64,000 nt of DNA, from contig JAMOAB010000124.1 in assembly GCA_023621995.1 (NCBI GenBank), forward strand, positions 62,001 through 126,000, written 5' to 3'. This stretch comes from Bacillota bacterium. GTDB taxonomy: Bacteria > Bacillota > Clostridia > Caldicoprobacterales > Xylanivirgaceae. Shown here one piece after another: positions 1 to 64,000 of the stretch (positions are counted from its first letter, which is position 1; every line of letters starts with the position of its first letter). Position numbers and translations under genes: made by a program. The notes beneath the pieces were generated by a model. It saw nothing but the letters and a program-made list of their open reading frames with translations, was not told the origin of the DNA and did no database searches.

Positions 1-953
1 TATCTAAACTCATGCCAGATGTGAACATTGGCGTTGCCCATGGGCAGTTGAGTGAACGTAGGCTAGAGAGGGTTATGATGGACTTCTATGATGGCAAATA
101 TGATATGCTACTTTGCTCAACTATAATAGAAAGTGGGCTGGACATACCCAATGTCAATACTGTAATTGTATACGATGCCGATCATTTTGGCCTGTCTCAG
201 CTCTATCAACTAAGGGGCAGGGTTGGGCGTTCCAACCGGCGAGCATATGCGTATTTCACCTATCAAAAAGACAAGGTATTATCAGAAGTTGCAGAAAAGA
301 GGCTCAAGGCAATACGCGAGTTTACTGAATTTGGTGCAGGGTTTAAGATAGCCATGCGGGATATGGAAATACGGGGGACAGGAAACTTGCTAGGTCCAGA
401 GCAACATGGGCATATGGCAGCTATTGGTTATGATCTCTATTGTAAACTTTTGAATGAAGCCATAGCTACTGCTAAGGGAGAGGAGCCCAAACCAGAGATA
501 GAACCTACTATAGATATAAAAACAGATGCCTATATAGATAGCTCCTATATACCACATGAATCTCATAAAATAGAATTTTACAAGAAGATAGCGTCCATAG
601 AGAATAAAGAGGATAAATTGGATATAGAGGATGAACTCATCGATAGGTTTGGGGACATGCCACGACCTGTAGAACACCTTATAGATATTGCCTACATAAA
701 GTCAATGGCAAAGCATTTAGGGATAGTTGAAGTAATTGAGCGAGATAAACAAATAGTATTCAAATTAGTAGATGGGATGGGCCTATCTTCTAGGACAATA
801 ATGGTAATATTAAATGAATATAGGAAGACGCTTAAATACACAAGTTCTCCAAAACCTATATTTACTTTAGATTTGAGTGATATCTCTGCCAAGGATAAGC
901 TTGGGATAATAAAGGAAGTATTAGAGAGAATTTTACAATTGCAACATGACTAG
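1..953 (+). CDS. mfd: Transcription-repair coupling factor Mfd, C-terminal part
   Basis: Mfd removes RNA polymerase stalled at DNA lesions and recruits UvrA. Only about the last 316 codons are present and the reading frame is open at the left edge; the family is usually about 1150-1180 residues. Visible are the late superfamily 2 helicase motifs (TTIIESGLDIPNVNT; QLRGRVGRS), the following TRG-type translocation segment (MRDMEIRGTGNLLGPEQHG) and the C-terminal D7 regulatory domain. The first internal ATG (position 12) is not a real start. It is the leftmost gene of a co-directional block and is followed 57 bases later by the foldase gene. Identification is secure. Confidence 0.96.
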   Translation, partial: SKLMPDVNIGVAHGQLSERRLERVMMDFYDGKYDMLLCSTIIESGLDIPNVNTVIVYDADHFGLSQLYQLRGRVGRSNRRAYAYFTYQKDKVLSEVAEKRLKAIREFTEFGAGFKIAMRDMEIRGTGNLLGPEQHGHMAAIGYDLYCKLLNEAIATAKGEEPKPEIEPTIDIKTDAYIDSSYIPHESHKIEFYKKIASIENKEDKLDIEDELIDRFGDMPRPVEHLIDIAYIKSMAKHLGIVEVIERDKQIVFKLVDGMGLSSRTIMVILNEYRKTLKYTSSPKPIFTLDLSDISAKDKLGIIKEVLERILQLQHD

Positions 954-1010
954 ATTATATATATAATAAACCTATATGATCTTACTACTGAGAAAGGATT
1001 GATTTTTAGA

Positions 1011-2168
1011 ATGAAGAGAATAAAGAGGGTTGGTCTCATATTATGTATCATATCCCTGTTTGTATCTGCAGTAGGGTGTGACACAGTAAAGGTAGACCCA
1101 GAGAAGGACAGGCAACGGGTGGTTGCCAAGGTAGATGGTGATGAGATATTAAAGGGTGAATTTTTAGACCTCTATAACCAATACAAGGGGATTTATGGTA
1201 TAACTGATGAAGTAGAGGACAATCCTGAATATAAAGATACCATTGCTCAGGTAAAAGGTATGATATTAGATCAACTTATAACGGAAAAAATAGTATATAA
1301 TAAAGCAGTTGAATCAGGTTTCAAGGTAGACGATGAGGCAAAAGCCGATATAAAGAAGCAAATTTTAGAGGAACTTGAAGAAAGTCTAAAACTTGATGAA
1401 GAAAATGGAGAAGATGTAGAAGAACTTGCCAAGGAGCAGTTAGCTGAATATTTGGAACTGTCTGGAATGACAGAAGATGAATTTTGGGAGTTGGCAGCTA
1501 AGCAAGAGAAGATAAATCAATTTGCTGAAGAGCTCTTAGCAGAGGTTGAAGTGACTGATGCTGATATCAAGGAATATTATGAGAAGCAGTTAAAGGAGCA
1601 GAAGGAAAATCCAGATACAATAGATATGGCTCCCCTCCAGCTTCACAGGCCGGCAGGCTATATAAGAGTAAAGCATATTCTCATAGAACTTCCAGAAGAT
1701 GTTAGACTAGAGCATGCAAAACTTCTATCTGAACAGAAGGATAAAGAGGCAGAGGAACTACTGCAAAAGGAGTTAAAAAATATAGAGCCGAAGGCCAAGG
1801 ATGTCCTTGAAAAGGCCAAATCAGGCGAAAATTTTGAAAAGCTCATAGAGGAATATAACTTTGATACAGGCATGGATATAGAAGAGGGCTATGTAATAAA
1901 TGAGGACACCAACTTTGTAGAATCCTTTAAGGATGCAGCATTTAGCCTTAAAAAAGAAGGAGATATATCAGATCTTGTAGCTAGTGACTATGGCTATCAT
2001 ATAATAAAGTTATATGAAGTGCTACCTGAGAAGGATTATACCTTAGATGAAACCAAGGATATCATAAGGGAGATAGTCGATAGCGAAAAGAAAAATGAAA
2101 AATGGGCCTCCCTAATAGAGGAATGGGAAGAAGAGGCAAAAATAAAGAGGTACGAGAAGAGACTTTAA
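1011..2168 (+). CDS. PrsA-type peptidyl-prolyl isomerase lipoprotein (foldase)
   Basis: This is a 385-residue lipoprotein. It has a positively charged N-terminus, a hydrophobic segment and a lipobox ending at Cys23 (SAVGC), so it should be anchored on the outer face of the membrane. A SurA/PrsA-like N-terminal chaperone region is followed by a parvulin domain from about residue 215 to 335 (start YIRVKHILIELPED; end DYGYHIIKLYEV). Such proteins assist folding of exported proteins. An in-frame TTG lies at 999 directly against the AAAGGA sequence; the ATG at 1011 has usable spacing and gives the better signal peptide, so I chose it. A prsA-like gene behind mfd is common in Clostridia. Confidence 0.9.
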   Translation: MKRIKRVGLILCIISLFVSAVGCDTVKVDPEKDRQRVVAKVDGDEILKGEFLDLYNQYKGIYGITDEVEDNPEYKDTIAQVKGMILDQLITEKIVYNKAVESGFKVDDEAKADIKKQILEELEESLKLDEENGEDVEELAKEQLAEYLELSGMTEDEFWELAAKQEKINQFAEELLAEVEVTDADIKEYYEKQLKEQKENPDTIDMAPLQLHRPAGYIRVKHILIELPEDVRLEHAKLLSEQKDKEAEELLQKELKNIEPKAKDVLEKAKSGENFEKLIEEYNFDTGMDIEEGYVINEDTNFVESFKDAAFSLKKEGDISDLVASDYGYHIIKLYEVLPEKDYTLDETKDIIREIVDSEKKNEKWASLIEEWEEEAKIKRYEKRL

Positions 2169-2227
2169 TTTTCAAATATGTCCCTCCCTTTAAAAGGCAA
2201 ATAAAAAGTCTTTTTTACCATTTGAAC

Positions 2228-2257
2228 GCATAAAAACCAGTTAACAGTAAGATAATA
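2228..2257 (+). promoter_or_regulatory. Sigma-G-like promoter of spoVT
   Basis: GCATA at 2228-2232 and GATAATA at 2251-2257 are separated by 18 bases. This fits the forespore sigma-G consensus GHATR-N18-CATWHTA with one mismatch in the -10 box. In B. subtilis spoVT is transcribed by sigma-G. The site lies 50 bases upstream of the spoVT start. Confidence 0.55.
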
Positions 2258-2278
2258 TGAATGCAAGGCTGGTTTTTT
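2232..2278 (+). terminator. Possible terminator after the foldase gene
   Basis: AAAAACCAG at 2232-2240 can pair with CTGGTTTTT at 2269-2277, and a T run follows. The 28-base loop is long and it overlaps the proposed spoVT promoter, so the assignment is weak. Confidence 0.35.
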
Positions 2279-2307
2279 AAGGAGATATAGATAAAGGAGG
2301 GACGTAA

Positions 2308-2865
2308 TTGAAAGCAACAGGAATAGTAAGAAGGATTGACGATCTAGGTAGGGTTGTAATACCAAAGGAGATAAGACGCACTATGCGCATTAGAGAAGGT
2401 GACCCTCTAGAGATATTTACCGACAAAGACGGTGTGGTAATACTCAAAAAATACTCACCCATATATGAGCTAGGCAATTTTGCCCAAGAATATGCTGAGG
2501 CACTTAATCATAGCTTAAAACATATTGCCTGTATCTGTGATAAGGATATTTTTGTAGCAGTAAGTGGCACAGCGAAGAAGGAATTTATCGAGCGAGGGAT
2601 AAGCTCTGAATTAGAGGAGATTATCAACGATAGGAAGACTGTAGTGGCAAATGGCAGTGAGGAGGGTGGCATGTATCCTTTAGTAGAAGACGGGGAAGAT
2701 GCATCCAAATACACCTCACAGGTTATAGTTCCAATAATCAATATGGGTGATTCAGTGGGGGCAGTTATACTTCTCTCTAAGGATCCAGATGTCTCCATGG
2801 GAAATACTGAGATAAAGGTAGCAGAGACAACGGCAGAATTCTTAGCAAGGCAACTAGAACAATAA
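2308..2865 (+). CDS. spoVT: Stage V sporulation protein T (AbrB-family regulator)
   Basis: This 185-residue transcription regulator acts in the forespore, where SpoVT tunes sigma-G-dependent genes. Residues 1-50 form a typical AbrB-type swapped-hairpin DNA-binding domain (GIVRRIDDLGRVVIPKEIRR). The remainder matches the GAF-like C-terminal domain of SpoVT. The length is as in B. subtilis. The start is TTG, placed six bases after a strong AAAGGAGGG site at 2293-2301. A sigma-G-like promoter lies upstream and a strong terminator downstream, so the gene is probably transcribed alone. Confidence 0.96.
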   Translation: MKATGIVRRIDDLGRVVIPKEIRRTMRIREGDPLEIFTDKDGVVILKKYSPIYELGNFAQEYAEALNHSLKHIACICDKDIFVAVSGTAKKEFIERGISSELEEIINDRKTVVANGSEEGGMYPLVEDGEDASKYTSQVIVPIINMGDSVGAVILLSKDPDVSMGNTEIKVAETTAEFLARQLEQ

Positions 2866-2877
2866 CTTGTAATATAA

Positions 2878-2916
2878 AAAGGCATCGATAACTTTTACGA
2901 TGCCTTTAAATTTTTC
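2878..2916 (+). terminator. Rho-independent terminator of spoVT
   Basis: A perfect 10-bp stem (2878-2887 with 2898-2907) is followed by an AAATTTTT stretch. Confidence 0.8.
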
Positions 2917-2981
2917 TTATTCTGCAAATGACAGTTTGATGATATAATATGGTATAATGATCTTTATGCAGGAGGACTCAG

Positions 2982-4598
2982 ATGAGTAAAAAATCTTTTG
3001 TGAAAGGTGCTGCAATACTTGCAACAGCCGGTCTTATAGCTAAGATAATAGGTGCACTATTTCGTATACCGCTTATGAACATAATAGATACAGAGGGGAT
3101 GGGTATATATCAATTGGCGTATCCCATATATGCATTTTTATTGGTCATCTCCACTGCAGGTATTCCTACAGCCATATCAAAATTGGTGTCGGAAAAGGTT
3201 ACCCTAGGTGATCAGAGGGGTGCCTATAGGATATTTAGAACTTCGTTCAAACTTCTACTGGTCATAGGAACGGTTACTTCCCTAGTTCTATTTGTAGGTA
3301 GCCCCCTGTTTGCAAAGATGCAGAGCAATGAAAGTAGTGTATATGCCCTTATGGCAATAGCGCCGGCCCTTTTTTTTGTCTCCCTCATGTCGGCCTATAG
3401 AGGCTATTTTCAGGGGCTACAAATCATGACGCCTACAGCCTTATCTCAGATTATAGAACAGTTTGGCAAGCTCATAATGGGGCTTATACTAGCTTCTGCC
3501 TGGATTGGTAAAGGACCAGAATATGGGGCAGCAGGAGCACTTTTAGGTGTGACCTTAAGCGAAGTAGCAGCTTTGGCACTTCTAATGGGCATGTTTAGAA
3601 GGAAAAAGGGAGAGATATTCAACCAGATTAGGAGGTCACCTAAACATACATATATTGAAAGTGAGAGGACACTCATATATAAAATTCTAAATATTGCAAT
3701 TCCTGTGACCATAGGTGCTTCCATAATACCTATTGTCAACTTTGCCGACTCCATAATAGTGATAAATAGGTTAAAGGCCATAGGCTATTCAAAATCTCAA
3801 GCTACCAGTCTATATGGTATGCTCACAGGAGGTGCAAATCCCATTATAAGTTTTCCATCCATTTTTACTGTTGCACTTGCCATGAGCCTTGTCCCTGCCA
3901 TATCTGAATCCTATACTGGGAAAGACTGGAATGAGATAAGGCTACGGTCCAATGTGGGTATTAAGCTTACCTTGTTCATAGGTATGCCAGCTGCTGTGGG
4001 AATGATGGTATTATCTACTCCAATAATTAGTTTTCTATATAGGAATATGGATGGGGCAAAAGCGGCAGCTACTGGTGAGTTGCTTGGTATATTGGCCATA
4101 GGAGTTATATTCTTAACCCTCATACAGACACTCACAGCAATACTGCAAGGGGTAGACAGGGTAACTGTACCTGTGAAAAACCTAGCAATAGGAGCCCTAT
4201 GCAAGATAGTATTAACTATTATATTAGTAGGTATTCCAGAGATAAATGTAAAAGGTGCTGCAATAGGTACAGTAGTATGTTATGGTGTGGCAGCCATACT
4301 TGATTTTGCTGCAGTCATAAGATATGCTGATATAAACTTTGATGTAGGTGATTTTATGTTAAAGCCGGCCATTGCTGCAGGTATCATGGGTATATGCGTA
4401 TCCCTCACCTACAAGTATACCTTTGGTCTTATGAAAAGTAATACAAAATCTACACTATTGGCCATTATAGTGGGAATAATCGTATATATTCTCATGGTAT
4501 TTGCCACAGGAATGGTAAAGAGGCAAGACCTTGAGACTGTACCAAAGGGGAATAAGATAGCTAAAATATTAGATAAAATGGGACTTTTGAGGGGTTGA
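2982..4598 (+). CDS. spoVB: SpoVB-like polysaccharide flippase (MOP superfamily)
   Basis: This 538-residue polytopic membrane protein has about 14 hydrophobic segments. It belongs to the MATE/MOP flippase superfamily (SpoVB, MurJ, YabM). It probably flips lipid-linked peptidoglycan precursors or other polysaccharide intermediates, in sporulation for cortex synthesis. The first segment (FVKGAAILATAGLIAKIIG) is a family hallmark. The ATG follows GGAGGACTCAG with good spacing. Its position after spoVT and before mazG matches yabM of B. subtilis, so spoVB versus its paralogue yabM cannot be settled from sequence alone. Confidence 0.88.
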   Translation: MSKKSFVKGAAILATAGLIAKIIGALFRIPLMNIIDTEGMGIYQLAYPIYAFLLVISTAGIPTAISKLVSEKVTLGDQRGAYRIFRTSFKLLLVIGTVTSLVLFVGSPLFAKMQSNESSVYALMAIAPALFFVSLMSAYRGYFQGLQIMTPTALSQIIEQFGKLIMGLILASAWIGKGPEYGAAGALLGVTLSEVAALALLMGMFRRKKGEIFNQIRRSPKHTYIESERTLIYKILNIAIPVTIGASIIPIVNFADSIIVINRLKAIGYSKSQATSLYGMLTGGANPIISFPSIFTVALAMSLVPAISESYTGKDWNEIRLRSNVGIKLTLFIGMPAAVGMMVLSTPIISFLYRNMDGAKAAATGELLGILAIGVIFLTLIQTLTAILQGVDRVTVPVKNLAIGALCKIVLTIILVGIPEINVKGAAIGTVVCYGVAAILDFAAVIRYADINFDVGDFMLKPAIAAGIMGICVSLTYKYTFGLMKSNTKSTLLAIIVGIIVYILMVFATGMVKRQDLETVPKGNKIAKILDKMGLLRG

Positions 4599-4626
4599 TG
4601 TTATAGATATGGAAGAAGGTGATTGC

Positions 4627-6087
4627 ATGGGAAATACACTTACTATTGTAGGTCTAGGTCCAGGGGATGAGCGCTATTTAACCTTGGGAGTCATTGATGT
4701 CCTTAAAAATGGGCATATTGTAATTGCTAGAACGCTTAAGCATGATGCCATACCATATCTTAAAGGGCAAGGTATAGTATTTGAAAGCTTGGATCATATA
4801 TACAACACTAAAAAAAACTTTGACCAAGTGTACCAAAGTATGGTAGAATACGTACTTGGACGCTTAGAGCAAGGTGATGTGGTGTTAGCATTGCCTGGAG
4901 ATCCTATGGTGGGCGAACGTCTATCCTGGGAGCTATTAAAAGAGGCAGCTAGAGGGCATATCAATATAGAGGTAATTCCTGGGCTAGGCAGGAGCGATTT
5001 AGTTTTATCTAATATAGGGGTAAGTGCACCAGAAGGACTTAAAGTAGTTACAGCGCCGGCGCTAAGGGAGGCCCATATAGACACTAGGCTGCCTATGATT
5101 ATAACAAATATATGGAGTCCCATAACAGCAGCTGAGACAAAATTAAAGCTTTTAAAGTTCTATCCTTTTAACCTAGAGGTATACTTGGTGGGAGATAAGA
5201 TAGATAGCCGATCGGGTTCAGTGTCCATAAAACTTCATGAACTAGATATGCAAGATATATATGACCATACAACTTGTGTATATATACCTTCCCTATCTAT
5301 TTGTGAAGTGGACTCATATGACTTTAGGCACTTAGAAGAGATTGTAAAACTTCTTCGCTCCAAAGATGGCTGTCCATGGGATAGGGAGCAAACCCATGAG
5401 AGCCTTAAAAAATGTCTTATTGAAGAGACATACGAGGTATTAGATGCCATCGATAAGGGAAATGTGGACATGCTAATAGAAGAACTAGGGGATGTCCTAC
5501 TACAAGTTGTATTCCACTCCCAGATTGGCAGGGAACATGGACAGTTTGACATATACGATGTTATAACAGGCGTATGTGAGAAGATGATTCATAGACATCC
5601 CCACATATTTGGCAGTGTAGTTGTGGAAGATGAAGACGAAGTGATAGAAAATTGGGAGGCTATTAAAAAGGAAGAGAAGGGGCTTACGAGTCATACCCAA
5701 GTACTTAGGGACATTCCAAATAATTTACCGGCTCTCATGCGAGCATGTAAAGTACAAAAGAAGGCTGCCTTAGTAGGCTTTGACTGGGATAGGGTGGAAG
5801 AGGCGTTTGACAAATTAAAGGAAGAGGTGGAAGAGCTAGAAGAGGTATATCTAGGTGATGATGTAGAGAGGATAACTGATGAGCTAGGAGATGTACTATT
5901 TGCAACGGTAAATGTGGCAAGGTTTCTAAAGGTGGAACCTGAACTTGCCCTAACTGCCACTATAGAAAAATTTATAGAGAGATTTGAGTATATAGAAGAT
6001 AATGCCGATGTATATATAGAAGATATGTCTCTTGAAGATATGGATAGGTTGTGGAATAGTGCAAAAGAGCTATTTTCTAAGGATTGA
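4627..6087 (+). CDS. mazG: Tetrapyrrole methylase-MazG nucleotide pyrophosphohydrolase fusion (YabN)
   Basis: This is a 486-residue fusion. The first ~220 residues form a SAM-dependent tetrapyrrole-methylase fold (LTIVGLGPGDERYLTLG; GDPMVGERLSWE). The rest holds two MazG modules with the acidic metal-binding motifs EETYEVLDAID and EEVEELEE...DELGDVLFA. MazG hydrolyses non-canonical NTPs. Fusion with the methylase fold is standard in Firmicutes YabN, although the substrate of the methylase part is not established. An ATG at 4609 has only a distant Shine-Dalgarno; the ATG at 4627 follows GAAGGTG at good spacing, so I chose it. It is probably co-transcribed with spoVB. Confidence 0.93.
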   Translation: MGNTLTIVGLGPGDERYLTLGVIDVLKNGHIVIARTLKHDAIPYLKGQGIVFESLDHIYNTKKNFDQVYQSMVEYVLGRLEQGDVVLALPGDPMVGERLSWELLKEAARGHINIEVIPGLGRSDLVLSNIGVSAPEGLKVVTAPALREAHIDTRLPMIITNIWSPITAAETKLKLLKFYPFNLEVYLVGDKIDSRSGSVSIKLHELDMQDIYDHTTCVYIPSLSICEVDSYDFRHLEEIVKLLRSKDGCPWDREQTHESLKKCLIEETYEVLDAIDKGNVDMLIEELGDVLLQVVFHSQIGREHGQFDIYDVITGVCEKMIHRHPHIFGSVVVEDEDEVIENWEAIKKEEKGLTSHTQVLRDIPNNLPALMRACKVQKKAALVGFDWDRVEEAFDKLKEEVEELEEVYLGDDVERITDELGDVLFATVNVARFLKVEPELALTATIEKFIERFEYIEDNADVYIEDMSLEDMDRLWNSAKELFSKD

Positions 6088-6241
6088 CATGTATAAATTA
6101 TGTAATATATGGTAAACATATAACTAATGTTCCTTCCTATGAAAAAATATTAAATTTATTGTCTAAAAAGGAGGAATTTTAGGAAGAATAGCGAATATGC
6201 TATTAGTGCCAATTATATTAATAAAGAGGAGGTTACTAAAA

Positions 6242-6514
6242 GTGAATAAATCGGAATTGATTACTGCTATGGCAGAGAAGAGTGAATTGACAAAGAAGGA
6301 TGCAGAAAAGGCGTTAAATGCCTTTATGGAATCGGTGACAGAAGCACTTGCAGAAGGTGAAAGAGTTCAGCTTGTAGGCTTCGGCACATTTGAGGTACGA
6401 GATAGGGCAGAGAGGAAAGGTAGAAATCCCCAGACAAGGGAGGAAATTATAATTCCTGCTTCTAAGGCACCTGTATTCAAGGCAGGAAAAGCCTTAAAAG
6501 ATGCTGTTCAATAA
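6242..6514 (+). CDS. hup: DNA-binding protein HU
   Basis: A 90-residue histone-like HU, the exact family length. It has the N-terminal MNKSELI-type start, the [20 protein letters not shown] arm and the C-terminal [13 protein letters not shown]. It bends and compacts chromosomal DNA. The start is GTG at 6242, nine bases after GAGGAGG; a longer in-frame ATG at 6197 adds residues no HU has. The hairpin at 6531-6557 ends the transcript. Insertion of hup between mazG and yabO is common in Clostridia. Confidence 0.96.
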
Positions 6515-6530
6515 ATATGTGTAAAATAAA

Positions 6531-6557
6531 GGCCGGGCTTATTCCCGGTTTTTATAT
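6531..6557 (+). terminator. Terminator after hup
   Basis: GCCGGG (6532-6537) pairs with CCCGGT (6544-6549), followed by a T-rich run, a short but GC-rich stem. Confidence 0.65.
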
Positions 6558-6589
6558 TTTTGGTGAGTGACCATCTTAGGGGGGATATT

Positions 6590-6832
6590 ATGCGACTGGA
6601 TAAATATTTAAAGGTATCACGTATTATAAAACGGCGCACCCTTGCCAACGAGGCATGTACGCAAGGTAGGGTGCTTATAAATGATAAGGTGGCAAAGCCA
6701 TCGGCAGATGTTAAAGTAGGCGACGTAATTGAAGTAAGGTTAGGGGATAGTGTCAGGCGATATGAAGTTTTGAGCTTGTCAGAACATGCACTTAAGAAGG
6801 ATGCCAATGATATGTATAGGGAGCTTATCTAA
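6590..6832 (+). CDS. rqcP: RqcP/YabO, S4-domain ribosome quality control factor
   Basis: This 80-residue protein is an S4 RNA-binding domain throughout (MRLDKYLKVSRIIKRRTLAN; KPSADVKVGDVIEVRLG). It is homologous to bacterial Hsp15 and B. subtilis YabO. YabO, renamed RqcP, binds peptidyl-tRNA-obstructed 50S subunits and is needed with RqcH for poly-alanine tailing of stalled peptides. The upstream in-frame TTG at 6560 is rejected because the ATG at 6590 follows AGGGGGGA with proper spacing and matches the family start. Confidence 0.9.
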   Translation: MRLDKYLKVSRIIKRRTLANEACTQGRVLINDKVAKPSADVKVGDVIEVRLGDSVRRYEVLSLSEHALKKDANDMYRELI

Positions 6833-6965
6833 ACAAATTTTGTAAACTCATAGAATTAATCCTCCAAAAATGTATATTAGGTAAATTATACTTTTAAATC
6901 TAGTATAAGTGGGGAAGGTTTATGTAAATAATATATATATATTACTAAGAGTTTGGAGGAATTCT

Positions 6966-7991
6966 ATGAGCCTAAAGAGAATTGTATCATGTCTTTTAAC
7001 AGTAGTTATTTTGTGTACTATCTCCATATCGTGTGCTAAGAGTAAGCCCCAGCAACCTGAGGAGATGCCAAAAAAGACAGCTCCTGAAGAAGGGAAATTA
7101 GAGAAGGAGACAGAAAAGCCTGCTCTCCCTGAAAAACTTCAAGGCAAAGAAGGTGTAGAGCCTAGCCTTAAGGTATATATGCAAGATACTGGTGTTGTAG
7201 AGGAGATGCCCTTCGAAGAATATATAAAAGGTGTTGTGGCAGGTGAGATAAAAAATGACTGGCCTTTCGAGGCAATAAAGGCCCAGGCTATTATTGCTCG
7301 CACATTCGTATTAGATTTTATAGCTACCAAGGGCCATTCAAAACACAATAAAGATGCCCATATATCCACCGATATAGAGGAGGCACAGGCATGGAACAGG
7401 GAAGAGATAAACGATGCCATTAAAAAGGCAGTAGATGATACAAGGGGACAGGTACTTACCTATAATGGTAAGTTTACAAAGACATGGTTCCATTCAAATG
7501 CAGGTGGTGTGACTGCCGATTCCAAGGAGGGACTAAATTATAAAGAGGAAAATCCACCTTATATAGTCAGCGTAAAGTCACCGGATACAGGTGAGGAGGT
7601 GCCTAAAGAGGAGAGATCATGGGTTGCTTCTTTTCCAAAGTCTAAGGTACTTGAGGCATTGAATAAGATGGGTAGTAATATAACCGACTTTAGTAAAGTC
7701 TCCATGGGGAACAAAGGTCCTTCTGGAAGAGTAGTTAATTTGATGTTTGACGACAAAGAGATATCAGCTCCAGATTTTAGGGTGGCCCTAGATAGTATGG
7801 TTATGAAATCTACTCTCTTAGACAGTGTAGAGTATGATGGAGAGACATTGACTATCAAGGGTAAGGGTTATGGTCATGGTGTAGGTATGTCCCAATGGGG
7901 TGCCTATTATATGGCAAAGGAGGGTAAGAGTACTGAAGAGATACTCACCCACTACTTCAAGGGAGTAAAAATAGCAAAGATGTGGAAATAG
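6966..7991 (+). CDS. spoIID: SpoIID/LytB-domain peptidoglycan lytic lipoprotein
   Basis: This 341-residue lipoprotein has lipobox Cys23 (ISISC). A low-complexity charged linker (residues ~25-65) is followed by a SpoIID domain (PFEEYIKGVVAGEIKNDWP; IKAQAIIARTF; KTWFHSNAGG; GYGHGVGMSQWGA). SpoIID is a lytic transglycosylase that cuts denuded glycan strands during engulfment; the Glu of VAGE is at the position of the known catalytic Glu. Clostridia often carry several SpoIID/LytB proteins, so this may be a paralogue rather than the engulfment enzyme. The ATG at 6966 follows GGAGGAATTCT. The stop codon lies inside a 50-base perfect palindrome. Confidence 0.85.
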   Translation: MSLKRIVSCLLTVVILCTISISCAKSKPQQPEEMPKKTAPEEGKLEKETEKPALPEKLQGKEGVEPSLKVYMQDTGVVEEMPFEEYIKGVVAGEIKNDWPFEAIKAQAIIARTFVLDFIATKGHSKHNKDAHISTDIEEAQAWNREEINDAIKKAVDDTRGQVLTYNGKFTKTWFHSNAGGVTADSKEGLNYKEENPPYIVSVKSPDTGEEVPKEERSWVASFPKSKVLEALNKMGSNITDFSKVSMGNKGPSGRVVNLMFDDKEISAPDFRVALDSMVMKSTLLDSVEYDGETLTIKGKGYGHGVGMSQWGAYYMAKEGKSTEEILTHYFKGVKIAKMWK

Positions 7992-8036
7992 GAATACTTC
8001 CAGCATTAGAATTCTAATGCTGGAAGTATTCCTATT
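7987..8036. terminator. 50-base perfect palindrome overlapping the spoIID stop codon
   Basis: Positions 7987-8011 are the exact reverse complement of 8012-8036, with the centre at GAATTC. The spoIID stop (7989-7991) is inside it. No T run follows, so it may terminate poorly or act as a 3'-end stabiliser. Confidence 0.6.
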
Positions 8037-8113
8037 CTATGGCGACTCTATACATACTTCCAGTTAAATTGGCATATTATCAATTAAGGTATGTGATTTA
8101 AAGGAGGATGTAT

Positions 8114-8413
8114 GTGGTGAGGGATATAGATAATAAAAACATTGTGAGGAACCGAAGTCACAGCGTTGCCATAGAAAATCGAAGCAAGATAACCATAACA
8201 GGAGTTGCAGATGTGGATAGTTTTGATGAATCTATGGTATTACTTGCAACTGATATGGGGTTTATAACGTTACATGGGGAAGATTTACATATAAGTAAGT
8301 TAAATCTAGAGGAAGGACATCTGATTGTAGAAGGAGAGATATTAGCCCTTGAATATGGTGATGTTGATGATTTGAGCAGGGGGTCTGGATTTTGGGGAAG
8401 ACTTTTTAGGTAG
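8114..8413 (+). CDS. yabP: Sporulation protein YabP
   Basis: About 99 residues, a YabP-family protein (HSVAIENRSKITITGVADVD; LLATDMGFITLHGEDLHISKLNLEEG). In B. subtilis yabP and yabQ are sigma-E-dependent and needed for spore cortex formation; the biochemical role is unknown. Start choice is uncertain. The ATG at 8108 overlaps the AAGGAGG site itself, so GTG at 8114 (used here) or 8117 is more likely. The last codons lie 15 bases from yabQ, so the two are one transcript. Confidence 0.9.
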   Translation: MVRDIDNKNIVRNRSHSVAIENRSKITITGVADVDSFDESMVLLATDMGFITLHGEDLHISKLNLEEGHLIVEGEILALEYGDVDDLSRGSGFWGRLFR

Positions 8414-8428
8414 GAGGCGTACCTATAG

Positions 8429-8890
8429 ATGCTTATGTCTACATCAAATCAGGTATATATTTTTTTATCGGCAGTATATATGGGTATAATTATAGGATTT
8501 ATATACGATATATATAGGGTGGTACGAATATTGTCCAATCCGACTAAGCTAGTTACTGGTATAATGGATATACTATTTTGGGTGACCGTAACATTGCTAT
8601 CCATAATAGGTTTTTTCTATGTAAGTAGTGGCGAGATAAGACTTTATAATATTATAGGACTTGTCATAGGTTGGATGTTATATCTTTTAACTTTGAGCAG
8701 ATACATAATAAGGCTGTTAAAAATTATATTCGCAGGGTTTATATGGATGTGCAAGAAAACAATAGAGTTACTTGCCTATCCTTTTCAAATGATGATAGAT
8801 ATATTAGAGTGGCCAAAAATATTATGGGAAAAAAGTGTTAGGAGTCGTAAGGATAAATTAGGAGATTCAAATGTAGAAGAAAATATATAG
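8429..8890 (+). CDS. yabQ: Sporulation protein YabQ (spore cortex biosynthesis)
   Basis: A 153-residue integral membrane protein with about four hydrophobic segments in the first 110 residues, beginning QVYIFLSAVYMGIIIGFIYD. This YabQ hallmark is followed by a charged cytoplasmic tail. YabQ localises to the outer forespore membrane and is required for cortex synthesis in B. subtilis. The ATG follows TAGGAGGCG. Coupled to yabP upstream. Confidence 0.9.
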   Translation: MLMSTSNQVYIFLSAVYMGIIIGFIYDIYRVVRILSNPTKLVTGIMDILFWVTVTLLSIIGFFYVSSGEIRLYNIIGLVIGWMLYLLTLSRYIIRLLKIIFAGFIWMCKKTIELLAYPFQMMIDILEWPKILWEKSVRSRKDKLGDSNVEENI

Positions 8891-8985
8891 GGAATAATAA
8901 TTAAAAAAAAAAAGAGGACTTTTAAAATATATGTAGAAGTATACTAGGTAGGTAAGGTTTTATTATGTATAGTAAAAACTATATA

Positions 8986-9138
8986 TTAATAAGCAGGACA
9001 TAGTTCAGAAGATTTTTCCAACTTCTGGATTTTAGCTTTTTCCAAGAGGTCATCGTCTTTATCTTTCAACATAGAAATGAAAGCTTTAGGCGACAGTTCA
9101 TGGAGCAAAAGCTTTTTAAATATAAAGAGGGGAAGGGA
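8986..9138 (-). other. Open stretch of unknown nature between yabQ and divIC
   Basis: This belongs to the 250-base gap between yabQ and divIC. On the minus strand a frame ends here with a protein-like composition (KAFISMLKDKDDDLLEKA), but it has no start or ribosome site outside divIC. It could be a remnant of an inserted gene or chance. Confidence 0.2.
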
Positions 9139-9426
9139 ATGAAAAAGAAGGGCTATGTAATAAAACCTAGGGCAAAGTTCATGATTATGTTGTGTCTCAT
9201 TATCTATCTTGCAGCAATTTTTGTAAAGCAAGAATTCATATTGAGGCAACAATATAGTGAGACAAGTAAACTTGAACAACAGCTAGAACAGATCAAAAGG
9301 GACAATGATGATCTGGAGCGCCAGATACGGTATACCCAGTCAGAAGATTATATAGAACGTATGGCGCGGGAGAAACTTGGCTGGGTCAAAGAAGGCGAAA
9401 AAGTCTTCATAGAAGATAAAAATTAA
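9139..9426 (+). CDS. divIC: Septum formation initiator DivIC (FtsB/DivIC family)
   Basis: A 95-residue bitopic membrane protein. It has a short basic cytoplasmic tail, one membrane span (FMIMLCLIIYLAAIFV), a coiled coil (LEQQLEQIKRDNDDLERQI) and the C-terminal family motif YIERMAREKLGWVKEGEKVF. DivIC forms the FtsL-DivIB-DivIC subcomplex of the divisome. The ATG at 9139 follows GAGGGGAAGGGA; an upstream in-frame ATG at 9100 lacks a site. Position between yabQ and yabR is conserved with B. subtilis. Confidence 0.92.
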   Translation: MKKKGYVIKPRAKFMIMLCLIIYLAAIFVKQEFILRQQYSETSKLEQQLEQIKRDNDDLERQIRYTQSEDYIERMAREKLGWVKEGEKVFIEDKN

Positions 9427-9447
9427 AAGAGGAGGAACCCTTAGTTT

Positions 9448-9792
9448 ATGCCGGTTAAGGTTGGACAAATTGTTGAAGGTGTTGTTTCTGGAATAACAAG
9501 CTTTGGTGCTTTTGTAGATCTTCCAGAGGGACAGTCAGGTATGGTGCATATCTCTGAGATTGCAGATACCTATGTGAAAGATATTAATAACTATCTCAAA
9601 GTAGATGAGAAGGTCAAGGCAAAGGTCTTATCAATAGACGAGAAGGGTAGAATAAATCTATCTATTCGAGAAGCCAAAAAAGAGAAAGAAAACTTTGAGC
9701 AAAATCTTGCCAAATTTATGAGGGAAAGCGAGGATAGGTTGGCAGATCTTAAGAATAGAGAAGCCAAACGTTCTGGAGGTTATAGACGCTAA
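9448..9792 (+). CDS. yabR: S1-domain RNA-binding protein (YabR type)
   Basis: A 114-residue protein. Residues 3-75 form an S1 OB-fold (GQIVEGVVSGITSFGAFVDL; GMVHISEI; VKAKVLSIDEKGRINLSIRE), followed by a charged tail. It is related to polynucleotide phosphorylase S1 domains and probably binds RNA or ribosomes. The ATG follows AAAGAGGAGGAACCC. It sits 21 bases after divIC and ends before a strong terminator. Confidence 0.9.
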   Translation: MPVKVGQIVEGVVSGITSFGAFVDLPEGQSGMVHISEIADTYVKDINNYLKVDEKVKAKVLSIDEKGRINLSIREAKKEKENFEQNLAKFMRESEDRLADLKNREAKRSGGYRR

Positions 9793-9803
9793 AAAGCTAA
9801 ATC

Positions 9804-9840
9804 AAGGGGGTACACTCTCAAAGCGGTGTACCCCTTTTAT
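9804..9840 (+). terminator. Rho-independent terminator after yabR
   Basis: GGGGTACAC (about 9808-9816) pairs with GTGTACCCC (9826-9834), followed by TTTTA. Confidence 0.85.
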
Positions 9841-9889
9841 TCTAAAGGAGGGATTATTTGATTATTTCAATAAAACTCAAAAAAAGGTA

Positions 9890-9918
9890 TTGACATTGTT
9901 CTGATTTTGTTGTAGAAT
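9890..9918 (+). promoter_or_regulatory. Sigma-A promoter of the tRNA cluster
   Basis: TTGACA at 9890-9895 and TAGAAT at 9913-9918 with a 17-base spacer, about 30 bases before the first tRNA. Confidence 0.85.
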
Positions 9919-9949
9919 AGATCTTGCCGTTGGAAAAGAAACAAAATGC

Positions 9950-10026
<77 letters not shown>

Positions 10027-10032
10027 TTTTCT

Positions 10033-10109
10033 GGCGGCGTAGCTCAGTTGGCAAGAGCATTCGGTTCATACCCGAAGTGTCAGCGGTTCGAATCCGTTCG
10101 CCGCTACCA
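10033..10109 (+). tRNA. Elongator tRNA-Met (CAT)
   Basis: A 77-base cloverleaf with encoded CCA, acceptor GGCGGCG/CGCCGCT and anticodon loop TTCATAC. The acceptor and body resemble B. subtilis elongator Met tRNA rather than the lysidine-modified Ile2 tRNA, which also has CAT. Confidence 0.88.
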
Positions 10110-10115
10110 ACTTTT

Positions 10116-10191
10116 GGGCGCATAGCTCAGCTGGGAGAGCACCTGCCTTACAAGCAGGGGGTCATAGGTTCGAGCCCTATTGTGCCCACCA
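10116..10191 (+). tRNA. tRNA-Val (TAC)
   Basis: A 76-base cloverleaf with encoded CCA, acceptor GGGCGCA/TGTGCCC, anticodon stem CCTGC/GCAGG and loop CTTACAA. Confidence 0.94.
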
Positions 10192-10196
10192 TACTC

Positions 10197-10234
10197 AAAA
10201 GGTTTCGGAAATTAATTTCCGAAACCTTTTGTAT
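10197..10234. terminator. Terminator of the tRNA cluster
   Basis: Positions 10197-10230 are a perfect 34-base palindrome with A-rich left and T-rich right ends, six bases after tRNA-Val. Confidence 0.85.
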
Positions 10235-10258
10235 ATTATGAGGGAAAGGAGGAGAGAC

Positions 10259-10669
10259 ATGTATATAAAATGGAGAGAAGACCTAGAGATAGGAATAGAT
10301 GAAATAGATGCTCAACATAAAGCTCTCTTTGAAAAGGTAAATGATCTTCTCCATGCATGCAATACAGGGAAGGCAAAGGAAGAGGTAGTGAGTACATTAG
10401 AATTCTTATCAGAATATGTTGTAACCCATTTTAAAGATGAAGAGGCATATCATAGGAAATACAAATATCCACATTATAAGGAGCATGCAAAATTACACAG
10501 TGACTTTGTAGAAGAGATAGAAGAACTTAAAAGAGCATACGAAGAAGAGGGTACAAATCTTCAATTGGTTGTAATGGTCAATCAGAAAGTGGTCAATTGG
10601 CTTATAAATCATATTGGCAAGGCAGACAAGGCATTTGGTAAATTTGTAAGCTCATTAGACAACTCTTAA
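10259..10669 (+). CDS. Bacteriohemerythrin
   Basis: A 136-residue single-domain hemerythrin. The seven di-iron ligands can all be read: His20, His57, Glu61, His72, His76, His118 and Asp123. Such proteins bind O2 reversibly and serve as oxygen carriers, sensors or scavengers in the cytoplasm. No signal or fused domain is visible. The ATG follows AAAGGAGGAGAGAC. It stands alone between the tRNA terminator and the spoIIE promoter, where B. subtilis has no such gene. A protective role against oxygen in an anaerobe is inference. Confidence 0.93.
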   Translation: MYIKWREDLEIGIDEIDAQHKALFEKVNDLLHACNTGKAKEEVVSTLEFLSEYVVTHFKDEEAYHRKYKYPHYKEHAKLHSDFVEEIEELKRAYEEEGTNLQLVVMVNQKVVNWLINHIGKADKAFGKFVSSLDNS

Positions 10670-10728
10670 CAAATTATTTTAACGGATCAGCATATATATC
10701 CATCTTTATATTAGATCATAGTTATTTT

Positions 10729-10794
10729 TGTCGCAAAGTTTTTTAATATTATCTGCCTATATTGACAAATAATTTACATCTCTTTTGTTATAAT
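10729..10794 (+). promoter_or_regulatory. spoIIE promoter with 21-bp spacer and Spo0A-box-like sites
   Basis: TTGACA at 10762-10767 and TATAAT at 10789-10794 are separated by 21 bases. TGTCGCA (10729-10735) and TGACAAA (10763-10769) each match the 0A box TGNCGAA in six of seven positions. In B. subtilis spoIIE and spoIIG, sigma-A promoters with 21-22 base spacers are activated by Spo0A~P bound at or near the -35 region. Confidence 0.75.
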
Positions 10795-10852
10795 TAGCAC
10801 TACCTATTGATATGGGTAATATAAATTGTTTTATTAGGTGGTGTTATATACC

Positions 10853-13258
10853 ATGCAAAAGGGAACGTACCAATATGACAATGTAATATTTTTAAATCGG
10901 AAACAAAACTCACAGACAGATATAAAGAGGGTACTTAAGAAAAGAGATATACTCATATATATAGGCTGGATTTGTGCATCATTTTTTATAGGCAGGGTAG
11001 TCATATTAGAGGACCTGGCGCCGTTTGGAGTAGCACTTTATGCCTCTCTCTCCCATAGCAGCACCTATTCTTTCATATATTTAATCCCAATAGCTATTGG
11101 TACTTTGACAAATAGTTTTAACCTTTCAGGTGTGAAATATACAGTAGCACTATTAATTTTATATGTATATGGACAAGCTAGAGGCGTGAAACGGAAAAGG
11201 CTTAGTAGATATGAGAGGGGCATGGCTGCTCTAATTTCCATATTTGTAGCTAATGTAATTTTTTTATATATTAAAGGATTTATACTATATAATTTTATAA
11301 TAGCCCTTTTAGAGAGTACTGTTGCTTTTATAATGGTATATATATTTAGTCACACCATAGATGCACTATCTAAAGGGCAAAAGAGACGCATTCTATCCAA
11401 TGAGGAAGTTATATGCATAAGCATATTTGCCTCCCTAATAGTCGTAGGATGTTGGGATAATAGTATATTTTCCATATCTCTGCGAAATGTATTATCCATT
11501 TATTTGATATTATTATCAGCATATTTAGGTGGTGCAGGAGTTGGAGCAGCCATAGGTATTACGGTCGGTTTCATATTATCCCTTGCAGGTATGAGTGATG
11601 CAGTATTCATTGGTTGCTTGGGGATATGTGGCCTGATGGCAGGTACGTTTAAAGATTTAGGCCGTATAATCAGTGGAACTGCTTTTGTAATTGCCAATAT
11701 ATTGACTACGTTTTATATCAACAAATCCACGTATACCATAATTCCTCTTAAGGATATAATGGCTAGTGGTTTCCTCCTTGTCATAACTCCTACCCATATC
11801 CTTAACTACATAAGGCAATTTTTCGATGCTTCAATTATAAGGCATAGGGATCAGATATTTTATATACGTAGAATGCAGGATATGATCTCAGGTAGGCTCA
11901 AGGAGTTTTCTAGGGTATTCAATCAACTCTCTAAGACGTTTAGCAATATACCTACAGAGACTGAATATAGTGATGGGTCCCAGGAGGTATCTGAGATAAT
12001 AAATTTAATAGCCCATGAAGTATGCTCGAGCTGCTCTCTATATAAGAGTTGTTGGGAAAAGGAATTCTATATAACTTATAATAGTATATTTAAGCTACTT
12101 ACTTTGGTAGAAAAAAAGGGTTATATAGAAGAAGACGATATTACAAGCCAATTTAACATACGTTGCTATAGACCTTATGCCATGGTTGAACAGGTCAATA
12201 GCATATACTCCATGTATAGTACTAATCTAAAATGGGAAAGGCAGTTAGATGAATGTAGATATTTGGTGGCAGATCAGCTAAAGGGTATCTCCCAAGTGAT
12301 AGAGGAGTTGGCAGAAGAGATAGATATAGATGTACATTTTAAACGGGAGATAGAGGACAAGATAAGAATTGATTTAGATAAGAGGGGTGTACGCTGTAAA
12401 GATGTCTTAGTGTTAGAGAAGACAGCAGGTAAACTTGAGGTATCTATTGTCAAAAAGGCTTGCAAAGGCAGGAAAGAATGTAGCAGATTGGTAGAAAGTG
12501 TGGTATCCCACGCACTTGGAAGACCGCTTATGTGTAAGAATAAAGAATGCATTTATGCAGGTGGGGATGAATGTTCCATATATCTAGAGGAGGCTAAAAA
12601 ATTCAGTATTGTAACAGGTATAGCTTCTAGGCCGAGGGAACCAAAGGAACCAACAGGCGATAGCCATTCCTTTATGGAGCTTAGAGGGGGAAAGTTCATG
12701 CTTGCCATCAGTGATGGTATGGGCTCAGGAAGTAGGGCTGCAGCCGAGAGCCAGGATGTAATATCCCTCCTTGAGAACTTTATGGAGGCAGGCTTTGATC
12801 TGGATATCACAGTGAAAACTATCAATTCGGCCCTCATATTGAGATCGGGAGATGAGATGTTTGCTACTGCTGATATATGTATTGTAGATCAAGTGACTGG
12901 ATATGCAAATTTTGTAAAGATTGGTGCAGTATCCACTTTTATAAAGAGGGAGAATACAGTAGATATAGTCAGAGCATCTAGCCTACCTATAGGGATCATT
13001 GAAGATATAGATTCGGATAGGGAAGTAGTAAAGCTATGTGATGGGGATATGATAATCATGGTTACAGATGGGATACTAGACGCATATCAAGGACAATTTG
13101 ACAAGGATAGCTGGCTAAGCGGGATTATTGCTACTAAAAACACCAAAAATCCGCAGGATATGGCAGATCATATAATGGACTGTGCACTGAGAGTAGGAGG
13201 TAAGGGGCCACAAGATGATATGACAGTGATGGTCAGTCGGGTGTGGCGATCATCATAA
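10853..13258 (+). CDS. spoIIE: Stage II sporulation protein E (SpoIIE phosphatase)
   Basis: This 801-residue protein (827 in B. subtilis) has an N-terminal region with about ten membrane spans (residues ~40-330). A central oligomerisation region contains a cysteine-rich patch (CSSCSLYKSCW). The C-terminal PP2C phosphatase domain (about 600-800) has metal-binding Asp motifs AISDGMGSG, MVTDGILDA and GPQDDMTVMV. SpoIIE localises to the polar septum, interacts with FtsZ and dephosphorylates SpoIIAA, thereby activating sigma-F in the forespore. The ATG at 10853 follows AGGTGGTG. Transcription is probably Spo0A-controlled. Confidence 0.97.
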   Translation: MQKGTYQYDNVIFLNRKQNSQTDIKRVLKKRDILIYIGWICASFFIGRVVILEDLAPFGVALYASLSHSSTYSFIYLIPIAIGTLTNSFNLSGVKYTVALLILYVYGQARGVKRKRLSRYERGMAALISIFVANVIFLYIKGFILYNFIIALLESTVAFIMVYIFSHTIDALSKGQKRRILSNEEVICISIFASLIVVGCWDNSIFSISLRNVLSIYLILLSAYLGGAGVGAAIGITVGFILSLAGMSDAVFIGCLGICGLMAGTFKDLGRIISGTAFVIANILTTFYINKSTYTIIPLKDIMASGFLLVITPTHILNYIRQFFDASIIRHRDQIFYIRRMQDMISGRLKEFSRVFNQLSKTFSNIPTETEYSDGSQEVSEIINLIAHEVCSSCSLYKSCWEKEFYITYNSIFKLLTLVEKKGYIEEDDITSQFNIRCYRPYAMVEQVNSIYSMYSTNLKWERQLDECRYLVADQLKGISQVIEELAEEIDIDVHFKREIEDKIRIDLDKRGVRCKDVLVLEKTAGKLEVSIVKKACKGRKECSRLVESVVSHALGRPLMCKNKECIYAGGDECSIYLEEAKKFSIVTGIASRPREPKEPTGDSHSFMELRGGKFMLAISDGMGSGSRAAAESQDVISLLENFMEAGFDLDITVKTINSALILRSGDEMFATADICIVDQVTGYANFVKIGAVSTFIKRENTVDIVRASSLPIGIIEDIDSDREVVKLCDGDMIIMVTDGILDAYQGQFDKDSWLSGIIATKNTKNPQDMADHIMDCALRVGGKGPQDDMTVMVSRVWRSS

Positions 13259-13282
13259 AGGGGTATTTATATGGGAATATAC

Positions 13283-13331
13283 AGGGTCCTGTGCTACCCA
13301 TCAAGGTAGCACAGGACCCTTCTTGGTTTTT
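13283..13331 (+). terminator. Hairpin after spoIIE
   Basis: A perfect 16-bp stem (13283-13298 with 13305-13320) with a 6-base loop, followed by TCTTGGTTTTT. Confidence 0.75.
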
Positions 13332-13451
13332 GAGGTACAATATACGATATATTCTTGTGACATATCGTCAATTGAAGGTTTTTGATTAAAAAACTTGAAA
13401 AAACCTAGTAAAGAAGATAGAATATTAGTATTCAAAGGCAAAGGTGATGGG

Positions 13452-14825
13452 ATGCTATATAGGGTACTAGATACTATAGAAAAATATAATATGATAAACG
13501 AGGGAGATAGAATAGTAGTTGGTGTATCAGGTGGTGCCGACTCCATGGCCCTTCTTCACATATTGAACGAGCTTAAGCTGGATATGGATATACAGATATT
13601 TGTTGCCCATATCAATCACGGTCTTAGGGGTCATGATGCCGATGCTGATGCAGCCTATGTAGAAGAGATATGCCATGAATGGGACATTCCCTTTTTTTTA
13701 AAAGAGGCAAGGGTGGGAGAACTTGCTAGGCTATGGAATCTGTCAGAGGAAGAGGCAGGTAGACAAGTGAGATATACATTCTTCGATGAAGTGCTCTCTG
13801 AAATAGATGGAAACAAGATTGCTCTAGCCCATCATAGAGATGATCAGGTGGAGACAGTTATTTACAATATTATAAGGGGAACAGGTATGGAAGGGCTCAA
13901 GGGTATAAAACCTATAAGAGATGAAAGAATAATAAGGCCCTTGCTAGAAGTGGACAGGCCATCAATAGAGAAATATCTAGCGACACAAAAGATCCCATAT
14001 AGGCATGATCACACAAATGACTCTATTGTATATACGCGAAATAAAATACGTCATGAACTCATACCATATATTGAAGGTAATTTCAACCCAAACTTTAGGG
14101 ATAGTATAGTACGTATGGCCAATATAATAGGCGATGAAGATGATTTTTTGTCCAAATATGTAGAGGGGCTAGTTAAAAAAAATATATCTTTTGAAAAGAA
14201 TGCTATAGTTATCCCCATAGATTTTTTTATATCCCATCATATAGCAGTGAAAAGACGCATTATTAGGCTATGCGTAAAATATCTATCTGGTAGCATGGTC
14301 AACCTAGGCCAAAAGCATGTAGACAGTGTGCTAGATATATGCGATCTAAATACAGGTGCTTCAATTGATTTACCACTTGACTTAACTGCCTATAGGGACT
14401 ATGATGCAATCCTATTAATAAAGGGGTATGGAAAGGAAGGCAAAGCCTTCAAAAGAGAACTTAAAGTACCAGGTACTACATTTGTAGAGGAGGTTGGCAT
14501 TGAGATACAGGCAAGGTATGTATGTAACACCACATTTGGAGATCCTTACCGTATCTATATAGATGGAGACACTATATCAGGGCCCCTTCATATAAGAAAT
14601 AGAGAAGATGGGGATAGATTTAAACCACTAGGCATGAAAGGTAGTAAAAAGCTTAAAGACTTCTTTATAGATGAAAAGATCCCCAAATATATTCGAAATA
14701 ATATACCTCTGGTAGTAGATGGAGATAGGATAATATGGGTAGTAGGATATCAGATAGGTGACGACTATAAGATAACACATGAGACCAATAATATTTTGGA
14801 GTTATGGGCAAAACAAGTTTATTAG
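13452..14825 (+). CDS. tilS: tRNA(Ile)-lysidine synthase TilS
   Basis: A 457-residue protein. TilS converts C34 of the CAU tRNA-Ile to lysidine so that AUA codons are read as isoleucine, which matters here because AUA is used heavily. The N-terminal PP-loop is clear (VSGGADSMALLHIL, SGGADS at about 26-31; HINHGLRG; HHRDDQVET). A TilS C-terminal domain follows (GDRFKPLGMKGSKKLKDFF). The frame is open from a TTG at 13395, but the ATG at 13452 after AAAGGTGATGGG gives the usual family start. B. subtilis has the same spoIIE...tilS-hprT-ftsH order. Confidence 0.95.
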   Translation: MLYRVLDTIEKYNMINEGDRIVVGVSGGADSMALLHILNELKLDMDIQIFVAHINHGLRGHDADADAAYVEEICHEWDIPFFLKEARVGELARLWNLSEEEAGRQVRYTFFDEVLSEIDGNKIALAHHRDDQVETVIYNIIRGTGMEGLKGIKPIRDERIIRPLLEVDRPSIEKYLATQKIPYRHDHTNDSIVYTRNKIRHELIPYIEGNFNPNFRDSIVRMANIIGDEDDFLSKYVEGLVKKNISFEKNAIVIPIDFFISHHIAVKRRIIRLCVKYLSGSMVNLGQKHVDSVLDICDLNTGASIDLPLDLTAYRDYDAILLIKGYGKEGKAFKRELKVPGTTFVEEVGIEIQARYVCNTTFGDPYRIYIDGDTISGPLHIRNREDGDRFKPLGMKGSKKLKDFFIDEKIPKYIRNNIPLVVDGDRIIWVVGYQIGDDYKITHETNNILELWAKQVY

Positions 14826-14872
14826 AAACAATTTAGGTTATAAAGATATTAGGAAATGTGGAGGTATTATAT

Positions 14873-15409
14873 ATGGAAAGTATAGGTAAGGTGCTCATCG
14901 ATAAGGAGACATTGGAGAGAAGGGTCAAGGAACTGGGTGAGGAGATTACAGAGGATTATAGAGGAAAGGATCTGCTGTTGATAGGTATATTAAAAGGTGC
15001 AGTAATATTTATGTCCGATCTTTCAAAAGAAATATCATTGCCCTTAGCTATGGATTTCATGGCAGTGTCTAGCTATGGGGCGTCCACCCGTTCTTCAGGT
15101 GTGGTTAGGATTTTAAAGGATCTAGATACAGAAATAGAAGGTAAGGATATACTTATAGTGGAGGACATAGTTGATACAGGGCTTACACTCCACTACCTAT
15201 GCAAAAATTTACAATCTAGAAAGCCCAATAGCATAAAAATTTGCTGCTGTCTGGACAAGCCAGCTAGGCGGAAAGTACCTGTAGATATAGATTATGTAGG
15301 ATTTGAAATTCCTGACGAATATGTAGTAGGGTATGGTCTAGACTATGCAGAAAGGTATCGTAATCTACCCTATATATCAATACTTGATCCAGAGATATAC
15401 AAAAAATAA
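14873..15409 (+). CDS. hpt: Hypoxanthine phosphoribosyltransferase
   Basis: A 178-residue purine salvage enzyme that converts hypoxanthine or guanine plus PRPP to IMP or GMP. The PRPP-binding motif ILIVEDIVDTGLTL (about residue 93-106), the catalytic-flap serine-tyrosine (SSYG) and the C-terminal FEIPDEYVVGYGLDYAERYRN are all present. The ATG at 14873 follows GGAGGT with seven-base spacing. It lies 47 bases behind tilS and is probably co-transcribed with it. Confidence 0.95.
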   Translation: MESIGKVLIDKETLERRVKELGEEITEDYRGKDLLLIGILKGAVIFMSDLSKEISLPLAMDFMAVSSYGASTRSSGVVRILKDLDTEIEGKDILIVEDIVDTGLTLHYLCKNLQSRKPNSIKICCCLDKPARRKVPVDIDYVGFEIPDEYVVGYGLDYAERYRNLPYISILDPEIYKK

Positions 15410-15488
15410 AATCTTTTATTTGCGCTTTATACTATTAAGAGTGTTGTATTATAGACTAATGGAAAAATAATAAAATTATTTGATTTAT

Positions 15489-15516
15489 TTGACTTTACAT
15501 GTTAAAATGTTATACT
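15489..15516 (+). promoter_or_regulatory. Probable sigma-A promoter of ftsH
   Basis: TTGACT (15489-15494) and TATACT (15511-15516), 16-base spacer. A second TATAAT lies at 15524-15529 without a good -35. Confidence 0.55.
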
Positions 15517-15552
15517 GCAGTGCTATAATTTTTTAGTGAAGGAGGGCTGGAA

Positions 15553-17430
15553 TTGAGGAAATTTTTTAAAGGCCCAGGTTTTTATCTATTGCTACTTGTA
15601 ACTATTATAATAGTAGTAGCTATGTTTGACGTTGGAAGCCAGCAAGAAACTTTATCTTATAGAAAGCTTTTGACCGAAATTAAAGATGGTAAAATAGCAA
15701 AACTAAGAACTAATGACAAGGGATACGCGATTGGACTTAGGAAAGGTTCTAAGATCCCAGAGAGTAGTTTTCCCGATAAGTATGACTTTAAGTCTTTTAT
15801 TCCAGAGAAAGAAATATTTCGTAGCGATGTTCAGATAATAGAAGCAGAGAAACCAGAAAACAAAGGTCTAAGACCTGAAGATATAAGTACAGATGACTTT
15901 AGTTTTGAATGGCAACCACAGCCAACCGCAGAGATGCCATGGTGGGCAAGCTTGATACCATTTTTGGTACTCATTGTGCTCATGGTAATATTTTGGTTTG
16001 CATTTATGCAACAAGCCCAGGGCGGAGGCAACAGAGTTATGTCATTCGGTAAGAGTCGTGCCCGTTTACACAATAGCGATAAGCAGAGGATAACCTTTGA
16101 TAATGTGGCAGGAGCCGATGAAGAAAAGGAAGAGCTTAGAGAAATTGTAGACTTTCTAAAAAATCCTAGAAAATATCTTCAACTAGGTGCCCGTATTCCT
16201 AAAGGCGTACTCTTAATAGGACCTCCAGGTACTGGTAAGACATTGCTTGCAAAGGCTGTTGCAGGTGAGGCTGGTGTTCCATTCTTTTCAATAAGTGGTT
16301 CAGACTTTGTAGAGATGTTTGTAGGCGTAGGTGCCTCAAGAGTTCGTGATCTATTTGATCAGGCAAAGAAAAATGCACCCTGTATAATATTTATAGATGA
16401 GATAGATGCAGTAGGGCGACATCGTGGTGCCGGTTTAGGTGGTGGCCATGATGAAAGGGAACAGACATTAAACCAGTTATTAGTTGAGATGGATGGGTTT
16501 TCCACAAATGAAGGTATAATAGTACTTGCAGCTACTAATAGGCATGATATATTAGACCCTGCACTATTGAGGCCAGGAAGGTTTGATAGACATGTGCTTG
16601 TAGGCATACCCGATGTCAAGGGTAGACGGGAGATACTTGAAGTTCATTCAAAGGGCAAACCCCTAGCGCCTGAAGTAGACTTAGAGGTACTTGCAAAGCG
16701 TACTCCAGGCTTTACTGGAGCTGACCTTGAAAATCTTATGAATGAGGCTGCCATACTTGCTGCTAGAGAGTCTAAAAAGGAGATAGGTATGGATGAGCTA
16801 GAAGAGGCTATAAACCGTGTAATAGCCGGTCCAGAGAAGAAGAGTAGAGTCATGTCTGAGAAGGACAAGAGGCTGGTGGCATATCATGAGGCAGGTCATG
16901 CCGTTGTTGCCAAGCTTATTCCAGATGCAGACCCAGTGCATCAGATATCCATAATTCCCCGGGGAATGGCAGGAGGATATACTCTCACCCTTCCAGAGCA
17001 GGATAAGTATTTCATCTCTAAGACAGAGCTCTTAGATGAGATTACCCAACTTCTAGGTGGGCGAGTAGCTGAAAAGCTGGTACTTGACGACATAAGTACG
17101 GGTGCATCTAACGATATTGAACGGGCAACTCGTATGGCAAGAAAGATGGTTACCGAATACGGCATGAGCGATGAGCTTGGTCCCATATCCTATAATGGCA
17201 ATCATGATGAAGTCTTTATAGGCAGAGATTGGGGTGCAGTACGCAACTATAGTGAAGATGTAGCAGCAGCTATAGATGATGAAGTTAAAAGGATTATTCA
17301 AGAAGGTTATGATAGGGCAGAGACCCTTCTGACAGAGAACATTGATAAACTTCATAAAGTTGCACAGGCACTTCTTGAAAGGGAGAAACTTGACTATCAA
17401 GAATTTGAAGAAGTATTTGCAAGTGCATAG
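15553..17430 (+). CDS. ftsH: ATP-dependent zinc metalloprotease FtsH
   Basis: A 625-residue membrane-bound AAA+ protease that degrades misassembled membrane proteins and short-lived regulators. Two membrane spans (about 9-25 and 130-152) flank an extracytoplasmic domain. The AAA module has Walker A GPPGTGKT (223-230), Walker B IIFIDEID (278-285) and the second region of homology ending RPGRFDR. The zinc site is HEAGH (445-449). The TTG start follows AAGGAGG. The gene has its own promoter and a downstream hairpin. Confidence 0.98.
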
Positions 17431-17457
17431 GTGCATATTTTAAGCTTATGGAATATA

Positions 17458-17499
17458 AAAAAACAGTAGAAGGATTGTCTCAAATCCCCTACTGTTTTT
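17458..17499. terminator. Bidirectional terminator after ftsH
   Basis: An 11-bp stem (about 17459-17469 with 17489-17499) with A-run left and T-run right, usable by ftsH; the opposing lipoprotein gene ends about 140 bases further right. Confidence 0.75.
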
Positions 17500-17636
17500 A
17501 TTTATATTTAATTTATTGGTGTAGATCTGTTTAAAAACATATGGTCTATAATAGCTTGTTCTAATAATTTACTATCATTGGCATCTTTTTTAGTTTACCA
17601 TTGTGTCTATATTCAGTAAGTTCCCAATATGCTATT

Positions 17637-18551
17637 TTACGATCTAGAGGTGGGAAGATACTTATTGATACTCAGGTTATTTTTATATCCTGAATAATCA
17701 CTATATAATGTATATCCCATGGGCATACTCTCTTTCCTGCCTTCATTTTCATAGAATAGTAGATGTTCCAAGGATATAACGCCTACACCTTCCTTTATCT
17801 CACGCCTTTCATAGTACTTGCTGTCCCTATCCTTATAGATTATTGTGTAAATCTTTTGTCCATTATCTTCCCTTATGTCATCTATTGTACTGTCTAATTT
17901 GATAGTCTTTCCATTGGAATCTTTTTGTGTTTGCACCCATTTGTTTCCCTTAGAGAGTGGAGTGCGTATGAGTTCTATTTGACTTAGCTTACTATCCATC
18001 ATCATATCACTGTCAACGGTTTGTATAATACTATTTTCTGTTACAACATATGTTACTTTAAGGGAAAAGTCCTTCTTTGATTCGCCATCTGACATATCAT
18101 CTACTTCACCAGTTATAGAGTATATCATATTATTCTTTGATGTTTCTATAGAGTTTAGGGTCATGGTATGACCATATTCTGTTGAACCGTAATATACCCA
18201 TGTATATTCTGGACGGTGGGGAAGAAGCTTTGTCAAGGTTAGGCTTTTCTCATCTTCGTTAGATTGAATATCCCCCTTTGAAGAGACATTGCCAGATTCC
18301 CCCTCCCTGTTTGAAGTTTTATTATCAGATCCTACATTATCTATGGAAGGTTTGCCGTTTGAAGTATCTTCATCTTCTTGTGGGTCGTTTTCTTCTAAGG
18401 GGCCAATGTGTTTAGCGTCTTCATTTTTTTCCGATATTATATCTATGTCTATCTCGTTAGGTTTATATATATCTTTAGGCGAGCATCCCACTAACCCTAT
18501 AAATGTTAATACAAGTGCTATTGAAATATAGCTCAAATGTCTTTTTGTCAT
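17637..18551 (-). CDS. Lipoprotein of unknown function
   Basis: A 304-residue protein with a clear lipoprotein signal (lipobox Cys23, GLVGC). A low-complexity acidic, serine- and asparagine-rich linker (about 25-105) leads to a beta-rich C-terminal domain of about 190 residues (PEYTWVYYGSTEYGHTMTL; GVGVISLEHLLFY). I do not recognise the family beyond a general resemblance to Firmicutes lipoproteins. The ATG follows a GGAGG site. It is the only minus-strand gene in the left third of the window and is divergent from recX. Confidence 0.75.
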   Translation of the reverse strand: MTKRHLSYISIALVLTFIGLVGCSPKDIYKPNEIDIDIISEKNEDAKHIGPLEENDPQEDEDTSNGKPSIDNVGSDNKTSNREGESGNVSSKGDIQSNEDEKSLTLTKLLPHRPEYTWVYYGSTEYGHTMTLNSIETSKNNMIYSITGEVDDMSDGESKKDFSLKVTYVVTENSIIQTVDSDMMMDSKLSQIELIRTPLSKGNKWVQTQKDSNGKTIKLDSTIDDIREDNGQKIYTIIYKDRDSKYYERREIKEGVGVISLEHLLFYENEGRKESMPMGYTLYSDYSGYKNNLSINKYLPTSRS

Positions 18552-18708
18552 AATCCAAATCCTCCATTTAAAAATTAATTTTTAATCCTGTGTATTAGTA
18601 TGGTAACATTATAGCAATAGAATATTACATTAATATAAAACTTATATTAAACAACGGGGAAAAATATGTTAAGGTATATATATCATTAACCTGGTAAGGA
18701 GGTTTTTT

Positions 18709-19350
18709 ATGGCCATTATAACTGATATAACCAAGCAAAGGCGAAATACAGAGCGTTATAATATATACATTGATTACGAATATGCTTTTTCTTTGTGTGA
18801 TGAACTACTTGTGAAATATGGTATAAAACAAGGGCGTGAGATAGATGAAGAAGAACTCCATCAGCTAATATTTGAAGAAAACACTAAAAAAGCCTATAAT
18901 ATGACCTTAAACTATTTAAAATATAGAATGCGTAGCCAAAGGGAGATAGAAGATTATCTCACGAGAAAGGGATTTGACTGGGAGAACATTGAGGCAGTTA
19001 TAGAAAAGCTGAAGGAGTATGATTTAATAGACGATCAATCCTTTGCGAAGGCCCTAATGCGGGATACTATTTCTGCAAAGCCAGTAGGACGAAGGTTTGT
19101 AGCATACAAACTCAAACAAAAGGGAGTGGCAGATGATATAATAGAGTCTACGTTATCTTGCATAACTGATGAAAAAGAATTTGAAATGGCCCTTGAATTG
19201 GCAGAGAAACAATATAGGCGATATGGTGGATGTCCATCTAAGAAAGAACTAGAGAAAATAGGGCGAGCAATGGCAAGACGGGGATTCAATTGGGATACAA
19301 TAAATAGGGCCCTAAGGAAGATTGGCGAGGATTTAGATGGCATTGTGTAG
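18709..19350 (+). CDS. recX: Regulatory protein RecX
   Basis: A 213-residue protein of helix-rich repeats. RecX binds RecA filaments and modulates recombination. Family signatures are YALNYLKYR-like NMTLNYLKYRMRSQREIEDYL, YDLIDDQSFAKALMRD and GRRFVAYKLKQKGV. The ATG follows TAAGGAGG. It lies ahead of the ctsR operon but is separated from it by 155 bases including the ctsR promoter, so it is transcribed apart. Confidence 0.93.
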   Translation: MAIITDITKQRRNTERYNIYIDYEYAFSLCDELLVKYGIKQGREIDEEELHQLIFEENTKKAYNMTLNYLKYRMRSQREIEDYLTRKGFDWENIEAVIEKLKEYDLIDDQSFAKALMRDTISAKPVGRRFVAYKLKQKGVADDIIESTLSCITDEKEFEMALELAEKQYRRYGGCPSKKELEKIGRAMARRGFNWDTINRALRKIGEDLDGIV

Positions 19351-19451
19351 AAGATTGGGAAAATGCGATATAAATTGAGCATAGAGTGAATTTTAACGAC
19401 AAAGTTTAGTTAGATGAAGTATTAGGACGTTTATTTTTATCAAAAATATAG

Positions 19452-19488
19452 TATAATATACATAGGGAAAAGGTCAAAGAAAGTCAAA
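19452..19488 (+). promoter_or_regulatory. ctsR promoter -10 and CtsR operator
   Basis: A -10 TATAAT (19452-19457) is followed by a CtsR box of two direct heptamers, GGTCAAA (19472-19478) and AGTCAAA (19482-19488), with a 3-base spacer. This is an exact fit to the (A/G)GTCAAA-N3-(A/G)GTCAAA consensus. Its position just after the transcription start suits autorepression. The -35 is poor. Confidence 0.9.
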
Positions 19489-19505
19489 AACAGCGAGGTG
19501 ATAGG

Positions 19506-19970
19506 ATGGCACGTCTAAGCGATACTATTGAAGAATTTTTAAAGGTACTATTAGATGAATGTGAAGGTCAACTAGAGATACAGCGAAATGAGCTGGCCGA
19601 CTATTTTGAATGTGCTCCCTCCCAGATTAACTATGTATTGGCTACCCGATTTTCATTGGAGCGAGGCTATTATATAGAGAGTAGGCGGGGTGGAGGTGGA
19701 TATATTCGAATTATCCACCTTGATATAGACGATGATGACTATATATATAAGCTTGTAACAGAACAAATAGGAGACAAGCTATCCCAAACTGATGGAGAAA
19801 ACATAATAGAGGGTTTACAAGAGAGGGAGATTATAACACCTAGGGAAGCTGCTATAATAAAGGCTGCTCTCCAAGATAAAGCCATATCCATACCGGCTTC
19901 ACTTAGGGATAATATTCGAGCTAGCATATTGAAGAATATACTCACATCCATATTGGCATTTTACGATTGA
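19506..19970 (+). CDS. ctsR: Class III heat-shock repressor CtsR
   Basis: A 154-residue dimeric repressor of clp genes. The winged helix-turn-helix contains the glycine-rich wing RRGGGGYIRI (about 60-69), which carries the arginine targeted by McsB in relatives, and a C-terminal four-helix bundle. Heat or McsB releases it from CtsR boxes. The ATG follows GCGAGGTGATAGG. It heads the operon ctsR-mcsA-mcsB-clpC and its own operator lies immediately upstream. Confidence 0.97.
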   Translation: MARLSDTIEEFLKVLLDECEGQLEIQRNELADYFECAPSQINYVLATRFSLERGYYIESRRGGGGYIRIIHLDIDDDDYIYKLVTEQIGDKLSQTDGENIIEGLQEREIITPREAAIIKAALQDKAISIPASLRDNIRASILKNILTSILAFYD

Positions 19971-20032
19971 TGGAATATTTATGTGTATACAGAGTAATAT
20001 AAGGGTATAAAGATAGATAGGGAGGGATTTGA

Positions 20033-20554
20033 ATGCTTTGTCAGCAATGTAATAAGAGGTCTGCAACGGTACATTTGACTAAATATATAAATGGCCAAAA
20101 GACAGAAGTACATCTGTGTCAAGAATGTGCAAGGCAGAGGAGCGATATCAATATATTTGCTCCCTTTACAATAAATGATTTATTATCGGGGCTTTTAGAT
20201 ATGGCTGCCCCCTCAACTGTCATAGGCAAGGGTAAAGATATAAAATGTAGCACATGTGGGATGACGTATTCCCAATTTAAGAAAGTTGGAAGGGTTGGTT
20301 GTGAGGATTGTTATAAGAGTTTTAGCCGAGAGTTAGATCCCATATTAAAACGAATACAAGGGGGTACCCACCATACTGGTAAGGTTCCCAGTCGGATGGG
20401 TTTTAACTACAGGCTAAGGCGTAATATAGATCAGCTCAAACGGGAGCTCAATAAGGCAGTAGAGACAGAGGCTTTTGAGGAAGCTGCTAGGCTGAGGGAT
20501 GAAATAAGGGAACTTGAGAAGGAACTTAAAAAGGCTAATGAAAAGGGGGCATGA
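20033..20554 (+). CDS. mcsA: McsA, zinc-binding activator of McsB
   Basis: A 173-residue protein with two four-cysteine zinc modules (C3xxC6...C29xxC32 and CSTC...CEDC) and a C-terminal UVR domain (LNKAVETEAFEEAARLRDEI). McsA activates the arginine kinase McsB and binds CtsR. The ATG follows AGGGAGGGATTTGA. It is contiguous with mcsB. Confidence 0.95.
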   Translation: MLCQQCNKRSATVHLTKYINGQKTEVHLCQECARQRSDINIFAPFTINDLLSGLLDMAAPSTVIGKGKDIKCSTCGMTYSQFKKVGRVGCEDCYKSFSRELDPILKRIQGGTHHTGKVPSRMGFNYRLRRNIDQLKRELNKAVETEAFEEAARLRDEIRELEKELKKANEKGA

Positions 20555-20556
20555 TT

Positions 20557-21579
20557 GTGAGTTGGATGACAGATTTAGGTCCTATGCGAGATGTGGTTAT
20601 AAGCAGCAGGGTAAGGCTTGCACGGAATATAAAAGGCTATCCTTTTCCTGTGATAATGGATAGGGAGACAGCACGTGAGGCCATGGAGAAGGTACATGGA
20701 GGGATTGTATCCGGTAATTCTTCCCTAAGTAAAGACCTAAAATTCATGCCAATGTATGAATTAGACGATCTTGAGCGTAATATATTGGTGGAAAGGCATC
20801 TGGTCAGTCCTGATCTCATTCAAAGGGCAGATTATACAGGTATATTAATAGATGACAGGGAAGAGATCTGTATAATGTTAAACGAGGAAGATCACATACG
20901 TCTTCAATGCATATTACCAGGAAATCAGGTAGCTAAGGCATGGGATACAATAGATAAGGTAGATGACGTAGTTGAGGAGAATGTGGAATATTCGTATCAC
21001 GAGAGTTTAGGCTATATAACTTCATGTCCTACAAATGTGGGAACGGGTATGCGTGCATCTGTCATGATGCATCTTCCTGCTCTAGTATATGGAGGTCACA
21101 TAAATGGAATACTTCAGACCATATCTAAGATAGGTCTGACTGCCAGAGGGCTGTACGGTGAAGGAAGCGAAGCTCTAGGTAATATATTCCAAGTGTCAAA
21201 TCAAGTGACACTTGGCCCGTCAGAGGAAGAGATTGTAGATAACTTAGAGATTGTCATAAAGCAGATAGCAGACAAAGAAAAACTTACTCGTAAGGCAATC
21301 TATGAGGCCAATAAAATTGAACTTGAAGATAATGTATATAGATCACTAGGCGTACTTAAGTATGCAAGACGCCTTACTGCAAAGGAGTTTATGGCTCTAC
21401 TTTCACAAGTAAGGCTAGGAGTATCCATGGGTATAATAGAAGATATTACTCTTACAGATATTGATAAGCTAATGGTGGCAGGCCAATCTGCCAATCTCAA
21501 ATCATATGCAAAGCAACATGACAAATCGGAGGAAGATTTAGATATTATACGGGCAGAGATAGTGGATCATTTAATATAG
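20557..21579 (+). CDS. mcsB: Protein arginine kinase McsB
   Basis: A 340-residue phosphagen-kinase-fold enzyme that phosphorylates arginines in proteins, marking them for ClpCP and inactivating CtsR. Signatures are VISSRVRLARNIKGYPFP, TSCPTNVGTGMRASVMMHLP and GLYGEGSEALG. An ATG at 20551 overlaps the mcsA stop but is only one base from the AAAAGGGGG site, so the GTG at 20557 with seven-base spacing is preferred. Translation is probably coupled to mcsA. Confidence 0.95.
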   Translation: MSWMTDLGPMRDVVISSRVRLARNIKGYPFPVIMDRETAREAMEKVHGGIVSGNSSLSKDLKFMPMYELDDLERNILVERHLVSPDLIQRADYTGILIDDREEICIMLNEEDHIRLQCILPGNQVAKAWDTIDKVDDVVEENVEYSYHESLGYITSCPTNVGTGMRASVMMHLPALVYGGHINGILQTISKIGLTARGLYGEGSEALGNIFQVSNQVTLGPSEEEIVDNLEIVIKQIADKEKLTRKAIYEANKIELEDNVYRSLGVLKYARRLTAKEFMALLSQVRLGVSMGIIEDITLTDIDKLMVAGQSANLKSYAKQHDKSEEDLDIIRAEIVDHLI

Positions 21580-21668
21580 GTAGCCACTATCAATACTGAC
21601 AAATGAGTTAATGGAATATCTATGGATTTAGATAATTATAATACTTGAGAAGAGGAGGTAATAAATAT

Positions 21669-24101
21669 ATGGCATTTTTTGGACGTTTTACAGAACGGGC
21701 CCAGAGGGCATTGGTATATGCCCAGGAAGAGGCTAAAAATTTAGGTCATAACTATGTAGGAACAGAACATCTTCTCTTAGGATTGCTTCAAGAGAACGAA
21801 GGAGTAGCTGCTCGTGTCTTAAAGGGGCAGGGTATAGATGCGGCTATAGTAAGGGACCAGATAGAGGCCCTCATTGGAAAGGGTGATTATGCCCTTGACG
21901 AAGGCTTTGGATATACACCTCGAACCAAGAGGATATTAGAACTTAGTTTTTATGAGGCGAGAAGTCTAGGTCATAACTATGTAGGGACAGAACATCTTCT
22001 CCTTGCCCTTGTCCGCGAAGGGGAGGGGGTAGGTGCAAGAATATTAAAGGATGCAGGAGTAGATCTGGAGAATCTAAGAGCACAGATCATAGATGCATTG
22101 AAGGAGGAGAGTATGAAAGCTGGTGAGCAGAAAGGAACAAAGCGTAGCAATACTCCTACCCTAGATCAATATGGGAGAGACCTTACCCATATGGCAAGGG
22201 AGGGAAAGCTAGACCCTGTAGTAGGTAGATCAAAAGAGATAGAGAGGGTTGTTCAGATACTCAGTAGGCGTACCAAGAATAATCCTGTACTCATAGGTGA
22301 GCCAGGTGTAGGTAAGACAGCTGTCGCAGAAGGGCTTGCCCAGCACATAGTAGAGGGTAATATACCTGAGCCTTTAAAAGACAAGCGCCTTGTATCACTA
22401 GATATGTCAGCTATGGTGGCAGGTGCCAAGTATAGAGGTGAGTTTGAAGAGCGGTTAAAGACGGTAATGGAAGAGGTTAGAAAGGCAAATGATGTAATAT
22501 TGTTCCTAGACGAGATGCACACCATAATAGGTGCCGGTGCTGCCGAAGGGGCAATAGATGCCTCTAATATACTAAAGCCAGCTCTATCGAGGGGTGAGAT
22601 GCAGGCTATAGGTGCCACTACTATAGATGAATATAGGAAGCACGTTGAAAAGGATGCGGCTCTAGAGCGAAGGTTCCAGCCTGTAATGGTAGATGAACCG
22701 TCTAAGGAAGAGGCAGTAGAGATACTCATGGGACTTAGGGATAAATATGAAGCCCATCATAAGGTACGTATTACCGATGGGGCCATCGAGGCAGCAGTAA
22801 CGTTGTCAGACCGATATATAAGAGACAGATATCTACCTGATAAAGCTATAGATCTAATAGACGAGGCAGCATCTAAGGTAAGGCTACAAGCATTTACTCC
22901 ACCATCTGATCTAAAGGAATTGGAAGAGAAACTGGAAGACCTTAAGAAGGAAAAAGAAGAAGCAGTTATGAATCAAAACTATGAAAAAGCGGCCAAGATA
23001 AGGGACGAGGAAAAGCAAATAAAAGAGCAGATGGATGAAGAAAAGACAAAGTGGCAAAGTGAAAACAATGATGGAGGAAAGACTGTAGATGAACAGGACA
23101 TAGCTGCCATAGTATCTAGTTGGACTGGTATACCTGTAGTCAAGCTTACAGAAGATGAGGCAGAGAGGCTTCTCAACATGGAGGAGATACTTCACAAGAG
23201 AGTAATAGGTCAAGATGAGGCAGTAGAGGCAGTATCGCGGGCAGTAAGAAGAGCTAGGGCAGGGCTCAAAGATCCTAAGAGGCCAATAGGTTCATTTATG
23301 TTTTTAGGTCCTACAGGAGTTGGTAAAACTGAGCTCTGTAGAGCACTAGCAGATGTGCTATTTGGTGATGAAGAGTCTATGATCAGAATAGATATGTCTG
23401 AGTATATGGAGAAACATACTGTATCTAGACTGGTCGGTTCTCCTCCAGGATATGTGGGCTATGATGAAGGTGGTCAACTCACAGAGGCAGTTAGACGTAA
23501 ACCCTATTCAGTAGTGCTATTTGATGAGATTGAAAAGGCCCACCCAGATGTATTCAACATACTGTTACAGATACTGGAAGATGGTAGGCTCACTGATGCA
23601 CAAGGTCGAACTGTAGATTTTAGAAACACAGTAATAGTCATGACATCTAATGTGGGTGCACATACAATACGCAAACAGAAGACGTTAGGGTTTGCTGTCG
23701 ATGAAGATAGTTCAAGTGAATATGAAAGAATGAAGGAAAACGTTCTGGAAGAGCTAAGACGTACATTTAGGCCTGAATTTTTAAATAGATTAGATGAAGT
23801 AATAGTATTCCATGCATTGGAGAGGGAGCATATAAAGGAAATTGTAGATATAATGCTTGTGAATGTGAAAGAGCGGCTGCAAGCTCAGGATATAGCTATT
23901 GAAGTGACGGAAGATGCAAAAGATGTACTTGTAGATGAAGGTTTTGATGTTACCTATGGTGCAAGGCCACTGAGAAGGGCAATACAGCGGATGTTGGAGG
24001 ATAGACTATCAGATGAGATACTAGCAGGTAATGTAGAACCAGGCGATAAAGTAATTGTTGGAGCACAAGATAGTAAATTGACATTTAAAAAAAGTGAGTA
24101 A
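21669..24101 (+). CDS. clpC: ATP-dependent Clp protease ATPase ClpC
   Basis: An 810-residue Hsp100 unfoldase working with ClpP and adaptors such as McsB. Two N-domain repeats ([16 protein letters not shown] and [17 protein letters not shown]) lead to AAA-1 with Walker A GEPGVGKT (210-217). A UVR-containing middle domain follows ([20 protein letters not shown]), then AAA-2 with Walker [10 protein letters not shown] ClpP-binding loop is expected in AAA-2 (VGFAVDE-type region). The ATG at 21669 follows GAGGAGGT. It is the last gene of the CtsR operon, with an 89-base gap after mcsB. Confidence 0.97.
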
Positions 24102-24108
24102 TATGCCA

Positions 24109-24141
24109 TATATAGGGGAAGGTAGATCCTTCCCCTATATA
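24109..24141 (+). terminator. Hairpin after clpC
   Basis: A perfect 14-bp stem (24109-24122 with 24128-24141) with a 5-base loop. There is no strong T run. Confidence 0.6.
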
Positions 24142-24189
24142 TATATTGGACATATAATATGACTTAAAAGTTAGTAGGGGGAGATAGGG

Positions 24190-24924
24190 ATGAATAGCTT
24201 TATATACCAACTAGAAGGCGTATATCTGAGTAAAAATGGCAAGGATATTTTAAAAGATATAAACTTAGATATACCTAAAGGAGATAGGCTATCAGTTGTT
24301 GGGCCATCTGGGAGTGGAAAGTCTTCTCTGTTGAGACTTCTCTCTACTCTCGATAGTGCTAGCAAGGGAAGGGTTTTCTATGGGGGTAAGGATATAGACA
24401 CTATGGAACCTATAGATTATAGAAGAAAAGTAAGATATGTATTTCAAAAGCCTTATCTCTTTGGTAATACCGTGAGGGATAATCTGGTATTTCCTTATAA
24501 TGTGATGAAGATGAATCCTGATTTTGATAGGATATATTATCTCATGGATAAGTTAAATGTGCCATTAGACTTTTTAGATAAGGACAAAGATAACTTATCT
24601 GGAGGTGAGCAACAACGGATTGCCCTTATAAGGAGTATTCTAATGGAGCCAGAAGTATTATTACTAGATGAGGTAACTGCTTCATTGGATATAGTAAATA
24701 GTAAGTTAGTAGAAGAATATATGATAGAGCTCAATGAAGAGAAGGGTATGACCATATTTCTAGTTACACACGATCTTGCCCAGGCGAGGAGATGGGGTGG
24801 TAATACCATATACCTTGAGGATGGACGACTTAAGCATTATATGCCTACAGATGAATTTTGTCGGCAATATGGAAAGGATTTAACGGTATTTGGAAAGAGA
24901 AAAGGGGAGGATGGAGATGAATGA
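24190..24924 (+). CDS. fetA: ABC transporter ATP-binding protein, FetA/YbbL type
   Basis: A 244-residue ATPase with Walker A GPSGSGKSS (about 38-46), Q-loop FQKPYLFG, signature LSGGEQQRIAL, Walker B VLLLDEVTAS and H-loop LVTHDLAQ. Together with the next gene it forms a FetAB-type transporter; in E. coli FetAB (YbbL/YbbM) is implicated in iron export and peroxide resistance. The metal is inference here. The gene overlaps the permease gene by 8 bases. Confidence 0.85.
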   Translation: MNSFIYQLEGVYLSKNGKDILKDINLDIPKGDRLSVVGPSGSGKSSLLRLLSTLDSASKGRVFYGGKDIDTMEPIDYRRKVRYVFQKPYLFGNTVRDNLVFPYNVMKMNPDFDRIYYLMDKLNVPLDFLDKDKDNLSGGEQQRIALIRSILMEPEVLLLDEVTASLDIVNSKLVEEYMIELNEEKGMTIFLVTHDLAQARRWGGNTIYLEDGRLKHYMPTDEFCRQYGKDLTVFGKRKGEDGDE

Positions 24925-25693
24925 GATGACCCTTAATATATATTCTCTTATGATGGCGTCTGTACTTGTATTCATATCTATAATATTTTCTTATTGGCAA
25001 AACTTAAAACTAGAGAAGGATATAATAGTAGGGACTGTGAGGGCAGTATTGCAACTAACTGCTGTTGGTTTTTTACTTAATTATATATTTAAATTAGACC
25101 ACTGGTTATATACAACTCTTATGATGCTCTTTATGATATATAATGCAAGCAATATTGCGGCTAAGAGGGGTAGAGGGATACAGAAGGGTAAATCTATAGC
25201 GTTTGTCGCAATTGGCGCCGGCGCCGCCACAACCCTTGCTATACTTGTCCTGGTAGGTGCCATAAAATATATACCATCAGAGGTAATACCCGTAAGTGGC
25301 ATGGTTATAGGAAATGCCATGGTGGCAGTTGGCCTTTGTTTTAGGCAGATGCAGCAACTCTTTGCCGACAGGGCACAGGAGGTAGAGATAAAACTGAGCC
25401 TAGGAGCAAATGAAAAGGTAGCCTCGATGGGCATAATAAGGCAGAGTATACGCCTTGCCATGCAGCCTACTGTAGATTCGTTGAAGACGCTAGGTATAGT
25501 CTCCCTACCTGGAATGATGACTGGACTTATACTTGCCGGTACTCCCCCCTTAAAAGCTATTCAATATCAGATAATGGTTACATTTATGCTAACTTCTACT
25601 GTATCTATAGCCACATTTGTAGCTGGATATTTGGCATATAGAAGATTTTTCAACGATAAAAGACAGCTTGTAAACATAACTAGAGAGGAATAG
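24917..25693 (+). CDS. fetB: Membrane permease, FetB/YbbM (UPF0014) family
   Basis: A 258-residue protein with about seven hydrophobic segments. Conserved UPF0014 segments are VGTVRAVLQLTAVGFLL, YNASNIAAKRG, PVSGMVIGNAMVA and SLPGMMTGLILAGTPPL. It is the membrane part of the FetAB-type transporter. Earlier in-frame starts at 24890 and 24911 sit before or on the AAAGGGGAGG site, so the ATG at 24917 is chosen. The last codons form half of a 20-bp hairpin. Confidence 0.88.
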   Translation: MNEMTLNIYSLMMASVLVFISIIFSYWQNLKLEKDIIVGTVRAVLQLTAVGFLLNYIFKLDHWLYTTLMMLFMIYNASNIAAKRGRGIQKGKSIAFVAIGAGAATTLAILVLVGAIKYIPSEVIPVSGMVIGNAMVAVGLCFRQMQQLFADRAQEVEIKLSLGANEKVASMGIIRQSIRLAMQPTVDSLKTLGIVSLPGMMTGLILAGTPPLKAIQYQIMVTFMLTSTVSIATFVAGYLAYRRFFNDKRQLVNITREE

Positions 25694-25716
25694 TGACTAT
25701 TCCTCTCTAGTTATGT
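25674..25716. terminator. 20-bp hairpin shared by two convergent genes
   Basis: A perfect 20-bp stem (25674-25693 with 25697-25716) and 3-base loop. The left arm is the end of fetB including its stop; the opposing DUF4432 gene ends 10 bases to the right. Confidence 0.65.
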
Positions 25717-25726
25717 ATGCTTTCTA

Positions 25727-26815
25727 TTATTCCACATTTTTTTTGAGTTTTAAGGTACTATCCTTAAAACATTGAATTTCCTCCCATGTCGTCAGTATAC
25801 CTAGTTCTAGATGTATCTCTTTTATCTCACCAGGTGAGAGCATTTGAAAATTTCCTCTATCCTTTGCTACTGGATATTCTATGGGGTAGCAATTACCAGG
25901 TTCAATCCCGACTACATAGTCTTGCTCATCCATCATCTTCCATTGAGTTAGACAGGGAAGTTCATCTACATTGTAGTATATATAAAAGCCTATATTTAAC
26001 CGCTCATTTATTATGCCAACATAAGTATTTCCTTCACCATCGGCAGCAATTTTATGGAAAAACACTTGTTCATTGTAATTAGGGGTTGGCTCTTCAAAAC
26101 GTTCCATTCTCTCTATGCCCTTTTGTGCTTCCTCATTACGGGGATTGGTCCATAATATAGGTGCGATAAGCTTGCTATCTGGACTGACAATGGGGAACCC
26201 TATATTCATGTGGTATAGGAGCATGAGGGGCACTGTATCATATCCTTCATTTTTGATTTCATCAGTTATATATAGTTTGTTTTCTCCAACCTTTGTCGTT
26301 ATGTTACGATACATTGTGAGATTTTCATGGAATAGGACAGAATCCTGTATCTTGCCCTCGATATTGAGTATGAGCTCATCTTCATCCCATATATGACTGT
26401 AGCTGACTTCATACGCCGGTGCTGCTATATTAGAGATTGTATCTTGTAGGCCTACATCAAAGGATTGTTTTTTATCTGGTGATCCAACATATGTAAGACC
26501 ACAGGTTGTCAACACACCACTAGTAAATGGCAAGAATCCCTGGCAATCTTGGTGTCTATAATACATAGGATGGGTTATACCATCCTTATTGATAAAACCT
26601 ATTGGATACCCTCTATATTCCATCCATGCAATGTCCAGGGCCCTATCTTTAAGCACTGTAAAGATTAGCCCGCTGCCCGTCTTTACATCGAAGGCATCTA
26701 ATCCCTGCGACATTCCATCGTTTAGGGTGTAGGATTTAATGCCTGCTATTTGACTTATGTGTCCTACTTGTTTTAATACCTGGTCTTTTGTATAGATTCT
26801 GTCGTATAACCGCAT
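25727..26815 (-). CDS. DUF4432 / aldose 1-epimerase-like protein
   Basis: A 362-residue protein of the DUF4432 family, a galactose mutarotase-like beta-sandwich. Signatures are SQGLDAFDVKTGSGL, VLKDRALDIAWMEYRG, FTSGVLTTCGLTYVG, LLYHMNIGFPIVS and GIEPGNCYPIEYP. Likely an isomerase or binding protein for a sugar or sugar acid; the substrate is unknown. The ATG (26815) follows GAGGAGGT; a TTG 21 bases upstream precedes that site and is rejected. It is the second gene of a minus-strand pair, 22 bases after the TIM-barrel gene. Confidence 0.85.
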   Translation of the reverse strand: MRLYDRIYTKDQVLKQVGHISQIAGIKSYTLNDGMSQGLDAFDVKTGSGLIFTVLKDRALDIAWMEYRGYPIGFINKDGITHPMYYRHQDCQGFLPFTSGVLTTCGLTYVGSPDKKQSFDVGLQDTISNIAAPAYEVSYSHIWDEDELILNIEGKIQDSVLFHENLTMYRNITTKVGENKLYITDEIKNEGYDTVPLMLLYHMNIGFPIVSPDSKLIAPILWTNPRNEEAQKGIERMERFEEPTPNYNEQVFFHKIAADGEGNTYVGIINERLNIGFYIYYNVDELPCLTQWKMMDEQDYVVGIEPGNCYPIEYPVAKDRGNFQMLSPGEIKEIHLELGILTTWEEIQCFKDSTLKLKKNVE

Positions 26816-26837
26816 ATTATACCTCCTCGTATTCAAA

Positions 26838-27512
26838 CTAACCTAGTTCTCGTCTATATTTATCCATGGAGATTTTAAAGAGTTCTCCTGGAGTTGGCGG
26901 AGTATATGTGATTGCATTGGCCCCTGCTTCTATGGTAGCCATAATGGTCTCTTCAGTGGGGCCGCCAGTAGCCACAATAGGCACATCTGGGAATTGGTCC
27001 CTGATTCGCTTTATTATGTCCACTGTCTTGGCAGCACCAGAGACATTGAGTATATTAGCTCCTGCATCGAGCCTAGATTTAATGTCGGTCTTTTCCGATA
27101 CTACAGTTACCATTATGGGGATATCTATTATTTTACGCATATCCTCTATAGTTTCGTTAGGAGTAGGTGCGTTTACTACTACGCCTATGGCACCTTTAAA
27201 CTCAGCATCAAGGGCTAGGTTGACTACCCTCTTGCCTGTAGTCAGACCACCGCCTACACCACAAAAAACTGGAACATCGGCCACCATGGTAATGGCTTGA
27301 GTTATAGCTGGCTGTGGGGTAAAGGGATATACTGCAATTATGGCATCGGCATTTATATTCTTTATTATTGAGACATCGGTTGTAAAAGCCAAAGACCGGA
27401 TGAGTTTACCGAATATCCGTATGCCACTCGCCTCTTCTATACACTCAGGAACTTCGATCATGTGTCTTCTTAGATTACCTCTTATTACAGGAGTCATACT
27501 GTTGTTATGCAT
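26838..27512 (-). CDS. TIM-barrel protein, annotated 'hydrolase' in relatives
   Basis: A 224-residue alpha/beta-barrel-like protein. It has phosphate-binding-type loops near the C-terminus (VATGGPTEETIMATIEAGAN; YTPPTPGEL) and a conserved middle (PVFCGVGGGLTTGKRVVNLAL; VVNAPTPNETI). Relatives in Clostridia carry only the generic name hydrolase. The ATG follows GAAGGAGATGTAGCC. First gene of a two-gene minus-strand operon with the DUF4432 protein, which suggests a shared carbohydrate pathway (inference). Confidence 0.7.
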   Translation of the reverse strand: MHNNSMTPVIRGNLRRHMIEVPECIEEASGIRIFGKLIRSLAFTTDVSIIKNINADAIIAVYPFTPQPAITQAITMVADVPVFCGVGGGLTTGKRVVNLALDAEFKGAIGVVVNAPTPNETIEDMRKIIDIPIMVTVVSEKTDIKSRLDAGANILNVSGAAKTVDIIKRIRDQFPDVPIVATGGPTEETIMATIEAGANAITYTPPTPGELFKISMDKYRRELG

Positions 27513-27727
27513 GGCTACATCTCCTTCATTCAAGATAAGATATACTATATTGTACCACAAATTATATGGATAACCAATATGGGAGCATATCTTGAGTTTT
27601 TACATTTTGTCAAACTATTTGAAGACACTAAGGCTAGGTAGTATATTATTAGGCGTGGATATTGGGAATTAAACATATATTATAATAAGATAAACTATAG
27701 ATAGTAGCCATGGCTACAATGGAGAAA

Positions 27728-27752
27728 GGACATCACCACTTAGATGATGTCC
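27728..27752. terminator. Hairpin downstream of the 49-residue minus-strand gene
   Basis: GGACATCA (27728-27735) pairs with TGATGTCC (27745-27752). It lies 12 bases past the stop of the small minus-strand gene. A further 14-base palindrome is at 27704-27717. Confidence 0.5.
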
Positions 27753-27763
27753 ACTGTCTATGT

Positions 27764-27913
27764 CTATGGATTATAGTATTTCAATATGTAATCTTGCAGT
27801 ATACCTGTCGGTTGAGCTGTATTGCCTGCCAGTAGTATAATAGCAATGACTATTGCAACAATTAATATAACTATCCATACCATAGATCGTCTATTGAAGA
27901 AGAATATCTTCAT
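27764..27913 (-). CDS. 49-residue single-span membrane protein
   Basis: A small frame on the minus strand: ATG at 27913-27911, stop at 27766-27764. The basic N-terminus MKIFFFNRRSMVW is followed by one strongly hydrophobic segment (VILIVAIVIAIILLA, about 14-29) and a short polar tail ending LKYYNP. G-rich sequence (AGGGGGTGGGAGGG) lies directly before the ATG; the AGGGGG part has correct spacing. A hairpin follows the stop. The N-terminus resembles the anchors of sporulation proteins such as PdaB or CwlD, but no enzymatic domain follows. Function unknown. Confidence 0.6.
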   Translation of the reverse strand: MKIFFFNRRSMVWIVILIVAIVIAIILLAGNTAQPTGILQDYILKYYNP

Positions 27914-28017
27914 CCCTCCCACCCCCTATTATAAAAAGTATGCATCTGGGAGGACATTTAGTAATCAATATGTATGTATAGGCTTGTATTCATTTTATGG
28001 ACATAAATCTTAAATGT

Positions 28018-28046
28018 TTGTACATAAATTTTAACTGTGATATAAT
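28018..28046 (+). promoter_or_regulatory. Possible promoter of the flavin reductase-like gene
   Basis: TATAAT at 28041-28046 with TTGTAC at 28018-28023, 17-base spacer; the -35 is poor. Confidence 0.4.
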
Positions 28047-28124
28047 TATAGTTAAAATATATGGAATTAAAGGTTAAAAGTGGTTCTAATAGGGGGAACT
28101 ATAGAAATTTAGGGAGGAAAGATT

Positions 28125-28625
28125 ATGCTTAAAGATGTTCCTTATAATCAATTTATGCAGGATGTAAACAAACAATTGACATCAGGGGGGGTCTTTTTAA
28201 CTACCTTGGGAGAAAAGGTAAATACGATGGTCATAGGCTGGGGAGGAATAACCGTATTTTGGGGCAAGCCAATATTTATAGTGCCTGTAAGAAAATCACG
28301 CTTTACCCATAGACAACTGGAAGAGTCGGGAGAATTTACAGTTAGTATACCATTAAACCAAGATTTAAAGTCAGCCCTTGCCTTTTGTGGTTCAAAATCT
28401 GGCAAGGACTATGATAAGTTTCAGGAATGTGAAATTACCCCTATCCCAGCTAAGATACTCAATACACCCATAATAGGCGAATGTGCCCTCCACTACGAAT
28501 GTAAGGTGGTATATAAACAAGATCTCATACCAGAAAATCTGAACAAGGGAATAAACGAAAAATGGTATCCTGACTATCACACACTATACTTTGGCGAAAT
28601 ATTGGCATGCTACACTAAGGAATAG
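28125..28625 (+). CDS. Flavin reductase-like FMN-binding protein
   Basis: A 166-residue protein of the flavin reductase-like split-barrel family (VNTMVIGWGGITVFWGKP; VPVRKSRFTHRQLEESGEFTVSIP; AFCGSKSGKDYDKF). It should bind FMN and either reduce flavin or act as a small electron-transfer protein; such proteins are common in anaerobes. The ATG follows AGGGAGGAAAGATT. It is monocistronic, and its stop is four bases from the end of the convergent aroA gene. Confidence 0.85.
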   Translation: MLKDVPYNQFMQDVNKQLTSGGVFLTTLGEKVNTMVIGWGGITVFWGKPIFIVPVRKSRFTHRQLEESGEFTVSIPLNQDLKSALAFCGSKSGKDYDKFQECEITPIPAKILNTPIIGECALHYECKVVYKQDLIPENLNKGINEKWYPDYHTLYFGEILACYTKE

Positions 28626-28629
28626 GATA

Positions 28630-29925
28630 CTATGACATCACGCTTATCTCTTTAAGTGTGTCGAAAAAGCCAGGGAAGGATATATCTATCCACTGGCTAT
28701 TTTTTATGGTTGTTTGTCCATTGGCAATAAGCCCGGCTATTGCTGCCATCATGGCTATACGGTGATCTCCCTTGCTATCTACAATAGCACCATGTAAAGG
28801 TGTGGGACCTTGTATTATCATCCCATCAGGAGTAGCTTCTATATCTGCTCCAAGTTGTGATAGTGTATTTACTGTAGATAGTATTCTGTTAGACTCTTTG
28901 ACAGAGAGCTCCTGTGCATCTTTAATTATAGTGGTGCCCACTGCTTGGGTGGCTGCAAGGGCTATTATAGGTAGTTCATCTATTAGCCTAGGGATTATAT
29001 TTCCTTCTATAGTGGTAGAACGTAGTATAGAGGAGGTCACTTTTATATCTCCCATGAGTTCACCAGCAGTACCCTCTTTATTTTCTATCTGTATATCTCC
29101 CCCCATGCCCTTATAGATATCTAATATTCCTGAACGAGTACTATTAAGTCCTACATCCTTTATGACAATAGAGGAATGGGGAACTAAAAGTCCAGCTGTA
29201 ATTATAAAGGCAGCAGATGAGATATCACCAGGTATAAACATATCTTGTGCATACAGTGTGGGTCTAGGTGCTATATAGATCCTATCGTCCCTTGTATCTA
29301 TGGTAGCTCCCATGGTATTTAGCATTATTTCAGTATGGTTGCGACTTTTAGTATTTTCCCGCACCACCGTAGGACTAGATGCGTAGAGGGCAGCTAGGAG
29401 TATTGCCGACTTTACTTGTGCACTAGCTATGGGCAGGGTATAATCTATTCCATTCAAGGTAGAGGGTTCTATCTGTATGGGAAGGTATCCTCGTCTTTCA
29501 CTGCTATGTATCTTTGCTCCCATAAGAGAAAGTGGTATTATGACCCTATCCATTGGACGACGACATAGGTGTATATCTCCTGTAATGGTGCTAGGGAAAG
29601 ACTGACCAACAAGCAATCCCATGAGCAACCTTGCAGTTGTACCTGAATTTTCTGCATCGATCTCAGTGGCAGGCTCTGATAATCCATTTAAGCCTACACC
29701 CTCAATTGTAATACTTTCTGTGGCACTATTCATGCGTATTTTTGCACCCATGGAGTTAAGTGCTTCTACGGTGCTCAGACAATCTTGACCCATGGGAAAG
29801 TTTTCTATAACAGCCCTTCCATTAGCTATAGCATTTAGTATTACCGCCCTATGGGCTATAGACTTATCCCCAGGGACCTTGATTTCACCCTTCAATTTTT
29901 TTATCTTTTCTATTGTGGTGTTCAT
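28630..29925 (-). CDS. aroA: 3-phosphoshikimate 1-carboxyvinyltransferase (EPSP synthase)
   Basis: A 431-residue enzyme that transfers the enolpyruvyl group of PEP to shikimate 3-phosphate, step six of chorismate synthesis. Motifs are GDKSIAHRA, NSGTTARLLMG, SAQVKSAILL, SRNHTE, LNSTRSG and KESNRI, with DHRIAMM near the C-terminus. The set RNHTE, GDKS, SAQVK and NSTR corresponds to the motifs used to define class II EPSP synthases. The ATG follows AAGGAGG. It is 20 bases behind aroB and co-transcribed with it. Confidence 0.96.
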   Translation of the reverse strand: MNTTIEKIKKLKGEIKVPGDKSIAHRAVILNAIANGRAVIENFPMGQDCLSTVEALNSMGAKIRMNSATESITIEGVGLNGLSEPATEIDAENSGTTARLLMGLLVGQSFPSTITGDIHLCRRPMDRVIIPLSLMGAKIHSSERRGYLPIQIEPSTLNGIDYTLPIASAQVKSAILLAALYASSPTVVRENTKSRNHTEIMLNTMGATIDTRDDRIYIAPRPTLYAQDMFIPGDISSAAFIITAGLLVPHSSIVIKDVGLNSTRSGILDIYKGMGGDIQIENKEGTAGELMGDIKVTSSILRSTTIEGNIIPRLIDELPIIALAATQAVGTTIIKDAQELSVKESNRILSTVNTLSQLGADIEATPDGMIIQGPTPLHGAIVDSKGDHRIAMMAAIAGLIANGQTTIKNSQWIDISFPGFFDTLKEISVMS

Positions 29926-29945
29926 ATAAAAGCCTCCTTGTAGAG

Positions 29946-31022
29946 TTAATCCTGTAGCACACTATTGAGCATATTAATATCTATGTCTGAGAAGCTATCT
30001 ACTTTGCCAGTGCCTGTTGGAAGAATAAATACTATATTGTCTCCACGATTCTTCTTATCTAAAACCATCTTGTCTATAAGTATGGAACTGTCTATCCCAT
30101 GCAACTTAGTGGGAAGGGAACACCTTTCAAGAAGATGGATGAGTTTCCTTACATAATTGTAGTCAATGAGTCCTAGATTATATGCAATTTTTGTCTCATA
30201 TACCATGCCCAGTGCTACTCCCTCACCGTGGGTATAGACTTTGTAGCCTGTTGCAGCCTCTATTGCATGGCCTACCGTATGGCCAAAGTTTAGTATGGCT
30301 CTTATGCCTTGTTCATCTTCATCCATTTCAACTATATGGGATTTTATAGTACATGCCTTGTATATGGCATAACTTAGCGTATCTACATCATATGCCAGTA
30401 TACCATCTATGTTGTCCTCTAGCCATTCTAAAAAATCACCATCCCATATATATCCGTATTTTATAAGTTCGGCAAGCCCACCTGTGAACTCTTGCCTAGG
30501 TAATGTGGTCAATGTATCTATATTTATATAGACCATAGATGGTTGGTAGAATGCTCCTATTATATTTTTAGCATTCGGGTGATTGACTGCCACTTTACCA
30601 CCAATACTACTGTCAATTTGGGCAAGGAGGGTAGTAGGTATCTGTATGAAACCAATTCCCCGCATATATGTGGCTGCTATGAATCCAGCTAGATCTCCAA
30701 CTACACCTCCACCTAGTGCTATTATGGTAGAGTCCCTATCTAAATGTGCATCTAGGGCAGCCGTATATAGGGAGTTAGCATGTTTCAGGCTCTTGGTATC
30801 CTCACCAGGGGGAACAACTGCAACACTATGTTTATATCCATATTTGGAGAGCATATTATCCATGATGGGATAGTATAGCCTATATACATTTTCATCGCAT
30901 ACTACGAGTAGCTTTTTAGATCTAACACATTCTCCTAAATATTCAATAAACGGATTCCAATCTTTCTGTGTAATGTAGATATGATATGGTCGGCTACAAG
31001 TGTCTACATAAATTTTTTTCAT
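29946..31022 (-). CDS. aroB: 3-dehydroquinate synthase
   Basis: A 358-residue NAD- and zinc-dependent enzyme that makes 3-dehydroquinate from DAHP. Clear motifs are PPGEDTKSLKHAN, IALGGGVVGDLAGFIAATYM, QIPTTLLAQIDSSIGGK and the metal-ligand region LNFGHTVGHAIEA with HGEGVALGM. The ATG at 31022 follows AAGAGGGGGAGAATC; an upstream in-frame start at 31067 lies at the -10 box and is rejected. First gene of the aroBA operon. Confidence 0.96.
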   Translation of the reverse strand: MKKIYVDTCSRPYHIYITQKDWNPFIEYLGECVRSKKLLVVCDENVYRLYYPIMDNMLSKYGYKHSVAVVPPGEDTKSLKHANSLYTAALDAHLDRDSTIIALGGGVVGDLAGFIAATYMRGIGFIQIPTTLLAQIDSSIGGKVAVNHPNAKNIIGAFYQPSMVYINIDTLTTLPRQEFTGGLAELIKYGYIWDGDFLEWLEDNIDGILAYDVDTLSYAIYKACTIKSHIVEMDEDEQGIRAILNFGHTVGHAIEAATGYKVYTHGEGVALGMVYETKIAYNLGLIDYNYVRKLIHLLERCSLPTKLHGIDSSILIDKMVLDKKNRGDNIVFILPTGTGKVDSFSDIDINMLNSVLQD

Positions 31023-31067
31023 GATTCTCCCCCTCTTAAAGATATTCTTAATTTTAAACTTAAACAT

Positions 31068-31096
31068 ATTCTATATATTCACATATACAAAGTCAA
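31068..31096 (-). promoter_or_regulatory. Sigma-A promoter of aroB-aroA
   Basis: On the minus strand, TTGACT (31096-31091) and TAGAAT (31073-31068), 17-base spacer. The 407-base region between aroB and the EF-G-like gene holds this promoter and the one at 31268; I see no gene or riboswitch in it. Confidence 0.65.
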
Positions 31097-31267
31097 TATA
31101 TCCCCGAACTGTAATCCATAAGTGACACAGCAGATAGTTTTATTATAATTTACAATATGCTCAGATAGTTATCTTTTATATTACACTGGCAATATCTCGT
31201 TAATGCATATAGCTTTTATACTAGTTTATATGCGTGGTGTGAATTGGAGTTATCTTTCAAAAATAAA

Positions 31268-31297
31268 TTGACAGTGGGGCGTGTTGAATGATAAAAT
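31268..31297 (+). promoter_or_regulatory. Sigma-A promoter of the EF-G-like gene
   Basis: TTGACA (31268-31273) and TAAAAT (31292-31297), 18-base spacer, leaving a leader of about 125 bases. Confidence 0.6.
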
Positions 31298-31429
31298 GGG
31301 ATGTAGTTATACATATATTCAGATCTATACGCACTACTAAGACTCACAAGGCAATACACTAACATCTATATCAAGCGGCGAGCTATGTCCCATTCGTCGC
31401 TAGAACACAATAAGCTAGGGGGAATGTGC

Positions 31430-33508
31430 ATGAGTAATTTAAAAGTAAAGGACATCCGTAATATAGCTATAATAGGGCATGGGAGCGAGGGAAAGACAAC
31501 ACTCACAGAGGCCATGCTATTTAATGCGGGTGTAGTAGACAGATTAGGCCGTGTTGAAGAGGGTACTACGACCACCGATTATGACCCTGAGGAGATAAAA
31601 AGGCAAATATCAATAAGTGCAGCACTTGCACCCCTTAATTGGAATAGCCATAAGGTAAACATAATAGACATTCCTGGCTATTTTGACTTTGTAGGTGAAG
31701 TTATACAGAACCTCAAAGTTGCAGATGGAGCAGTGATTGTGGTTGGTGCTGTTTCAGGTGTTGCAGTTGGCACAGAGAAGGCATGGGATTATTGTAACAA
31801 ATATGATATCCCAAAGGTAATATTCATAAATCAAATGGATAGGGAACATGTAAATTTTATGAAGGTTCTCGACCAGTTGAAGGATAAATATGGTCCTACT
31901 ATAGCGCCTTTCCAGGTACCCATAATGGAAGGTGAAGAATTTAAGGGCTATGTCGACATTATACACATGACAGCTAAGGAGTTTACCGATAAAGACGAGA
32001 AGGACATACCTATACCTGATAATATGGTCGATTTAATAGAGCCAATGAGAACGATGTTAGTAGAGGCTGTGGCAGAGACAAGTGAAGAGTTGATGGAAAA
32101 ATACTTTGAAGGTGAAGAGTTTACCCCCGAAGAAATTCACAGTGCACTTAGGCAGGGAGTTATAGAGGGTGAGATAGTCCCGGTATTATGCGGTTCGGCA
32201 GTCAATAACTTAGGTATTAAACCGCTTATGAATACAATCGTGGCTTATATGCCCAGTCCAGAAGAGCGCCCAGCCATTAAAGGTGTTAACCCCAAGACGG
32301 AAGAGGAAGATGAGAGAAGAGCAGATCCTAAAGAACCATTCTCAGCATTTGTGTTTAAGACAGTAGTTGATCCCTTTGTAGGTAAGCTATCTCTATTTAA
32401 AGTCATGTCAGGTGAGCTTACAGAAAATACAGATCTATACAATACAAACAAAGATAGCTCTGAAAAGATTAATACCATATATATCTTAAGGGGCAAAAAG
32501 CAGATACAGACAAGCAAACTTACAGCAGGTGACATTGGTGCTCTTGCGAAACTCCAGGTTACCGAGACTGGTGATACCATATGCGAAAGTGGACATCTCA
32601 TAAAATTTCCTGAATTTGAATTCCCTGAACCTGCAATATCATTGGCTATTGAAGCAGAAAAACAAGGAGACGAGGACAAGATCATGATGGGGCTCAATCG
32701 GTTGGCAGAAGAAGATCCTACATTCTCTGTCATACAAGATTCGGAGATTGGGCAGACTCTAGTTGCAGGAGTAGGAGAGCTACAACTAGAGGTTGTTGCA
32801 AGTAAACTGAAATCTAAATTTGGTTCAGGTATAATATTCAAAGAACCCAAAATTCCCTATAGAGAGACCATACGAAAACCTGTGAAGGCAGAGGGTAAAC
32901 ACAAGAAACAGACAGGTGGACATGGACAGTATGGCCATGTATGGATTGAATTTGAGCCTATAGGAGATGTGAATATCCCCTTTGAATTTGTAGACAAGAT
33001 AGTAGGCGGTGTAGTACCTAGGCAGTATATTCCTGCAGTAGAAAAGGGGCTACAGGAGAGCCTTCGTAAAGGTGTCTTGGCAGGCTATCCAATGGTAGGG
33101 ATTAGGGCTACTCTATACGACGGCTCATATCACAGCGTTGACTCATCTGAGATGGCCTTTAAGGTGGCGGCCTCCCTAGCATATAGGAAACTGACAGAAG
33201 GAGATCCTGTGTTACTAGAGCCCATAATGAAGGCAGAGGTTATAGTACCTGACGAGTACATGGGTGATATAATAGGCGATCTAAATAGAAGGAGGGGGCG
33301 TATACTTGGGATGACGCCTCTAAGTGGTGGGCTACAGAAGGTGGAAGCTGAAGTACCCCAAGCGGAGATGACGAAATATGCAACAGATCTTCGATCCATG
33401 ACACAGGCAAGGGGAGAGTTTAAACTATCATTTGTACGCTATGAAGAGGTGCCAGGTAATATAAGTGCAAAGATAATAGAAGAGGCAAAGAGAGACGAAG
33501 AGGAATAA
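31430..33508 (+). CDS. Elongation factor G-like GTPase (paralogue)
   Basis: A 692-residue protein with the full EF-G domain order I-V, close in length to FusA. Key G motifs differ from canonical EF-G: G1 is GHGSEGKTT instead of GHxDxGKTT, G3 is DIPGYFDF instead of DTPGHVDF (catalytic His changed to Tyr), and G4 is NQMD instead of NKMD. It therefore belongs to the divergent EF-G-like group and is probably not the housekeeping factor. The ATG at 31430 follows AGGGGGA. It is monocistronic between its own promoter and a strong terminator. Confidence 0.9.
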   Translation: MSNLKVKDIRNIAIIGHGSEGKTTLTEAMLFNAGVVDRLGRVEEGTTTTDYDPEEIKRQISISAALAPLNWNSHKVNIIDIPGYFDFVGEVIQNLKVADGAVIVVGAVSGVAVGTEKAWDYCNKYDIPKVIFINQMDREHVNFMKVLDQLKDKYGPTIAPFQVPIMEGEEFKGYVDIIHMTAKEFTDKDEKDIPIPDNMVDLIEPMRTMLVEAVAETSEELMEKYFEGEEFTPEEIHSALRQGVIEGEIVPVLCGSAVNNLGIKPLMNTIVAYMPSPEERPAIKGVNPKTEEEDERRADPKEPFSAFVFKTVVDPFVGKLSLFKVMSGELTENTDLYNTNKDSSEKINTIYILRGKKQIQTSKLTAGDIGALAKLQVTETGDTICESGHLIKFPEFEFPEPAISLAIEAEKQGDEDKIMMGLNRLAEEDPTFSVIQDSEIGQTLVAGVGELQLEVVASKLKSKFGSGIIFKEPKIPYRETIRKPVKAEGKHKKQTGGHGQYGHVWIEFEPIGDVNIPFEFVDKIVGGVVPRQYIPAVEKGLQESLRKGVLAGYPMVGIRATLYDGSYHSVDSSEMAFKVAASLAYRKLTEGDPVLLEPIMKAEVIVPDEYMGDIIGDLNRRRGRILGMTPLSGGLQKVEAEVPQAEMTKYATDLRSMTQARGEFKLSFVRYEEVPGNISAKIIEEAKRDEEE

Positions 33509-33537
33509 AAAAAAGACCGGGTTCCCGGTCTTTTTTT
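33507..33537. terminator. Bidirectional terminator between EF-G-like gene and eda
   Basis: An A-run and GACCGGG pair with CCCGGTC and a T-run around a two-base centre. It serves both convergent genes. Confidence 0.9.
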
Positions 33538-34186
33538 ATTTTGATTGGCGAGCTTCGTTTATACGTTCTATAAACTGGGCAGCAAGCTTGGCAATACTGT
33601 CATAGTCGCCAGTCTTAGCGCCACCAGTTAAGCTACCACCAGCACCTACAGCTACAGCGCCTGCTTTTATCCAATCAGCTACATTGTCTATGTTTACTCC
33701 GCCTGTAGGCATGAGATTTGCCTGGGGAACGGGGCCTTTTATTGCCTTTATTATCTTAGGTCCGAATGCATCACCAGGGAATACTTTTAGTATATCAGCA
33801 CCATATTCCATGCCTTTTATTACTCCATCTATGGTCATGACACCAGGCATACATGGTACTTGATAGCGGTTACATAGCTTGAGTGCGTCTACATCTAGAT
33901 AGGGGCAAACTACATATTGGGCACCTGAGAGTATTGCAATACGTGCTGTCTCTGCATCAAGCACTGTACCTGCACCTATTATCATCTCGTCAGGGCTATA
34001 TGTCTTTGCCAGTTCTTCTATTACTTCGCTGGCACCAGGGACTGTATATGTAATCTCAATGGCAGCAGCACCACCTTTTAAGCAGGCGTCTGTAATTCGT
34101 TTTGCCTGATCGGCATTTTCTGCCCTAATTACTGCAACAAGTCCTGATTCTGTTATTCTTTGTAGTACATTCCATTTCTTACTCAA
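33536..34186 (-). CDS. eda: KDPG/KHG aldolase
   Basis: A 216-residue class I aldolase that splits 2-keto-3-deoxy-6-phosphogluconate or 4-hydroxy-2-oxoglutarate. Glu44 (IEITYTVPGA) and the Schiff-base Lys134 (DILKVFPGDAFGP) are present, with the phosphate-binding region LMPTGGVNIDN. The TTG start (34186) follows GGAGGTGTATTCAA. No kdgK or edd neighbour is in the window, so the natural pathway (hexuronate or Entner-Doudoroff) cannot be fixed. The promoter region carries repeats that look like operators. Confidence 0.93.
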   Translation of the reverse strand: MSKKWNVLQRITESGLVAVIRAENADQAKRITDACLKGGAAAIEITYTVPGASEVIEELAKTYSPDEMIIGAGTVLDAETARIAILSGAQYVVCPYLDVDALKLCNRYQVPCMPGVMTIDGVIKGMEYGADILKVFPGDAFGPKIIKAIKGPVPQANLMPTGGVNIDNVADWIKAGAVAVGAGGSLTGGAKTGDYDSIAKLAAQFIERINEARQSK

Positions 34187-34218
34187 TTGAATACACCTCC
34201 ATGATCATTATAACCTAT

Positions 34219-34246
34219 ATTATATAGGTTGACTATAATTATTCAA
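34219..34246 (-). promoter_or_regulatory. eda promoter embedded in repeats
   Basis: On the minus strand TTGAAT (34246-34241) and TATAAT (34224-34219) with a 16-base spacer. The inverted repeat AACCTATA/TATAGGTT (34212-34230) covers the -10 box. Confidence 0.55.
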
Positions 34247-34271
34247 GATATAGGTTGACTATAATTATTCA
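34222..34271. repeat. Tandem 24-base direct repeat upstream of eda
   Basis: Positions 34222-34245 and 34248-34271 are identical, period 26. Each copy holds ATATAGGTTGACTATAATTA. Possible double operator. Confidence 0.8.
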
Positions 34272-34448
34272 TTTCTACACCTACTTTGAACAGGAGTATT
34301 TTTACCATAGAGGGAACATACATCAGGATTAATTTGGCATAAACATGCATAATTTTGGTATGTATAAGGAATATTGCGATTTTATTACAGACTGTTAACA
34401 ACTTAGTAATAAATATGTAATATAAATATAGAATTAGAGTTTTGTCGT

Positions 34449-34477
34449 TTGATCTTCCCCTCTCCTATACGTATAAT
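34449..34477 (+). promoter_or_regulatory. Possible promoter of sleB
   Basis: TTGATC (34449-34454) and TATAAT (34472-34477), 17-base spacer. In B. subtilis sleB uses sigma-G; I do not see a convincing sigma-G site here. The rest of the 323-base gap holds only the eda repeats. Confidence 0.4.
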
Positions 34478-34509
34478 GATGACAACATAATCAAAAAGGG
34501 GAGAATGAG

Positions 34510-35205
34510 ATGAGCTTTAAAAGACATAAGAGAATGGTAGCAATAGTTATACTAATGATACTTATATTGATTCCAGTAGGACAGACTTATGCTGCCTATC
34601 CCATACTAAAGATAGGAAGTAGGGGAGATCAGGTATCCAGACTTCAAAGTGAGCTAAAAAACAGAGGATATTTTAATTATCCACGGATAACTGGTTACTA
34701 CGGTTATATAACACAGGATGCAGTTATCCGCTTCCAGCGAGATAATGGACTGGCGATAGACGGAATAGCAGGTCCCGATACATTAGGTGCACTCTATCAA
34801 TCTAGTACTCTAAGTAGAGGTGGATCAATTACAAGGACCAGTGGGGATACCTATTGGCTAGCCAGGATAATCCACGCAGAGGCAGCTGGTGAACCGTATA
34901 ATGGTAAGGTAGCAGTAGGTAGCGTAATATTGAATAGGGTAAGTTCACCCCAATTTCCCAATAGCGTATATAATGTAATATTTGAATATTATATGGGGAT
35001 ACCCCAATTTAGTCCAGTTGCCGATGGCACCATATATAATACGCCAAGTAGTGAGTGCATAAGGGCGGCACAAGATGCGTTAAATGGCATTAGACCAGTT
35101 GGAGATGCTACTTACTTCTTTAACCCAAGTAAGGCAGCAGGTACATGGATTGTTAGAAATAAGCAGTATGTAGGAACCATAGGGCGACATGTCTTCTATC
35201 GATAA
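34510..35205 (+). CDS. sleB: Spore cortex-lytic enzyme SleB-like (cell wall hydrolase)
   Basis: A 231-residue exported protein: signal peptide (residues ~1-28), a peptidoglycan-binding domain of type 1 (about 32-95; GSRGDQVSRLQSELKNRGYF) and a SleB/Hydrolase_2 domain (about 115-231; ARIIHAEAAGEPYNGKVAVG; FFNPSKAAGTW). SleB is a lytic transglycosylase that degrades muramic-lactam cortex during germination; the Glu of HAEA is the presumed catalytic residue. No ypeB follows, unlike in B. subtilis. The ATG follows AAAAAGGGGAGAATGAG. Confidence 0.9.
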   Translation: MSFKRHKRMVAIVILMILILIPVGQTYAAYPILKIGSRGDQVSRLQSELKNRGYFNYPRITGYYGYITQDAVIRFQRDNGLAIDGIAGPDTLGALYQSSTLSRGGSITRTSGDTYWLARIIHAEAAGEPYNGKVAVGSVILNRVSSPQFPNSVYNVIFEYYMGIPQFSPVADGTIYNTPSSECIRAAQDALNGIRPVGDATYFFNPSKAAGTWIVRNKQYVGTIGRHVFYR

Positions 35206-35206
35206 G

Positions 35207-35255
35207 ATAACAATTAACAGGTTGTAGATTTTGTCTACAACCTGTTAATTGTTAT
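35207..35255. terminator. 22-bp perfect hairpin between convergent genes
   Basis: Positions 35207-35228 pair perfectly with 35234-35255 around a TTTTG loop, just after the sleB stop and covering the stop of the opposing acetyltransferase gene. Confidence 0.75.
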
Positions 35256-35749
35256 AATAGCTTTTCCATTTTATAATCATCCATAACAAAGCCATCCCCA
35301 ATATCTGTAACTATCTTATCTATCTTTTTAAACCCCATTTTTTCATATGCCATTATTGAGTCTATGTTATCCTTGTTGACTGTAAGCCATATACTGTTCA
35401 GATCAAATTTTTTACAAATATCCTCAATATAGGATATACACGCCCTTCCAATTCCATTACGTCTATATACATTATCTACATAGAGTTTACTTAGAAACAT
35501 TGTATTATTAGATCTATCGGCTAATATGGCAAAATACCCTGCAGGTTTACTGTTATATTGTACTAAAAAGTATTGGTATCCCTCTTCTATCTGCTCCATA
35601 ATGGCCTTGGCACTTTGAAATTTTGACACCATATAGTCAACCTGTGTCTTTCCAATGATAGGGATATAGTGTTGATTCCATATATTGTATGCCAGTTTTT
35701 CAATCACTTTTATATGGGATGTCTCCTCAGCCAATATTATTTCCATCAT
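35252..35749 (-). CDS. GNAT-family N-acetyltransferase
   Basis: A 165-residue acetyl-CoA-dependent acetyltransferase. The acetyl-CoA-binding motif A is visible (LSKLYVDNVYRRNGIGRACI), followed by WLTVNKDNIDSIMAYEKMGF. The substrate is unknown; relatives are often annotated as spermidine or diamine acetyltransferases. ATG at 35749 follows AAGGAGAACACTT; the longer frame from 35776 runs through that site and is rejected. It stands alone on the minus strand. Confidence 0.85.
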   Translation of the reverse strand: MMEIILAEETSHIKVIEKLAYNIWNQHYIPIIGKTQVDYMVSKFQSAKAIMEQIEEGYQYFLVQYNSKPAGYFAILADRSNNTMFLSKLYVDNVYRRNGIGRACISYIEDICKKFDLNSIWLTVNKDNIDSIMAYEKMGFKKIDKIVTDIGDGFVMDDYKMEKLL

Positions 35750-35990
35750 AAGTGTTCTCCTTCCGCCCATATCCATATTCTAAATACATATTATACCAGA
35801 TAGCTTCAAATAGTACCACATTATATATAGTAATTTCAATTTACAGCTTATAAAAATGAAAACTAATATAGAGTCTAGGATGCCTTGGAGATACTATCGG
35901 TGGATATAGATTTCATATTATTGTATATATAAAACTCTGGATTTAAGGCAATGTTGTCATAATACGAGTCGTGGATTCTAGGCTAAATTA

Positions 35991-36019
35991 TTGTATTGAA
36001 GTAGAATAAGAAGTATAAT
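35991..36019 (+). promoter_or_regulatory. Probable promoter of nagA
   Basis: TTGTAT (35991-35996) and TATAAT (36014-36019), 17-base spacer. The rest of the 353-base gap between the acetyltransferase and nagA shows no gene and no recognised operator. Confidence 0.5.
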
Positions 36020-36102
36020 TGTACTAGCGGAATATGTGATAAGTAATATGAAGGTATAAACAAGTATAATGATAACACTTAAAAGATGAAAGGAGATAGG
36101 AC

Positions 36103-37239
36103 ATGAAGGTTATAAAAAATGGTATTGTCTTTAAAGACGGTAGATGGCTAAAGGATGTGGATGTACTAGTCGATGGTAATATAATCAAAGACCTATTAGA
36201 TGGGGCTGATAATGTAGATGCTGAAGTTATAGATGCAAATGGCGGGTTTGTGTGCCCAGGCTTTATAAATTTACACATACATGGGGCAATGGGTTATGAT
36301 GTTATGGATGGAACTGAGGATGCCATAAAAGAGATTGCCAAATTTTCTGCAGAGCATGGGACCACTTCTTTTTTACCAACAACTACAACAGGCAGTATAG
36401 GCCGTACACGTAAGAGCTTAGAGATGATAAAGAATGTAATGAAAGGTAAATATGAGGGTGCACAAATATTAGGAGTACATCTTGAAGGCCCTTTTATAAA
36501 CCGTGAATATAAGGGAGCTCAAATGGAGGAGCATATACAAAGACCGTCTATTGACAATTACTTAAATCTCACCCATGGATTTGAAGATATTGTAAAACAT
36601 ATAACTGTTGCACCAGAGGTAGAAGGAGCGGAGGAACTTATAAAATACTTGAAGGATAAGGGTATTACAGTGAGCATGGGTCATACAGGTGCAGATTATG
36701 ATACCTGCATGAAAGCCTTTGAATGGGGTGTTAGTCATGTTACCCATTGTTATAATGGCATGGTGTCACTTCACCATAGAAATCCAGGAGTGATAGGGGC
36801 GGCCTTTGATAGGGAAGGCATAACAGTGGAGCTCATTACAGACCTTATACATATCCACCCTGCCATGCTTAGGCTTGCAATAAAGGCAAAGGGCGCCGGC
36901 GGCACGGCCATTGTTACAGATTCTATGGCAGCCACAGGGCTAGGTGATGGTCAGTATTTACTAGGAGAAAAGCAGGTATGGGTAAAGGATGGTATAGCCA
37001 GGATAGAAGAAGGTAATTTGGCAGGTAGTACCTTGACCCACGATGGGGCGCTTAGAAATATAGTAGATATTGGCATGTCCTTGGAAGATGGAATTACAAT
37101 GCTATCTACCACACCTGCAAAGGTAATAGGAGTGGATGATCATAAGGGCAATATAGAAAAGGGCTATGATGCTGATATAGTCATATTGGATAGGGATCTT
37201 AAAGTAGATAAGGTCCTTGTACAAGGGGATCTTATATAA
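36103..37239 (+). CDS. nagA: N-acetylglucosamine-6-phosphate deacetylase
   Basis: A 378-residue amidohydrolase that makes glucosamine 6-phosphate and acetate, used in amino-sugar and cell-wall recycling. The metal and active-site motifs are complete: INLHIHGAMGYDVMDG, GVHLEGPFINREYKGAQ, SMGHTGADYD, VTHCYNGMVSLHHRNPG and IVTDSMAATG. The usual nagB and nagR partners are absent nearby. The ATG follows GAAAGGAGATAGGAC; the stop lies within the following palindrome. Confidence 0.96.
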   Translation: MKVIKNGIVFKDGRWLKDVDVLVDGNIIKDLLDGADNVDAEVIDANGGFVCPGFINLHIHGAMGYDVMDGTEDAIKEIAKFSAEHGTTSFLPTTTTGSIGRTRKSLEMIKNVMKGKYEGAQILGVHLEGPFINREYKGAQMEEHIQRPSIDNYLNLTHGFEDIVKHITVAPEVEGAEELIKYLKDKGITVSMGHTGADYDTCMKAFEWGVSHVTHCYNGMVSLHHRNPGVIGAAFDREGITVELITDLIHIHPAMLRLAIKAKGAGGTAIVTDSMAATGLGDGQYLLGEKQVWVKDGIARIEEGNLAGSTLTHDGALRNIVDIGMSLEDGITMLSTTPAKVIGVDDHKGNIEKGYDADIVILDRDLKVDKVLVQGDLI

Positions 37240-37274
37240 AATAAGGCTATGCACATGTGCATAGCCTTATTTTA
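37237..37274. terminator. 38-base perfect palindrome after nagA
   Basis: 37237-37255 is the exact reverse complement of 37256-37274, with TTTT at the 3' side; it contains the nagA stop codon. Confidence 0.85.
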
Positions 37275-37345
37275 ATACGCCAATGGAGGATTTTATCATA
37301 AATTCTAGAAGTATATACTATGATAAGCATATAGGAGGGTTTGCT

Positions 37346-37879
37346 ATGGATAGAGATCAAATACTCGATTTTTTCTATAATCGAAGGAGTATTAGAGAGT
37401 TTAAACAAGGGGCAAAGATTAGTGACTATCAGATGGAGACAATTCTAAAGGCGGCAATGTCTGCACCGTCGGCAAACAATCAACAGCCATGGCATTTCAT
37501 AGTAGTAGATGATAGACAAAAGATGAGGGAGATTACAAGACATCATCCCTATTCAAGTGCACTCAATAGTGCATCGGCATGTATAATAGTACTTGGTGAC
37601 ACTTCTACAGATAGGAAACGGGCATATTGGACACAAGATTGCTCGGCAGCCACTGAAAATATGCTCCTTGCAATAGCCAACCTAGGTCTTGGAGGGGTCT
37701 GGCTTGGAGTCCACCCAAGGAAGGAGCGGGAAGATGCCATTAGGGAGATATTTGGCGTTCCTGAATATATTACGCCCCTATGTGTGGTTGCCATAGGTGT
37801 ACCTGATGAGGATAGAGGCAGGACCGACAGATTTGAAGTAAGTAAGATACACAAAAACTTTTGGGGAAATAGGGATTAA
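37346..37879 (+). CDS. Nitroreductase-family FMN oxidoreductase
   Basis: A 177-residue protein of the nitroreductase superfamily. FMN-binding signatures are FYNRRSIREFKQG, SAPSANNQQPWHFIVVDD and LANLGLGGVWLGV-like AIANLGLGGVWLGVHP. It should use NAD(P)H to reduce an unknown acceptor. The ATG at 37346 follows AGGAGGG; an earlier in-frame start at 37283 has no site. It lies 12 bases before the adaptor lipoprotein gene and may share its transcript. Confidence 0.88.
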   Translation: MDRDQILDFFYNRRSIREFKQGAKISDYQMETILKAAMSAPSANNQQPWHFIVVDDRQKMREITRHHPYSSALNSASACIIVLGDTSTDRKRAYWTQDCSAATENMLLAIANLGLGGVWLGVHPRKEREDAIREIFGVPEYITPLCVVAIGVPDEDRGRTDRFEVSKIHKNFWGNRD

Positions 37880-37891
37880 GGGGAGGTTCAT

Positions 37892-38899
37892 ATGTCTAGA
37901 CATGGGAAGGCTATTGTATATGCAGTTATATTTTCTGTCATATCTATATTACTCAGTGGGTGTTACCTATTTCCTAAGGAGGAGGAGATACTAGCTCCTC
38001 CCCTAATTGAACCCACAGAGATAACATATGACGTAATCGAAGTGAAAAGAGGCGATATAGAGCGGAAGGTCACTGGGACTGGGACTTTTGTATCTACGCA
38101 GCAGTCTCCCATATTCTTTAAAAATAGGGGTGGAAGGTTTAAAGAATTCCATGTTGAAGTGGGGGATGAGGTAGAAGAAGGTCAGCTAATTGCTGAGCTC
38201 ATAACCGATAATATAGAGACCGACATAGAAAAGCAAAGTATAGCTTTAAAGAAGTCGCAGCTTAATTATCAAAAGATAAAGGAGGCAGGGGCCGATAAAT
38301 ATGACCTGGAAATTGCACGCCTTGATGTTGAATTGGCTAGGATAGGCTTAGATAGCCTCAGGCGAGAATTAGATGAGGCGAAGCTCCACTCTCCCATATC
38401 TGGAAAGGTGGTATATATAGATTATAAACTAAATCCTGGAGACTATATAAATGCATTTCAGACCATAGCCTATATAGCCGACCCAACAGATATACAATTG
38501 AGCTATACTGGAAGTAATACATCAGAGTTTAAGATAGGTATGGATGTGATAGTGAAGATAAAGGACAATGAATATGAAGGTGAAGTAGTGATGACACCAG
38601 CAAACACACCTAAAGACGCAGATGAGGGTCTTAAGAATTCTGTGATAATCAGTTTGGAAGAGATCCCTGACGATGTAAAGATGGGAGACCAGGCTGCCAT
38701 AAGCCTTACCCTCGAGAAGAGGGAGGATGTACTGGTACTGCCTAAAAATGTGGTCCACAACTACATGGGTAGGAGATTTGTCAAGATATTAGAAGATGAT
38801 GTTCGTAAGGAAAGAGATATTGAGATCGGAGTTGAGACTCCTACAGAAGTAGAGATAATAAAGGGACTGGAAGAGGGAGAAAAGGTAATAGTGCAGTAA
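37892..38899 (+). CDS. HlyD/MacA-type efflux adaptor lipoprotein
   Basis: A 335-residue membrane-fusion (RND/MacA-like) protein with lipobox Cys24 (LLSGC). The biotinyl-lipoyl-like halves (FHVEVGDEVEEGQLIAEL; AKLHSPISGKVVYIDYKLNPGD) flank a short alpha hairpin, followed by beta-barrel and membrane-proximal domains. In Gram-positives such adaptors work with MacB/FtsX-type permeases. It is 12 bases upstream of such a permease. The ATG follows AAGGGGAGGTTCAT. Confidence 0.88.
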   Translation: MSRHGKAIVYAVIFSVISILLSGCYLFPKEEEILAPPLIEPTEITYDVIEVKRGDIERKVTGTGTFVSTQQSPIFFKNRGGRFKEFHVEVGDEVEEGQLIAELITDNIETDIEKQSIALKKSQLNYQKIKEAGADKYDLEIARLDVELARIGLDSLRRELDEAKLHSPISGKVVYIDYKLNPGDYINAFQTIAYIADPTDIQLSYTGSNTSEFKIGMDVIVKIKDNEYEGEVVMTPANTPKDADEGLKNSVIISLEEIPDDVKMGDQAAISLTLEKREDVLVLPKNVVHNYMGRRFVKILEDDVRKERDIEIGVETPTEVEIIKGLEEGEKVIVQ

Positions 38900-38911
38900 G
38901 GAGGATGGAGA

Positions 38912-41749
38912 ATGATATTACTAGTATGGCGTAAGATGATCAATAATAAATGGATGGTTATTTGCCTCCTTATTGGCTTTATACTGGCTGTGGCAATGGT
39001 GAGTAGTATACCCATGTATACCGATGGAATACTTCAACGTATGCTTACAAAGGATCTTGAAGCATATCAGTTGTCTTCTGGCAATTATCCAGGGAAGTAT
39101 CATATTAAAGCCCAATACAATCAAAAAAAATATAAGAGCCAATTTTATGACTATGATGAAAAAGTAACAGGTCAGTTCATAAAAGAGGTAGATCTTCCCT
39201 ATTTAAGTAAGGCACGTCATCTATCAATCGATTACATATATGTACTACCTGAAGAGCAGAGGGAGGAAAGCCCTAAGAAGCGTTTTATAAAACTGGAAGC
39301 CTTAACCGGCATCGCTGACCACTGTGAGATAATCCATGGTAGATTTCCTTCTAATGAAAAACAAGATGATATATATGAAGTTATGGTTACAGAGGAGGCA
39401 ATGTATAAACTAGATCTCCTACTAGATGAGGTATATGTGGTTAAGAGTATCCTAGACGATGATTTGCCACTTATTAAACTGAAAGTGGTTGGAGTATTTA
39501 GCCCAAAGGATATGGAAGATGGATATTGGTTTCAAGGGATCAGAGCGTATGGTGACAGTTTTGTAATGGATGAAGAACTCTTCTTTGGTGATATCTTAGA
39601 AAATGAGGTATTGCCCATAACCACATCACAGTGGTATTATGCCCTGGATTATCACAATATTACCATAGACAATTTAGGCAAGATACTATCTATCTATAAG
39701 AAACAGAATAAATGGTTTTCTGATAGATTAAGTCTTACTCTTAATATGCCCTCTATTCCTATCATAAAACAATACTACGAGCGGGAGCAACAACTTAAGA
39801 CCTCACTATGGGTACTCAATGTACCAATACTTTTGATGTTGGCATTTTACCTATACATGATGTCTAGGCTTATAGTGGAAGGCGAAAGTAACGAGATAAC
39901 AATAATGCAAAGTCGCGGGGCCAGTCCTGGACAGATATTCTATAGCTATCTTATAGAGAGTGCAATTATGGGAGGGATTTCACTCATCATAGGTCCTCCT
40001 CTTGGTTTTTTTATGTGTAAGGTACTAGGTTCGGCAAATGGTTTCTTGGAATTTGTAGACAGGGTAGCACTTCCCGTTGAGCTAAAGCCCAAGGTGTATG
40101 TATATTCCCTCTGGTGTGTTGTAATATCTATGCTTACCATGCTCATACCAGCATACCAGTGGTCTAGGGTTAGCGTAGTTGAGCAGAAACGAAAGAAGAC
40201 CAGGAGAACATCGGAGCGGCCCTTATGGCAGAAATATTTCATAGACATTGCATTACTTGCAGTATCGGCCTATGGAACTTACAGTTTTAGCTTGAGGCAG
40301 GAGACATTAGAAGTTACAGGAGCAAAGGCAACAGAGCTTACCATAGACCCACTGTTGTTTTTAGTATCTATATTATTTGTGTTGGGAGCAGGGTTATTGT
40401 TTTTACGCATATATCCCTATATAATCAGATTTATATTTTGGCTAGGTAGAAATATATGGCCTACATCGTTATATGCTTCTTTTGTACAGGTAGGACGATC
40501 TGGTGGACAGAACCAGTTTATAATGCTATTCCTAATACTTGCCCTGTCAATAGGTCTTTTTAGTGCCAATGCAGCACGGACGGTGAATAAGAATATAGAA
40601 GAGAAGATAAGATATGGGATAGGTGCAGATATAGTCATAGAACCCAAATGGGAGAGCGATGAGATAAGTGTTTTGGAAGGGGGAGAAGAGCAAGGATATA
40701 TATCTGGGATAAGCAAGGAACCCGTTAAGTATAAGGAGCCTCCATTTGATATGTATGCCAGTCTGCCAGGTGTAGAGTATGCAACTAAGGTACTCTACAA
40801 GGAAGATGGTACTGTCCAGGCTGGAGGTGTAAATAAAGGCAAAGTCCAGATAATGGGGATAATACCCAATGAATTTGGCAAGATTGCCTGGTTTAGAGAT
40901 GATCTCTTAAAGCCGTATCATATAAATCAATATTTAAACTTGATGGCAGAATCTCCTAAGGCATTTTTAGTCTCTACATCGTTTAAAGAACAGTTCGATG
41001 TAAAGGAAGGAGATTCTATAGTCATAGGCTGGCGGGATCAAGGTTATCTTGATGGATATATATATGGATTTATCGATTATTGGCCCACTTTTAACCCAAA
41101 TGTATTAGAAGAAGGAGGGAAGACTCCACTCTTGGTCATTGCCAATCTACCCTATATACAGGCCAAGACGGCTTTAGAGCCATATGATATATGGGTAAGG
41201 AAGGAACCAGGAGCAACTAGCGAAGAGCTATATAGGGGCATTGAAGACAATAAGTTAGAAATATCAGGTCTACAGGATACAAGCCAAGAGATAATTCTAA
41301 AGAAAAACGATCCCATGCTGCAGGGGATGAATGGAGGGCTGACTTTGGGATTTATAATATCCATGCTGGTCAGTACCATAGGTTTTCTAATATATTGGAT
41401 TCTATCCATACGCAGTCGTGAGCTTCAGTTTGGTATTTTCAGGGCCATGGGGCTTGCCAGATCGGGTATAATAGGTATGCTTTTTTGGGAGCAAATACTC
41501 ACTTCAGGTGTGGCTATATTGATGGGCATAACTATAGGAGGTGTAGCAAGCAAACTCTATGTTCCCTTCCTTCAGATAATATATAGTTCAGCAGAGCAGG
41601 TACCTCCATTTAAGGTAGTGGCATATGCAGGTGACTATATGAAAGTATATGTAGTAGTAGCCATAATGTTAGTTGGAAGCTTTATAGTACTTGCCTCGTT
41701 TGTAAATAGAATGAAGATACATCAGGCATTAAAGCTTGGAGAGGATTAG
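38912..41749 (+). CDS. FtsX/MacB-type ABC permease
   Basis: A 945-residue membrane protein with two FtsX-like modules. An N-terminal span precedes a large extracytoplasmic region (about 40-290), followed by three spans around residues 300-410. A second set includes spans near 470-520, 540, and 810-930, around a second external region (about 560-800). The C-terminal module carries the typical LQFGIFRAMGLARSGIIGML motif. It must pair with an ATPase, but none is encoded beside it. Substrate unknown; lipoproteins, peptides or macrolides are typical for this class. The ATG follows AGGAGGATGGAGA. Confidence 0.88.
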   Translation: MILLVWRKMINNKWMVICLLIGFILAVAMVSSIPMYTDGILQRMLTKDLEAYQLSSGNYPGKYHIKAQYNQKKYKSQFYDYDEKVTGQFIKEVDLPYLSKARHLSIDYIYVLPEEQREESPKKRFIKLEALTGIADHCEIIHGRFPSNEKQDDIYEVMVTEEAMYKLDLLLDEVYVVKSILDDDLPLIKLKVVGVFSPKDMEDGYWFQGIRAYGDSFVMDEELFFGDILENEVLPITTSQWYYALDYHNITIDNLGKILSIYKKQNKWFSDRLSLTLNMPSIPIIKQYYEREQQLKTSLWVLNVPILLMLAFYLYMMSRLIVEGESNEITIMQSRGASPGQIFYSYLIESAIMGGISLIIGPPLGFFMCKVLGSANGFLEFVDRVALPVELKPKVYVYSLWCVVISMLTMLIPAYQWSRVSVVEQKRKKTRRTSERPLWQKYFIDIALLAVSAYGTYSFSLRQETLEVTGAKATELTIDPLLFLVSILFVLGAGLLFLRIYPYIIRFIFWLGRNIWPTSLYASFVQVGRSGGQNQFIMLFLILALSIGLFSANAARTVNKNIEEKIRYGIGADIVIEPKWESDEISVLEGGEEQGYISGISKEPVKYKEPPFDMYASLPGVEYATKVLYKEDGTVQAGGVNKGKVQIMGIIPNEFGKIAWFRDDLLKPYHINQYLNLMAESPKAFLVSTSFKEQFDVKEGDSIVIGWRDQGYLDGYIYGFIDYWPTFNPNVLEEGGKTPLLVIANLPYIQAKTALEPYDIWVRKEPGATSEELYRGIEDNKLEISGLQDTSQEIILKKNDPMLQGMNGGLTLGFIISMLVSTIGFLIYWILSIRSRELQFGIFRAMGLARSGIIGMLFWEQILTSGVAILMGITIGGVASKLYVPFLQIIYSSAEQVPPFKVVAYAGDYMKVYVVVAIMLVGSFIVLASFVNRMKIHQALKLGED

Positions 41750-41842
41750 AATGACATTGGAGAGGGGCATTAATTAATCATATTTCAAAGGGACAAGATA
41801 GAGAAATTGTGAAGGCAATTATAGGGAGAGGAGTGGAAACAT

Positions 41843-42832
41843 ATGCGGCAAAAAATATTGGAAATACTCATGGATAATATGGACGAGTTTGTATCAGGAG
41901 AGAATATAAGTCATCGACTTGGTGTAACAAGGGCAGCTGTATGGAAACATATGGAGCTACTTAGAGAAGAAGGTTATGAAATTGAATCAGTTCCAAGAAA
42001 GGGTTACCGATTGGTAGATCTACCAGATACAATAGATAAAGCTTTAATAGGCTGGAGACTATCTACTAAAGTATTGGGGCGTGAGATAATAAGCTTTGAC
42101 TCTGTAGATTCTACCAACATAGTAGCTAAAGAGAGGGCAGCTAAAGGCTGCATGGAGGGCACTGTAATAATTGCTGACGAGCAGACGGGGGGGAAGGGGA
42201 GGCTAGGGAGAAGTTGGGTATCACCTTCTAAAAAGGGAATATGGATGTCTATAGTATTAAGACCTGTTATGACGCCAACCAAAGCTCCCCTCATAACCTC
42301 CATGGCAGCAGTGGCAGTGACGCAGGCTATAGCCAATATTACAGGACTTAAACCTACTATAAAATGGCCTAACGATATATTGATAGATGGGAAAAAGGTA
42401 TGTGGAATTCTTACAGAGATGCAAGGTGATATGGATACTATACAGTATATCGTTGTAGGTATTGGTATAAATGTAAATTTGGATATGGATGACATTCCAG
42501 ATGAATTGAAAGACAAGGCTACTTCTCTTAAGATAGAGACAGGATCTTTCATATGTAGGGTAGCTATGGTTAAAGCACTACTCAGGGAGCTTGAGAATAT
42601 ATATCTAAATTATATAGATACAGGCGATTCAAAGGGTATAATAGATTACATAGTGGATCATTCTGCCACAATTGGCAATAGGGTAAAGGTAATAGGTGTA
42701 AATACCCATTTAGAGGGTATGGCAATTGGTTTGTCCGATAATGGAGCACTACTTGTAATGTTAGATGATGGGCGGATAGAAAAAGTAATGTCTGGAGATG
42801 TGTCAGTTAGGGGGATGGATGGATATGTATGA
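41843..42832 (+). CDS. birA: Biotin-protein ligase / biotin operon repressor BirA
   Basis: A 329-residue bifunctional protein. An N-terminal winged helix (SGENISHRLGVTRAAVWKHM) is followed by the ligase domain with the biotinyl-AMP loop GGKGRLGRSW and KWPNDILIDGKKVCGIL, and a C-terminal SH3-like domain. It attaches biotin to carboxylases and can repress biotin genes. The ATG follows AGGGAGAGGAGTGGAAACAT. The end overlaps the start of the next gene. Confidence 0.95.
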   Translation: MRQKILEILMDNMDEFVSGENISHRLGVTRAAVWKHMELLREEGYEIESVPRKGYRLVDLPDTIDKALIGWRLSTKVLGREIISFDSVDSTNIVAKERAAKGCMEGTVIIADEQTGGKGRLGRSWVSPSKKGIWMSIVLRPVMTPTKAPLITSMAAVAVTQAIANITGLKPTIKWPNDILIDGKKVCGILTEMQGDMDTIQYIVVGIGINVNLDMDDIPDELKDKATSLKIETGSFICRVAMVKALLRELENIYLNYIDTGDSKGIIDYIVDHSATIGNRVKVIGVNTHLEGMAIGLSDNGALLVMLDDGRIEKVMSGDVSVRGMDGYV

Positions 42833-43757
42833 TGGCTCTATAGTGGACGTAGAAGGAATAGAGGTAGGACACGCGTGGGATGATGGGGGCAAGACTGGTT
42901 GTACTGTAATACTCTGTAGGGAGGGTGCAGTTGGAGGAGTTGATGTTAGAGGTTCGGCACCAGGCACTAGAGAGACAGATCTTCTAAACCCTATGAATCT
43001 CGTAGAAGAGGTACATGGCGTAGTGTTATGTGGAGGCAGTGCCTTTGGGCTTGCAGCAGCTGATGGTGTCATGGAATATCTAGAGAAACATGATATAGGG
43101 TTTGATACCGGTGTTGCCAAGGTGCCCATAGTGCCAGCAGCTGTATTATTTGACCTTGCATATGGTGATCCTAAGGCCCGACCTGATAGACTCATGGGAT
43201 ATAGAGCATGTGAGGCGGCCTTGAATAGCAGAGTGGCTCAAGGCAGTATAGGTGCCGGCGCCGGCGCAACTGTGGGCAAACTAATGGGCATGGAGAATGC
43301 TACAAAGGGGGGTATAGGCACAGCCAGCATAAAATTGTCTGGAGGCGTGGTAGTTGGTGCCATAGTAGCAGTCAATGCATTTGGGGATGTCTTCCATGTA
43401 GATACAGGAGAGATAATTGGTGGTGCACGCCATCCTGAGACGGGAGAGTTTATCAATACATCAAAGCACATAATATCAGCCAATGAATCGGGGAATTTTG
43501 CAGGGCAGAATACTACCATTGGCGTAATAGCTACCAATGCAAAGCTTAGTAAGGGAGAGGCAAATAAATTGGCGTCCATGGCTCACGACGGATATGCCCT
43601 GGCCATAAGGCCTGTCCATACCATGTTTGATGGAGATACCATATTTGCCCTATCTACTGGCAGTGTAGATGGTGATATAAATGGCATAGGTACAGCAGCT
43701 GTATTTGCCATGGCATATGCCATAAATAATGCAATATGGGCAGCAAATCAAGTTTGA
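42825..43757 (+). CDS. P1-family (S58, DmpA-like) N-terminal-nucleophile peptidase
   Basis: A 310-residue self-processing aminopeptidase-like protein. The expected autocleavage site is Asn229-Thr230 (AGQN/TTIGVIATNAKL), which would make Thr230 the nucleophile as in ThnT-type relatives. Conserved segments GSIGAGAGATVGK, KGGIGTASI and HTMFDGDTIFALSTG are present. The natural substrate is unknown. The ATG at 42825 lies 10 bases after AGGGGG; 42819 is the alternative. It overlaps birA by 8 bases, so translation is probably coupled. Confidence 0.88.
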   Translation: MYDGSIVDVEGIEVGHAWDDGGKTGCTVILCREGAVGGVDVRGSAPGTRETDLLNPMNLVEEVHGVVLCGGSAFGLAAADGVMEYLEKHDIGFDTGVAKVPIVPAAVLFDLAYGDPKARPDRLMGYRACEAALNSRVAQGSIGAGAGATVGKLMGMENATKGGIGTASIKLSGGVVVGAIVAVNAFGDVFHVDTGEIIGGARHPETGEFINTSKHIISANESGNFAGQNTTIGVIATNAKLSKGEANKLASMAHDGYALAIRPVHTMFDGDTIFALSTGSVDGDINGIGTAAVFAMAYAINNAIWAANQV

Positions 43758-43808
43758 CATATAATATTATGTCGATTGATATTGAAATTTCAATTTATGT
43801 CTGATAAA

Positions 43809-43868
43809 ATATAGCCATTGTAGCCGATACTATATACTAGATCGGACTACAGTGGCTATATTTTTATT
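43809..43868 (+). terminator. Terminator after the P1-family peptidase gene
   Basis: ATAGCCATTGTAG (43810-43822) pairs with CTACAGTGGCTAT (43847-43859) with one wobble. An inner stem CCGAT/ATCGG and a final T run add to it. Confidence 0.75.
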
Positions 43869-43921
43869 TCAAATTTAAATCGTCAGGTATCCTTATGGAA
43901 CTTGAACGGAGGTGTATTTTT

Positions 43922-44515
43922 ATGAAAATTTCAATAAGACGCCTAGTAGTAATTGCAATGCTAGGTGCCATATCTATTGTACTGGGGTTAACCCCGCTAG
44001 GTTTTATACCCATACCCTTTAGTCCTGTCAATGCTACTATAATGCATATTCCTGTCATAATTGGTACCATAATGGAAGGGCCAATTGTAGGTCTTTGTGT
44101 AGCTCTTATATTTGGTGTTACTAGTATGTATCAGGCGGTTACAAATCCAACCCCCGTATCGTTTGTGTTTTTAGATCCCTTAGTGGCAATAGTGCCACGG
44201 CTTTTAATTGCCATGACATCTTACTATACCTATAGGGGTATTCAAAAACTATTTGCAAACAAGGGGAATAAAACGGCTATTAGAGTGGGTAGCGGATTTG
44301 CAGCAGCTGTAGGAACTTTCACCAATACAGCAGGTGTATTGTCGACAATCTACTTGAGGCATGGTATACAGTATGGAGAGGCATTAGGTGTAAGCCAAGA
44401 AGGAGTAGGGGCGTTTTTATTGGGTGTAGGGGTGAGCCACGGTATTCCAGAGATAATCGTTGCAATATTGATTGTCATACCGGTGATAAGTGCCCTTAAG
44501 AGGACATATAAATAA
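43922..44515 (+). CDS. panT: ECF transporter S component, probably for pantothenate
   Basis: A 197-residue membrane protein with about six spans, of the ECF substrate-binding S-component type ([34 protein letters not shown]). It needs the shared EcfAA'T module, which is not in the window. It is immediately upstream of coaX, 23 bases apart, so pantothenate is the likely ligand; that assignment rests on context and family size. The ATG at 43922 follows GGAGGTG. Confidence 0.75.
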
Positions 44516-44538
44516 CAACTATAAAAGGAGAGAACTCA

Positions 44539-45315
44539 ATGATATTGGTAATGGACATTGGAAACACCGATATTGTATTAGGTGTATATGATGGGAAAGA
44601 CCTCATAACTGACTGGAGGTTGGATACCGACCATCAAAGGTCAGGAGACGAGTTTGGAATGCTTATTCTAAACCTATTAGAATATGAGAATATCCCACAT
44701 GAAGAGATAAATTCTGTTGTAATATCCTCAGTAGTTCCCAGTCTCATGTTTGCCCTAGAGACCCTTTGTCATCGATATTTTAAATTAGAACCAATTGTGG
44801 TAGGACCAGGTATAAAGACTGGCATAAATATACGATATGATAACCCTAAGGAGGTAGGAGCAGATAGAATAGTCAATGCCATAGCAGGATATGAGCTCTA
44901 TGGAGGTCCACTCATAATAATAGACTTCGGTACTGCCACTACTTTCTGTGCCATATCTGAAGAGGGGGAATATCTAGGTGGTTGTATAGCACCAGGGATA
45001 AGAATATCTACCAATGCCCTATTTGAAAAGGCGGCTAAACTTCCTAGAGTAGAACTTGTAAAGCCACCAAGTGTTATATGTAAAAATACTGTAAGCAGTA
45101 TTCAAGCAGGTATAGTATATGGGTATATAGGTCAGATCAACTATATAGTGCATAAGATGAAACAAGAATTTGAAAGTGATAATGTGAAGGTAGTGGCCAC
45201 AGGAGGGTTGGCAAAGCTTATAGCTGGTGAATCCCATATGGTAGATATAATAGATCCCCTACTTACATTAGAGGGACTGAGAATAGTATACGAACGGAAT
45301 TTAAATAGTGAGTAG
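44539..45315 (+). CDS. coaX: Type III pantothenate kinase
   Basis: A 258-residue ASKHA-fold kinase that phosphorylates pantothenate in coenzyme A synthesis and is not feedback inhibited by CoA. Motifs are [45 protein letters not shown] and [11 protein letters not shown]. The ATG follows AAAGGAGAGAACTCA. In B. subtilis coaX follows ftsH directly; here it has moved and is paired with a vitamin transporter gene. Confidence 0.96.
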
Positions 45316-45484
45316 ATTTAAATAGCTACCTAATATACTCTACTCTACCTTCTTTTGACTTAAAGTCGTATTTCACAATTAAAAAGATAAAATATATCCT
45401 ATATATGTTGCTTTTATTATAATCTTTGTGTTAATATGTTAAAGAAAGTTTGAAGTATATATACGTGGAAGGTGGAGGGTCTAT

Positions 45485-46003
45485 TTGGGTACAGGATCTA
45501 AGGTTTTGACATACCTTACAAAGCGATTAATCTCTATATTTTTAATAATATTAATCTTGCTCATGGCTACATTTATTGCATATGATTGTGCAAATATATA
45601 TGTAATACTGGAAGAAGGGATGGGTATGCGGGCAGAAACTGTCCTTACTAATAAGGAAGCTCCCTTACTTGATAAATTTTTTACCCAGCACTGTATAGAT
45701 ACAGATAATCTTCTAAATAGCAATAGATATAGAGACTATATAATAACAGATTATGACTATAACATCAAGATGAAAAAAGTATGGGCATGGCCGTGGAGCA
45801 GGCGAACAAAGGTCACAATACAGGAGATTGTAAAGGATATATCGGGGGATCTACTGAGTAGTGAAAGTGAAGGTGAAGCTACATCTAAAGTTCCTATTCC
45901 TAAATGGGAAAATGGGGAGAAAATCGTAGAACTTAAGAAGATAAATAGGCGATGGGTCATAGATGAGATCACTTTAAAACGTCCGTTGGAGGAATTTGAC
46001 TGA
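45485..46003 (+). CDS. Membrane-anchored protein of unknown function
   Basis: A 172-residue protein with one N-terminal membrane span (LISIFLIILILLMATFIAYD, about 15-34). A soluble outer domain of about 135 residues follows with no motif I recognise (CANIYVILEEGMGMRAETVL; NRRWVIDEITLKRP). The TTG start follows GGTGGAGGG with good spacing. It is alone between coaX and the shared terminator at 46016. Confidence 0.65.
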   Translation: MGTGSKVLTYLTKRLISIFLIILILLMATFIAYDCANIYVILEEGMGMRAETVLTNKEAPLLDKFFTQHCIDTDNLLNSNRYRDYIITDYDYNIKMKKVWAWPWSRRTKVTIQEIVKDISGDLLSSESEGEATSKVPIPKWENGEKIVELKKINRRWVIDEITLKRPLEEFD

Positions 46004-46015
46004 AATATGGGTATG

Positions 46016-46051
46016 AAAAATCCCACTACATTGCAATGTAGTGGGATTTTT
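46016..46051. terminator. 36-base perfect palindromic bidirectional terminator
   Basis: 46016-46033 is the exact reverse complement of 46034-46051, with AAAAA on the left and TTTTT on the right. It serves two convergent genes. Confidence 0.9.
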
Positions 46052-46056
46052 ATCTT

Positions 46057-47841
46057 CTATATGGCTTTTAAAAATCTATATTGGGCTTGACATAGATCGT
46101 AGTATACTCCCTTTTCTTCTATGAGCTTATCATGGTTGCCACTTTCAATTATACGTCCATCATCGACTACCATTATTCTATCGGCTTTTCGTATGGTAGA
46201 GAGTCTGTGGGCAATTACAAAGGAGGTTCTACCTTCTAATAGACGCTCTAAGGCTTTTTGTATCAGTATCTCTGTCTGGGTGTCTATGCTGGATGTTGCT
46301 TCGTCTAATATGAGAATCTTAGGATCGGCAAGGAGTGCCCTGGCAAAGGATATGAGTTGTTTTTGCCCAACCGAAAGCCTAGATCCCCTCTCTTTAACCT
46401 CAGTATAATACCCCTTTTCCATCTCCATTATGAAGTCATGGGCATGGACGGCTTTAGCTGCCTCTATAACTTCTTCGTCAGTGGCATCTAGCCTACCATA
46501 TCGAATATTGTCCATTATAGTGCCTGAGAATATAAATGTATCTTGCTGCATGACACCCATCTGTCTTCTTAGGGAGTGTAACTTTACATCCCTTATGTCA
46601 TAGCCATCTATGCGTACTGCACCCTCAGTTACATCATAGAAACGGCTTATTAGGTTTATTATAGTGCTCTTGCCGGCGCCGGTGGGTCCTACAAGGGCAA
46701 CTGTCTCACCAGGTTCTATATTAAAGCTTACATCCTTGAGTACTGTCTTTTTATCGTCATAACTAAATGTGACATTTTCAAATTCTACTCTTCCTACAAT
46801 GTCGGGCATATCTATGGCATCATCACCATCTTTAATATCAGGTTCGGTGTCCATAATCTCAAATATCCGTTCTGTGGAGGCCATTGCTACCAATATGGAG
46901 TTATAGAAGTTAGATATATTATTAAGCGGCTCCCAGAATCTCCCCGAATACCATATTATAGATAGGAGAGTACCTACGGTTATTTGGCTTACCCCCAATG
47001 ATCTTACTCCGAAAATATATATAAGCACTGTCCCTATGGTGGATATTATATCGATACAGGGCCAGAATAGATTGTTTACCTTTATTGCATCCATCCAGGT
47101 ATCCTTTATATCTTGATTTAACTGTAAGAATATCTTTTCATTTTCTTCTTCCCTTATAAAGGCTTGAGTTACCCTCATACCTGAAAGGCTCTCATGGAGA
47201 TAAGCGTTCATATTAGATGTCTTCTTGCGAACCTCTTGCCATCTATGTCTTATCTTCCTTTTGAGCTTAAATGTTACGAGGAATAGAAGAGGTATAGTGG
47301 CCATGGCTATAAGGGTAAGCTTTACATTAATGGTAAGCATTATTATTATGACAATTATCAAGGTTAGAAAATCGATTAGTACGTTTACGATACCATCTGT
47401 AAACAGCCCATTTAGGGAATTCACATCATTTATTACCCTTACCATTATCTTGCCGGCAGGTCTACTATCGAAAAAGGAAAAAGATAGTTCTTGAATATGA
47501 TCAAATAGATCTTGTCTTAGTGTTGCGATTGCCTCCCGTCCTGCCTTATCCATTATACGTACTCTATATCTTAAGCATAGGGAGTGTATGATGTTTGCTG
47601 CCAGATATGCGATCAATACCCATTGTAGTCCTTCCAGCTTTCCAATACTTATATAATCGTCTATGGCGATCATCATAAGATATGGACCTGATAGGCTAGA
47701 TATGGCTGCAATGACCATGAGACAGAAGGATATAAACATCTCTAGCTTATAAGGTTTTAAATAGCCTAAAAGACGTATGAATTGGCTCTTATTAAACGGC
47801 CGTTCAACGGCTTCGTCATCTATGAGTTTAGTTTGGGCCAT
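46057..47841 (-). CDS. Heterodimeric ABC exporter subunit, catalytic Walker B half
   Basis: A 594-residue half-transporter with six membrane spans (about 35-320) and a nucleotide-binding domain (about 355-594). It has Walker A GPTGAGKST, Walker B ILILDEATSSID with the catalytic Glu, and H-loop IAHRLST. Its signature is LSVGQKQ rather than LSGGQ. Its ATG directly follows the stop of the partner gene, so the two are translated together. This pattern matches heterodimeric multidrug or lipid exporters such as TM287/288, LmrCD or BmrCD. Substrate unknown. Confidence 0.93.
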   Translation of the reverse strand: MAQTKLIDDEAVERPFNKSQFIRLLGYLKPYKLEMFISFCLMVIAAISSLSGPYLMMIAIDDYISIGKLEGLQWVLIAYLAANIIHSLCLRYRVRIMDKAGREAIATLRQDLFDHIQELSFSFFDSRPAGKIMVRVINDVNSLNGLFTDGIVNVLIDFLTLIIVIIIMLTINVKLTLIAMATIPLLFLVTFKLKRKIRHRWQEVRKKTSNMNAYLHESLSGMRVTQAFIREEENEKIFLQLNQDIKDTWMDAIKVNNLFWPCIDIISTIGTVLIYIFGVRSLGVSQITVGTLLSIIWYSGRFWEPLNNISNFYNSILVAMASTERIFEIMDTEPDIKDGDDAIDMPDIVGRVEFENVTFSYDDKKTVLKDVSFNIEPGETVALVGPTGAGKSTIINLISRFYDVTEGAVRIDGYDIRDVKLHSLRRQMGVMQQDTFIFSGTIMDNIRYGRLDATDEEVIEAAKAVHAHDFIMEMEKGYYTEVKERGSRLSVGQKQLISFARALLADPKILILDEATSSIDTQTEILIQKALERLLEGRTSFVIAHRLSTIRKADRIMVVDDGRIIESGNHDKLIEEKGVYYDLCQAQYRFLKAI

Positions 47842-49593
47842 TTAAATCACCTGCTTTCCTGTATTAATTTCATCAAAATCCTTATATTGATCTCTATACA
47901 TTCTATGGTAAAGCCCTCTTTCTCTGAGTAGGGTTTCATGGGTACCCCTTTCAGCTATCCTACCATTGTCTAACACAATTATTTCATCTGCATCTTTGAC
48001 AGAGGAAATTCTATGGGCAATTATAAAAGTAGTTTTGCCCTGGGCTATTTGTCTTAATCCTTTTTGAATTTCATATTCTGTCTCCATATCTACGCTAGAT
48101 GTGCTATCGTCAAGTATTAAAATTTTAGGATCTTTTAATATGGCACGGGCAATGGCAATCCTCTGTTTTTGTCCTCCTGATAACCCTACACCCCTCTCGC
48201 CAATTATGGTATCATATCCATAGGGCATCTCCATTATAAAGTCATGGGCCTGGGCTATCTTTGCAGCCTCTATTATTTCGTTCATAGAGGCATCTACTCT
48301 GCCAAAAGCTATATTTGCCTTTATAGTTTCAGAGAAGAGGAAGGTCTCTTGCATCACGTACCCCATTTGGCTTCTTAATTCCTTTAATTTATAATCTTTG
48401 ATGTCGATGCCATCGATGGTTATCCGTCCGCTTGTACAGTCATAAAATCGTCCTAACAAGTTTACAATAGAAGTTTTTCCAGCTCCAGTGGCGCCCATTA
48501 TGGCGATGGTGCTACCAGGAGCAATGTCTAGATTTATATCTCTTAGAACATGGTTTTGTCTATATTTAAAGGAGACATCTTCGAATCGTATATGCCCCTT
48601 AAAATCTTCTGGGAATACTGCATCTTTCTTTTCTTTAATTGAAGAGCCAAAGTCAAGATAGTAGAATATCTTCTCACCTGAAGATATTGCCTGTTCTGTC
48701 ATATTGATGAGCCAACCCAACATTCGCATAGGGCCTGTTATCATCCACATGTAGCCGGTGAAGGCTACTAAAGTACCCAATGATATATCTCCTTGGATTA
48801 CCATATAACCACCAAATCCTAGGAGTACTAAAGGGCTTACACTACTTAAAAAGTCCATAAAGGGAAAATATGTTGCCCAGATATATGATGCCTCTATATT
48901 CTTTTCCATCTGTCTTCTGTTTTCCTTTGCGAACCTCTCACTTTCATAGTCCTCTCTAGCAAAGGCCTTTACTACCCTAACACCAGATATATTTTCCTGT
49001 GCTCTAGTGTTCAACACTGCATCTTGCTCTCTGATTTGGCCAAATGCAGGACGTATGAGTTTGTCAAAGCGCCATGCTACAAATGCTAGAAGTGGTGTTA
49101 TGAGTATGACTATGGAAGCCAGTTTTACATTTAAATTAAAAAGTATTATGAGGGCTCCTACAAAATGTATAGTATTTTCGATGATAGTTATGGCTCCACC
49201 TGCAAAGAAATTTCGTATACCCTCTATATCCCCTGTCATACGTGACATGATGTCACCTATTCTATGGTTGTCATAAAATTCATATGGTAGCTCTTGAAGA
49301 TGGGTGTACATTCTATGTCTAAGGTCAAATACTAAGTTTTGGGATATATCCTCAAACATGTATGATCTGAGATATATGAGGATACTGCGAATCACTGTGA
49401 GTACCACCAAAAGGGTGAGTATCTTACCGAGTTTGTCTATCTGTCCATCCTTGATTACATCATCTATGAGTATTTTGGTAAGATATGGTGATACAAGCCT
49501 TGTTAATACCACAATAATTAAGAGGCCTACAGCCAATGCAGTCCTCTTCTTGTAATTGCCTAAAAGGGCGAATATTCTCTTTAAAATGTCCAA
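47842..49593 (-). CDS. Heterodimeric ABC exporter subunit, degenerate Walker B half
   Basis: A 583-residue half-transporter with six spans and a nucleotide-binding domain with Walker A GATGAGKTS and canonical signature LSGGQKQRIAIARA. Its Walker B is ILILDDSTSSVD, with Asp where the catalytic Glu is normally found. Together with the partner's altered signature this gives one degenerate ATP site and one consensus site. The TTG start follows GAGGAGGTATTTGT. First gene of the pair. Confidence 0.93.
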   Translation of the reverse strand: MDILKRIFALLGNYKKRTALAVGLLIIVVLTRLVSPYLTKILIDDVIKDGQIDKLGKILTLLVVLTVIRSILIYLRSYMFEDISQNLVFDLRHRMYTHLQELPYEFYDNHRIGDIMSRMTGDIEGIRNFFAGGAITIIENTIHFVGALIILFNLNVKLASIVILITPLLAFVAWRFDKLIRPAFGQIREQDAVLNTRAQENISGVRVVKAFAREDYESERFAKENRRQMEKNIEASYIWATYFPFMDFLSSVSPLVLLGFGGYMVIQGDISLGTLVAFTGYMWMITGPMRMLGWLINMTEQAISSGEKIFYYLDFGSSIKEKKDAVFPEDFKGHIRFEDVSFKYRQNHVLRDINLDIAPGSTIAIMGATGAGKTSIVNLLGRFYDCTSGRITIDGIDIKDYKLKELRSQMGYVMQETFLFSETIKANIAFGRVDASMNEIIEAAKIAQAHDFIMEMPYGYDTIIGERGVGLSGGQKQRIAIARAILKDPKILILDDSTSSVDMETEYEIQKGLRQIAQGKTTFIIAHRISSVKDADEIIVLDNGRIAERGTHETLLRERGLYHRMYRDQYKDFDEINTGKQVI

Positions 49594-49642
49594 ACAAATA
49601 CCTCCTCAAACTTACTACTATTATAGGGTAGTGTTCGACTAT

Positions 49643-49671
49643 ATATTAAAGGTATTTTATCTATACGTCAA
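49643..49671 (-). promoter_or_regulatory. Possible promoter of the ABC exporter pair
   Basis: On the minus strand TTGACG (49671-49666) and TAATAT (49648-49643), 17-base spacer. The remaining gap to 49967 shows no supported gene. Confidence 0.45.
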
Positions 49672-49967
49672 AGAGTGTATGAGCGCAGATAATATCATAT
49701 CTAATCTTAGTTATCATTCTTATCAATTATGCTTGAATTACACGTGTAATTGGCACTTTAATAGCGAATTACTACCATCTCTATTTTGGAAGAATAAAGG
49801 GGTGAATTTAAGGCACAAAATTAGCTCAAAAAGACTATTGATAATATGTAAAAGAGCATTCTAAATTGGGAAGATATTATATGTATTCTCTACAAATATT
49901 CTGAGTTTGATGGTTGGTGGCTATAATTGCTAGGCTATCTATATAAGACAAACACAGGGGGATATAG

Positions 49968-50291
49968 ATGTTAGAGAAAAAAGTGTATAAAAGCGATGCT
50001 ATGCTCATGCTGAGGGAATTTATAGAGAACACAGGAGTTTTTGGACTCTGCTTATTTATCTTATTTCTGTTTATACTTCTCGATATGACTGTAGCTAACC
50101 CGGGAAAAGAGTTATGGCCTTCTGAATATTTACTAGCCTTTGGAGCTCTGGTGTTCACCTCTTCAGAATTGTGGGCATTTGTTTGGTGCAATATATGTAT
50201 TGAAATTACAGATAGTAGTCTACGATTTATTAGGAGAGATAAAACTTATGCTAAATATCCTTTGGCTGCACAATTTAGCACAAAGGCTTAG
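49968..50291 (+). CDS. Small two-span membrane protein of unknown function
   Basis: A 107-residue frame: the ATG follows AGGGGG at six bases. The basic N-terminus is followed by two hydrophobic segments (VFGLCLFILFLFILLDMTVA, and about LLAFGALVFTSSELWAFVW) and a basic tail. No family is recognised. It lies in a gene-poor area next to a pseudogene, so it could itself be a shortened remnant. Confidence 0.5.
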   Translation: MLEKKVYKSDAMLMLREFIENTGVFGLCLFILFLFILLDMTVANPGKELWPSEYLLAFGALVFTSSELWAFVWCNICIEITDSSLRFIRRDKTYAKYPLAAQFSTKA

Positions 50292-50465
50292 AGGGAATAT
50301 TTTTAACATGTAATATTAATAGTCACATCTAGATCTATTCTAATGAGGCAGTATATCAAGCAGATAAGCAATTTTTGGAGATAGGGCGGTAAAATTATGT
50401 ATTCATATTATGCATATTGGATCTTGGAATGAATGGTATACATGTGGATATTTGGGAGGTGTTTT

Positions 50466-50779
50466 ATGGATTATTGTATTAAGGAAATAAATGGTTATAA
50501 TTTCGATGAATGGGTTAAAATGGCCTTAACCCTCTGGTCTTACAATTCGGAAGAGGGACTTAGAGAAGGTTTTAGCAATCTGTTAAACTCTGAAAAAGAG
50601 AAGAGTTTAATTTTAGAATAGAAGATGAATATGTAGGCATTATAAATCTATCAATTAAAAGTGATTGTGTTGAGGGCTCGAATTCAAGTCTTGTAGGATA
50701 TATAGAGGGAATATATGTAAAATCGGAATATAGATGCCAAGGACTTAAACCTAAATTAAGGTTAAATATTTTAAGATAA
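50466..50779 (+). pseudogene. Decayed aminoglycoside 6'-N-acetyltransferase (GNAT)
   Basis: The ATG after GGGAGGTGTTTT opens a frame of 51 codons (NFDEWVKMALTLW; EEGLREGFSNLL) that stops at 50621. A second frame, open from about 50590, continues the same protein (EDEYVGIINLSIKSD; YIEGIYVKSEYRCQG) to a stop at 50779. The two pieces match the N-terminal and central parts of AAC(6')-type acetyltransferases. One indel near 50595-50612 separates them. The C-terminal third, including the rest of the acetyl-CoA site, is missing, so the gene should be inactive. Confidence 0.75.
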
Positions 50780-50861
50780 AAGATGTATTCGCAACTTTAT
50801 CATTTGTATCTGACTAATAAAAAATATGCTCATGAATAAGTAGATTTTGCTTTCCCATAGT

Positions 50862-50890
50862 TTGAAGAATGTAATTTTTTGTGATATAAT
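50862..50890 (+). promoter_or_regulatory. Possible promoter of the activase gene
   Basis: TTGAAG (50862-50867) and TATAAT (50885-50890), 17-base spacer, giving a leader of about 200 bases. This 318-base gap holds this site and an inverted repeat but no gene. Confidence 0.5.
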
Positions 50891-51008
50891 GCCGAAATAA
50901 AGAAGTATCATTAGGTTAATACTTTAACTAATATATTTTAGAAAAGTTTTGTTGATTTAATGAAATTAATTTTATTTAATAAGTTTTAGCAATAGACTAT
51001 ATATCTAT

Positions 51009-51043
51009 GTATCATATATATATAGCATACATATATATGATAC
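51009..51043. repeat. Inverted repeat in the activase leader
   Basis: GTATCATATATAT (51009-51021) is the exact reverse complement of 51031-51043, loop of nine bases, about 55 bases before the start codon. Confidence 0.7.
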
Positions 51044-51097
51044 AAGGGTACGGAAGGTAAAATTTATTATATATAAATAAGGGGGCTCTAGTAGTTT

Positions 51098-54000
51098 ATG
51101 GGAGCTAAAAAAGCCATGGGAAAGCCACTTCATTTAGGACTAGATGTCGGTTCCACAACTGTAAAATTGGTCTTAATAGATGACAATAATCAGATAATAT
51201 ATAGCAATTATAGACGGCATTATTCAGACGTAGAAAAAAGTGTTGAGGAGATACTGGAAGAAGCTTATAAAAACTTAGGTGAGTTTGAAGCTACTATAGC
51301 TGTTACAGGATCTGGTGGTTTAATGGTACACAAGTGGCTAGATATACCATTTGTACAAGAGGTCATAGCATGCTCTATGGCGGTTGAAGAACTTATACCT
51401 GAGACCGATGTTGCAATTGAACTAGGCGGTGAAGATGCTAAGATAACCTATTTTTCAGGTAATATGGAACAGAGAATGAACGGTACTTGCGCTGGTGGTA
51501 CTGGTGCGTTCATAGACCAGATGGCTGCTCTTATAGAGACTGATGCTAAAGGTTTAGATGATCTTGCAAGGGTACATAAGAACATATATCCTATTGCATC
51601 TCGCTGTGGTGTATTTGCTAAGACTGATGTACAAGCTCTATTAAACCAAGGTGCAGCTAAAGAAGATATTGCAGCATCAGTATTTCAGTCAGTAGTCAAC
51701 CAGACAATAACAGCACTAGCCTGTGGACGAAAGATACAGGGGAAAGTTGCTTTTATGGGTGGACCACTTCATTTTTTACCTGAACTTAGGAAAAGGTTTG
51801 TAGAGACATTAGAACTTAAAGATGAGGATGTAATCATTCCCCAAAACTCCCAATTGTTTGTGGCAATGGGAGCGGCCATAGCCTCTAGAAACGGTGAGGT
51901 TATGAGTTTTGTAGAACTACACGATAGATTAGACCATTTTGAGGCAAGTATAGATAGGGAAATAAAAAGACTTAGACCACTATTCATAGATCAAGATGAG
52001 TATAGGGAATTCAAAGATAGACATGATAGACACAAGGTTCGCATGGGAGACATAAAATCTTTTAGTGGCAATTGTTTTTTAGGAATAGACGCAGGCTCTA
52101 CAACTACCAAAGCAGTACTCATAGATGAGAACAATCAAATACTCTATTCTTACTATGACAATAATAAGGGAAGACCACTTGAGATTACAATAGATATATT
52201 GAAGGAGATATATGAACTCCTACCTGAAGGTGCTATTATAGCTAACTCTGCAGTTACAGGATATGGTGAAGAGCTTATAAAATCTGCACTGGGTGTAGAT
52301 ATAGGTATGGTAGAGACTATTGCCCACTATAGGGCAGCAGAACATTTTCAGCCTGGAGTCGATTTTATAATCGATATAGGTGGACAGGATATGAAATGTA
52401 TTCGTATAAAGGATGGGGTCATAGAAGATATACTACTAAATGAAGCGTGTTCTTCAGGTTGTGGTTCCTTTATTGAAACGTTTGCCCATTCCATAGGCAT
52501 GGGAGTAGAGGATTTTTTGCAAAACGCACTAAATGCTGAAAACCCTGTAGATCTAGGCTCACGGTGTACAGTATTTATGAATTCTCGAGTAAAGCAGGCG
52601 CAGAAGGAAGGAGCAACTGTTGGAGATATAGCTGCAGGGCTTTCGTATTCTGTGGTGAAAAATGCCCTACAAAAAGTCATAAGGATAAAAAACACAGAAG
52701 AGTTAGGTGAGAAGATAGTTGCCCAAGGAGGTACTTTCTCAAGTGATGCAATACTTAGAAGTTTTGAACTCTTGTCGGATAGGGAGGTTGTACGTCCTTC
52801 TATACCAGGGTTAATGGGTGCTTTAGGTGCCGCCCTAACTGCTAAGGAAGAATATACTGCTGGATATGAATCAACTCTTATCGACCTGGAAGACATAAGT
52901 GAATTTACACATAAGACTAATATGGTACGATGCGGAAGGTGTGGAAACAACTGTCTATTAACCATAAGTGACTTTGGCTCTAGAGGTAGATTCATATCAG
53001 GTAATAGATGTGAGAGAGCCTATGGCGCAGGTAGATCTAAGGCCGATATACCTAACTTGTATAGATATAAGTATGACAGAATATTTGGATATGAACCATT
53101 GCCCGAGGAAGAGGCACCAAGGGGTGTTGTGGGCATGCCTAGAGTTCTTAATATGTACGAGAACTATCCATTTTGGTTTACCCTCTTTACAGAGTTAGGC
53201 TTTAGAGTAGAACTTTCTTGTCATTCGTCTAGGGACGTATATGAGATGGGTATGGATACTGTACCCTCTGATTCCATTTGCTATCCTGCAAAACTAGCTC
53301 ATGGTCATATTATGGACCTTATACACAAGGGTATTAAGTTTATATTCTATCCTTGTGTCTTCTATGAGAAGAAAGAGGACAAAGAGGCCAATAATCATCT
53401 GAATTGTCCCATAGTGATATCCTATGCTGAAGTGATAGAGAACAACATAGACGAAGTAAATGGCGAGGATATAATCTTTATGCATCCATTTGTATCACTA
53501 GATGATTTAGATGGGCTTAAAAAGCACATTTACAATGAACTGCGTCCCTTCAGAATCTCTAGGCGAGAAGTGAATAGTGCAGTTGATAAGGCATGGGCAG
53601 AAAAACAAAGGGCTATAAGGGATATTGAGAATAAAGGAGAAGAGACTTTAAGATATATACAGGATAAGGAAATAAAGGGTATAGTACTTGCAGGCCGACC
53701 ATACCACATAGATCCAGAGATAAACCATGGTATATCTGATCTCATAACTTCCCTTGGAATGGCTGTTCTTACAGAGGATTCGATTGCCCATCTCGGCCAG
53801 GTAGAGCGCCCAATTAGGGTAGTAGATCAGTGGACGTTCCACTCTAGACTTTATGCTGCAGCCAGTTTTGTGGCAACACAAAAGGATATCGAACTGGTAC
53901 AACTAAATTCATTTGGCTGCGGCTTAGATGCAGTAACTACTGATCAGGTAGAGGAGATATTGTCCGGATACAATAAGCTCTATACCCTGATCAAGATAGA

Positions 54001-55363
54001 TGAGCTCAACAATTTAGGTGCAGCTAAGATAAGATTGCGATCGTTGATGGCGGCAATGGAAGAGCGGGATAGAAATAATTTTGAACCTGAAAAGGTTGGG
54101 AAACCTTATAATAGGGTTATATTTACTAAAAAGATGCGAGAAGAACACACCATATTGGTTCCCCAGATGGCACCTATACACTTTGAGCTTATAGAAGCAG
54201 CTATGCGGACATGTGGCTATAATCTAGAGATATTGCCTTCGGTAGATAAGGATGCAATAGATGAGGGGCTAAGCCTTGTAAATAACGATGCCTGCTATCC
54301 TGCCATAATAACGGTAGGGCAGTTTATACATGCCCTCAAATCGGGTAAATATGACCTTAACAACACGTCTGTACTTATGAGCCAAACTGGTGGGGTATGT
54401 AGGGCCTCTAACTATATAGGTTTTATCCGTAAAGCATTGAGAGACGCAGGATTTGAAGATATTCCAGTAATATCTGTAAGTCCCTCTGGACTTGAGAGCA
54501 ATCCTGGTTTCACCTATTCGTGGGATATGGCTACTAAAGGTGTAATGGCCCTTTTATATGGAGATCTTCTTATGAATGTACTATATAGGGTGAGACCATA
54601 TGAGAAGGTGGAAGGATCTGCAAATGCTCTATTTGATACTTGGATGGAGAGATGTAAAGAATCTGTGAGAAAGGGAGATCGATCAGAGTTTAAGCAATAC
54701 GTTCAGGAGATTGTAGATGACTTTGACAATCTAGAACTTAGAGATATACAAAAGCCCAAGGTAGGAATAGTAGGTGAAATTCTTGTCAAGTATCATCCTA
54801 CTGCCAACAATAACCTTGTAGATATTCTAGAGGCAGAAGGTGCAGAAGTAGTGGTGCCAGATTTGACGGGGTTCTTACTCTATTGTGCACAGAACGAGCG
54901 TTATAAACATAAACATCTATCTAAGGGGAAAATAAATAAGATTGCAGGAGATATTGCAATTGGTTATCTAGAATTTTGGAGAAAGGATATGAAGAGGGTA
55001 CTTAGAAAGAGCAAACGCTTTACACCCCCTAATACAGTAAAAGAACTAGGAAGTGCAGCCAAGCCGGTGGTTGCCCTTGGCAACCAGGCGGGTGAGGGCT
55101 GGTTGCTTACAGCAGATATGGTAGTTCTAATAGAGCAAGGCGTAGAGAATATCGTATGTGTACAGCCATTTGCCTGTCTACCCAACCACATTACGGGTAA
55201 GGGTGTCATAAGGAGACTTAAATCTATGTATTCTAATGCAAATATTGTAGCCATCGACTATGATCCGGGGGCAAGTGAAGTAAATCAGCTAAACAGAATA
55301 AAACTTATGCTGGCCAATGCTTTTAAGAATATGGGGCAGTCATATGCAGAGCAAGGAATATAA
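51098..55363 (+). CDS. Fused 2-hydroxyacyl-CoA dehydratase activase-like protein (double ASKHA ATPase plus dehydratase-like region)
   Basis: A 1421-residue fusion. Two BadF/BcrA-type ASKHA ATPase domains come first: about 10-270 ([29 protein letters not shown]) and about 325-590 ([29 protein letters not shown]). The cysteines in these loops are those that hold a bridging 4Fe-4S cluster in HgdC-type activators. A CGRCGNNC motif (about 607-615) and DUF2229- and HgdB-like regions follow to the C-terminus. Such proteins couple ATP hydrolysis to low-potential electron transfer; the substrate of the large fused form is not established. It is transcribed alone. The GGGGG site is 12 bases from the ATG. 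Confidence 0.88.
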
Positions 55364-55379
55364 GACAATTGAGATAGCT

Positions 55380-55413
55380 AAAGGCACTCTACTTAAGTAG
55401 AGTGCCTTTTAAT
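55380..55413. terminator. 30-base palindromic bidirectional terminator
   Basis: 55380-55394 is the exact reverse complement of 55395-55409, followed by T-rich sequence. It lies between the activase and the convergent radical SAM gene. Confidence 0.85.
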
Positions 55414-55419
55414 TTTTGA

Positions 55420-56775
55420 TTAACTTGATTTTTTAAGTTGGTTGTAAATATTGTTGTTATCCATATCTGAGGCCTTTTTAAATATACTACATCCCACATT
55501 ACTAGCTATACATAGTCCTATTCTTCTCATGCCTGCTTCGAAACCAAATAATTTAAACATCTTTAGTGCACCTTTAAAAGAGTAAAATTCATCTACTGCA
55601 TTGAAGAATTCTGCTTGCAACTCCCAGGGAGTCATGTTTTTGGGTTTGAATACTACATTCATCATGTCGTAGTACTGCCAATCATCTATGAGTATACGAT
55701 CTTCCCTTTTAAACTGTTCATATAGGGGTGTTCCAGGATAAGGAGTAAGTATGGCAGGTTGGAGCTGATATGCATTTATCTCTTTGCAAAACTTAACTGC
55801 CTCTCTTATATCCTCTTTGGTGTCATAGTCTAGTCCCAATACTAGACTAGCTATTAGTTTAATATTATATTTTTGTAGTGTTTCGCCACACATTCGTATA
55901 TCCTCTATTTGCTGTTTTTTATTTATGTAGTCTAGAGACTCTTGGTTTAGTGATTCTATACCTATTAGAACCCTATTGAGATTAGTGTCTCTAAGCAGCT
56001 CCAAAAGTTCCTTGTCTTTTGCCATATCAGTTCTGCCAAAATAGAAGGTCTCCTTAAAAAATACATCCTCTCTTATCATCTTTTCTAATATTTCTTTTGC
56101 CCTGGGCTTATTTGCTGTAAAATTATCATCTTCAAAGTTTACATATTTAAAGCCCATACTCTTATACATCTTTAGCTCTTCAATGACATTATCTGGGCTT
56201 CTGTATCTATATGGATGGAACATGCGGGAAGTTGTACAGAATATACAGTCAAAGGGACAACCTCTTGATGTCATAAGGTTTGCAGCTTGGCAGGGTGTCT
56301 CGAGTATAGAGTAATCAGGGAAGGGTATAGTATCTAGATCTTCCACGGGAGGGGCATATATTATGTCATCATCTATATTACCTTCCATTACATCTACTAT
56401 TACATTCTCTGCCTCCCCTACTACAACATGATCTGCATGTTTTGAGGCTTCCTCAGGAAGGGATGAAGCGTGTATACCACCTATGACAACTGGTTTTTTG
56501 TATTGTTCTCTTAAAATATCTCCAAGTTCATATGCCCTTACTGCATTAGAAGTCATAGTGTAGATTCCTACTATATCAGCCTTTTTTACAACATCAATAT
56601 CTACATCTTCATATAGTTCTTCGTAAACTTTGACGTTGTGACCGGCATCTTTTAAAATTCTACCTAGCACAAGGGGACCGGTTATAGAGTTACTTCTACC
56701 ATAAAATGAGCCGCCTAACCTATAGATCCAATTACGGCGTACATCTGCTGCAGGAACGATAAATAATATATTCAC
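55420..56775 (-). CDS. B12-binding-domain radical SAM protein
   Basis: A 451-residue enzyme. The N-terminal ~140 residues form a cobalamin-binding-like Rossmann domain (GPLVLGRILKDAGHNVKVYEE; ADIVGIYTMTSNA; VVIGGIHASSLPEEA). The radical SAM core starts with CPFDCIFC (CxxxCxxC) around residue 175 and runs to about 390 (GIESLNQESLDYINKKQ; LTPYPGTPLYEQF). Relatives act as methyltransferases or in tetrapyrrole or lipid modification; the substrate here is unknown. The GTG at 56775 follows AAGGAG at eight bases; the GTG nine bases upstream is too close to the site. Confidence 0.9.
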   Translation of the reverse strand: MNILFIVPAADVRRNWIYRLGGSFYGRSNSITGPLVLGRILKDAGHNVKVYEELYEDVDIDVVKKADIVGIYTMTSNAVRAYELGDILREQYKKPVVIGGIHASSLPEEASKHADHVVVGEAENVIVDVMEGNIDDDIIYAPPVEDLDTIPFPDYSILETPCQAANLMTSRGCPFDCIFCTTSRMFHPYRYRSPDNVIEELKMYKSMGFKYVNFEDDNFTANKPRAKEILEKMIREDVFFKETFYFGRTDMAKDKELLELLRDTNLNRVLIGIESLNQESLDYINKKQQIEDIRMCGETLQKYNIKLIASLVLGLDYDTKEDIREAVKFCKEINAYQLQPAILTPYPGTPLYEQFKREDRILIDDWQYYDMMNVVFKPKNMTPWELQAEFFNAVDEFYSFKGALKMFKLFGFEAGMRRIGLCIASNVGCSIFKKASDMDNNNIYNQLKKSS

Positions 56776-56818
56776 ATAATACACTCCTTCAAATACTTGT
56801 ATAAAAGTTTACTTTATA

Positions 56819-56847
56819 TATATAAGTATACTATATATACTTATATA
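56819..56847. repeat. Inverted repeat upstream of the radical SAM gene
   Basis: TATATAAGTATA (56819-56830) is the reverse complement of 56836-56847, about 44 bases upstream of the minus-strand start. It could be an operator. Confidence 0.6.
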
Positions 56848-56948
56848 TTCAATGTATATTATCATTGAATTGGCATGGACTTTTCTATAGTATAAAATGG
56901 TAAATAACATCTCGATCAATTTAAAATTATTTCTTAGGAGGAATAAAA

Positions 56949-57332
56949 ATGGAAAGAAAAGGAGTTTAAGTAATTTCTCGCATGTTTATTTTTTTATTTG
57001 CGATTAATACTTCTGTATTTGCTGCACAACAACCTGATACGAACGAAATGTACACGTATATTAAAGAAATGATACAACAAAAGAATTTAGCACCCTAATT
57101 GAACTTCAAATTTATCTAAATCATGATATTACAAATTTAAGTTCAATTGAAAACACCACTAATCAAATAACTCCCTTTTACGTTCCTTGTGGTAATGGAC
57201 AGCATGGCGGACCATTTACTTTTTATCGTGCTGATAATGCTTTTATTGGGGGGTAAACTATATGCCACTTACTATTGGTATCGTTGCGGAAGATGTGGTG
57301 AAATATTTCTTTATCATGTAAAGGTTTGGTGA
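56949..57332 (+). pseudogene. Broken gene for a small secreted cysteine-containing protein
   Basis: A good ribosome site (GGAGGAATAAAA) precedes the ATG at 56949. The frame meets TAA at codon 7, continues in the same frame with a signal peptide (MFIFLFAINTSVFAA) to 57099, shifts once (LIELQIYLNHDITNLSS... CGNGQHGGPFTFY) and shifts again at a run of six G near 57251 (KLYATYYWYRCGRCGEIF) to a stop at 57332. The reassembled protein is about 125 residues, exported, with Cys and His residues that could bind metal. I do not recognise the family. The two shifts lie at homopolymer runs, so sequencing error is possible. Confidence 0.6.
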
Positions 57333-57338
57333 TTTAAA

Positions 57339-57578
57339 ATGGAGCTGAATGTATTATTGATAAATCTAATTTTGGTGGGAATATTATCTTTAAATTCCAT
57401 AACAATGAGCAGTCACCCTTATAAATATACGTATGAACGAAAAATAGAAGATTTGGATGAAATAGTAAAAATTGTTGTTGATAGTGATTATCCACTTTCA
57501 GAGGAAGAATTAAATCAAAGTTGGCAAGATCTTTTGCCTAGACTCAAACAAGATTTAATAGATAATGGTTATAAATAA
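57339..57578 (+). CDS. Small protein with N-terminal hydrophobic segment, unknown function
   Basis: 79 residues: a hydrophobic start (LNVLLINLILVGILSL) that may be a signal or anchor, then an acidic domain (KIEDLDEIVKIVVDSDYPLSEEELNQ). It starts six bases after the end of the broken secreted-protein gene, with a weak site (GGTG) before the ATG, so it was probably translated together with that gene. A perfect hairpin terminator overlaps its stop. Confidence 0.6.
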   Translation: MELNVLLINLILVGILSLNSITMSSHPYKYTYERKIEDLDEIVKIVVDSDYPLSEEELNQSWQDLLPRLKQDLIDNGYK

Positions 57579-57619
57579 TCATAAAAATAGCACTCTTTTT
57601 GGGTGCTATTTTTATGATT
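57577..57619. terminator. 17-bp hairpin terminator overlapping a stop codon
   Basis: 57577-57593 pairs perfectly with 57603-57619 with an internal A-run and T-run. It includes the last two bases of the upstream stop. Confidence 0.8.
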
Positions 57620-57636
57620 CAAATAAAGAGTTTTAA

Positions 57637-57750
57637 ATGCCTAAAAATACTAGAATACCTCACATTGATGTCGTTAGACGGTGTTTGAGTGATTTTGATT
57701 TAGATGGTCTTAAAAATATACACGATAGTATAATAAAAGCCACTATGATG
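57637..57750 (+). pseudogene. Possible transposase N-terminus remnant
   Basis: A 66-codon frame opens with ATG at 57637. Its first ~35 residues (RIPHIDVVRRCLSDFDLDG; LKNIHDSIIKAT) look like the N-terminus of a DDE-type transposase; after that it turns into low-complexity hydrophobic sequence. I see no ribosome site and no terminal repeats. Identification is by memory of the motif only. Confidence 0.35.
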
Positions 57751-57885
57751 TTAGTATACTATTTAGTATTACAATTTTCGATTTCCATACTATTACATTT
57801 GGAACATTCATATATAGTTAACCTTTTAAAACTCTGATTTTTTGGTAGAATATATGTAAAAATATAATAATAGGGGTAAAATAGT

Positions 57886-58839
57886 ATGAATATAGGAGAT
57901 GTTAAAATACCAAATAATGTTTTTTTGGCACCTATGGCAGGTATAACAGATTTGCCTTTTAGACTCCTGTGTAAAGAACAAGGGTGTGGTCTTGTATATA
58001 CTGAGATGGTAAGTGCAAAGGGGCTATATTATAATAGCAAGCGAACATATGATCTACTGAAGATACATGAGTGCGAGCATCCAATAGGAGTACAGATATT
58101 TGGCTCTGATCCTGAAATAATGGGGAATATGGCGGCGACGATCTCTAAAACTGATGCAGATATCATAGACATAAATATGGGATGCCCTGCTCCAAAGATT
58201 GTGAAAAATGGAGAAGGGTGTGCCCTAATGAAGGATCCAGATAAGGTTAAAGCTATAGTTGAATCAGTGGTATGTGCGTCTAAAAAGCCGGTTACAGTAA
58301 AGATAAGAAAAGGATGGGATGAAGAAAGCATAAATGCTCCTCATATTGCGAAGATTGCTGAACGAGCAGGGGCTTTAGCTATTACGGTCCACGGCAGAAC
58401 AAGGGAAGATTTTTATAGTGGAGAGGCAGACTGGGATATTATAAGGGAGGTAAAAAATACAGTAGATATACCAGTCATAGGGAATGGAGACATAAGCTCG
58501 CCAGAAGCTGCAAAGCATATGCTCGATTATACTGACTGCGATGCTGTTATGATAGGAAGGGCTGCACAGGGGAATCCTTGGATATTTAAAAGGACTATTC
58601 ATTATTTGGACACGGGAGAGCTTTTGCCTTCACCTACTGATGAGGAGAAAATTCACATGGCAATAAGGCATCTAGATATGGCCATAGATATGAAGGGGGA
58701 AAAGATAGCAATACCTGAGATGAGAAAACATATAGGGTGGTATTTAAAGGGTATGGAAGGTGCAGCCAATATGCGAGCACTTATAAATAGAATGGATAGT
58801 GGAGAAGAGATAAAGAAGCTACTCTATTCTATACTTTGA
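57886..58839 (+). CDS. dusB: tRNA-dihydrouridine synthase DusB
   Basis: A 317-residue FMN-dependent TIM-barrel enzyme that reduces uridines in tRNA. It has the start NNVFLAPMAGITDLPFR, the MGCPAPKIVKNGEGCALM loop with the catalytic Cys, VHGRTREDFYSG, and IGNGDISSPEAAKHML. The C-terminal helical tRNA-binding domain is present. The ATG is nine bases after AGGGG. In B. subtilis dusB precedes lysS directly; here two unknown genes and greA lie between. Confidence 0.95.
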   Translation: MNIGDVKIPNNVFLAPMAGITDLPFRLLCKEQGCGLVYTEMVSAKGLYYNSKRTYDLLKIHECEHPIGVQIFGSDPEIMGNMAATISKTDADIIDINMGCPAPKIVKNGEGCALMKDPDKVKAIVESVVCASKKPVTVKIRKGWDEESINAPHIAKIAERAGALAITVHGRTREDFYSGEADWDIIREVKNTVDIPVIGNGDISSPEAAKHMLDYTDCDAVMIGRAAQGNPWIFKRTIHYLDTGELLPSPTDEEKIHMAIRHLDMAIDMKGEKIAIPEMRKHIGWYLKGMEGAANMRALINRMDSGEEIKKLLYSIL

Positions 58840-58888
58840 AATATGTATAACGTGGGGAAATATCACATATATTTATGTAGGAGGTTTT

Positions 58889-59794
58889 ATGAAGAGGATT
58901 GTAAGCATAAGCATTGGCTCATCCTCCAGAGATCATAGGGCGTTTGTAGATATATTAGGAACCCAGTTTTTGATAGAGAGAATAGGTACAGATGGAGATA
59001 TAGGTAGGGCAATAGATTTAATATATAAGCTAGATGGAAAAGTTAATGTATTTGGATTGGGAGGTATAGATATCTATTTATTTGGAAAAGATGGCAAGAG
59101 ATATATGCTTAAATCTGCACTTCCCATAGTAAGGGCAGCCAAGAAAACTCCTATAGTAGACGGTATTTGGGTTAAGAATACCATAGAGCGAAATGTGGTA
59201 AATTTTCTATTATCTGAGTGTAATATAACTCTAAAGGGGAAAAAAGTCTTATTGGTATCTGCCATGGATAGACTAGGTATGGCAGAAGCCTTTGAAAGAG
59301 TGGGCACTCAGCTCATAATAGGGGATCTCATGTTTGGGCTTGGTATACCAATACCAATATACAGCATAAAGAGATTACACAGTATAGCAGATATTGTAAT
59401 GCCAGTAGTGTCTAGGTTGCCTTTTAGTATACTATATCCTGTGGGAGACCGTCAGGAAGTTACAAGGGAAAGATTTACAAAATATTATGAAAGGGCAGAT
59501 ATAATTGCAGGAGATTTTTTGTACATAAAAAGGCATATGCCAAAGGACATGGATGGCAAGATAGTTGTGACTAATACTGTGACAAGACAGGATATTGCTG
59601 AGCTGAAAAGGAGGAGAGCAAGTCTACTTGTAACGTCTACGCCAGAATTTGCAGGTAGATCTTTTGGCACAAATGTATTGGAAGCAATAATTATGAGTTT
59701 GTCTAGTAAATCTCCTGAAGAGCTATGTGCAGATGATTTTAATTCCATAGCTAAAGTGGCTGGATTTAATCACAGGGTAGAGTATTTGGAGTAG
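58889..59794 (+). CDS. Conserved protein of unknown function ('quinate 5-dehydrogenase' in some databases)
   Basis: 301 residues. The N-terminus MKRIVSISIGSSSRDH and conserved segments FGLGGIDIYLF, TPIVDGIWVKNTIERNVV, VLLVSAMDRLGMAEAF and FGTNVLEAIIM are visible. Clostridial relatives carry the automatic name quinate 5-dehydrogenase; I see no shikimate-dehydrogenase catalytic Lys-Asp pair or clear dinucleotide-binding glycine motif that supports it. The ATG follows TAGGAGG. It is between dusB and another unknown gene, 37 bases apart. Confidence 0.8.
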   Translation: MKRIVSISIGSSSRDHRAFVDILGTQFLIERIGTDGDIGRAIDLIYKLDGKVNVFGLGGIDIYLFGKDGKRYMLKSALPIVRAAKKTPIVDGIWVKNTIERNVVNFLLSECNITLKGKKVLLVSAMDRLGMAEAFERVGTQLIIGDLMFGLGIPIPIYSIKRLHSIADIVMPVVSRLPFSILYPVGDRQEVTRERFTKYYERADIIAGDFLYIKRHMPKDMDGKIVVTNTVTRQDIAELKRRRASLLVTSTPEFAGRSFGTNVLEAIIMSLSSKSPEELCADDFNSIAKVAGFNHRVEYLE

Positions 59795-59831
59795 GTTCTG
59801 GAGACAATAATGTGGAGTAGGGAGGAGTGTT

Positions 59832-60872
59832 GTGGAAAAGTTTGCACTTATTAGATTTCCAGATGGGGGAGCTAGTATAATTGAACACAATAGACTTCTA
59901 AGGAAAGTGCCTAGAAAGATGGCACAAATTTATACTCATATTAAGGGTCCTACAAGAGTTGATGTAATCATGGATAGAAACAGTGGAGTAGAACTAGGCT
60001 ATATATATAGTATTCCAACCATATATTATGAGAATAGTGAGTTTCTGTTTACATACAAGGAAAGGCAGTTAGGACTACTTATAAAGGAACTTCTAAAGGA
60101 TGAGATACAATTACTGTCTGCCCCTTTTATATCAGAAATATTGGTGGATGAAGATAGAGAAAAGTTGAGGTTTAGTGGAATCCATACTATAGACTCAGAC
60201 TTTTTCCGCGTAGCGGCTATGTATTCATGTTTTATGGGATTGTTAAAGATACTTAAAAGGCAACTGCCATATATGGATATAGGTATATGGAGAGGCGATA
60301 CGAAAATAGGGGAAATATGGATACATGGGCTTGCACCTTATTTTAATAAAATGACAATAGGTGGATATGACAGACATAGACTACAGAAAGTTTCAGATAG
60401 AGTTTTGAAAGAGACAGGACTGGCATGTGAAGTGACCACGAGCATAGATTATTGTATTATGGACAGAGATATGTTGATAATAACGGAAAAGCCAAACATC
60501 CCCATAGATTGTGAAGGTTTATTATTTTTGTCTTATCCCATAGATGTTAAAGACTTAGATAAAATGGTAGGAGAGTTGGTATTTCATTCAGGACTATTAG
60601 AGACATGGTGTGATCCTTTTACAGATACAGATTTAAATATATGGGAGGAGCTTACCTTACACAACCTTTTATTGTATAGCCTAAGTGGGAACTATAGGGA
60701 ACTTGTAGATAGGGGCATGTGGCAAGGAGTGGGTTTTAATCAATTCTTGAGCTTAATCTGTTCCCAAGGGTTAGGTATGCGGGGTTTAATTGGTAGCAAT
60801 GGAGTTGTTACCTACGATAGGTTTAGGATGATATATTTTAGCGATGGGAGCAGAACGATAAAAGTGGGCTAG
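59832..60872 (+). CDS. Conserved protein of unknown function
   Basis: 346 residues, no signal peptide or membrane segment. Blocks with conserved character are FALIRFPDGGASIIEH, GPTRVDVIMDRNSGVELGY and GIWRGDTKIGEIWIHGLAPYF. I do not recognise a domain. The GTG start follows AGGGAGGAG with about six bases. It is 37 bases after the preceding unknown gene and probably co-transcribed with it and dusB. Confidence 0.7.
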   Translation: MEKFALIRFPDGGASIIEHNRLLRKVPRKMAQIYTHIKGPTRVDVIMDRNSGVELGYIYSIPTIYYENSEFLFTYKERQLGLLIKELLKDEIQLLSAPFISEILVDEDREKLRFSGIHTIDSDFFRVAAMYSCFMGLLKILKRQLPYMDIGIWRGDTKIGEIWIHGLAPYFNKMTIGGYDRHRLQKVSDRVLKETGLACEVTTSIDYCIMDRDMLIITEKPNIPIDCEGLLFLSYPIDVKDLDKMVGELVFHSGLLETWCDPFTDTDLNIWEELTLHNLLLYSLSGNYRELVDRGMWQGVGFNQFLSLICSQGLGMRGLIGSNGVVTYDRFRMIYFSDGSRTIKVG

Positions 60873-60875
60873 ATC

Positions 60876-60904
60876 TTGACATTATGAAAAAGGTATTTTA
60901 TAAT
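60876..60904 (+). promoter_or_regulatory. Consensus sigma-A promoter of greA-lysS
   Basis: TTGACA (60876-60881) and TATAAT (60899-60904) with a 17-base spacer: perfect hexamers and spacing. Confidence 0.9.
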
Positions 60905-60910
60905 ATTAAC

Positions 60911-60961
60911 AATATAAAATTTGAAGCACTGCCAAGAAGTCTTTTGTGCAGTGCTTATATT
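60911..60961 (+). other. Structured greA leader
   Basis: AAGCACTGC (60924-60932) pairs with GCAGTGCTT (60948-60956), extended by AATATAA/TTATATT (60911-60917 with 60955-60961, partly overlapping). It begins near the expected transcription start and has no T run, so it looks like an mRNA 5' hairpin rather than a terminator. Confidence 0.5.
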
Positions 60962-61047
60962 GTATTTGAGAATAAAAGTTTCGTTTTATCATATATTACC
61001 TACATAAAAGAATAATTAAGTTATAAAAGTCAAAGGGGAGAAATAAT

Positions 61048-61524
61048 ATGACAAATAAAGAGTTTATACTGACACCTGAAGGCGTTATGAAATTAGAGCA
61101 GGAGCTGATTCATTTAAAAACAGTTAAAAGACGGGAAGTTGCTCAAAGGATAAAGCAAGCCCTTGCCTTTGGTGATCTTAGCGAAAATTCCGAATATGAT
61201 GAAGCAAAAAATGAACAGGCCTTTATAGAGGGGCGTATAGTTTCATTAGAAAATATGCTAAAAAATGCAAAAATTATAGATGACGAAGATATAGAAACGG
61301 ACTCAGTTAGCGTAGGATCTATAGTTAAGATATTAGATGTGGAATTTGACGAAATAATAGAGTATACTATTGTAGGGTCTGCTGAGGCAAATCCATCCCA
61401 AAATAAGATATCCAATGAATCCCCTGTAGGTAAAGCGCTCATAGGTAAGGGCGTTGGTGACGAAGTAACTGTAAATGTCCCCGACGGAATAATAAAATTT
61501 AAAATATTAGAAATTAAGAAATAA
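61048..61524 (+). CDS. greA: Transcription elongation factor GreA
   Basis: 158 residues: N-terminal coiled coil with the acidic tip ([24 protein letters not shown]), C-terminal FKBP-like domain ([23 protein letters not shown]). GreA enters the polymerase secondary channel and stimulates RNA cleavage in backtracked complexes. The ATG follows AAAGGGGAGAAATAAT. It is 14 bases ahead of lysS, in one operon. Confidence 0.97.
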
Positions 61525-61538
61525 GGGTGTGTATATAA

Positions 61539-63044
<1,506 letters not shown>

Positions 63045-63074
63045 CAACTGTTTATGAACAATTTGTAAATTATT

Positions 63075-63096
63075 GTAGCCGGACTTGTCCGGCTAC
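63075..63096 (+). terminator. Hairpin after lysS
   Basis: GTAGCCGGAC (63075-63084) pairs perfectly with 63087-63096; the T run after it is weak. Confidence 0.65.
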
Positions 63097-63125
63097 TTGT
63101 CTACTGTAAAAAAGTAAGTTATAAT
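63097..63125 (+). promoter_or_regulatory. Possible promoter after lysS
   Basis: TTGTCT (63097-63102) and TATAAT (63120-63125), 17-base spacer, 46 bases before the next start. Confidence 0.4.
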
Positions 63126-63171
63126 TTATGTATTAGATATTTTATTTACGAATTCAAGAGGGGATTAAGAG

Positions 63172-63930
63172 ATGTACAATATAGAGGTAAATAAGACAAC
63201 CATACAAAATCATCTCCAATATGATTGGTGGAAATATGCTATCATTATTCTAGTGGCCATAATAACATGGAATGGTGTAACAAATTATAAGATAAATAAA
63301 GCTATACCAGAAGACGAGAGAATGGAAATATTCTTGGTAGGGGACTTTATATATGATGACACCACTGAAAATATCAGCTCAAAAATATTAGAAGACGTGG
63401 AAGGTTTACAAAAACTTGATTTTATCAATATTCCCATGTATCCCTTAGAGGAGCAAAAAAAGCGATTACAAGGACTAGATCCAGAAAATAAAGATAGTGT
63501 AGACCAAGAGAACACCGATGATGTCAATGAAACAGCTAAAAATTCAGTACCTATTGATCCACAGCTCGATATGGCAGGGCAACAAAAACTGATGGTTATG
63601 CTAGGTTCGCAATCTGGAGATATATTTATATTTGAAACTGATAGATATAAATTATATGCAGAAAAAGGAGCATTTATGGCATTAGATGATCATATGGACA
63701 AGATAAAGCCCCTATTGAATGACGATACCATAAGCAGGCTAGAGGGCCTAAAGATTAAGGGAGAGGATGATGAAAAGCCACATCTATATGGTGTACCTGC
63801 CGATGACATAGAGTTATTCGAGGGAACAGGATACGATATGGAAGACAAGGTGCTTTGTATAACAGCTTATAGTAAGAAACCAGAAAAGGCATGGAATGTT
63901 GCAGAATGGCTACTTACTAATGGTAGATGA
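63172..63930 (+). CDS. Membrane-anchored protein, possibly substrate-binding-protein-like
   Basis: 252 residues: cytoplasmic N-terminus of about 20, one span (YAIIILVAIITWNGVTNY), and an outer domain with an acidic, Asp/Asn-rich insert (about 108-125). The parts GDIFIFETDRYKLYAEKGAF, ALDDHMDKIKPLL and KPEKAWNVAEWLL resemble lobes of extracellular sugar-binding proteins, but the protein is much shorter than those. Start follows AAGAGGGGATTAAGAG. Function unknown. Confidence 0.65.
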   Translation: MYNIEVNKTTIQNHLQYDWWKYAIIILVAIITWNGVTNYKINKAIPEDERMEIFLVGDFIYDDTTENISSKILEDVEGLQKLDFINIPMYPLEEQKKRLQGLDPENKDSVDQENTDDVNETAKNSVPIDPQLDMAGQQKLMVMLGSQSGDIFIFETDRYKLYAEKGAFMALDDHMDKIKPLLNDDTISRLEGLKIKGEDDEKPHLYGVPADDIELFEGTGYDMEDKVLCITAYSKKPEKAWNVAEWLLTNGR

Positions 63931-63954
63931 ATAAATGCAAAATTTGGAGAAAAA

Positions 63955-64000
63955 ATGTCAAACAAAGAGGAGAATAGAGTTAATAACTTTAAGGACAATA
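63955..64000 (+). CDS. Start of a further gene, truncated by the window edge
   Basis: An ATG preceded by TTTGGAG opens a frame of 15 codons (SNKEENRVNNFKD) that runs off the end. It is 24 bases after the previous stop and may be in its operon. Too short to identify. Confidence 0.45.
   Translation, partial: MSNKEENRVNNFKDN

Follow-up and report, generated by a model that had tools for sequence, protein, structure and literature searches.

The question raised by this locus is what kind of promoter precedes spoIIE and what turns it on. In the stretch of DNA analysed here (64 kb, hereafter the window), the initial annotation had pointed to TTGACA and TATAAT hexamers 21 bases apart, with near-matches to the 0A box at and upstream of the -35 region, and had read them as the special architecture of B. 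subtilis spoIIE and spoIIG, found in a clostridial genome and predicting direct activation of spoIIE by Spo0A~P. The B. subtilis spoIIE promoter, a subject of work by York and others in 1992, reportedly has SigA-like hexamers separated by 21 bp, and its 0A boxes are placed at and above the -35 region. At B. subtilis spoIIG the spacing is about 22 bp, and Spo0A~P repositions SigA.

The promoter region of spoIIE

The spoIIE gene (stage II sporulation protein E) occupies positions 10853-13258 of the forward strand, from the ATG at 10853 to the stop codon at 13258, and its product matches TIGR02865 with 685 bits against a cut-off of 491 bits. The listed open reading frame begins at GTG 10838, a position inside the ribosome binding site AGGTGG (10836-10841, forward strand), and the ATG is the one at 10853. 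The gene is found in the neighbourhood of yabP, yabQ, FtsL/DivIC-like and S1-domain genes, three tRNAs, tilS and a hypoxanthine phosphoribosyltransferase gene; the next gene beyond these resembles ftsH by eye. The tRNA cluster is separated from spoIIE by a bacteriohemerythrin-like gene (10259-10669, 125.9 bits). As no terminator was called in the interval from this gene to spoIIE, read-through into spoIIE is possible.

The 21-base spacing was confirmed, as TTGACA lies at 10762-10767 and TATAAT at 10789-10794 of the forward strand, with a spacer of 21 nt (10768-10788) between them. A TG one base 5' of TATAAT makes this an extended -10 element, TGTTATAAT, at 10786-10794. Both near-matches to the 0A box were likewise found. 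The distal one, TTTGTCGCAA (10727-10736, forward strand), is located 33 nt upstream of the proximal hexamer, and its core TGTCGCA (10729-10735) agrees with TGTCGAA at 6 of 7 positions. The proximal one, TTTGTCAAT (10761-10769), is in reverse orientation on the opposite strand and overlaps TTGACA; its core matches the 0A core at only 5 of 7 positions. The two cores are thus found on opposite strands, with a centre-to-centre distance of 32 bp. Judged from the -10 element alone, transcription would be expected to start at 10800-10802.

Two other promoter types were considered for this region and rejected. The window's promoter listing has no -35 hexamer at 16-18 nt from the TATAAT at 10789, which excludes a conventional SigA promoter with a 17-nt spacer on the same -10 element. 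The SigH consensus is RNAGGAWWW-N11-14-RNNGAAT, and the best match to it in 10670-10853 reached 9 of 13 positions, a value attained by 500 of 500 shuffled sequences.

We also compared the number of such motifs in the window with the number expected. TTGACA-21-TATAAT with at most one mismatch occurs twice against 1.18 expected, and the exact pair has four copies in the whole 3.08-Mb genome. The pattern TTTGTCGNAA occurs twice (0.22 expected) and TTTGTCRAW six times (1.64 expected). The whole arrangement with both boxes gave one match and none was expected, this pattern being derived from the consensus of the order and hence partly circular. Since the 21-nt hexamer pair alone is close to chance expectation, the case for the promoter rests on its conservation in other genomes.

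Conservation in the order and across the phylum

Thirty genomes of the window's order, Caldicoprobacterales, were searched, and 29 of them had a full-length spoIIE. A sequence-only model was built from 27 promoters of the order, leaving out those of two genomes, G009 and G024, in which the spacer is 22 nt. This model gave exactly one strong match per genome in 29 of 29 genomes, just upstream of spoIIE and on its strand (E ≤2e-9). For 27 of these the match holds by construction, while G009 and G024 are independent of the model and were recovered at E values of 4e-10 and 2e-9. The thirtieth genome (G011) had neither a full spoIIE nor a strong match. In the window's own genome the spoIIE promoter scored 59.9 bits and the next best place 16.9 bits. 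Within the order, the promoter layout is specific to spoIIE. The 27 promoters hardly vary in GACAA and the -10 region, GACA being present in all of them, and direct inspection also revealed the 21-nt element in G012 and G002.

The analysis was then extended to 138 spoIIE upstream regions: 29 from the order, two sets of 21 and 59 from the rest of the class and 29 from other classes. For each region the scan determined which spacer between 13 and 26 nt gives the best TTGACA/TATAAT match, and it therefore presupposes these two hexamers. The 29 genomes from other classes do not form a random sample, having been taken from the top-scoring SpoIIE loci among 95 genomes that gave a match; of the newly added genomes of the class outside the order, 20 came as loci and 40 were hand-picked across families. 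The upstream region of G012 was placed by hand and one region (L202) was dropped as too short. A related-locus scan of the genome contigs gave one relative only.

In this comparison of spoIIE upstream regions across relatives, which had been proposed as a check with the initial annotation, the 21-base spacing proved to be conserved. In 103 of 138 regions it alone gave the best match (26/29 in the order, 14/21 and 42/59 in the two sets from the class, 21/29 in other classes), against 3 of 138 on the opposite strands and 40 of 1380 in shuffled sequences that preserve single-base composition only. A spacer of 22 nt was the unique best in 5 regions of 138 and another spacer in 8, the remaining cases without a unique 21 being ties. 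The spacer of 21 nt was at least joint best in 117 of 138 genomes and in 52 of 65 families. It was absent from the best spacers in 21 of 138 genomes, including two members of the order with 22 nt, and 13 of the 65 families had no promoter with 21 nt among the best. Upstream of spo0A, scanned in the identical way, 21 nt was the unique best in 0 of 25 regions. Moreover, in the 117 promoters for which 21 nt was best or joint best, no hexamer matching at 4 or more of 6 positions was present at a distance of 15-20 or 22 nt. The TG preceding the -10 element was found in all 27 promoters of the order, in 30 of 65 from elsewhere in the class and in 1 of 25 from other classes.

These counts indicate that the spoIIE promoter is old and conserved rather than peculiar to one genome, and that its layout is probably ancestral to much of Bacillota. 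The B. subtilis-type layout seen in the initial annotation was thus correctly recognised, but the rarity implied for a clostridial genome does not hold, the layout being spread across the class and in other classes.

It can be asked what the TTGACA element represents. In a -35 hexamer, TTG is the best-kept part. Here, T stands at the first position in 24 of 27 promoters of the order, in 24 of 65 from the class outside it and in 7 of 25 from other classes. The 65 class promoters outside the order have T in 24, A in 23, C in 13 and G in 5 cases at base 1, and T in 53 and C in 12 cases at base 2; with one promoter per family (n=48) the values are T21, A15, C8 and G4 at base 1 and T38 and C10 at base 2. 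Outside the order GACA is kept almost without exception, mostly followed by AA. The scan favours matches to TTGACA, but does so equally for all six positions. Because base 1 is free and base 2 is either T or C, the element agrees better with YGACA, a 0A box (TGTCR) read on the complementary strand, than with a -35 hexamer. TTGACA therefore makes better sense as a 0A box in reverse orientation, and it is mainly as such that it has been kept. The occurrence of TTGACA throughout the order was considered as a sign of a retained -35 hexamer; this argument is weakened by the variable first base outside the order, where GACA holds. As the first base is T in nearly all promoters of the order, the perfect TTGACA is mainly a trait of the order, in which the reverse 0A box coincides with a perfect -35 hexamer.

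The distal box was assessed in the same promoters. In the order, the best TGTCGAA-like word starts at -33 from the hexamer in 24 of 27 promoters. For the class outside the order, offsets of -33 and -32 together account for the best word in about 33 of at most 65 promoters, ties being shared, and 13 promoters have no word matching TGTCGAA at 5 of 7 positions; about half of the class promoters are without a distal box at -33/-32. In other classes the word is at these positions in about 19.5 of at most 25 promoters (ties again shared). When one promoter per family was taken outside the order, 26 of 46 had an exact TGTC at -33/-32, and each of the other listed positions accounted for at most one.

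The spoIIGA promoters and the two Spo0A proteins

The same spacer scan was applied to spoIIGA, with shuffled controls that again preserve single-base composition only. In the first set the 21-nt spacer was first best in 19 of 30 regions, and in other classes it was the unique best in 22 of 30, with 22 nt in 3. Among the 14 loci of the order where the pattern matched, the spoIIGA hexamer is TCTACA in 10, TTTACA in 3 and TTGACA in one. In these 14 loci the distal word lies 31-33 nt upstream of the hexamer, about the same distance as at spoIIE. In 20 of the 22 spoIIGA loci of the order (the locus of the window's own genome, L094, and 21 others), a terminator hairpin has this TGTCG-like word as its 3' arm, and in the own genome the hairpin has a folding energy of -18.3 kcal/mol (z -7.8). 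The reading frame that ends just before it carries what we take by eye to be an FtsZ-like C-terminal motif. The terminator of the preceding gene appears to double as an operator half of the spoIIGA promoter.

The genome encodes two full-length Spo0A proteins (two Spo0A_C genes). The canonical spo0A follows recN- and spoIVB-like genes, named by eye. The other gene, here called type B (256 aa; G000:C44:5435-6205, the same positions in L122), is carried by the window's contig about 56 kb before the window, near PEP carboxykinase-, veg- and spoIIR-like genes, again named by eye. Sequences confirmed type B in 10 genomes of the order, and scores suggest it in most others. In the Spo0A tree the type-B proteins group in a single, long-stemmed clade that has full SH-aLRT support. 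The acceptor aspartate motif is retained and both the receiver and the DNA-binding domain are intact. The recognition helix is SKVERAIRHAIDV or close to it in type B versus SRVERAIRHAIEV in canonical Spo0A and in structure 1lq1, that is, SKVER instead of SRVER.

Some further observations concern the distribution of these proteins. A TTCGACA-like word was seen by eye upstream of several type-B genes. In three genomes, G021, G025 and G028 (71-89% complete), a single Spo0A was found, which is type B by score or sequence, the canonical copy being either missing or unsequenced. Another second Spo0A, with the helix QKVERAIRNAIES, occurs in four genomes of family f53 (L245, L247, L249 and L251). It was judged by eye to be distinct from type B, and the tree does not include these copies, since the search motif did not match them. 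One genome of the same family, G217, also has two spoIIE genes. A second Spo0A was considered as the cause of the promoter layout, but this idea is weakened by the genomes with one strong Spo0A that share the layout.

Predicted activation by Spo0A~P and its relation to known systems

The features of a spoIIE/spoIIG-type promoter are present at this locus: the 21-nt spacing, no -35 hexamer at 16-18 nt, a box over the -35 region, an upstream 0A box, an early sporulation gene and an encoded Spo0A. It is thus very probable that the spoIIE promoter is an activator-dependent SigA promoter activated by Spo0A~P, where we infer the binding, its dependence on phosphorylation, the sigma factor and the start site from sequence. 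Spo0A~P would bind to the forward box at 10727-10736 and to the reverse box at 10761-10769, the cores of which, 32 bp apart, would be separated by about three helical turns. The proximal box would occupy the place of the -35 element, and RNA polymerase would be held by the -10 element, which is extended in this order. Bound Spo0A~P would be needed to place region 4 of SigA, because no usable hexamer is present at 16-18 nt, and transcription would start about 7 nt past TATAAT. Activated in this way, the promoter would turn spoIIE on when Spo0A~P is high. Direct control by Spo0A~P, as anticipated in the initial annotation, is the best reading and is well supported as a prediction, because the spacing and the boxes are conserved, Spo0A is encoded in the genome and spoIIGA shares the architecture.

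It is doubtful, though deserving some weight, that the promoter answers mainly to the order-specific type-B protein and not to canonical Spo0A. Most genomes of the order carry type B with an intact receiver and DNA-binding domain, its recognition helix differs, and in the own genome veg-like and spoIIR-like genes are found close to its gene on the contig of the window; the layout, however, is also present in genomes with a single strong Spo0A, so that type B is not needed for it. The extended -10 element could permit activity without Spo0A. A Spo0A-independent extended -10 SigA promoter, with TTGACA and the boxes incidental or modulatory, would agree with the TGnTATAAT found in all 27 promoters of the order and perfect in the window, yet the TG is mostly absent in other classes where the spacing and GACA persist, and the distal box is conserved too, which makes this explanation improbable. 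We consider it highly improbable that the boxes serve to repress a weak promoter, whether through Spo0A or through some other regulator: polymerase could be kept out by a box lying on the -35 region, but the 21-nt spacing leaves no conventional -35 element to block, and repression would not explain why the same odd spacing is retained at spoIIGA. A chance match in AT-rich DNA, to which the near-expected number of hexamer pairs in the window might point, has next to no probability, as conservation in the own genome, the order, the 138 genomes and the 65 families refutes it and settles that the layout is not accidental.

Activation of spoIIE by Spo0A~P, the preferred reading, agrees with what is available from published sources. 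According to the accessible part of a review, activated Spo0A promotes spoIIE expression (PMC8102284). In C. difficile, the Spo0A DNA-binding domain is described, in the part of the report at hand, as shifting a fragment from upstream of spoIIE with low affinity (PMC3485338); the likeness to our case is direct, low-affinity in vitro binding of Spo0A upstream of this gene in a clostridium, but the organism is different, and in that portion of the report the comparison covers Spo0A binding and not the start site or the spacer. For C. acetobutylicum, the available text reports that spoIIE is expressed in stationary phase and is not transcribed together with the sigF operon (PMC2530871). The genes spo0A, spoIIE and spoIIGA are named, in the accessible part of another article, among those of all spore-forming bacilli and clostridia (PMC3533761), and the word "promoter" is absent from that article. 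A literature search that mostly covered papers outside subscription gave no statement of phylum-wide conservation of the 21-nt spacing or of such a second Spo0A, and neither the 0A-box identity of the hexamer nor a terminator-embedded spoIIGA box was found in it. The silence on the spacing and the second Spo0A is weak evidence of novelty.

The kind of promoter is known from B. subtilis, and the notable part is the depth of its conservation. To our knowledge, bacterial promoters are usually not alignable across families. Base-exact spacing across families suggests that the mechanism, in which Spo0A would replace the -35 contact, is too constrained to drift. It also suggests that the direct control of both spoIIE and spoIIGA by Spo0A is ancestral in endospore formation, and the layout may serve as a simple sequence test for Spo0A control in uncultured lineages. 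We consider evenly balanced the case for a fuller history, in which a forward 0A box, 32-33 nt, a reverse box, 21 nt and TATAAT were fixed in an early spore-forming ancestor of Bacillota and kept base-exact at spoIIE, the 21-nt part being kept also at spoIIGA. In that history the order would have reworked the set, with a perfect TTGACA and an extended -10 element at spoIIE, with TTCTACA and a terminator-folded distal box at spoIIGA, and with a second Spo0A that has an altered helix.

The promoter in the window resembles that of B. subtilis spoIIE in the 21-bp spacing, the placement of the boxes and the gene itself. It differs in having two well-separated boxes on opposite strands (forward distal and reverse proximal) and an extended -10 element. 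With B. subtilis spoIIG it has the long spacer in common, as well as a box that covers the -35 region; however, the gene is another one, and spoIIGA of the order mostly has TCTACA as its hexamer and the distal box in a terminator. In one of the genomes compared, which is presumably Bacillus-like (G337; SpoIIE 984 bits), spoIIE is preceded by TTGACA-21-TATAAT with 0A-like words upstream.
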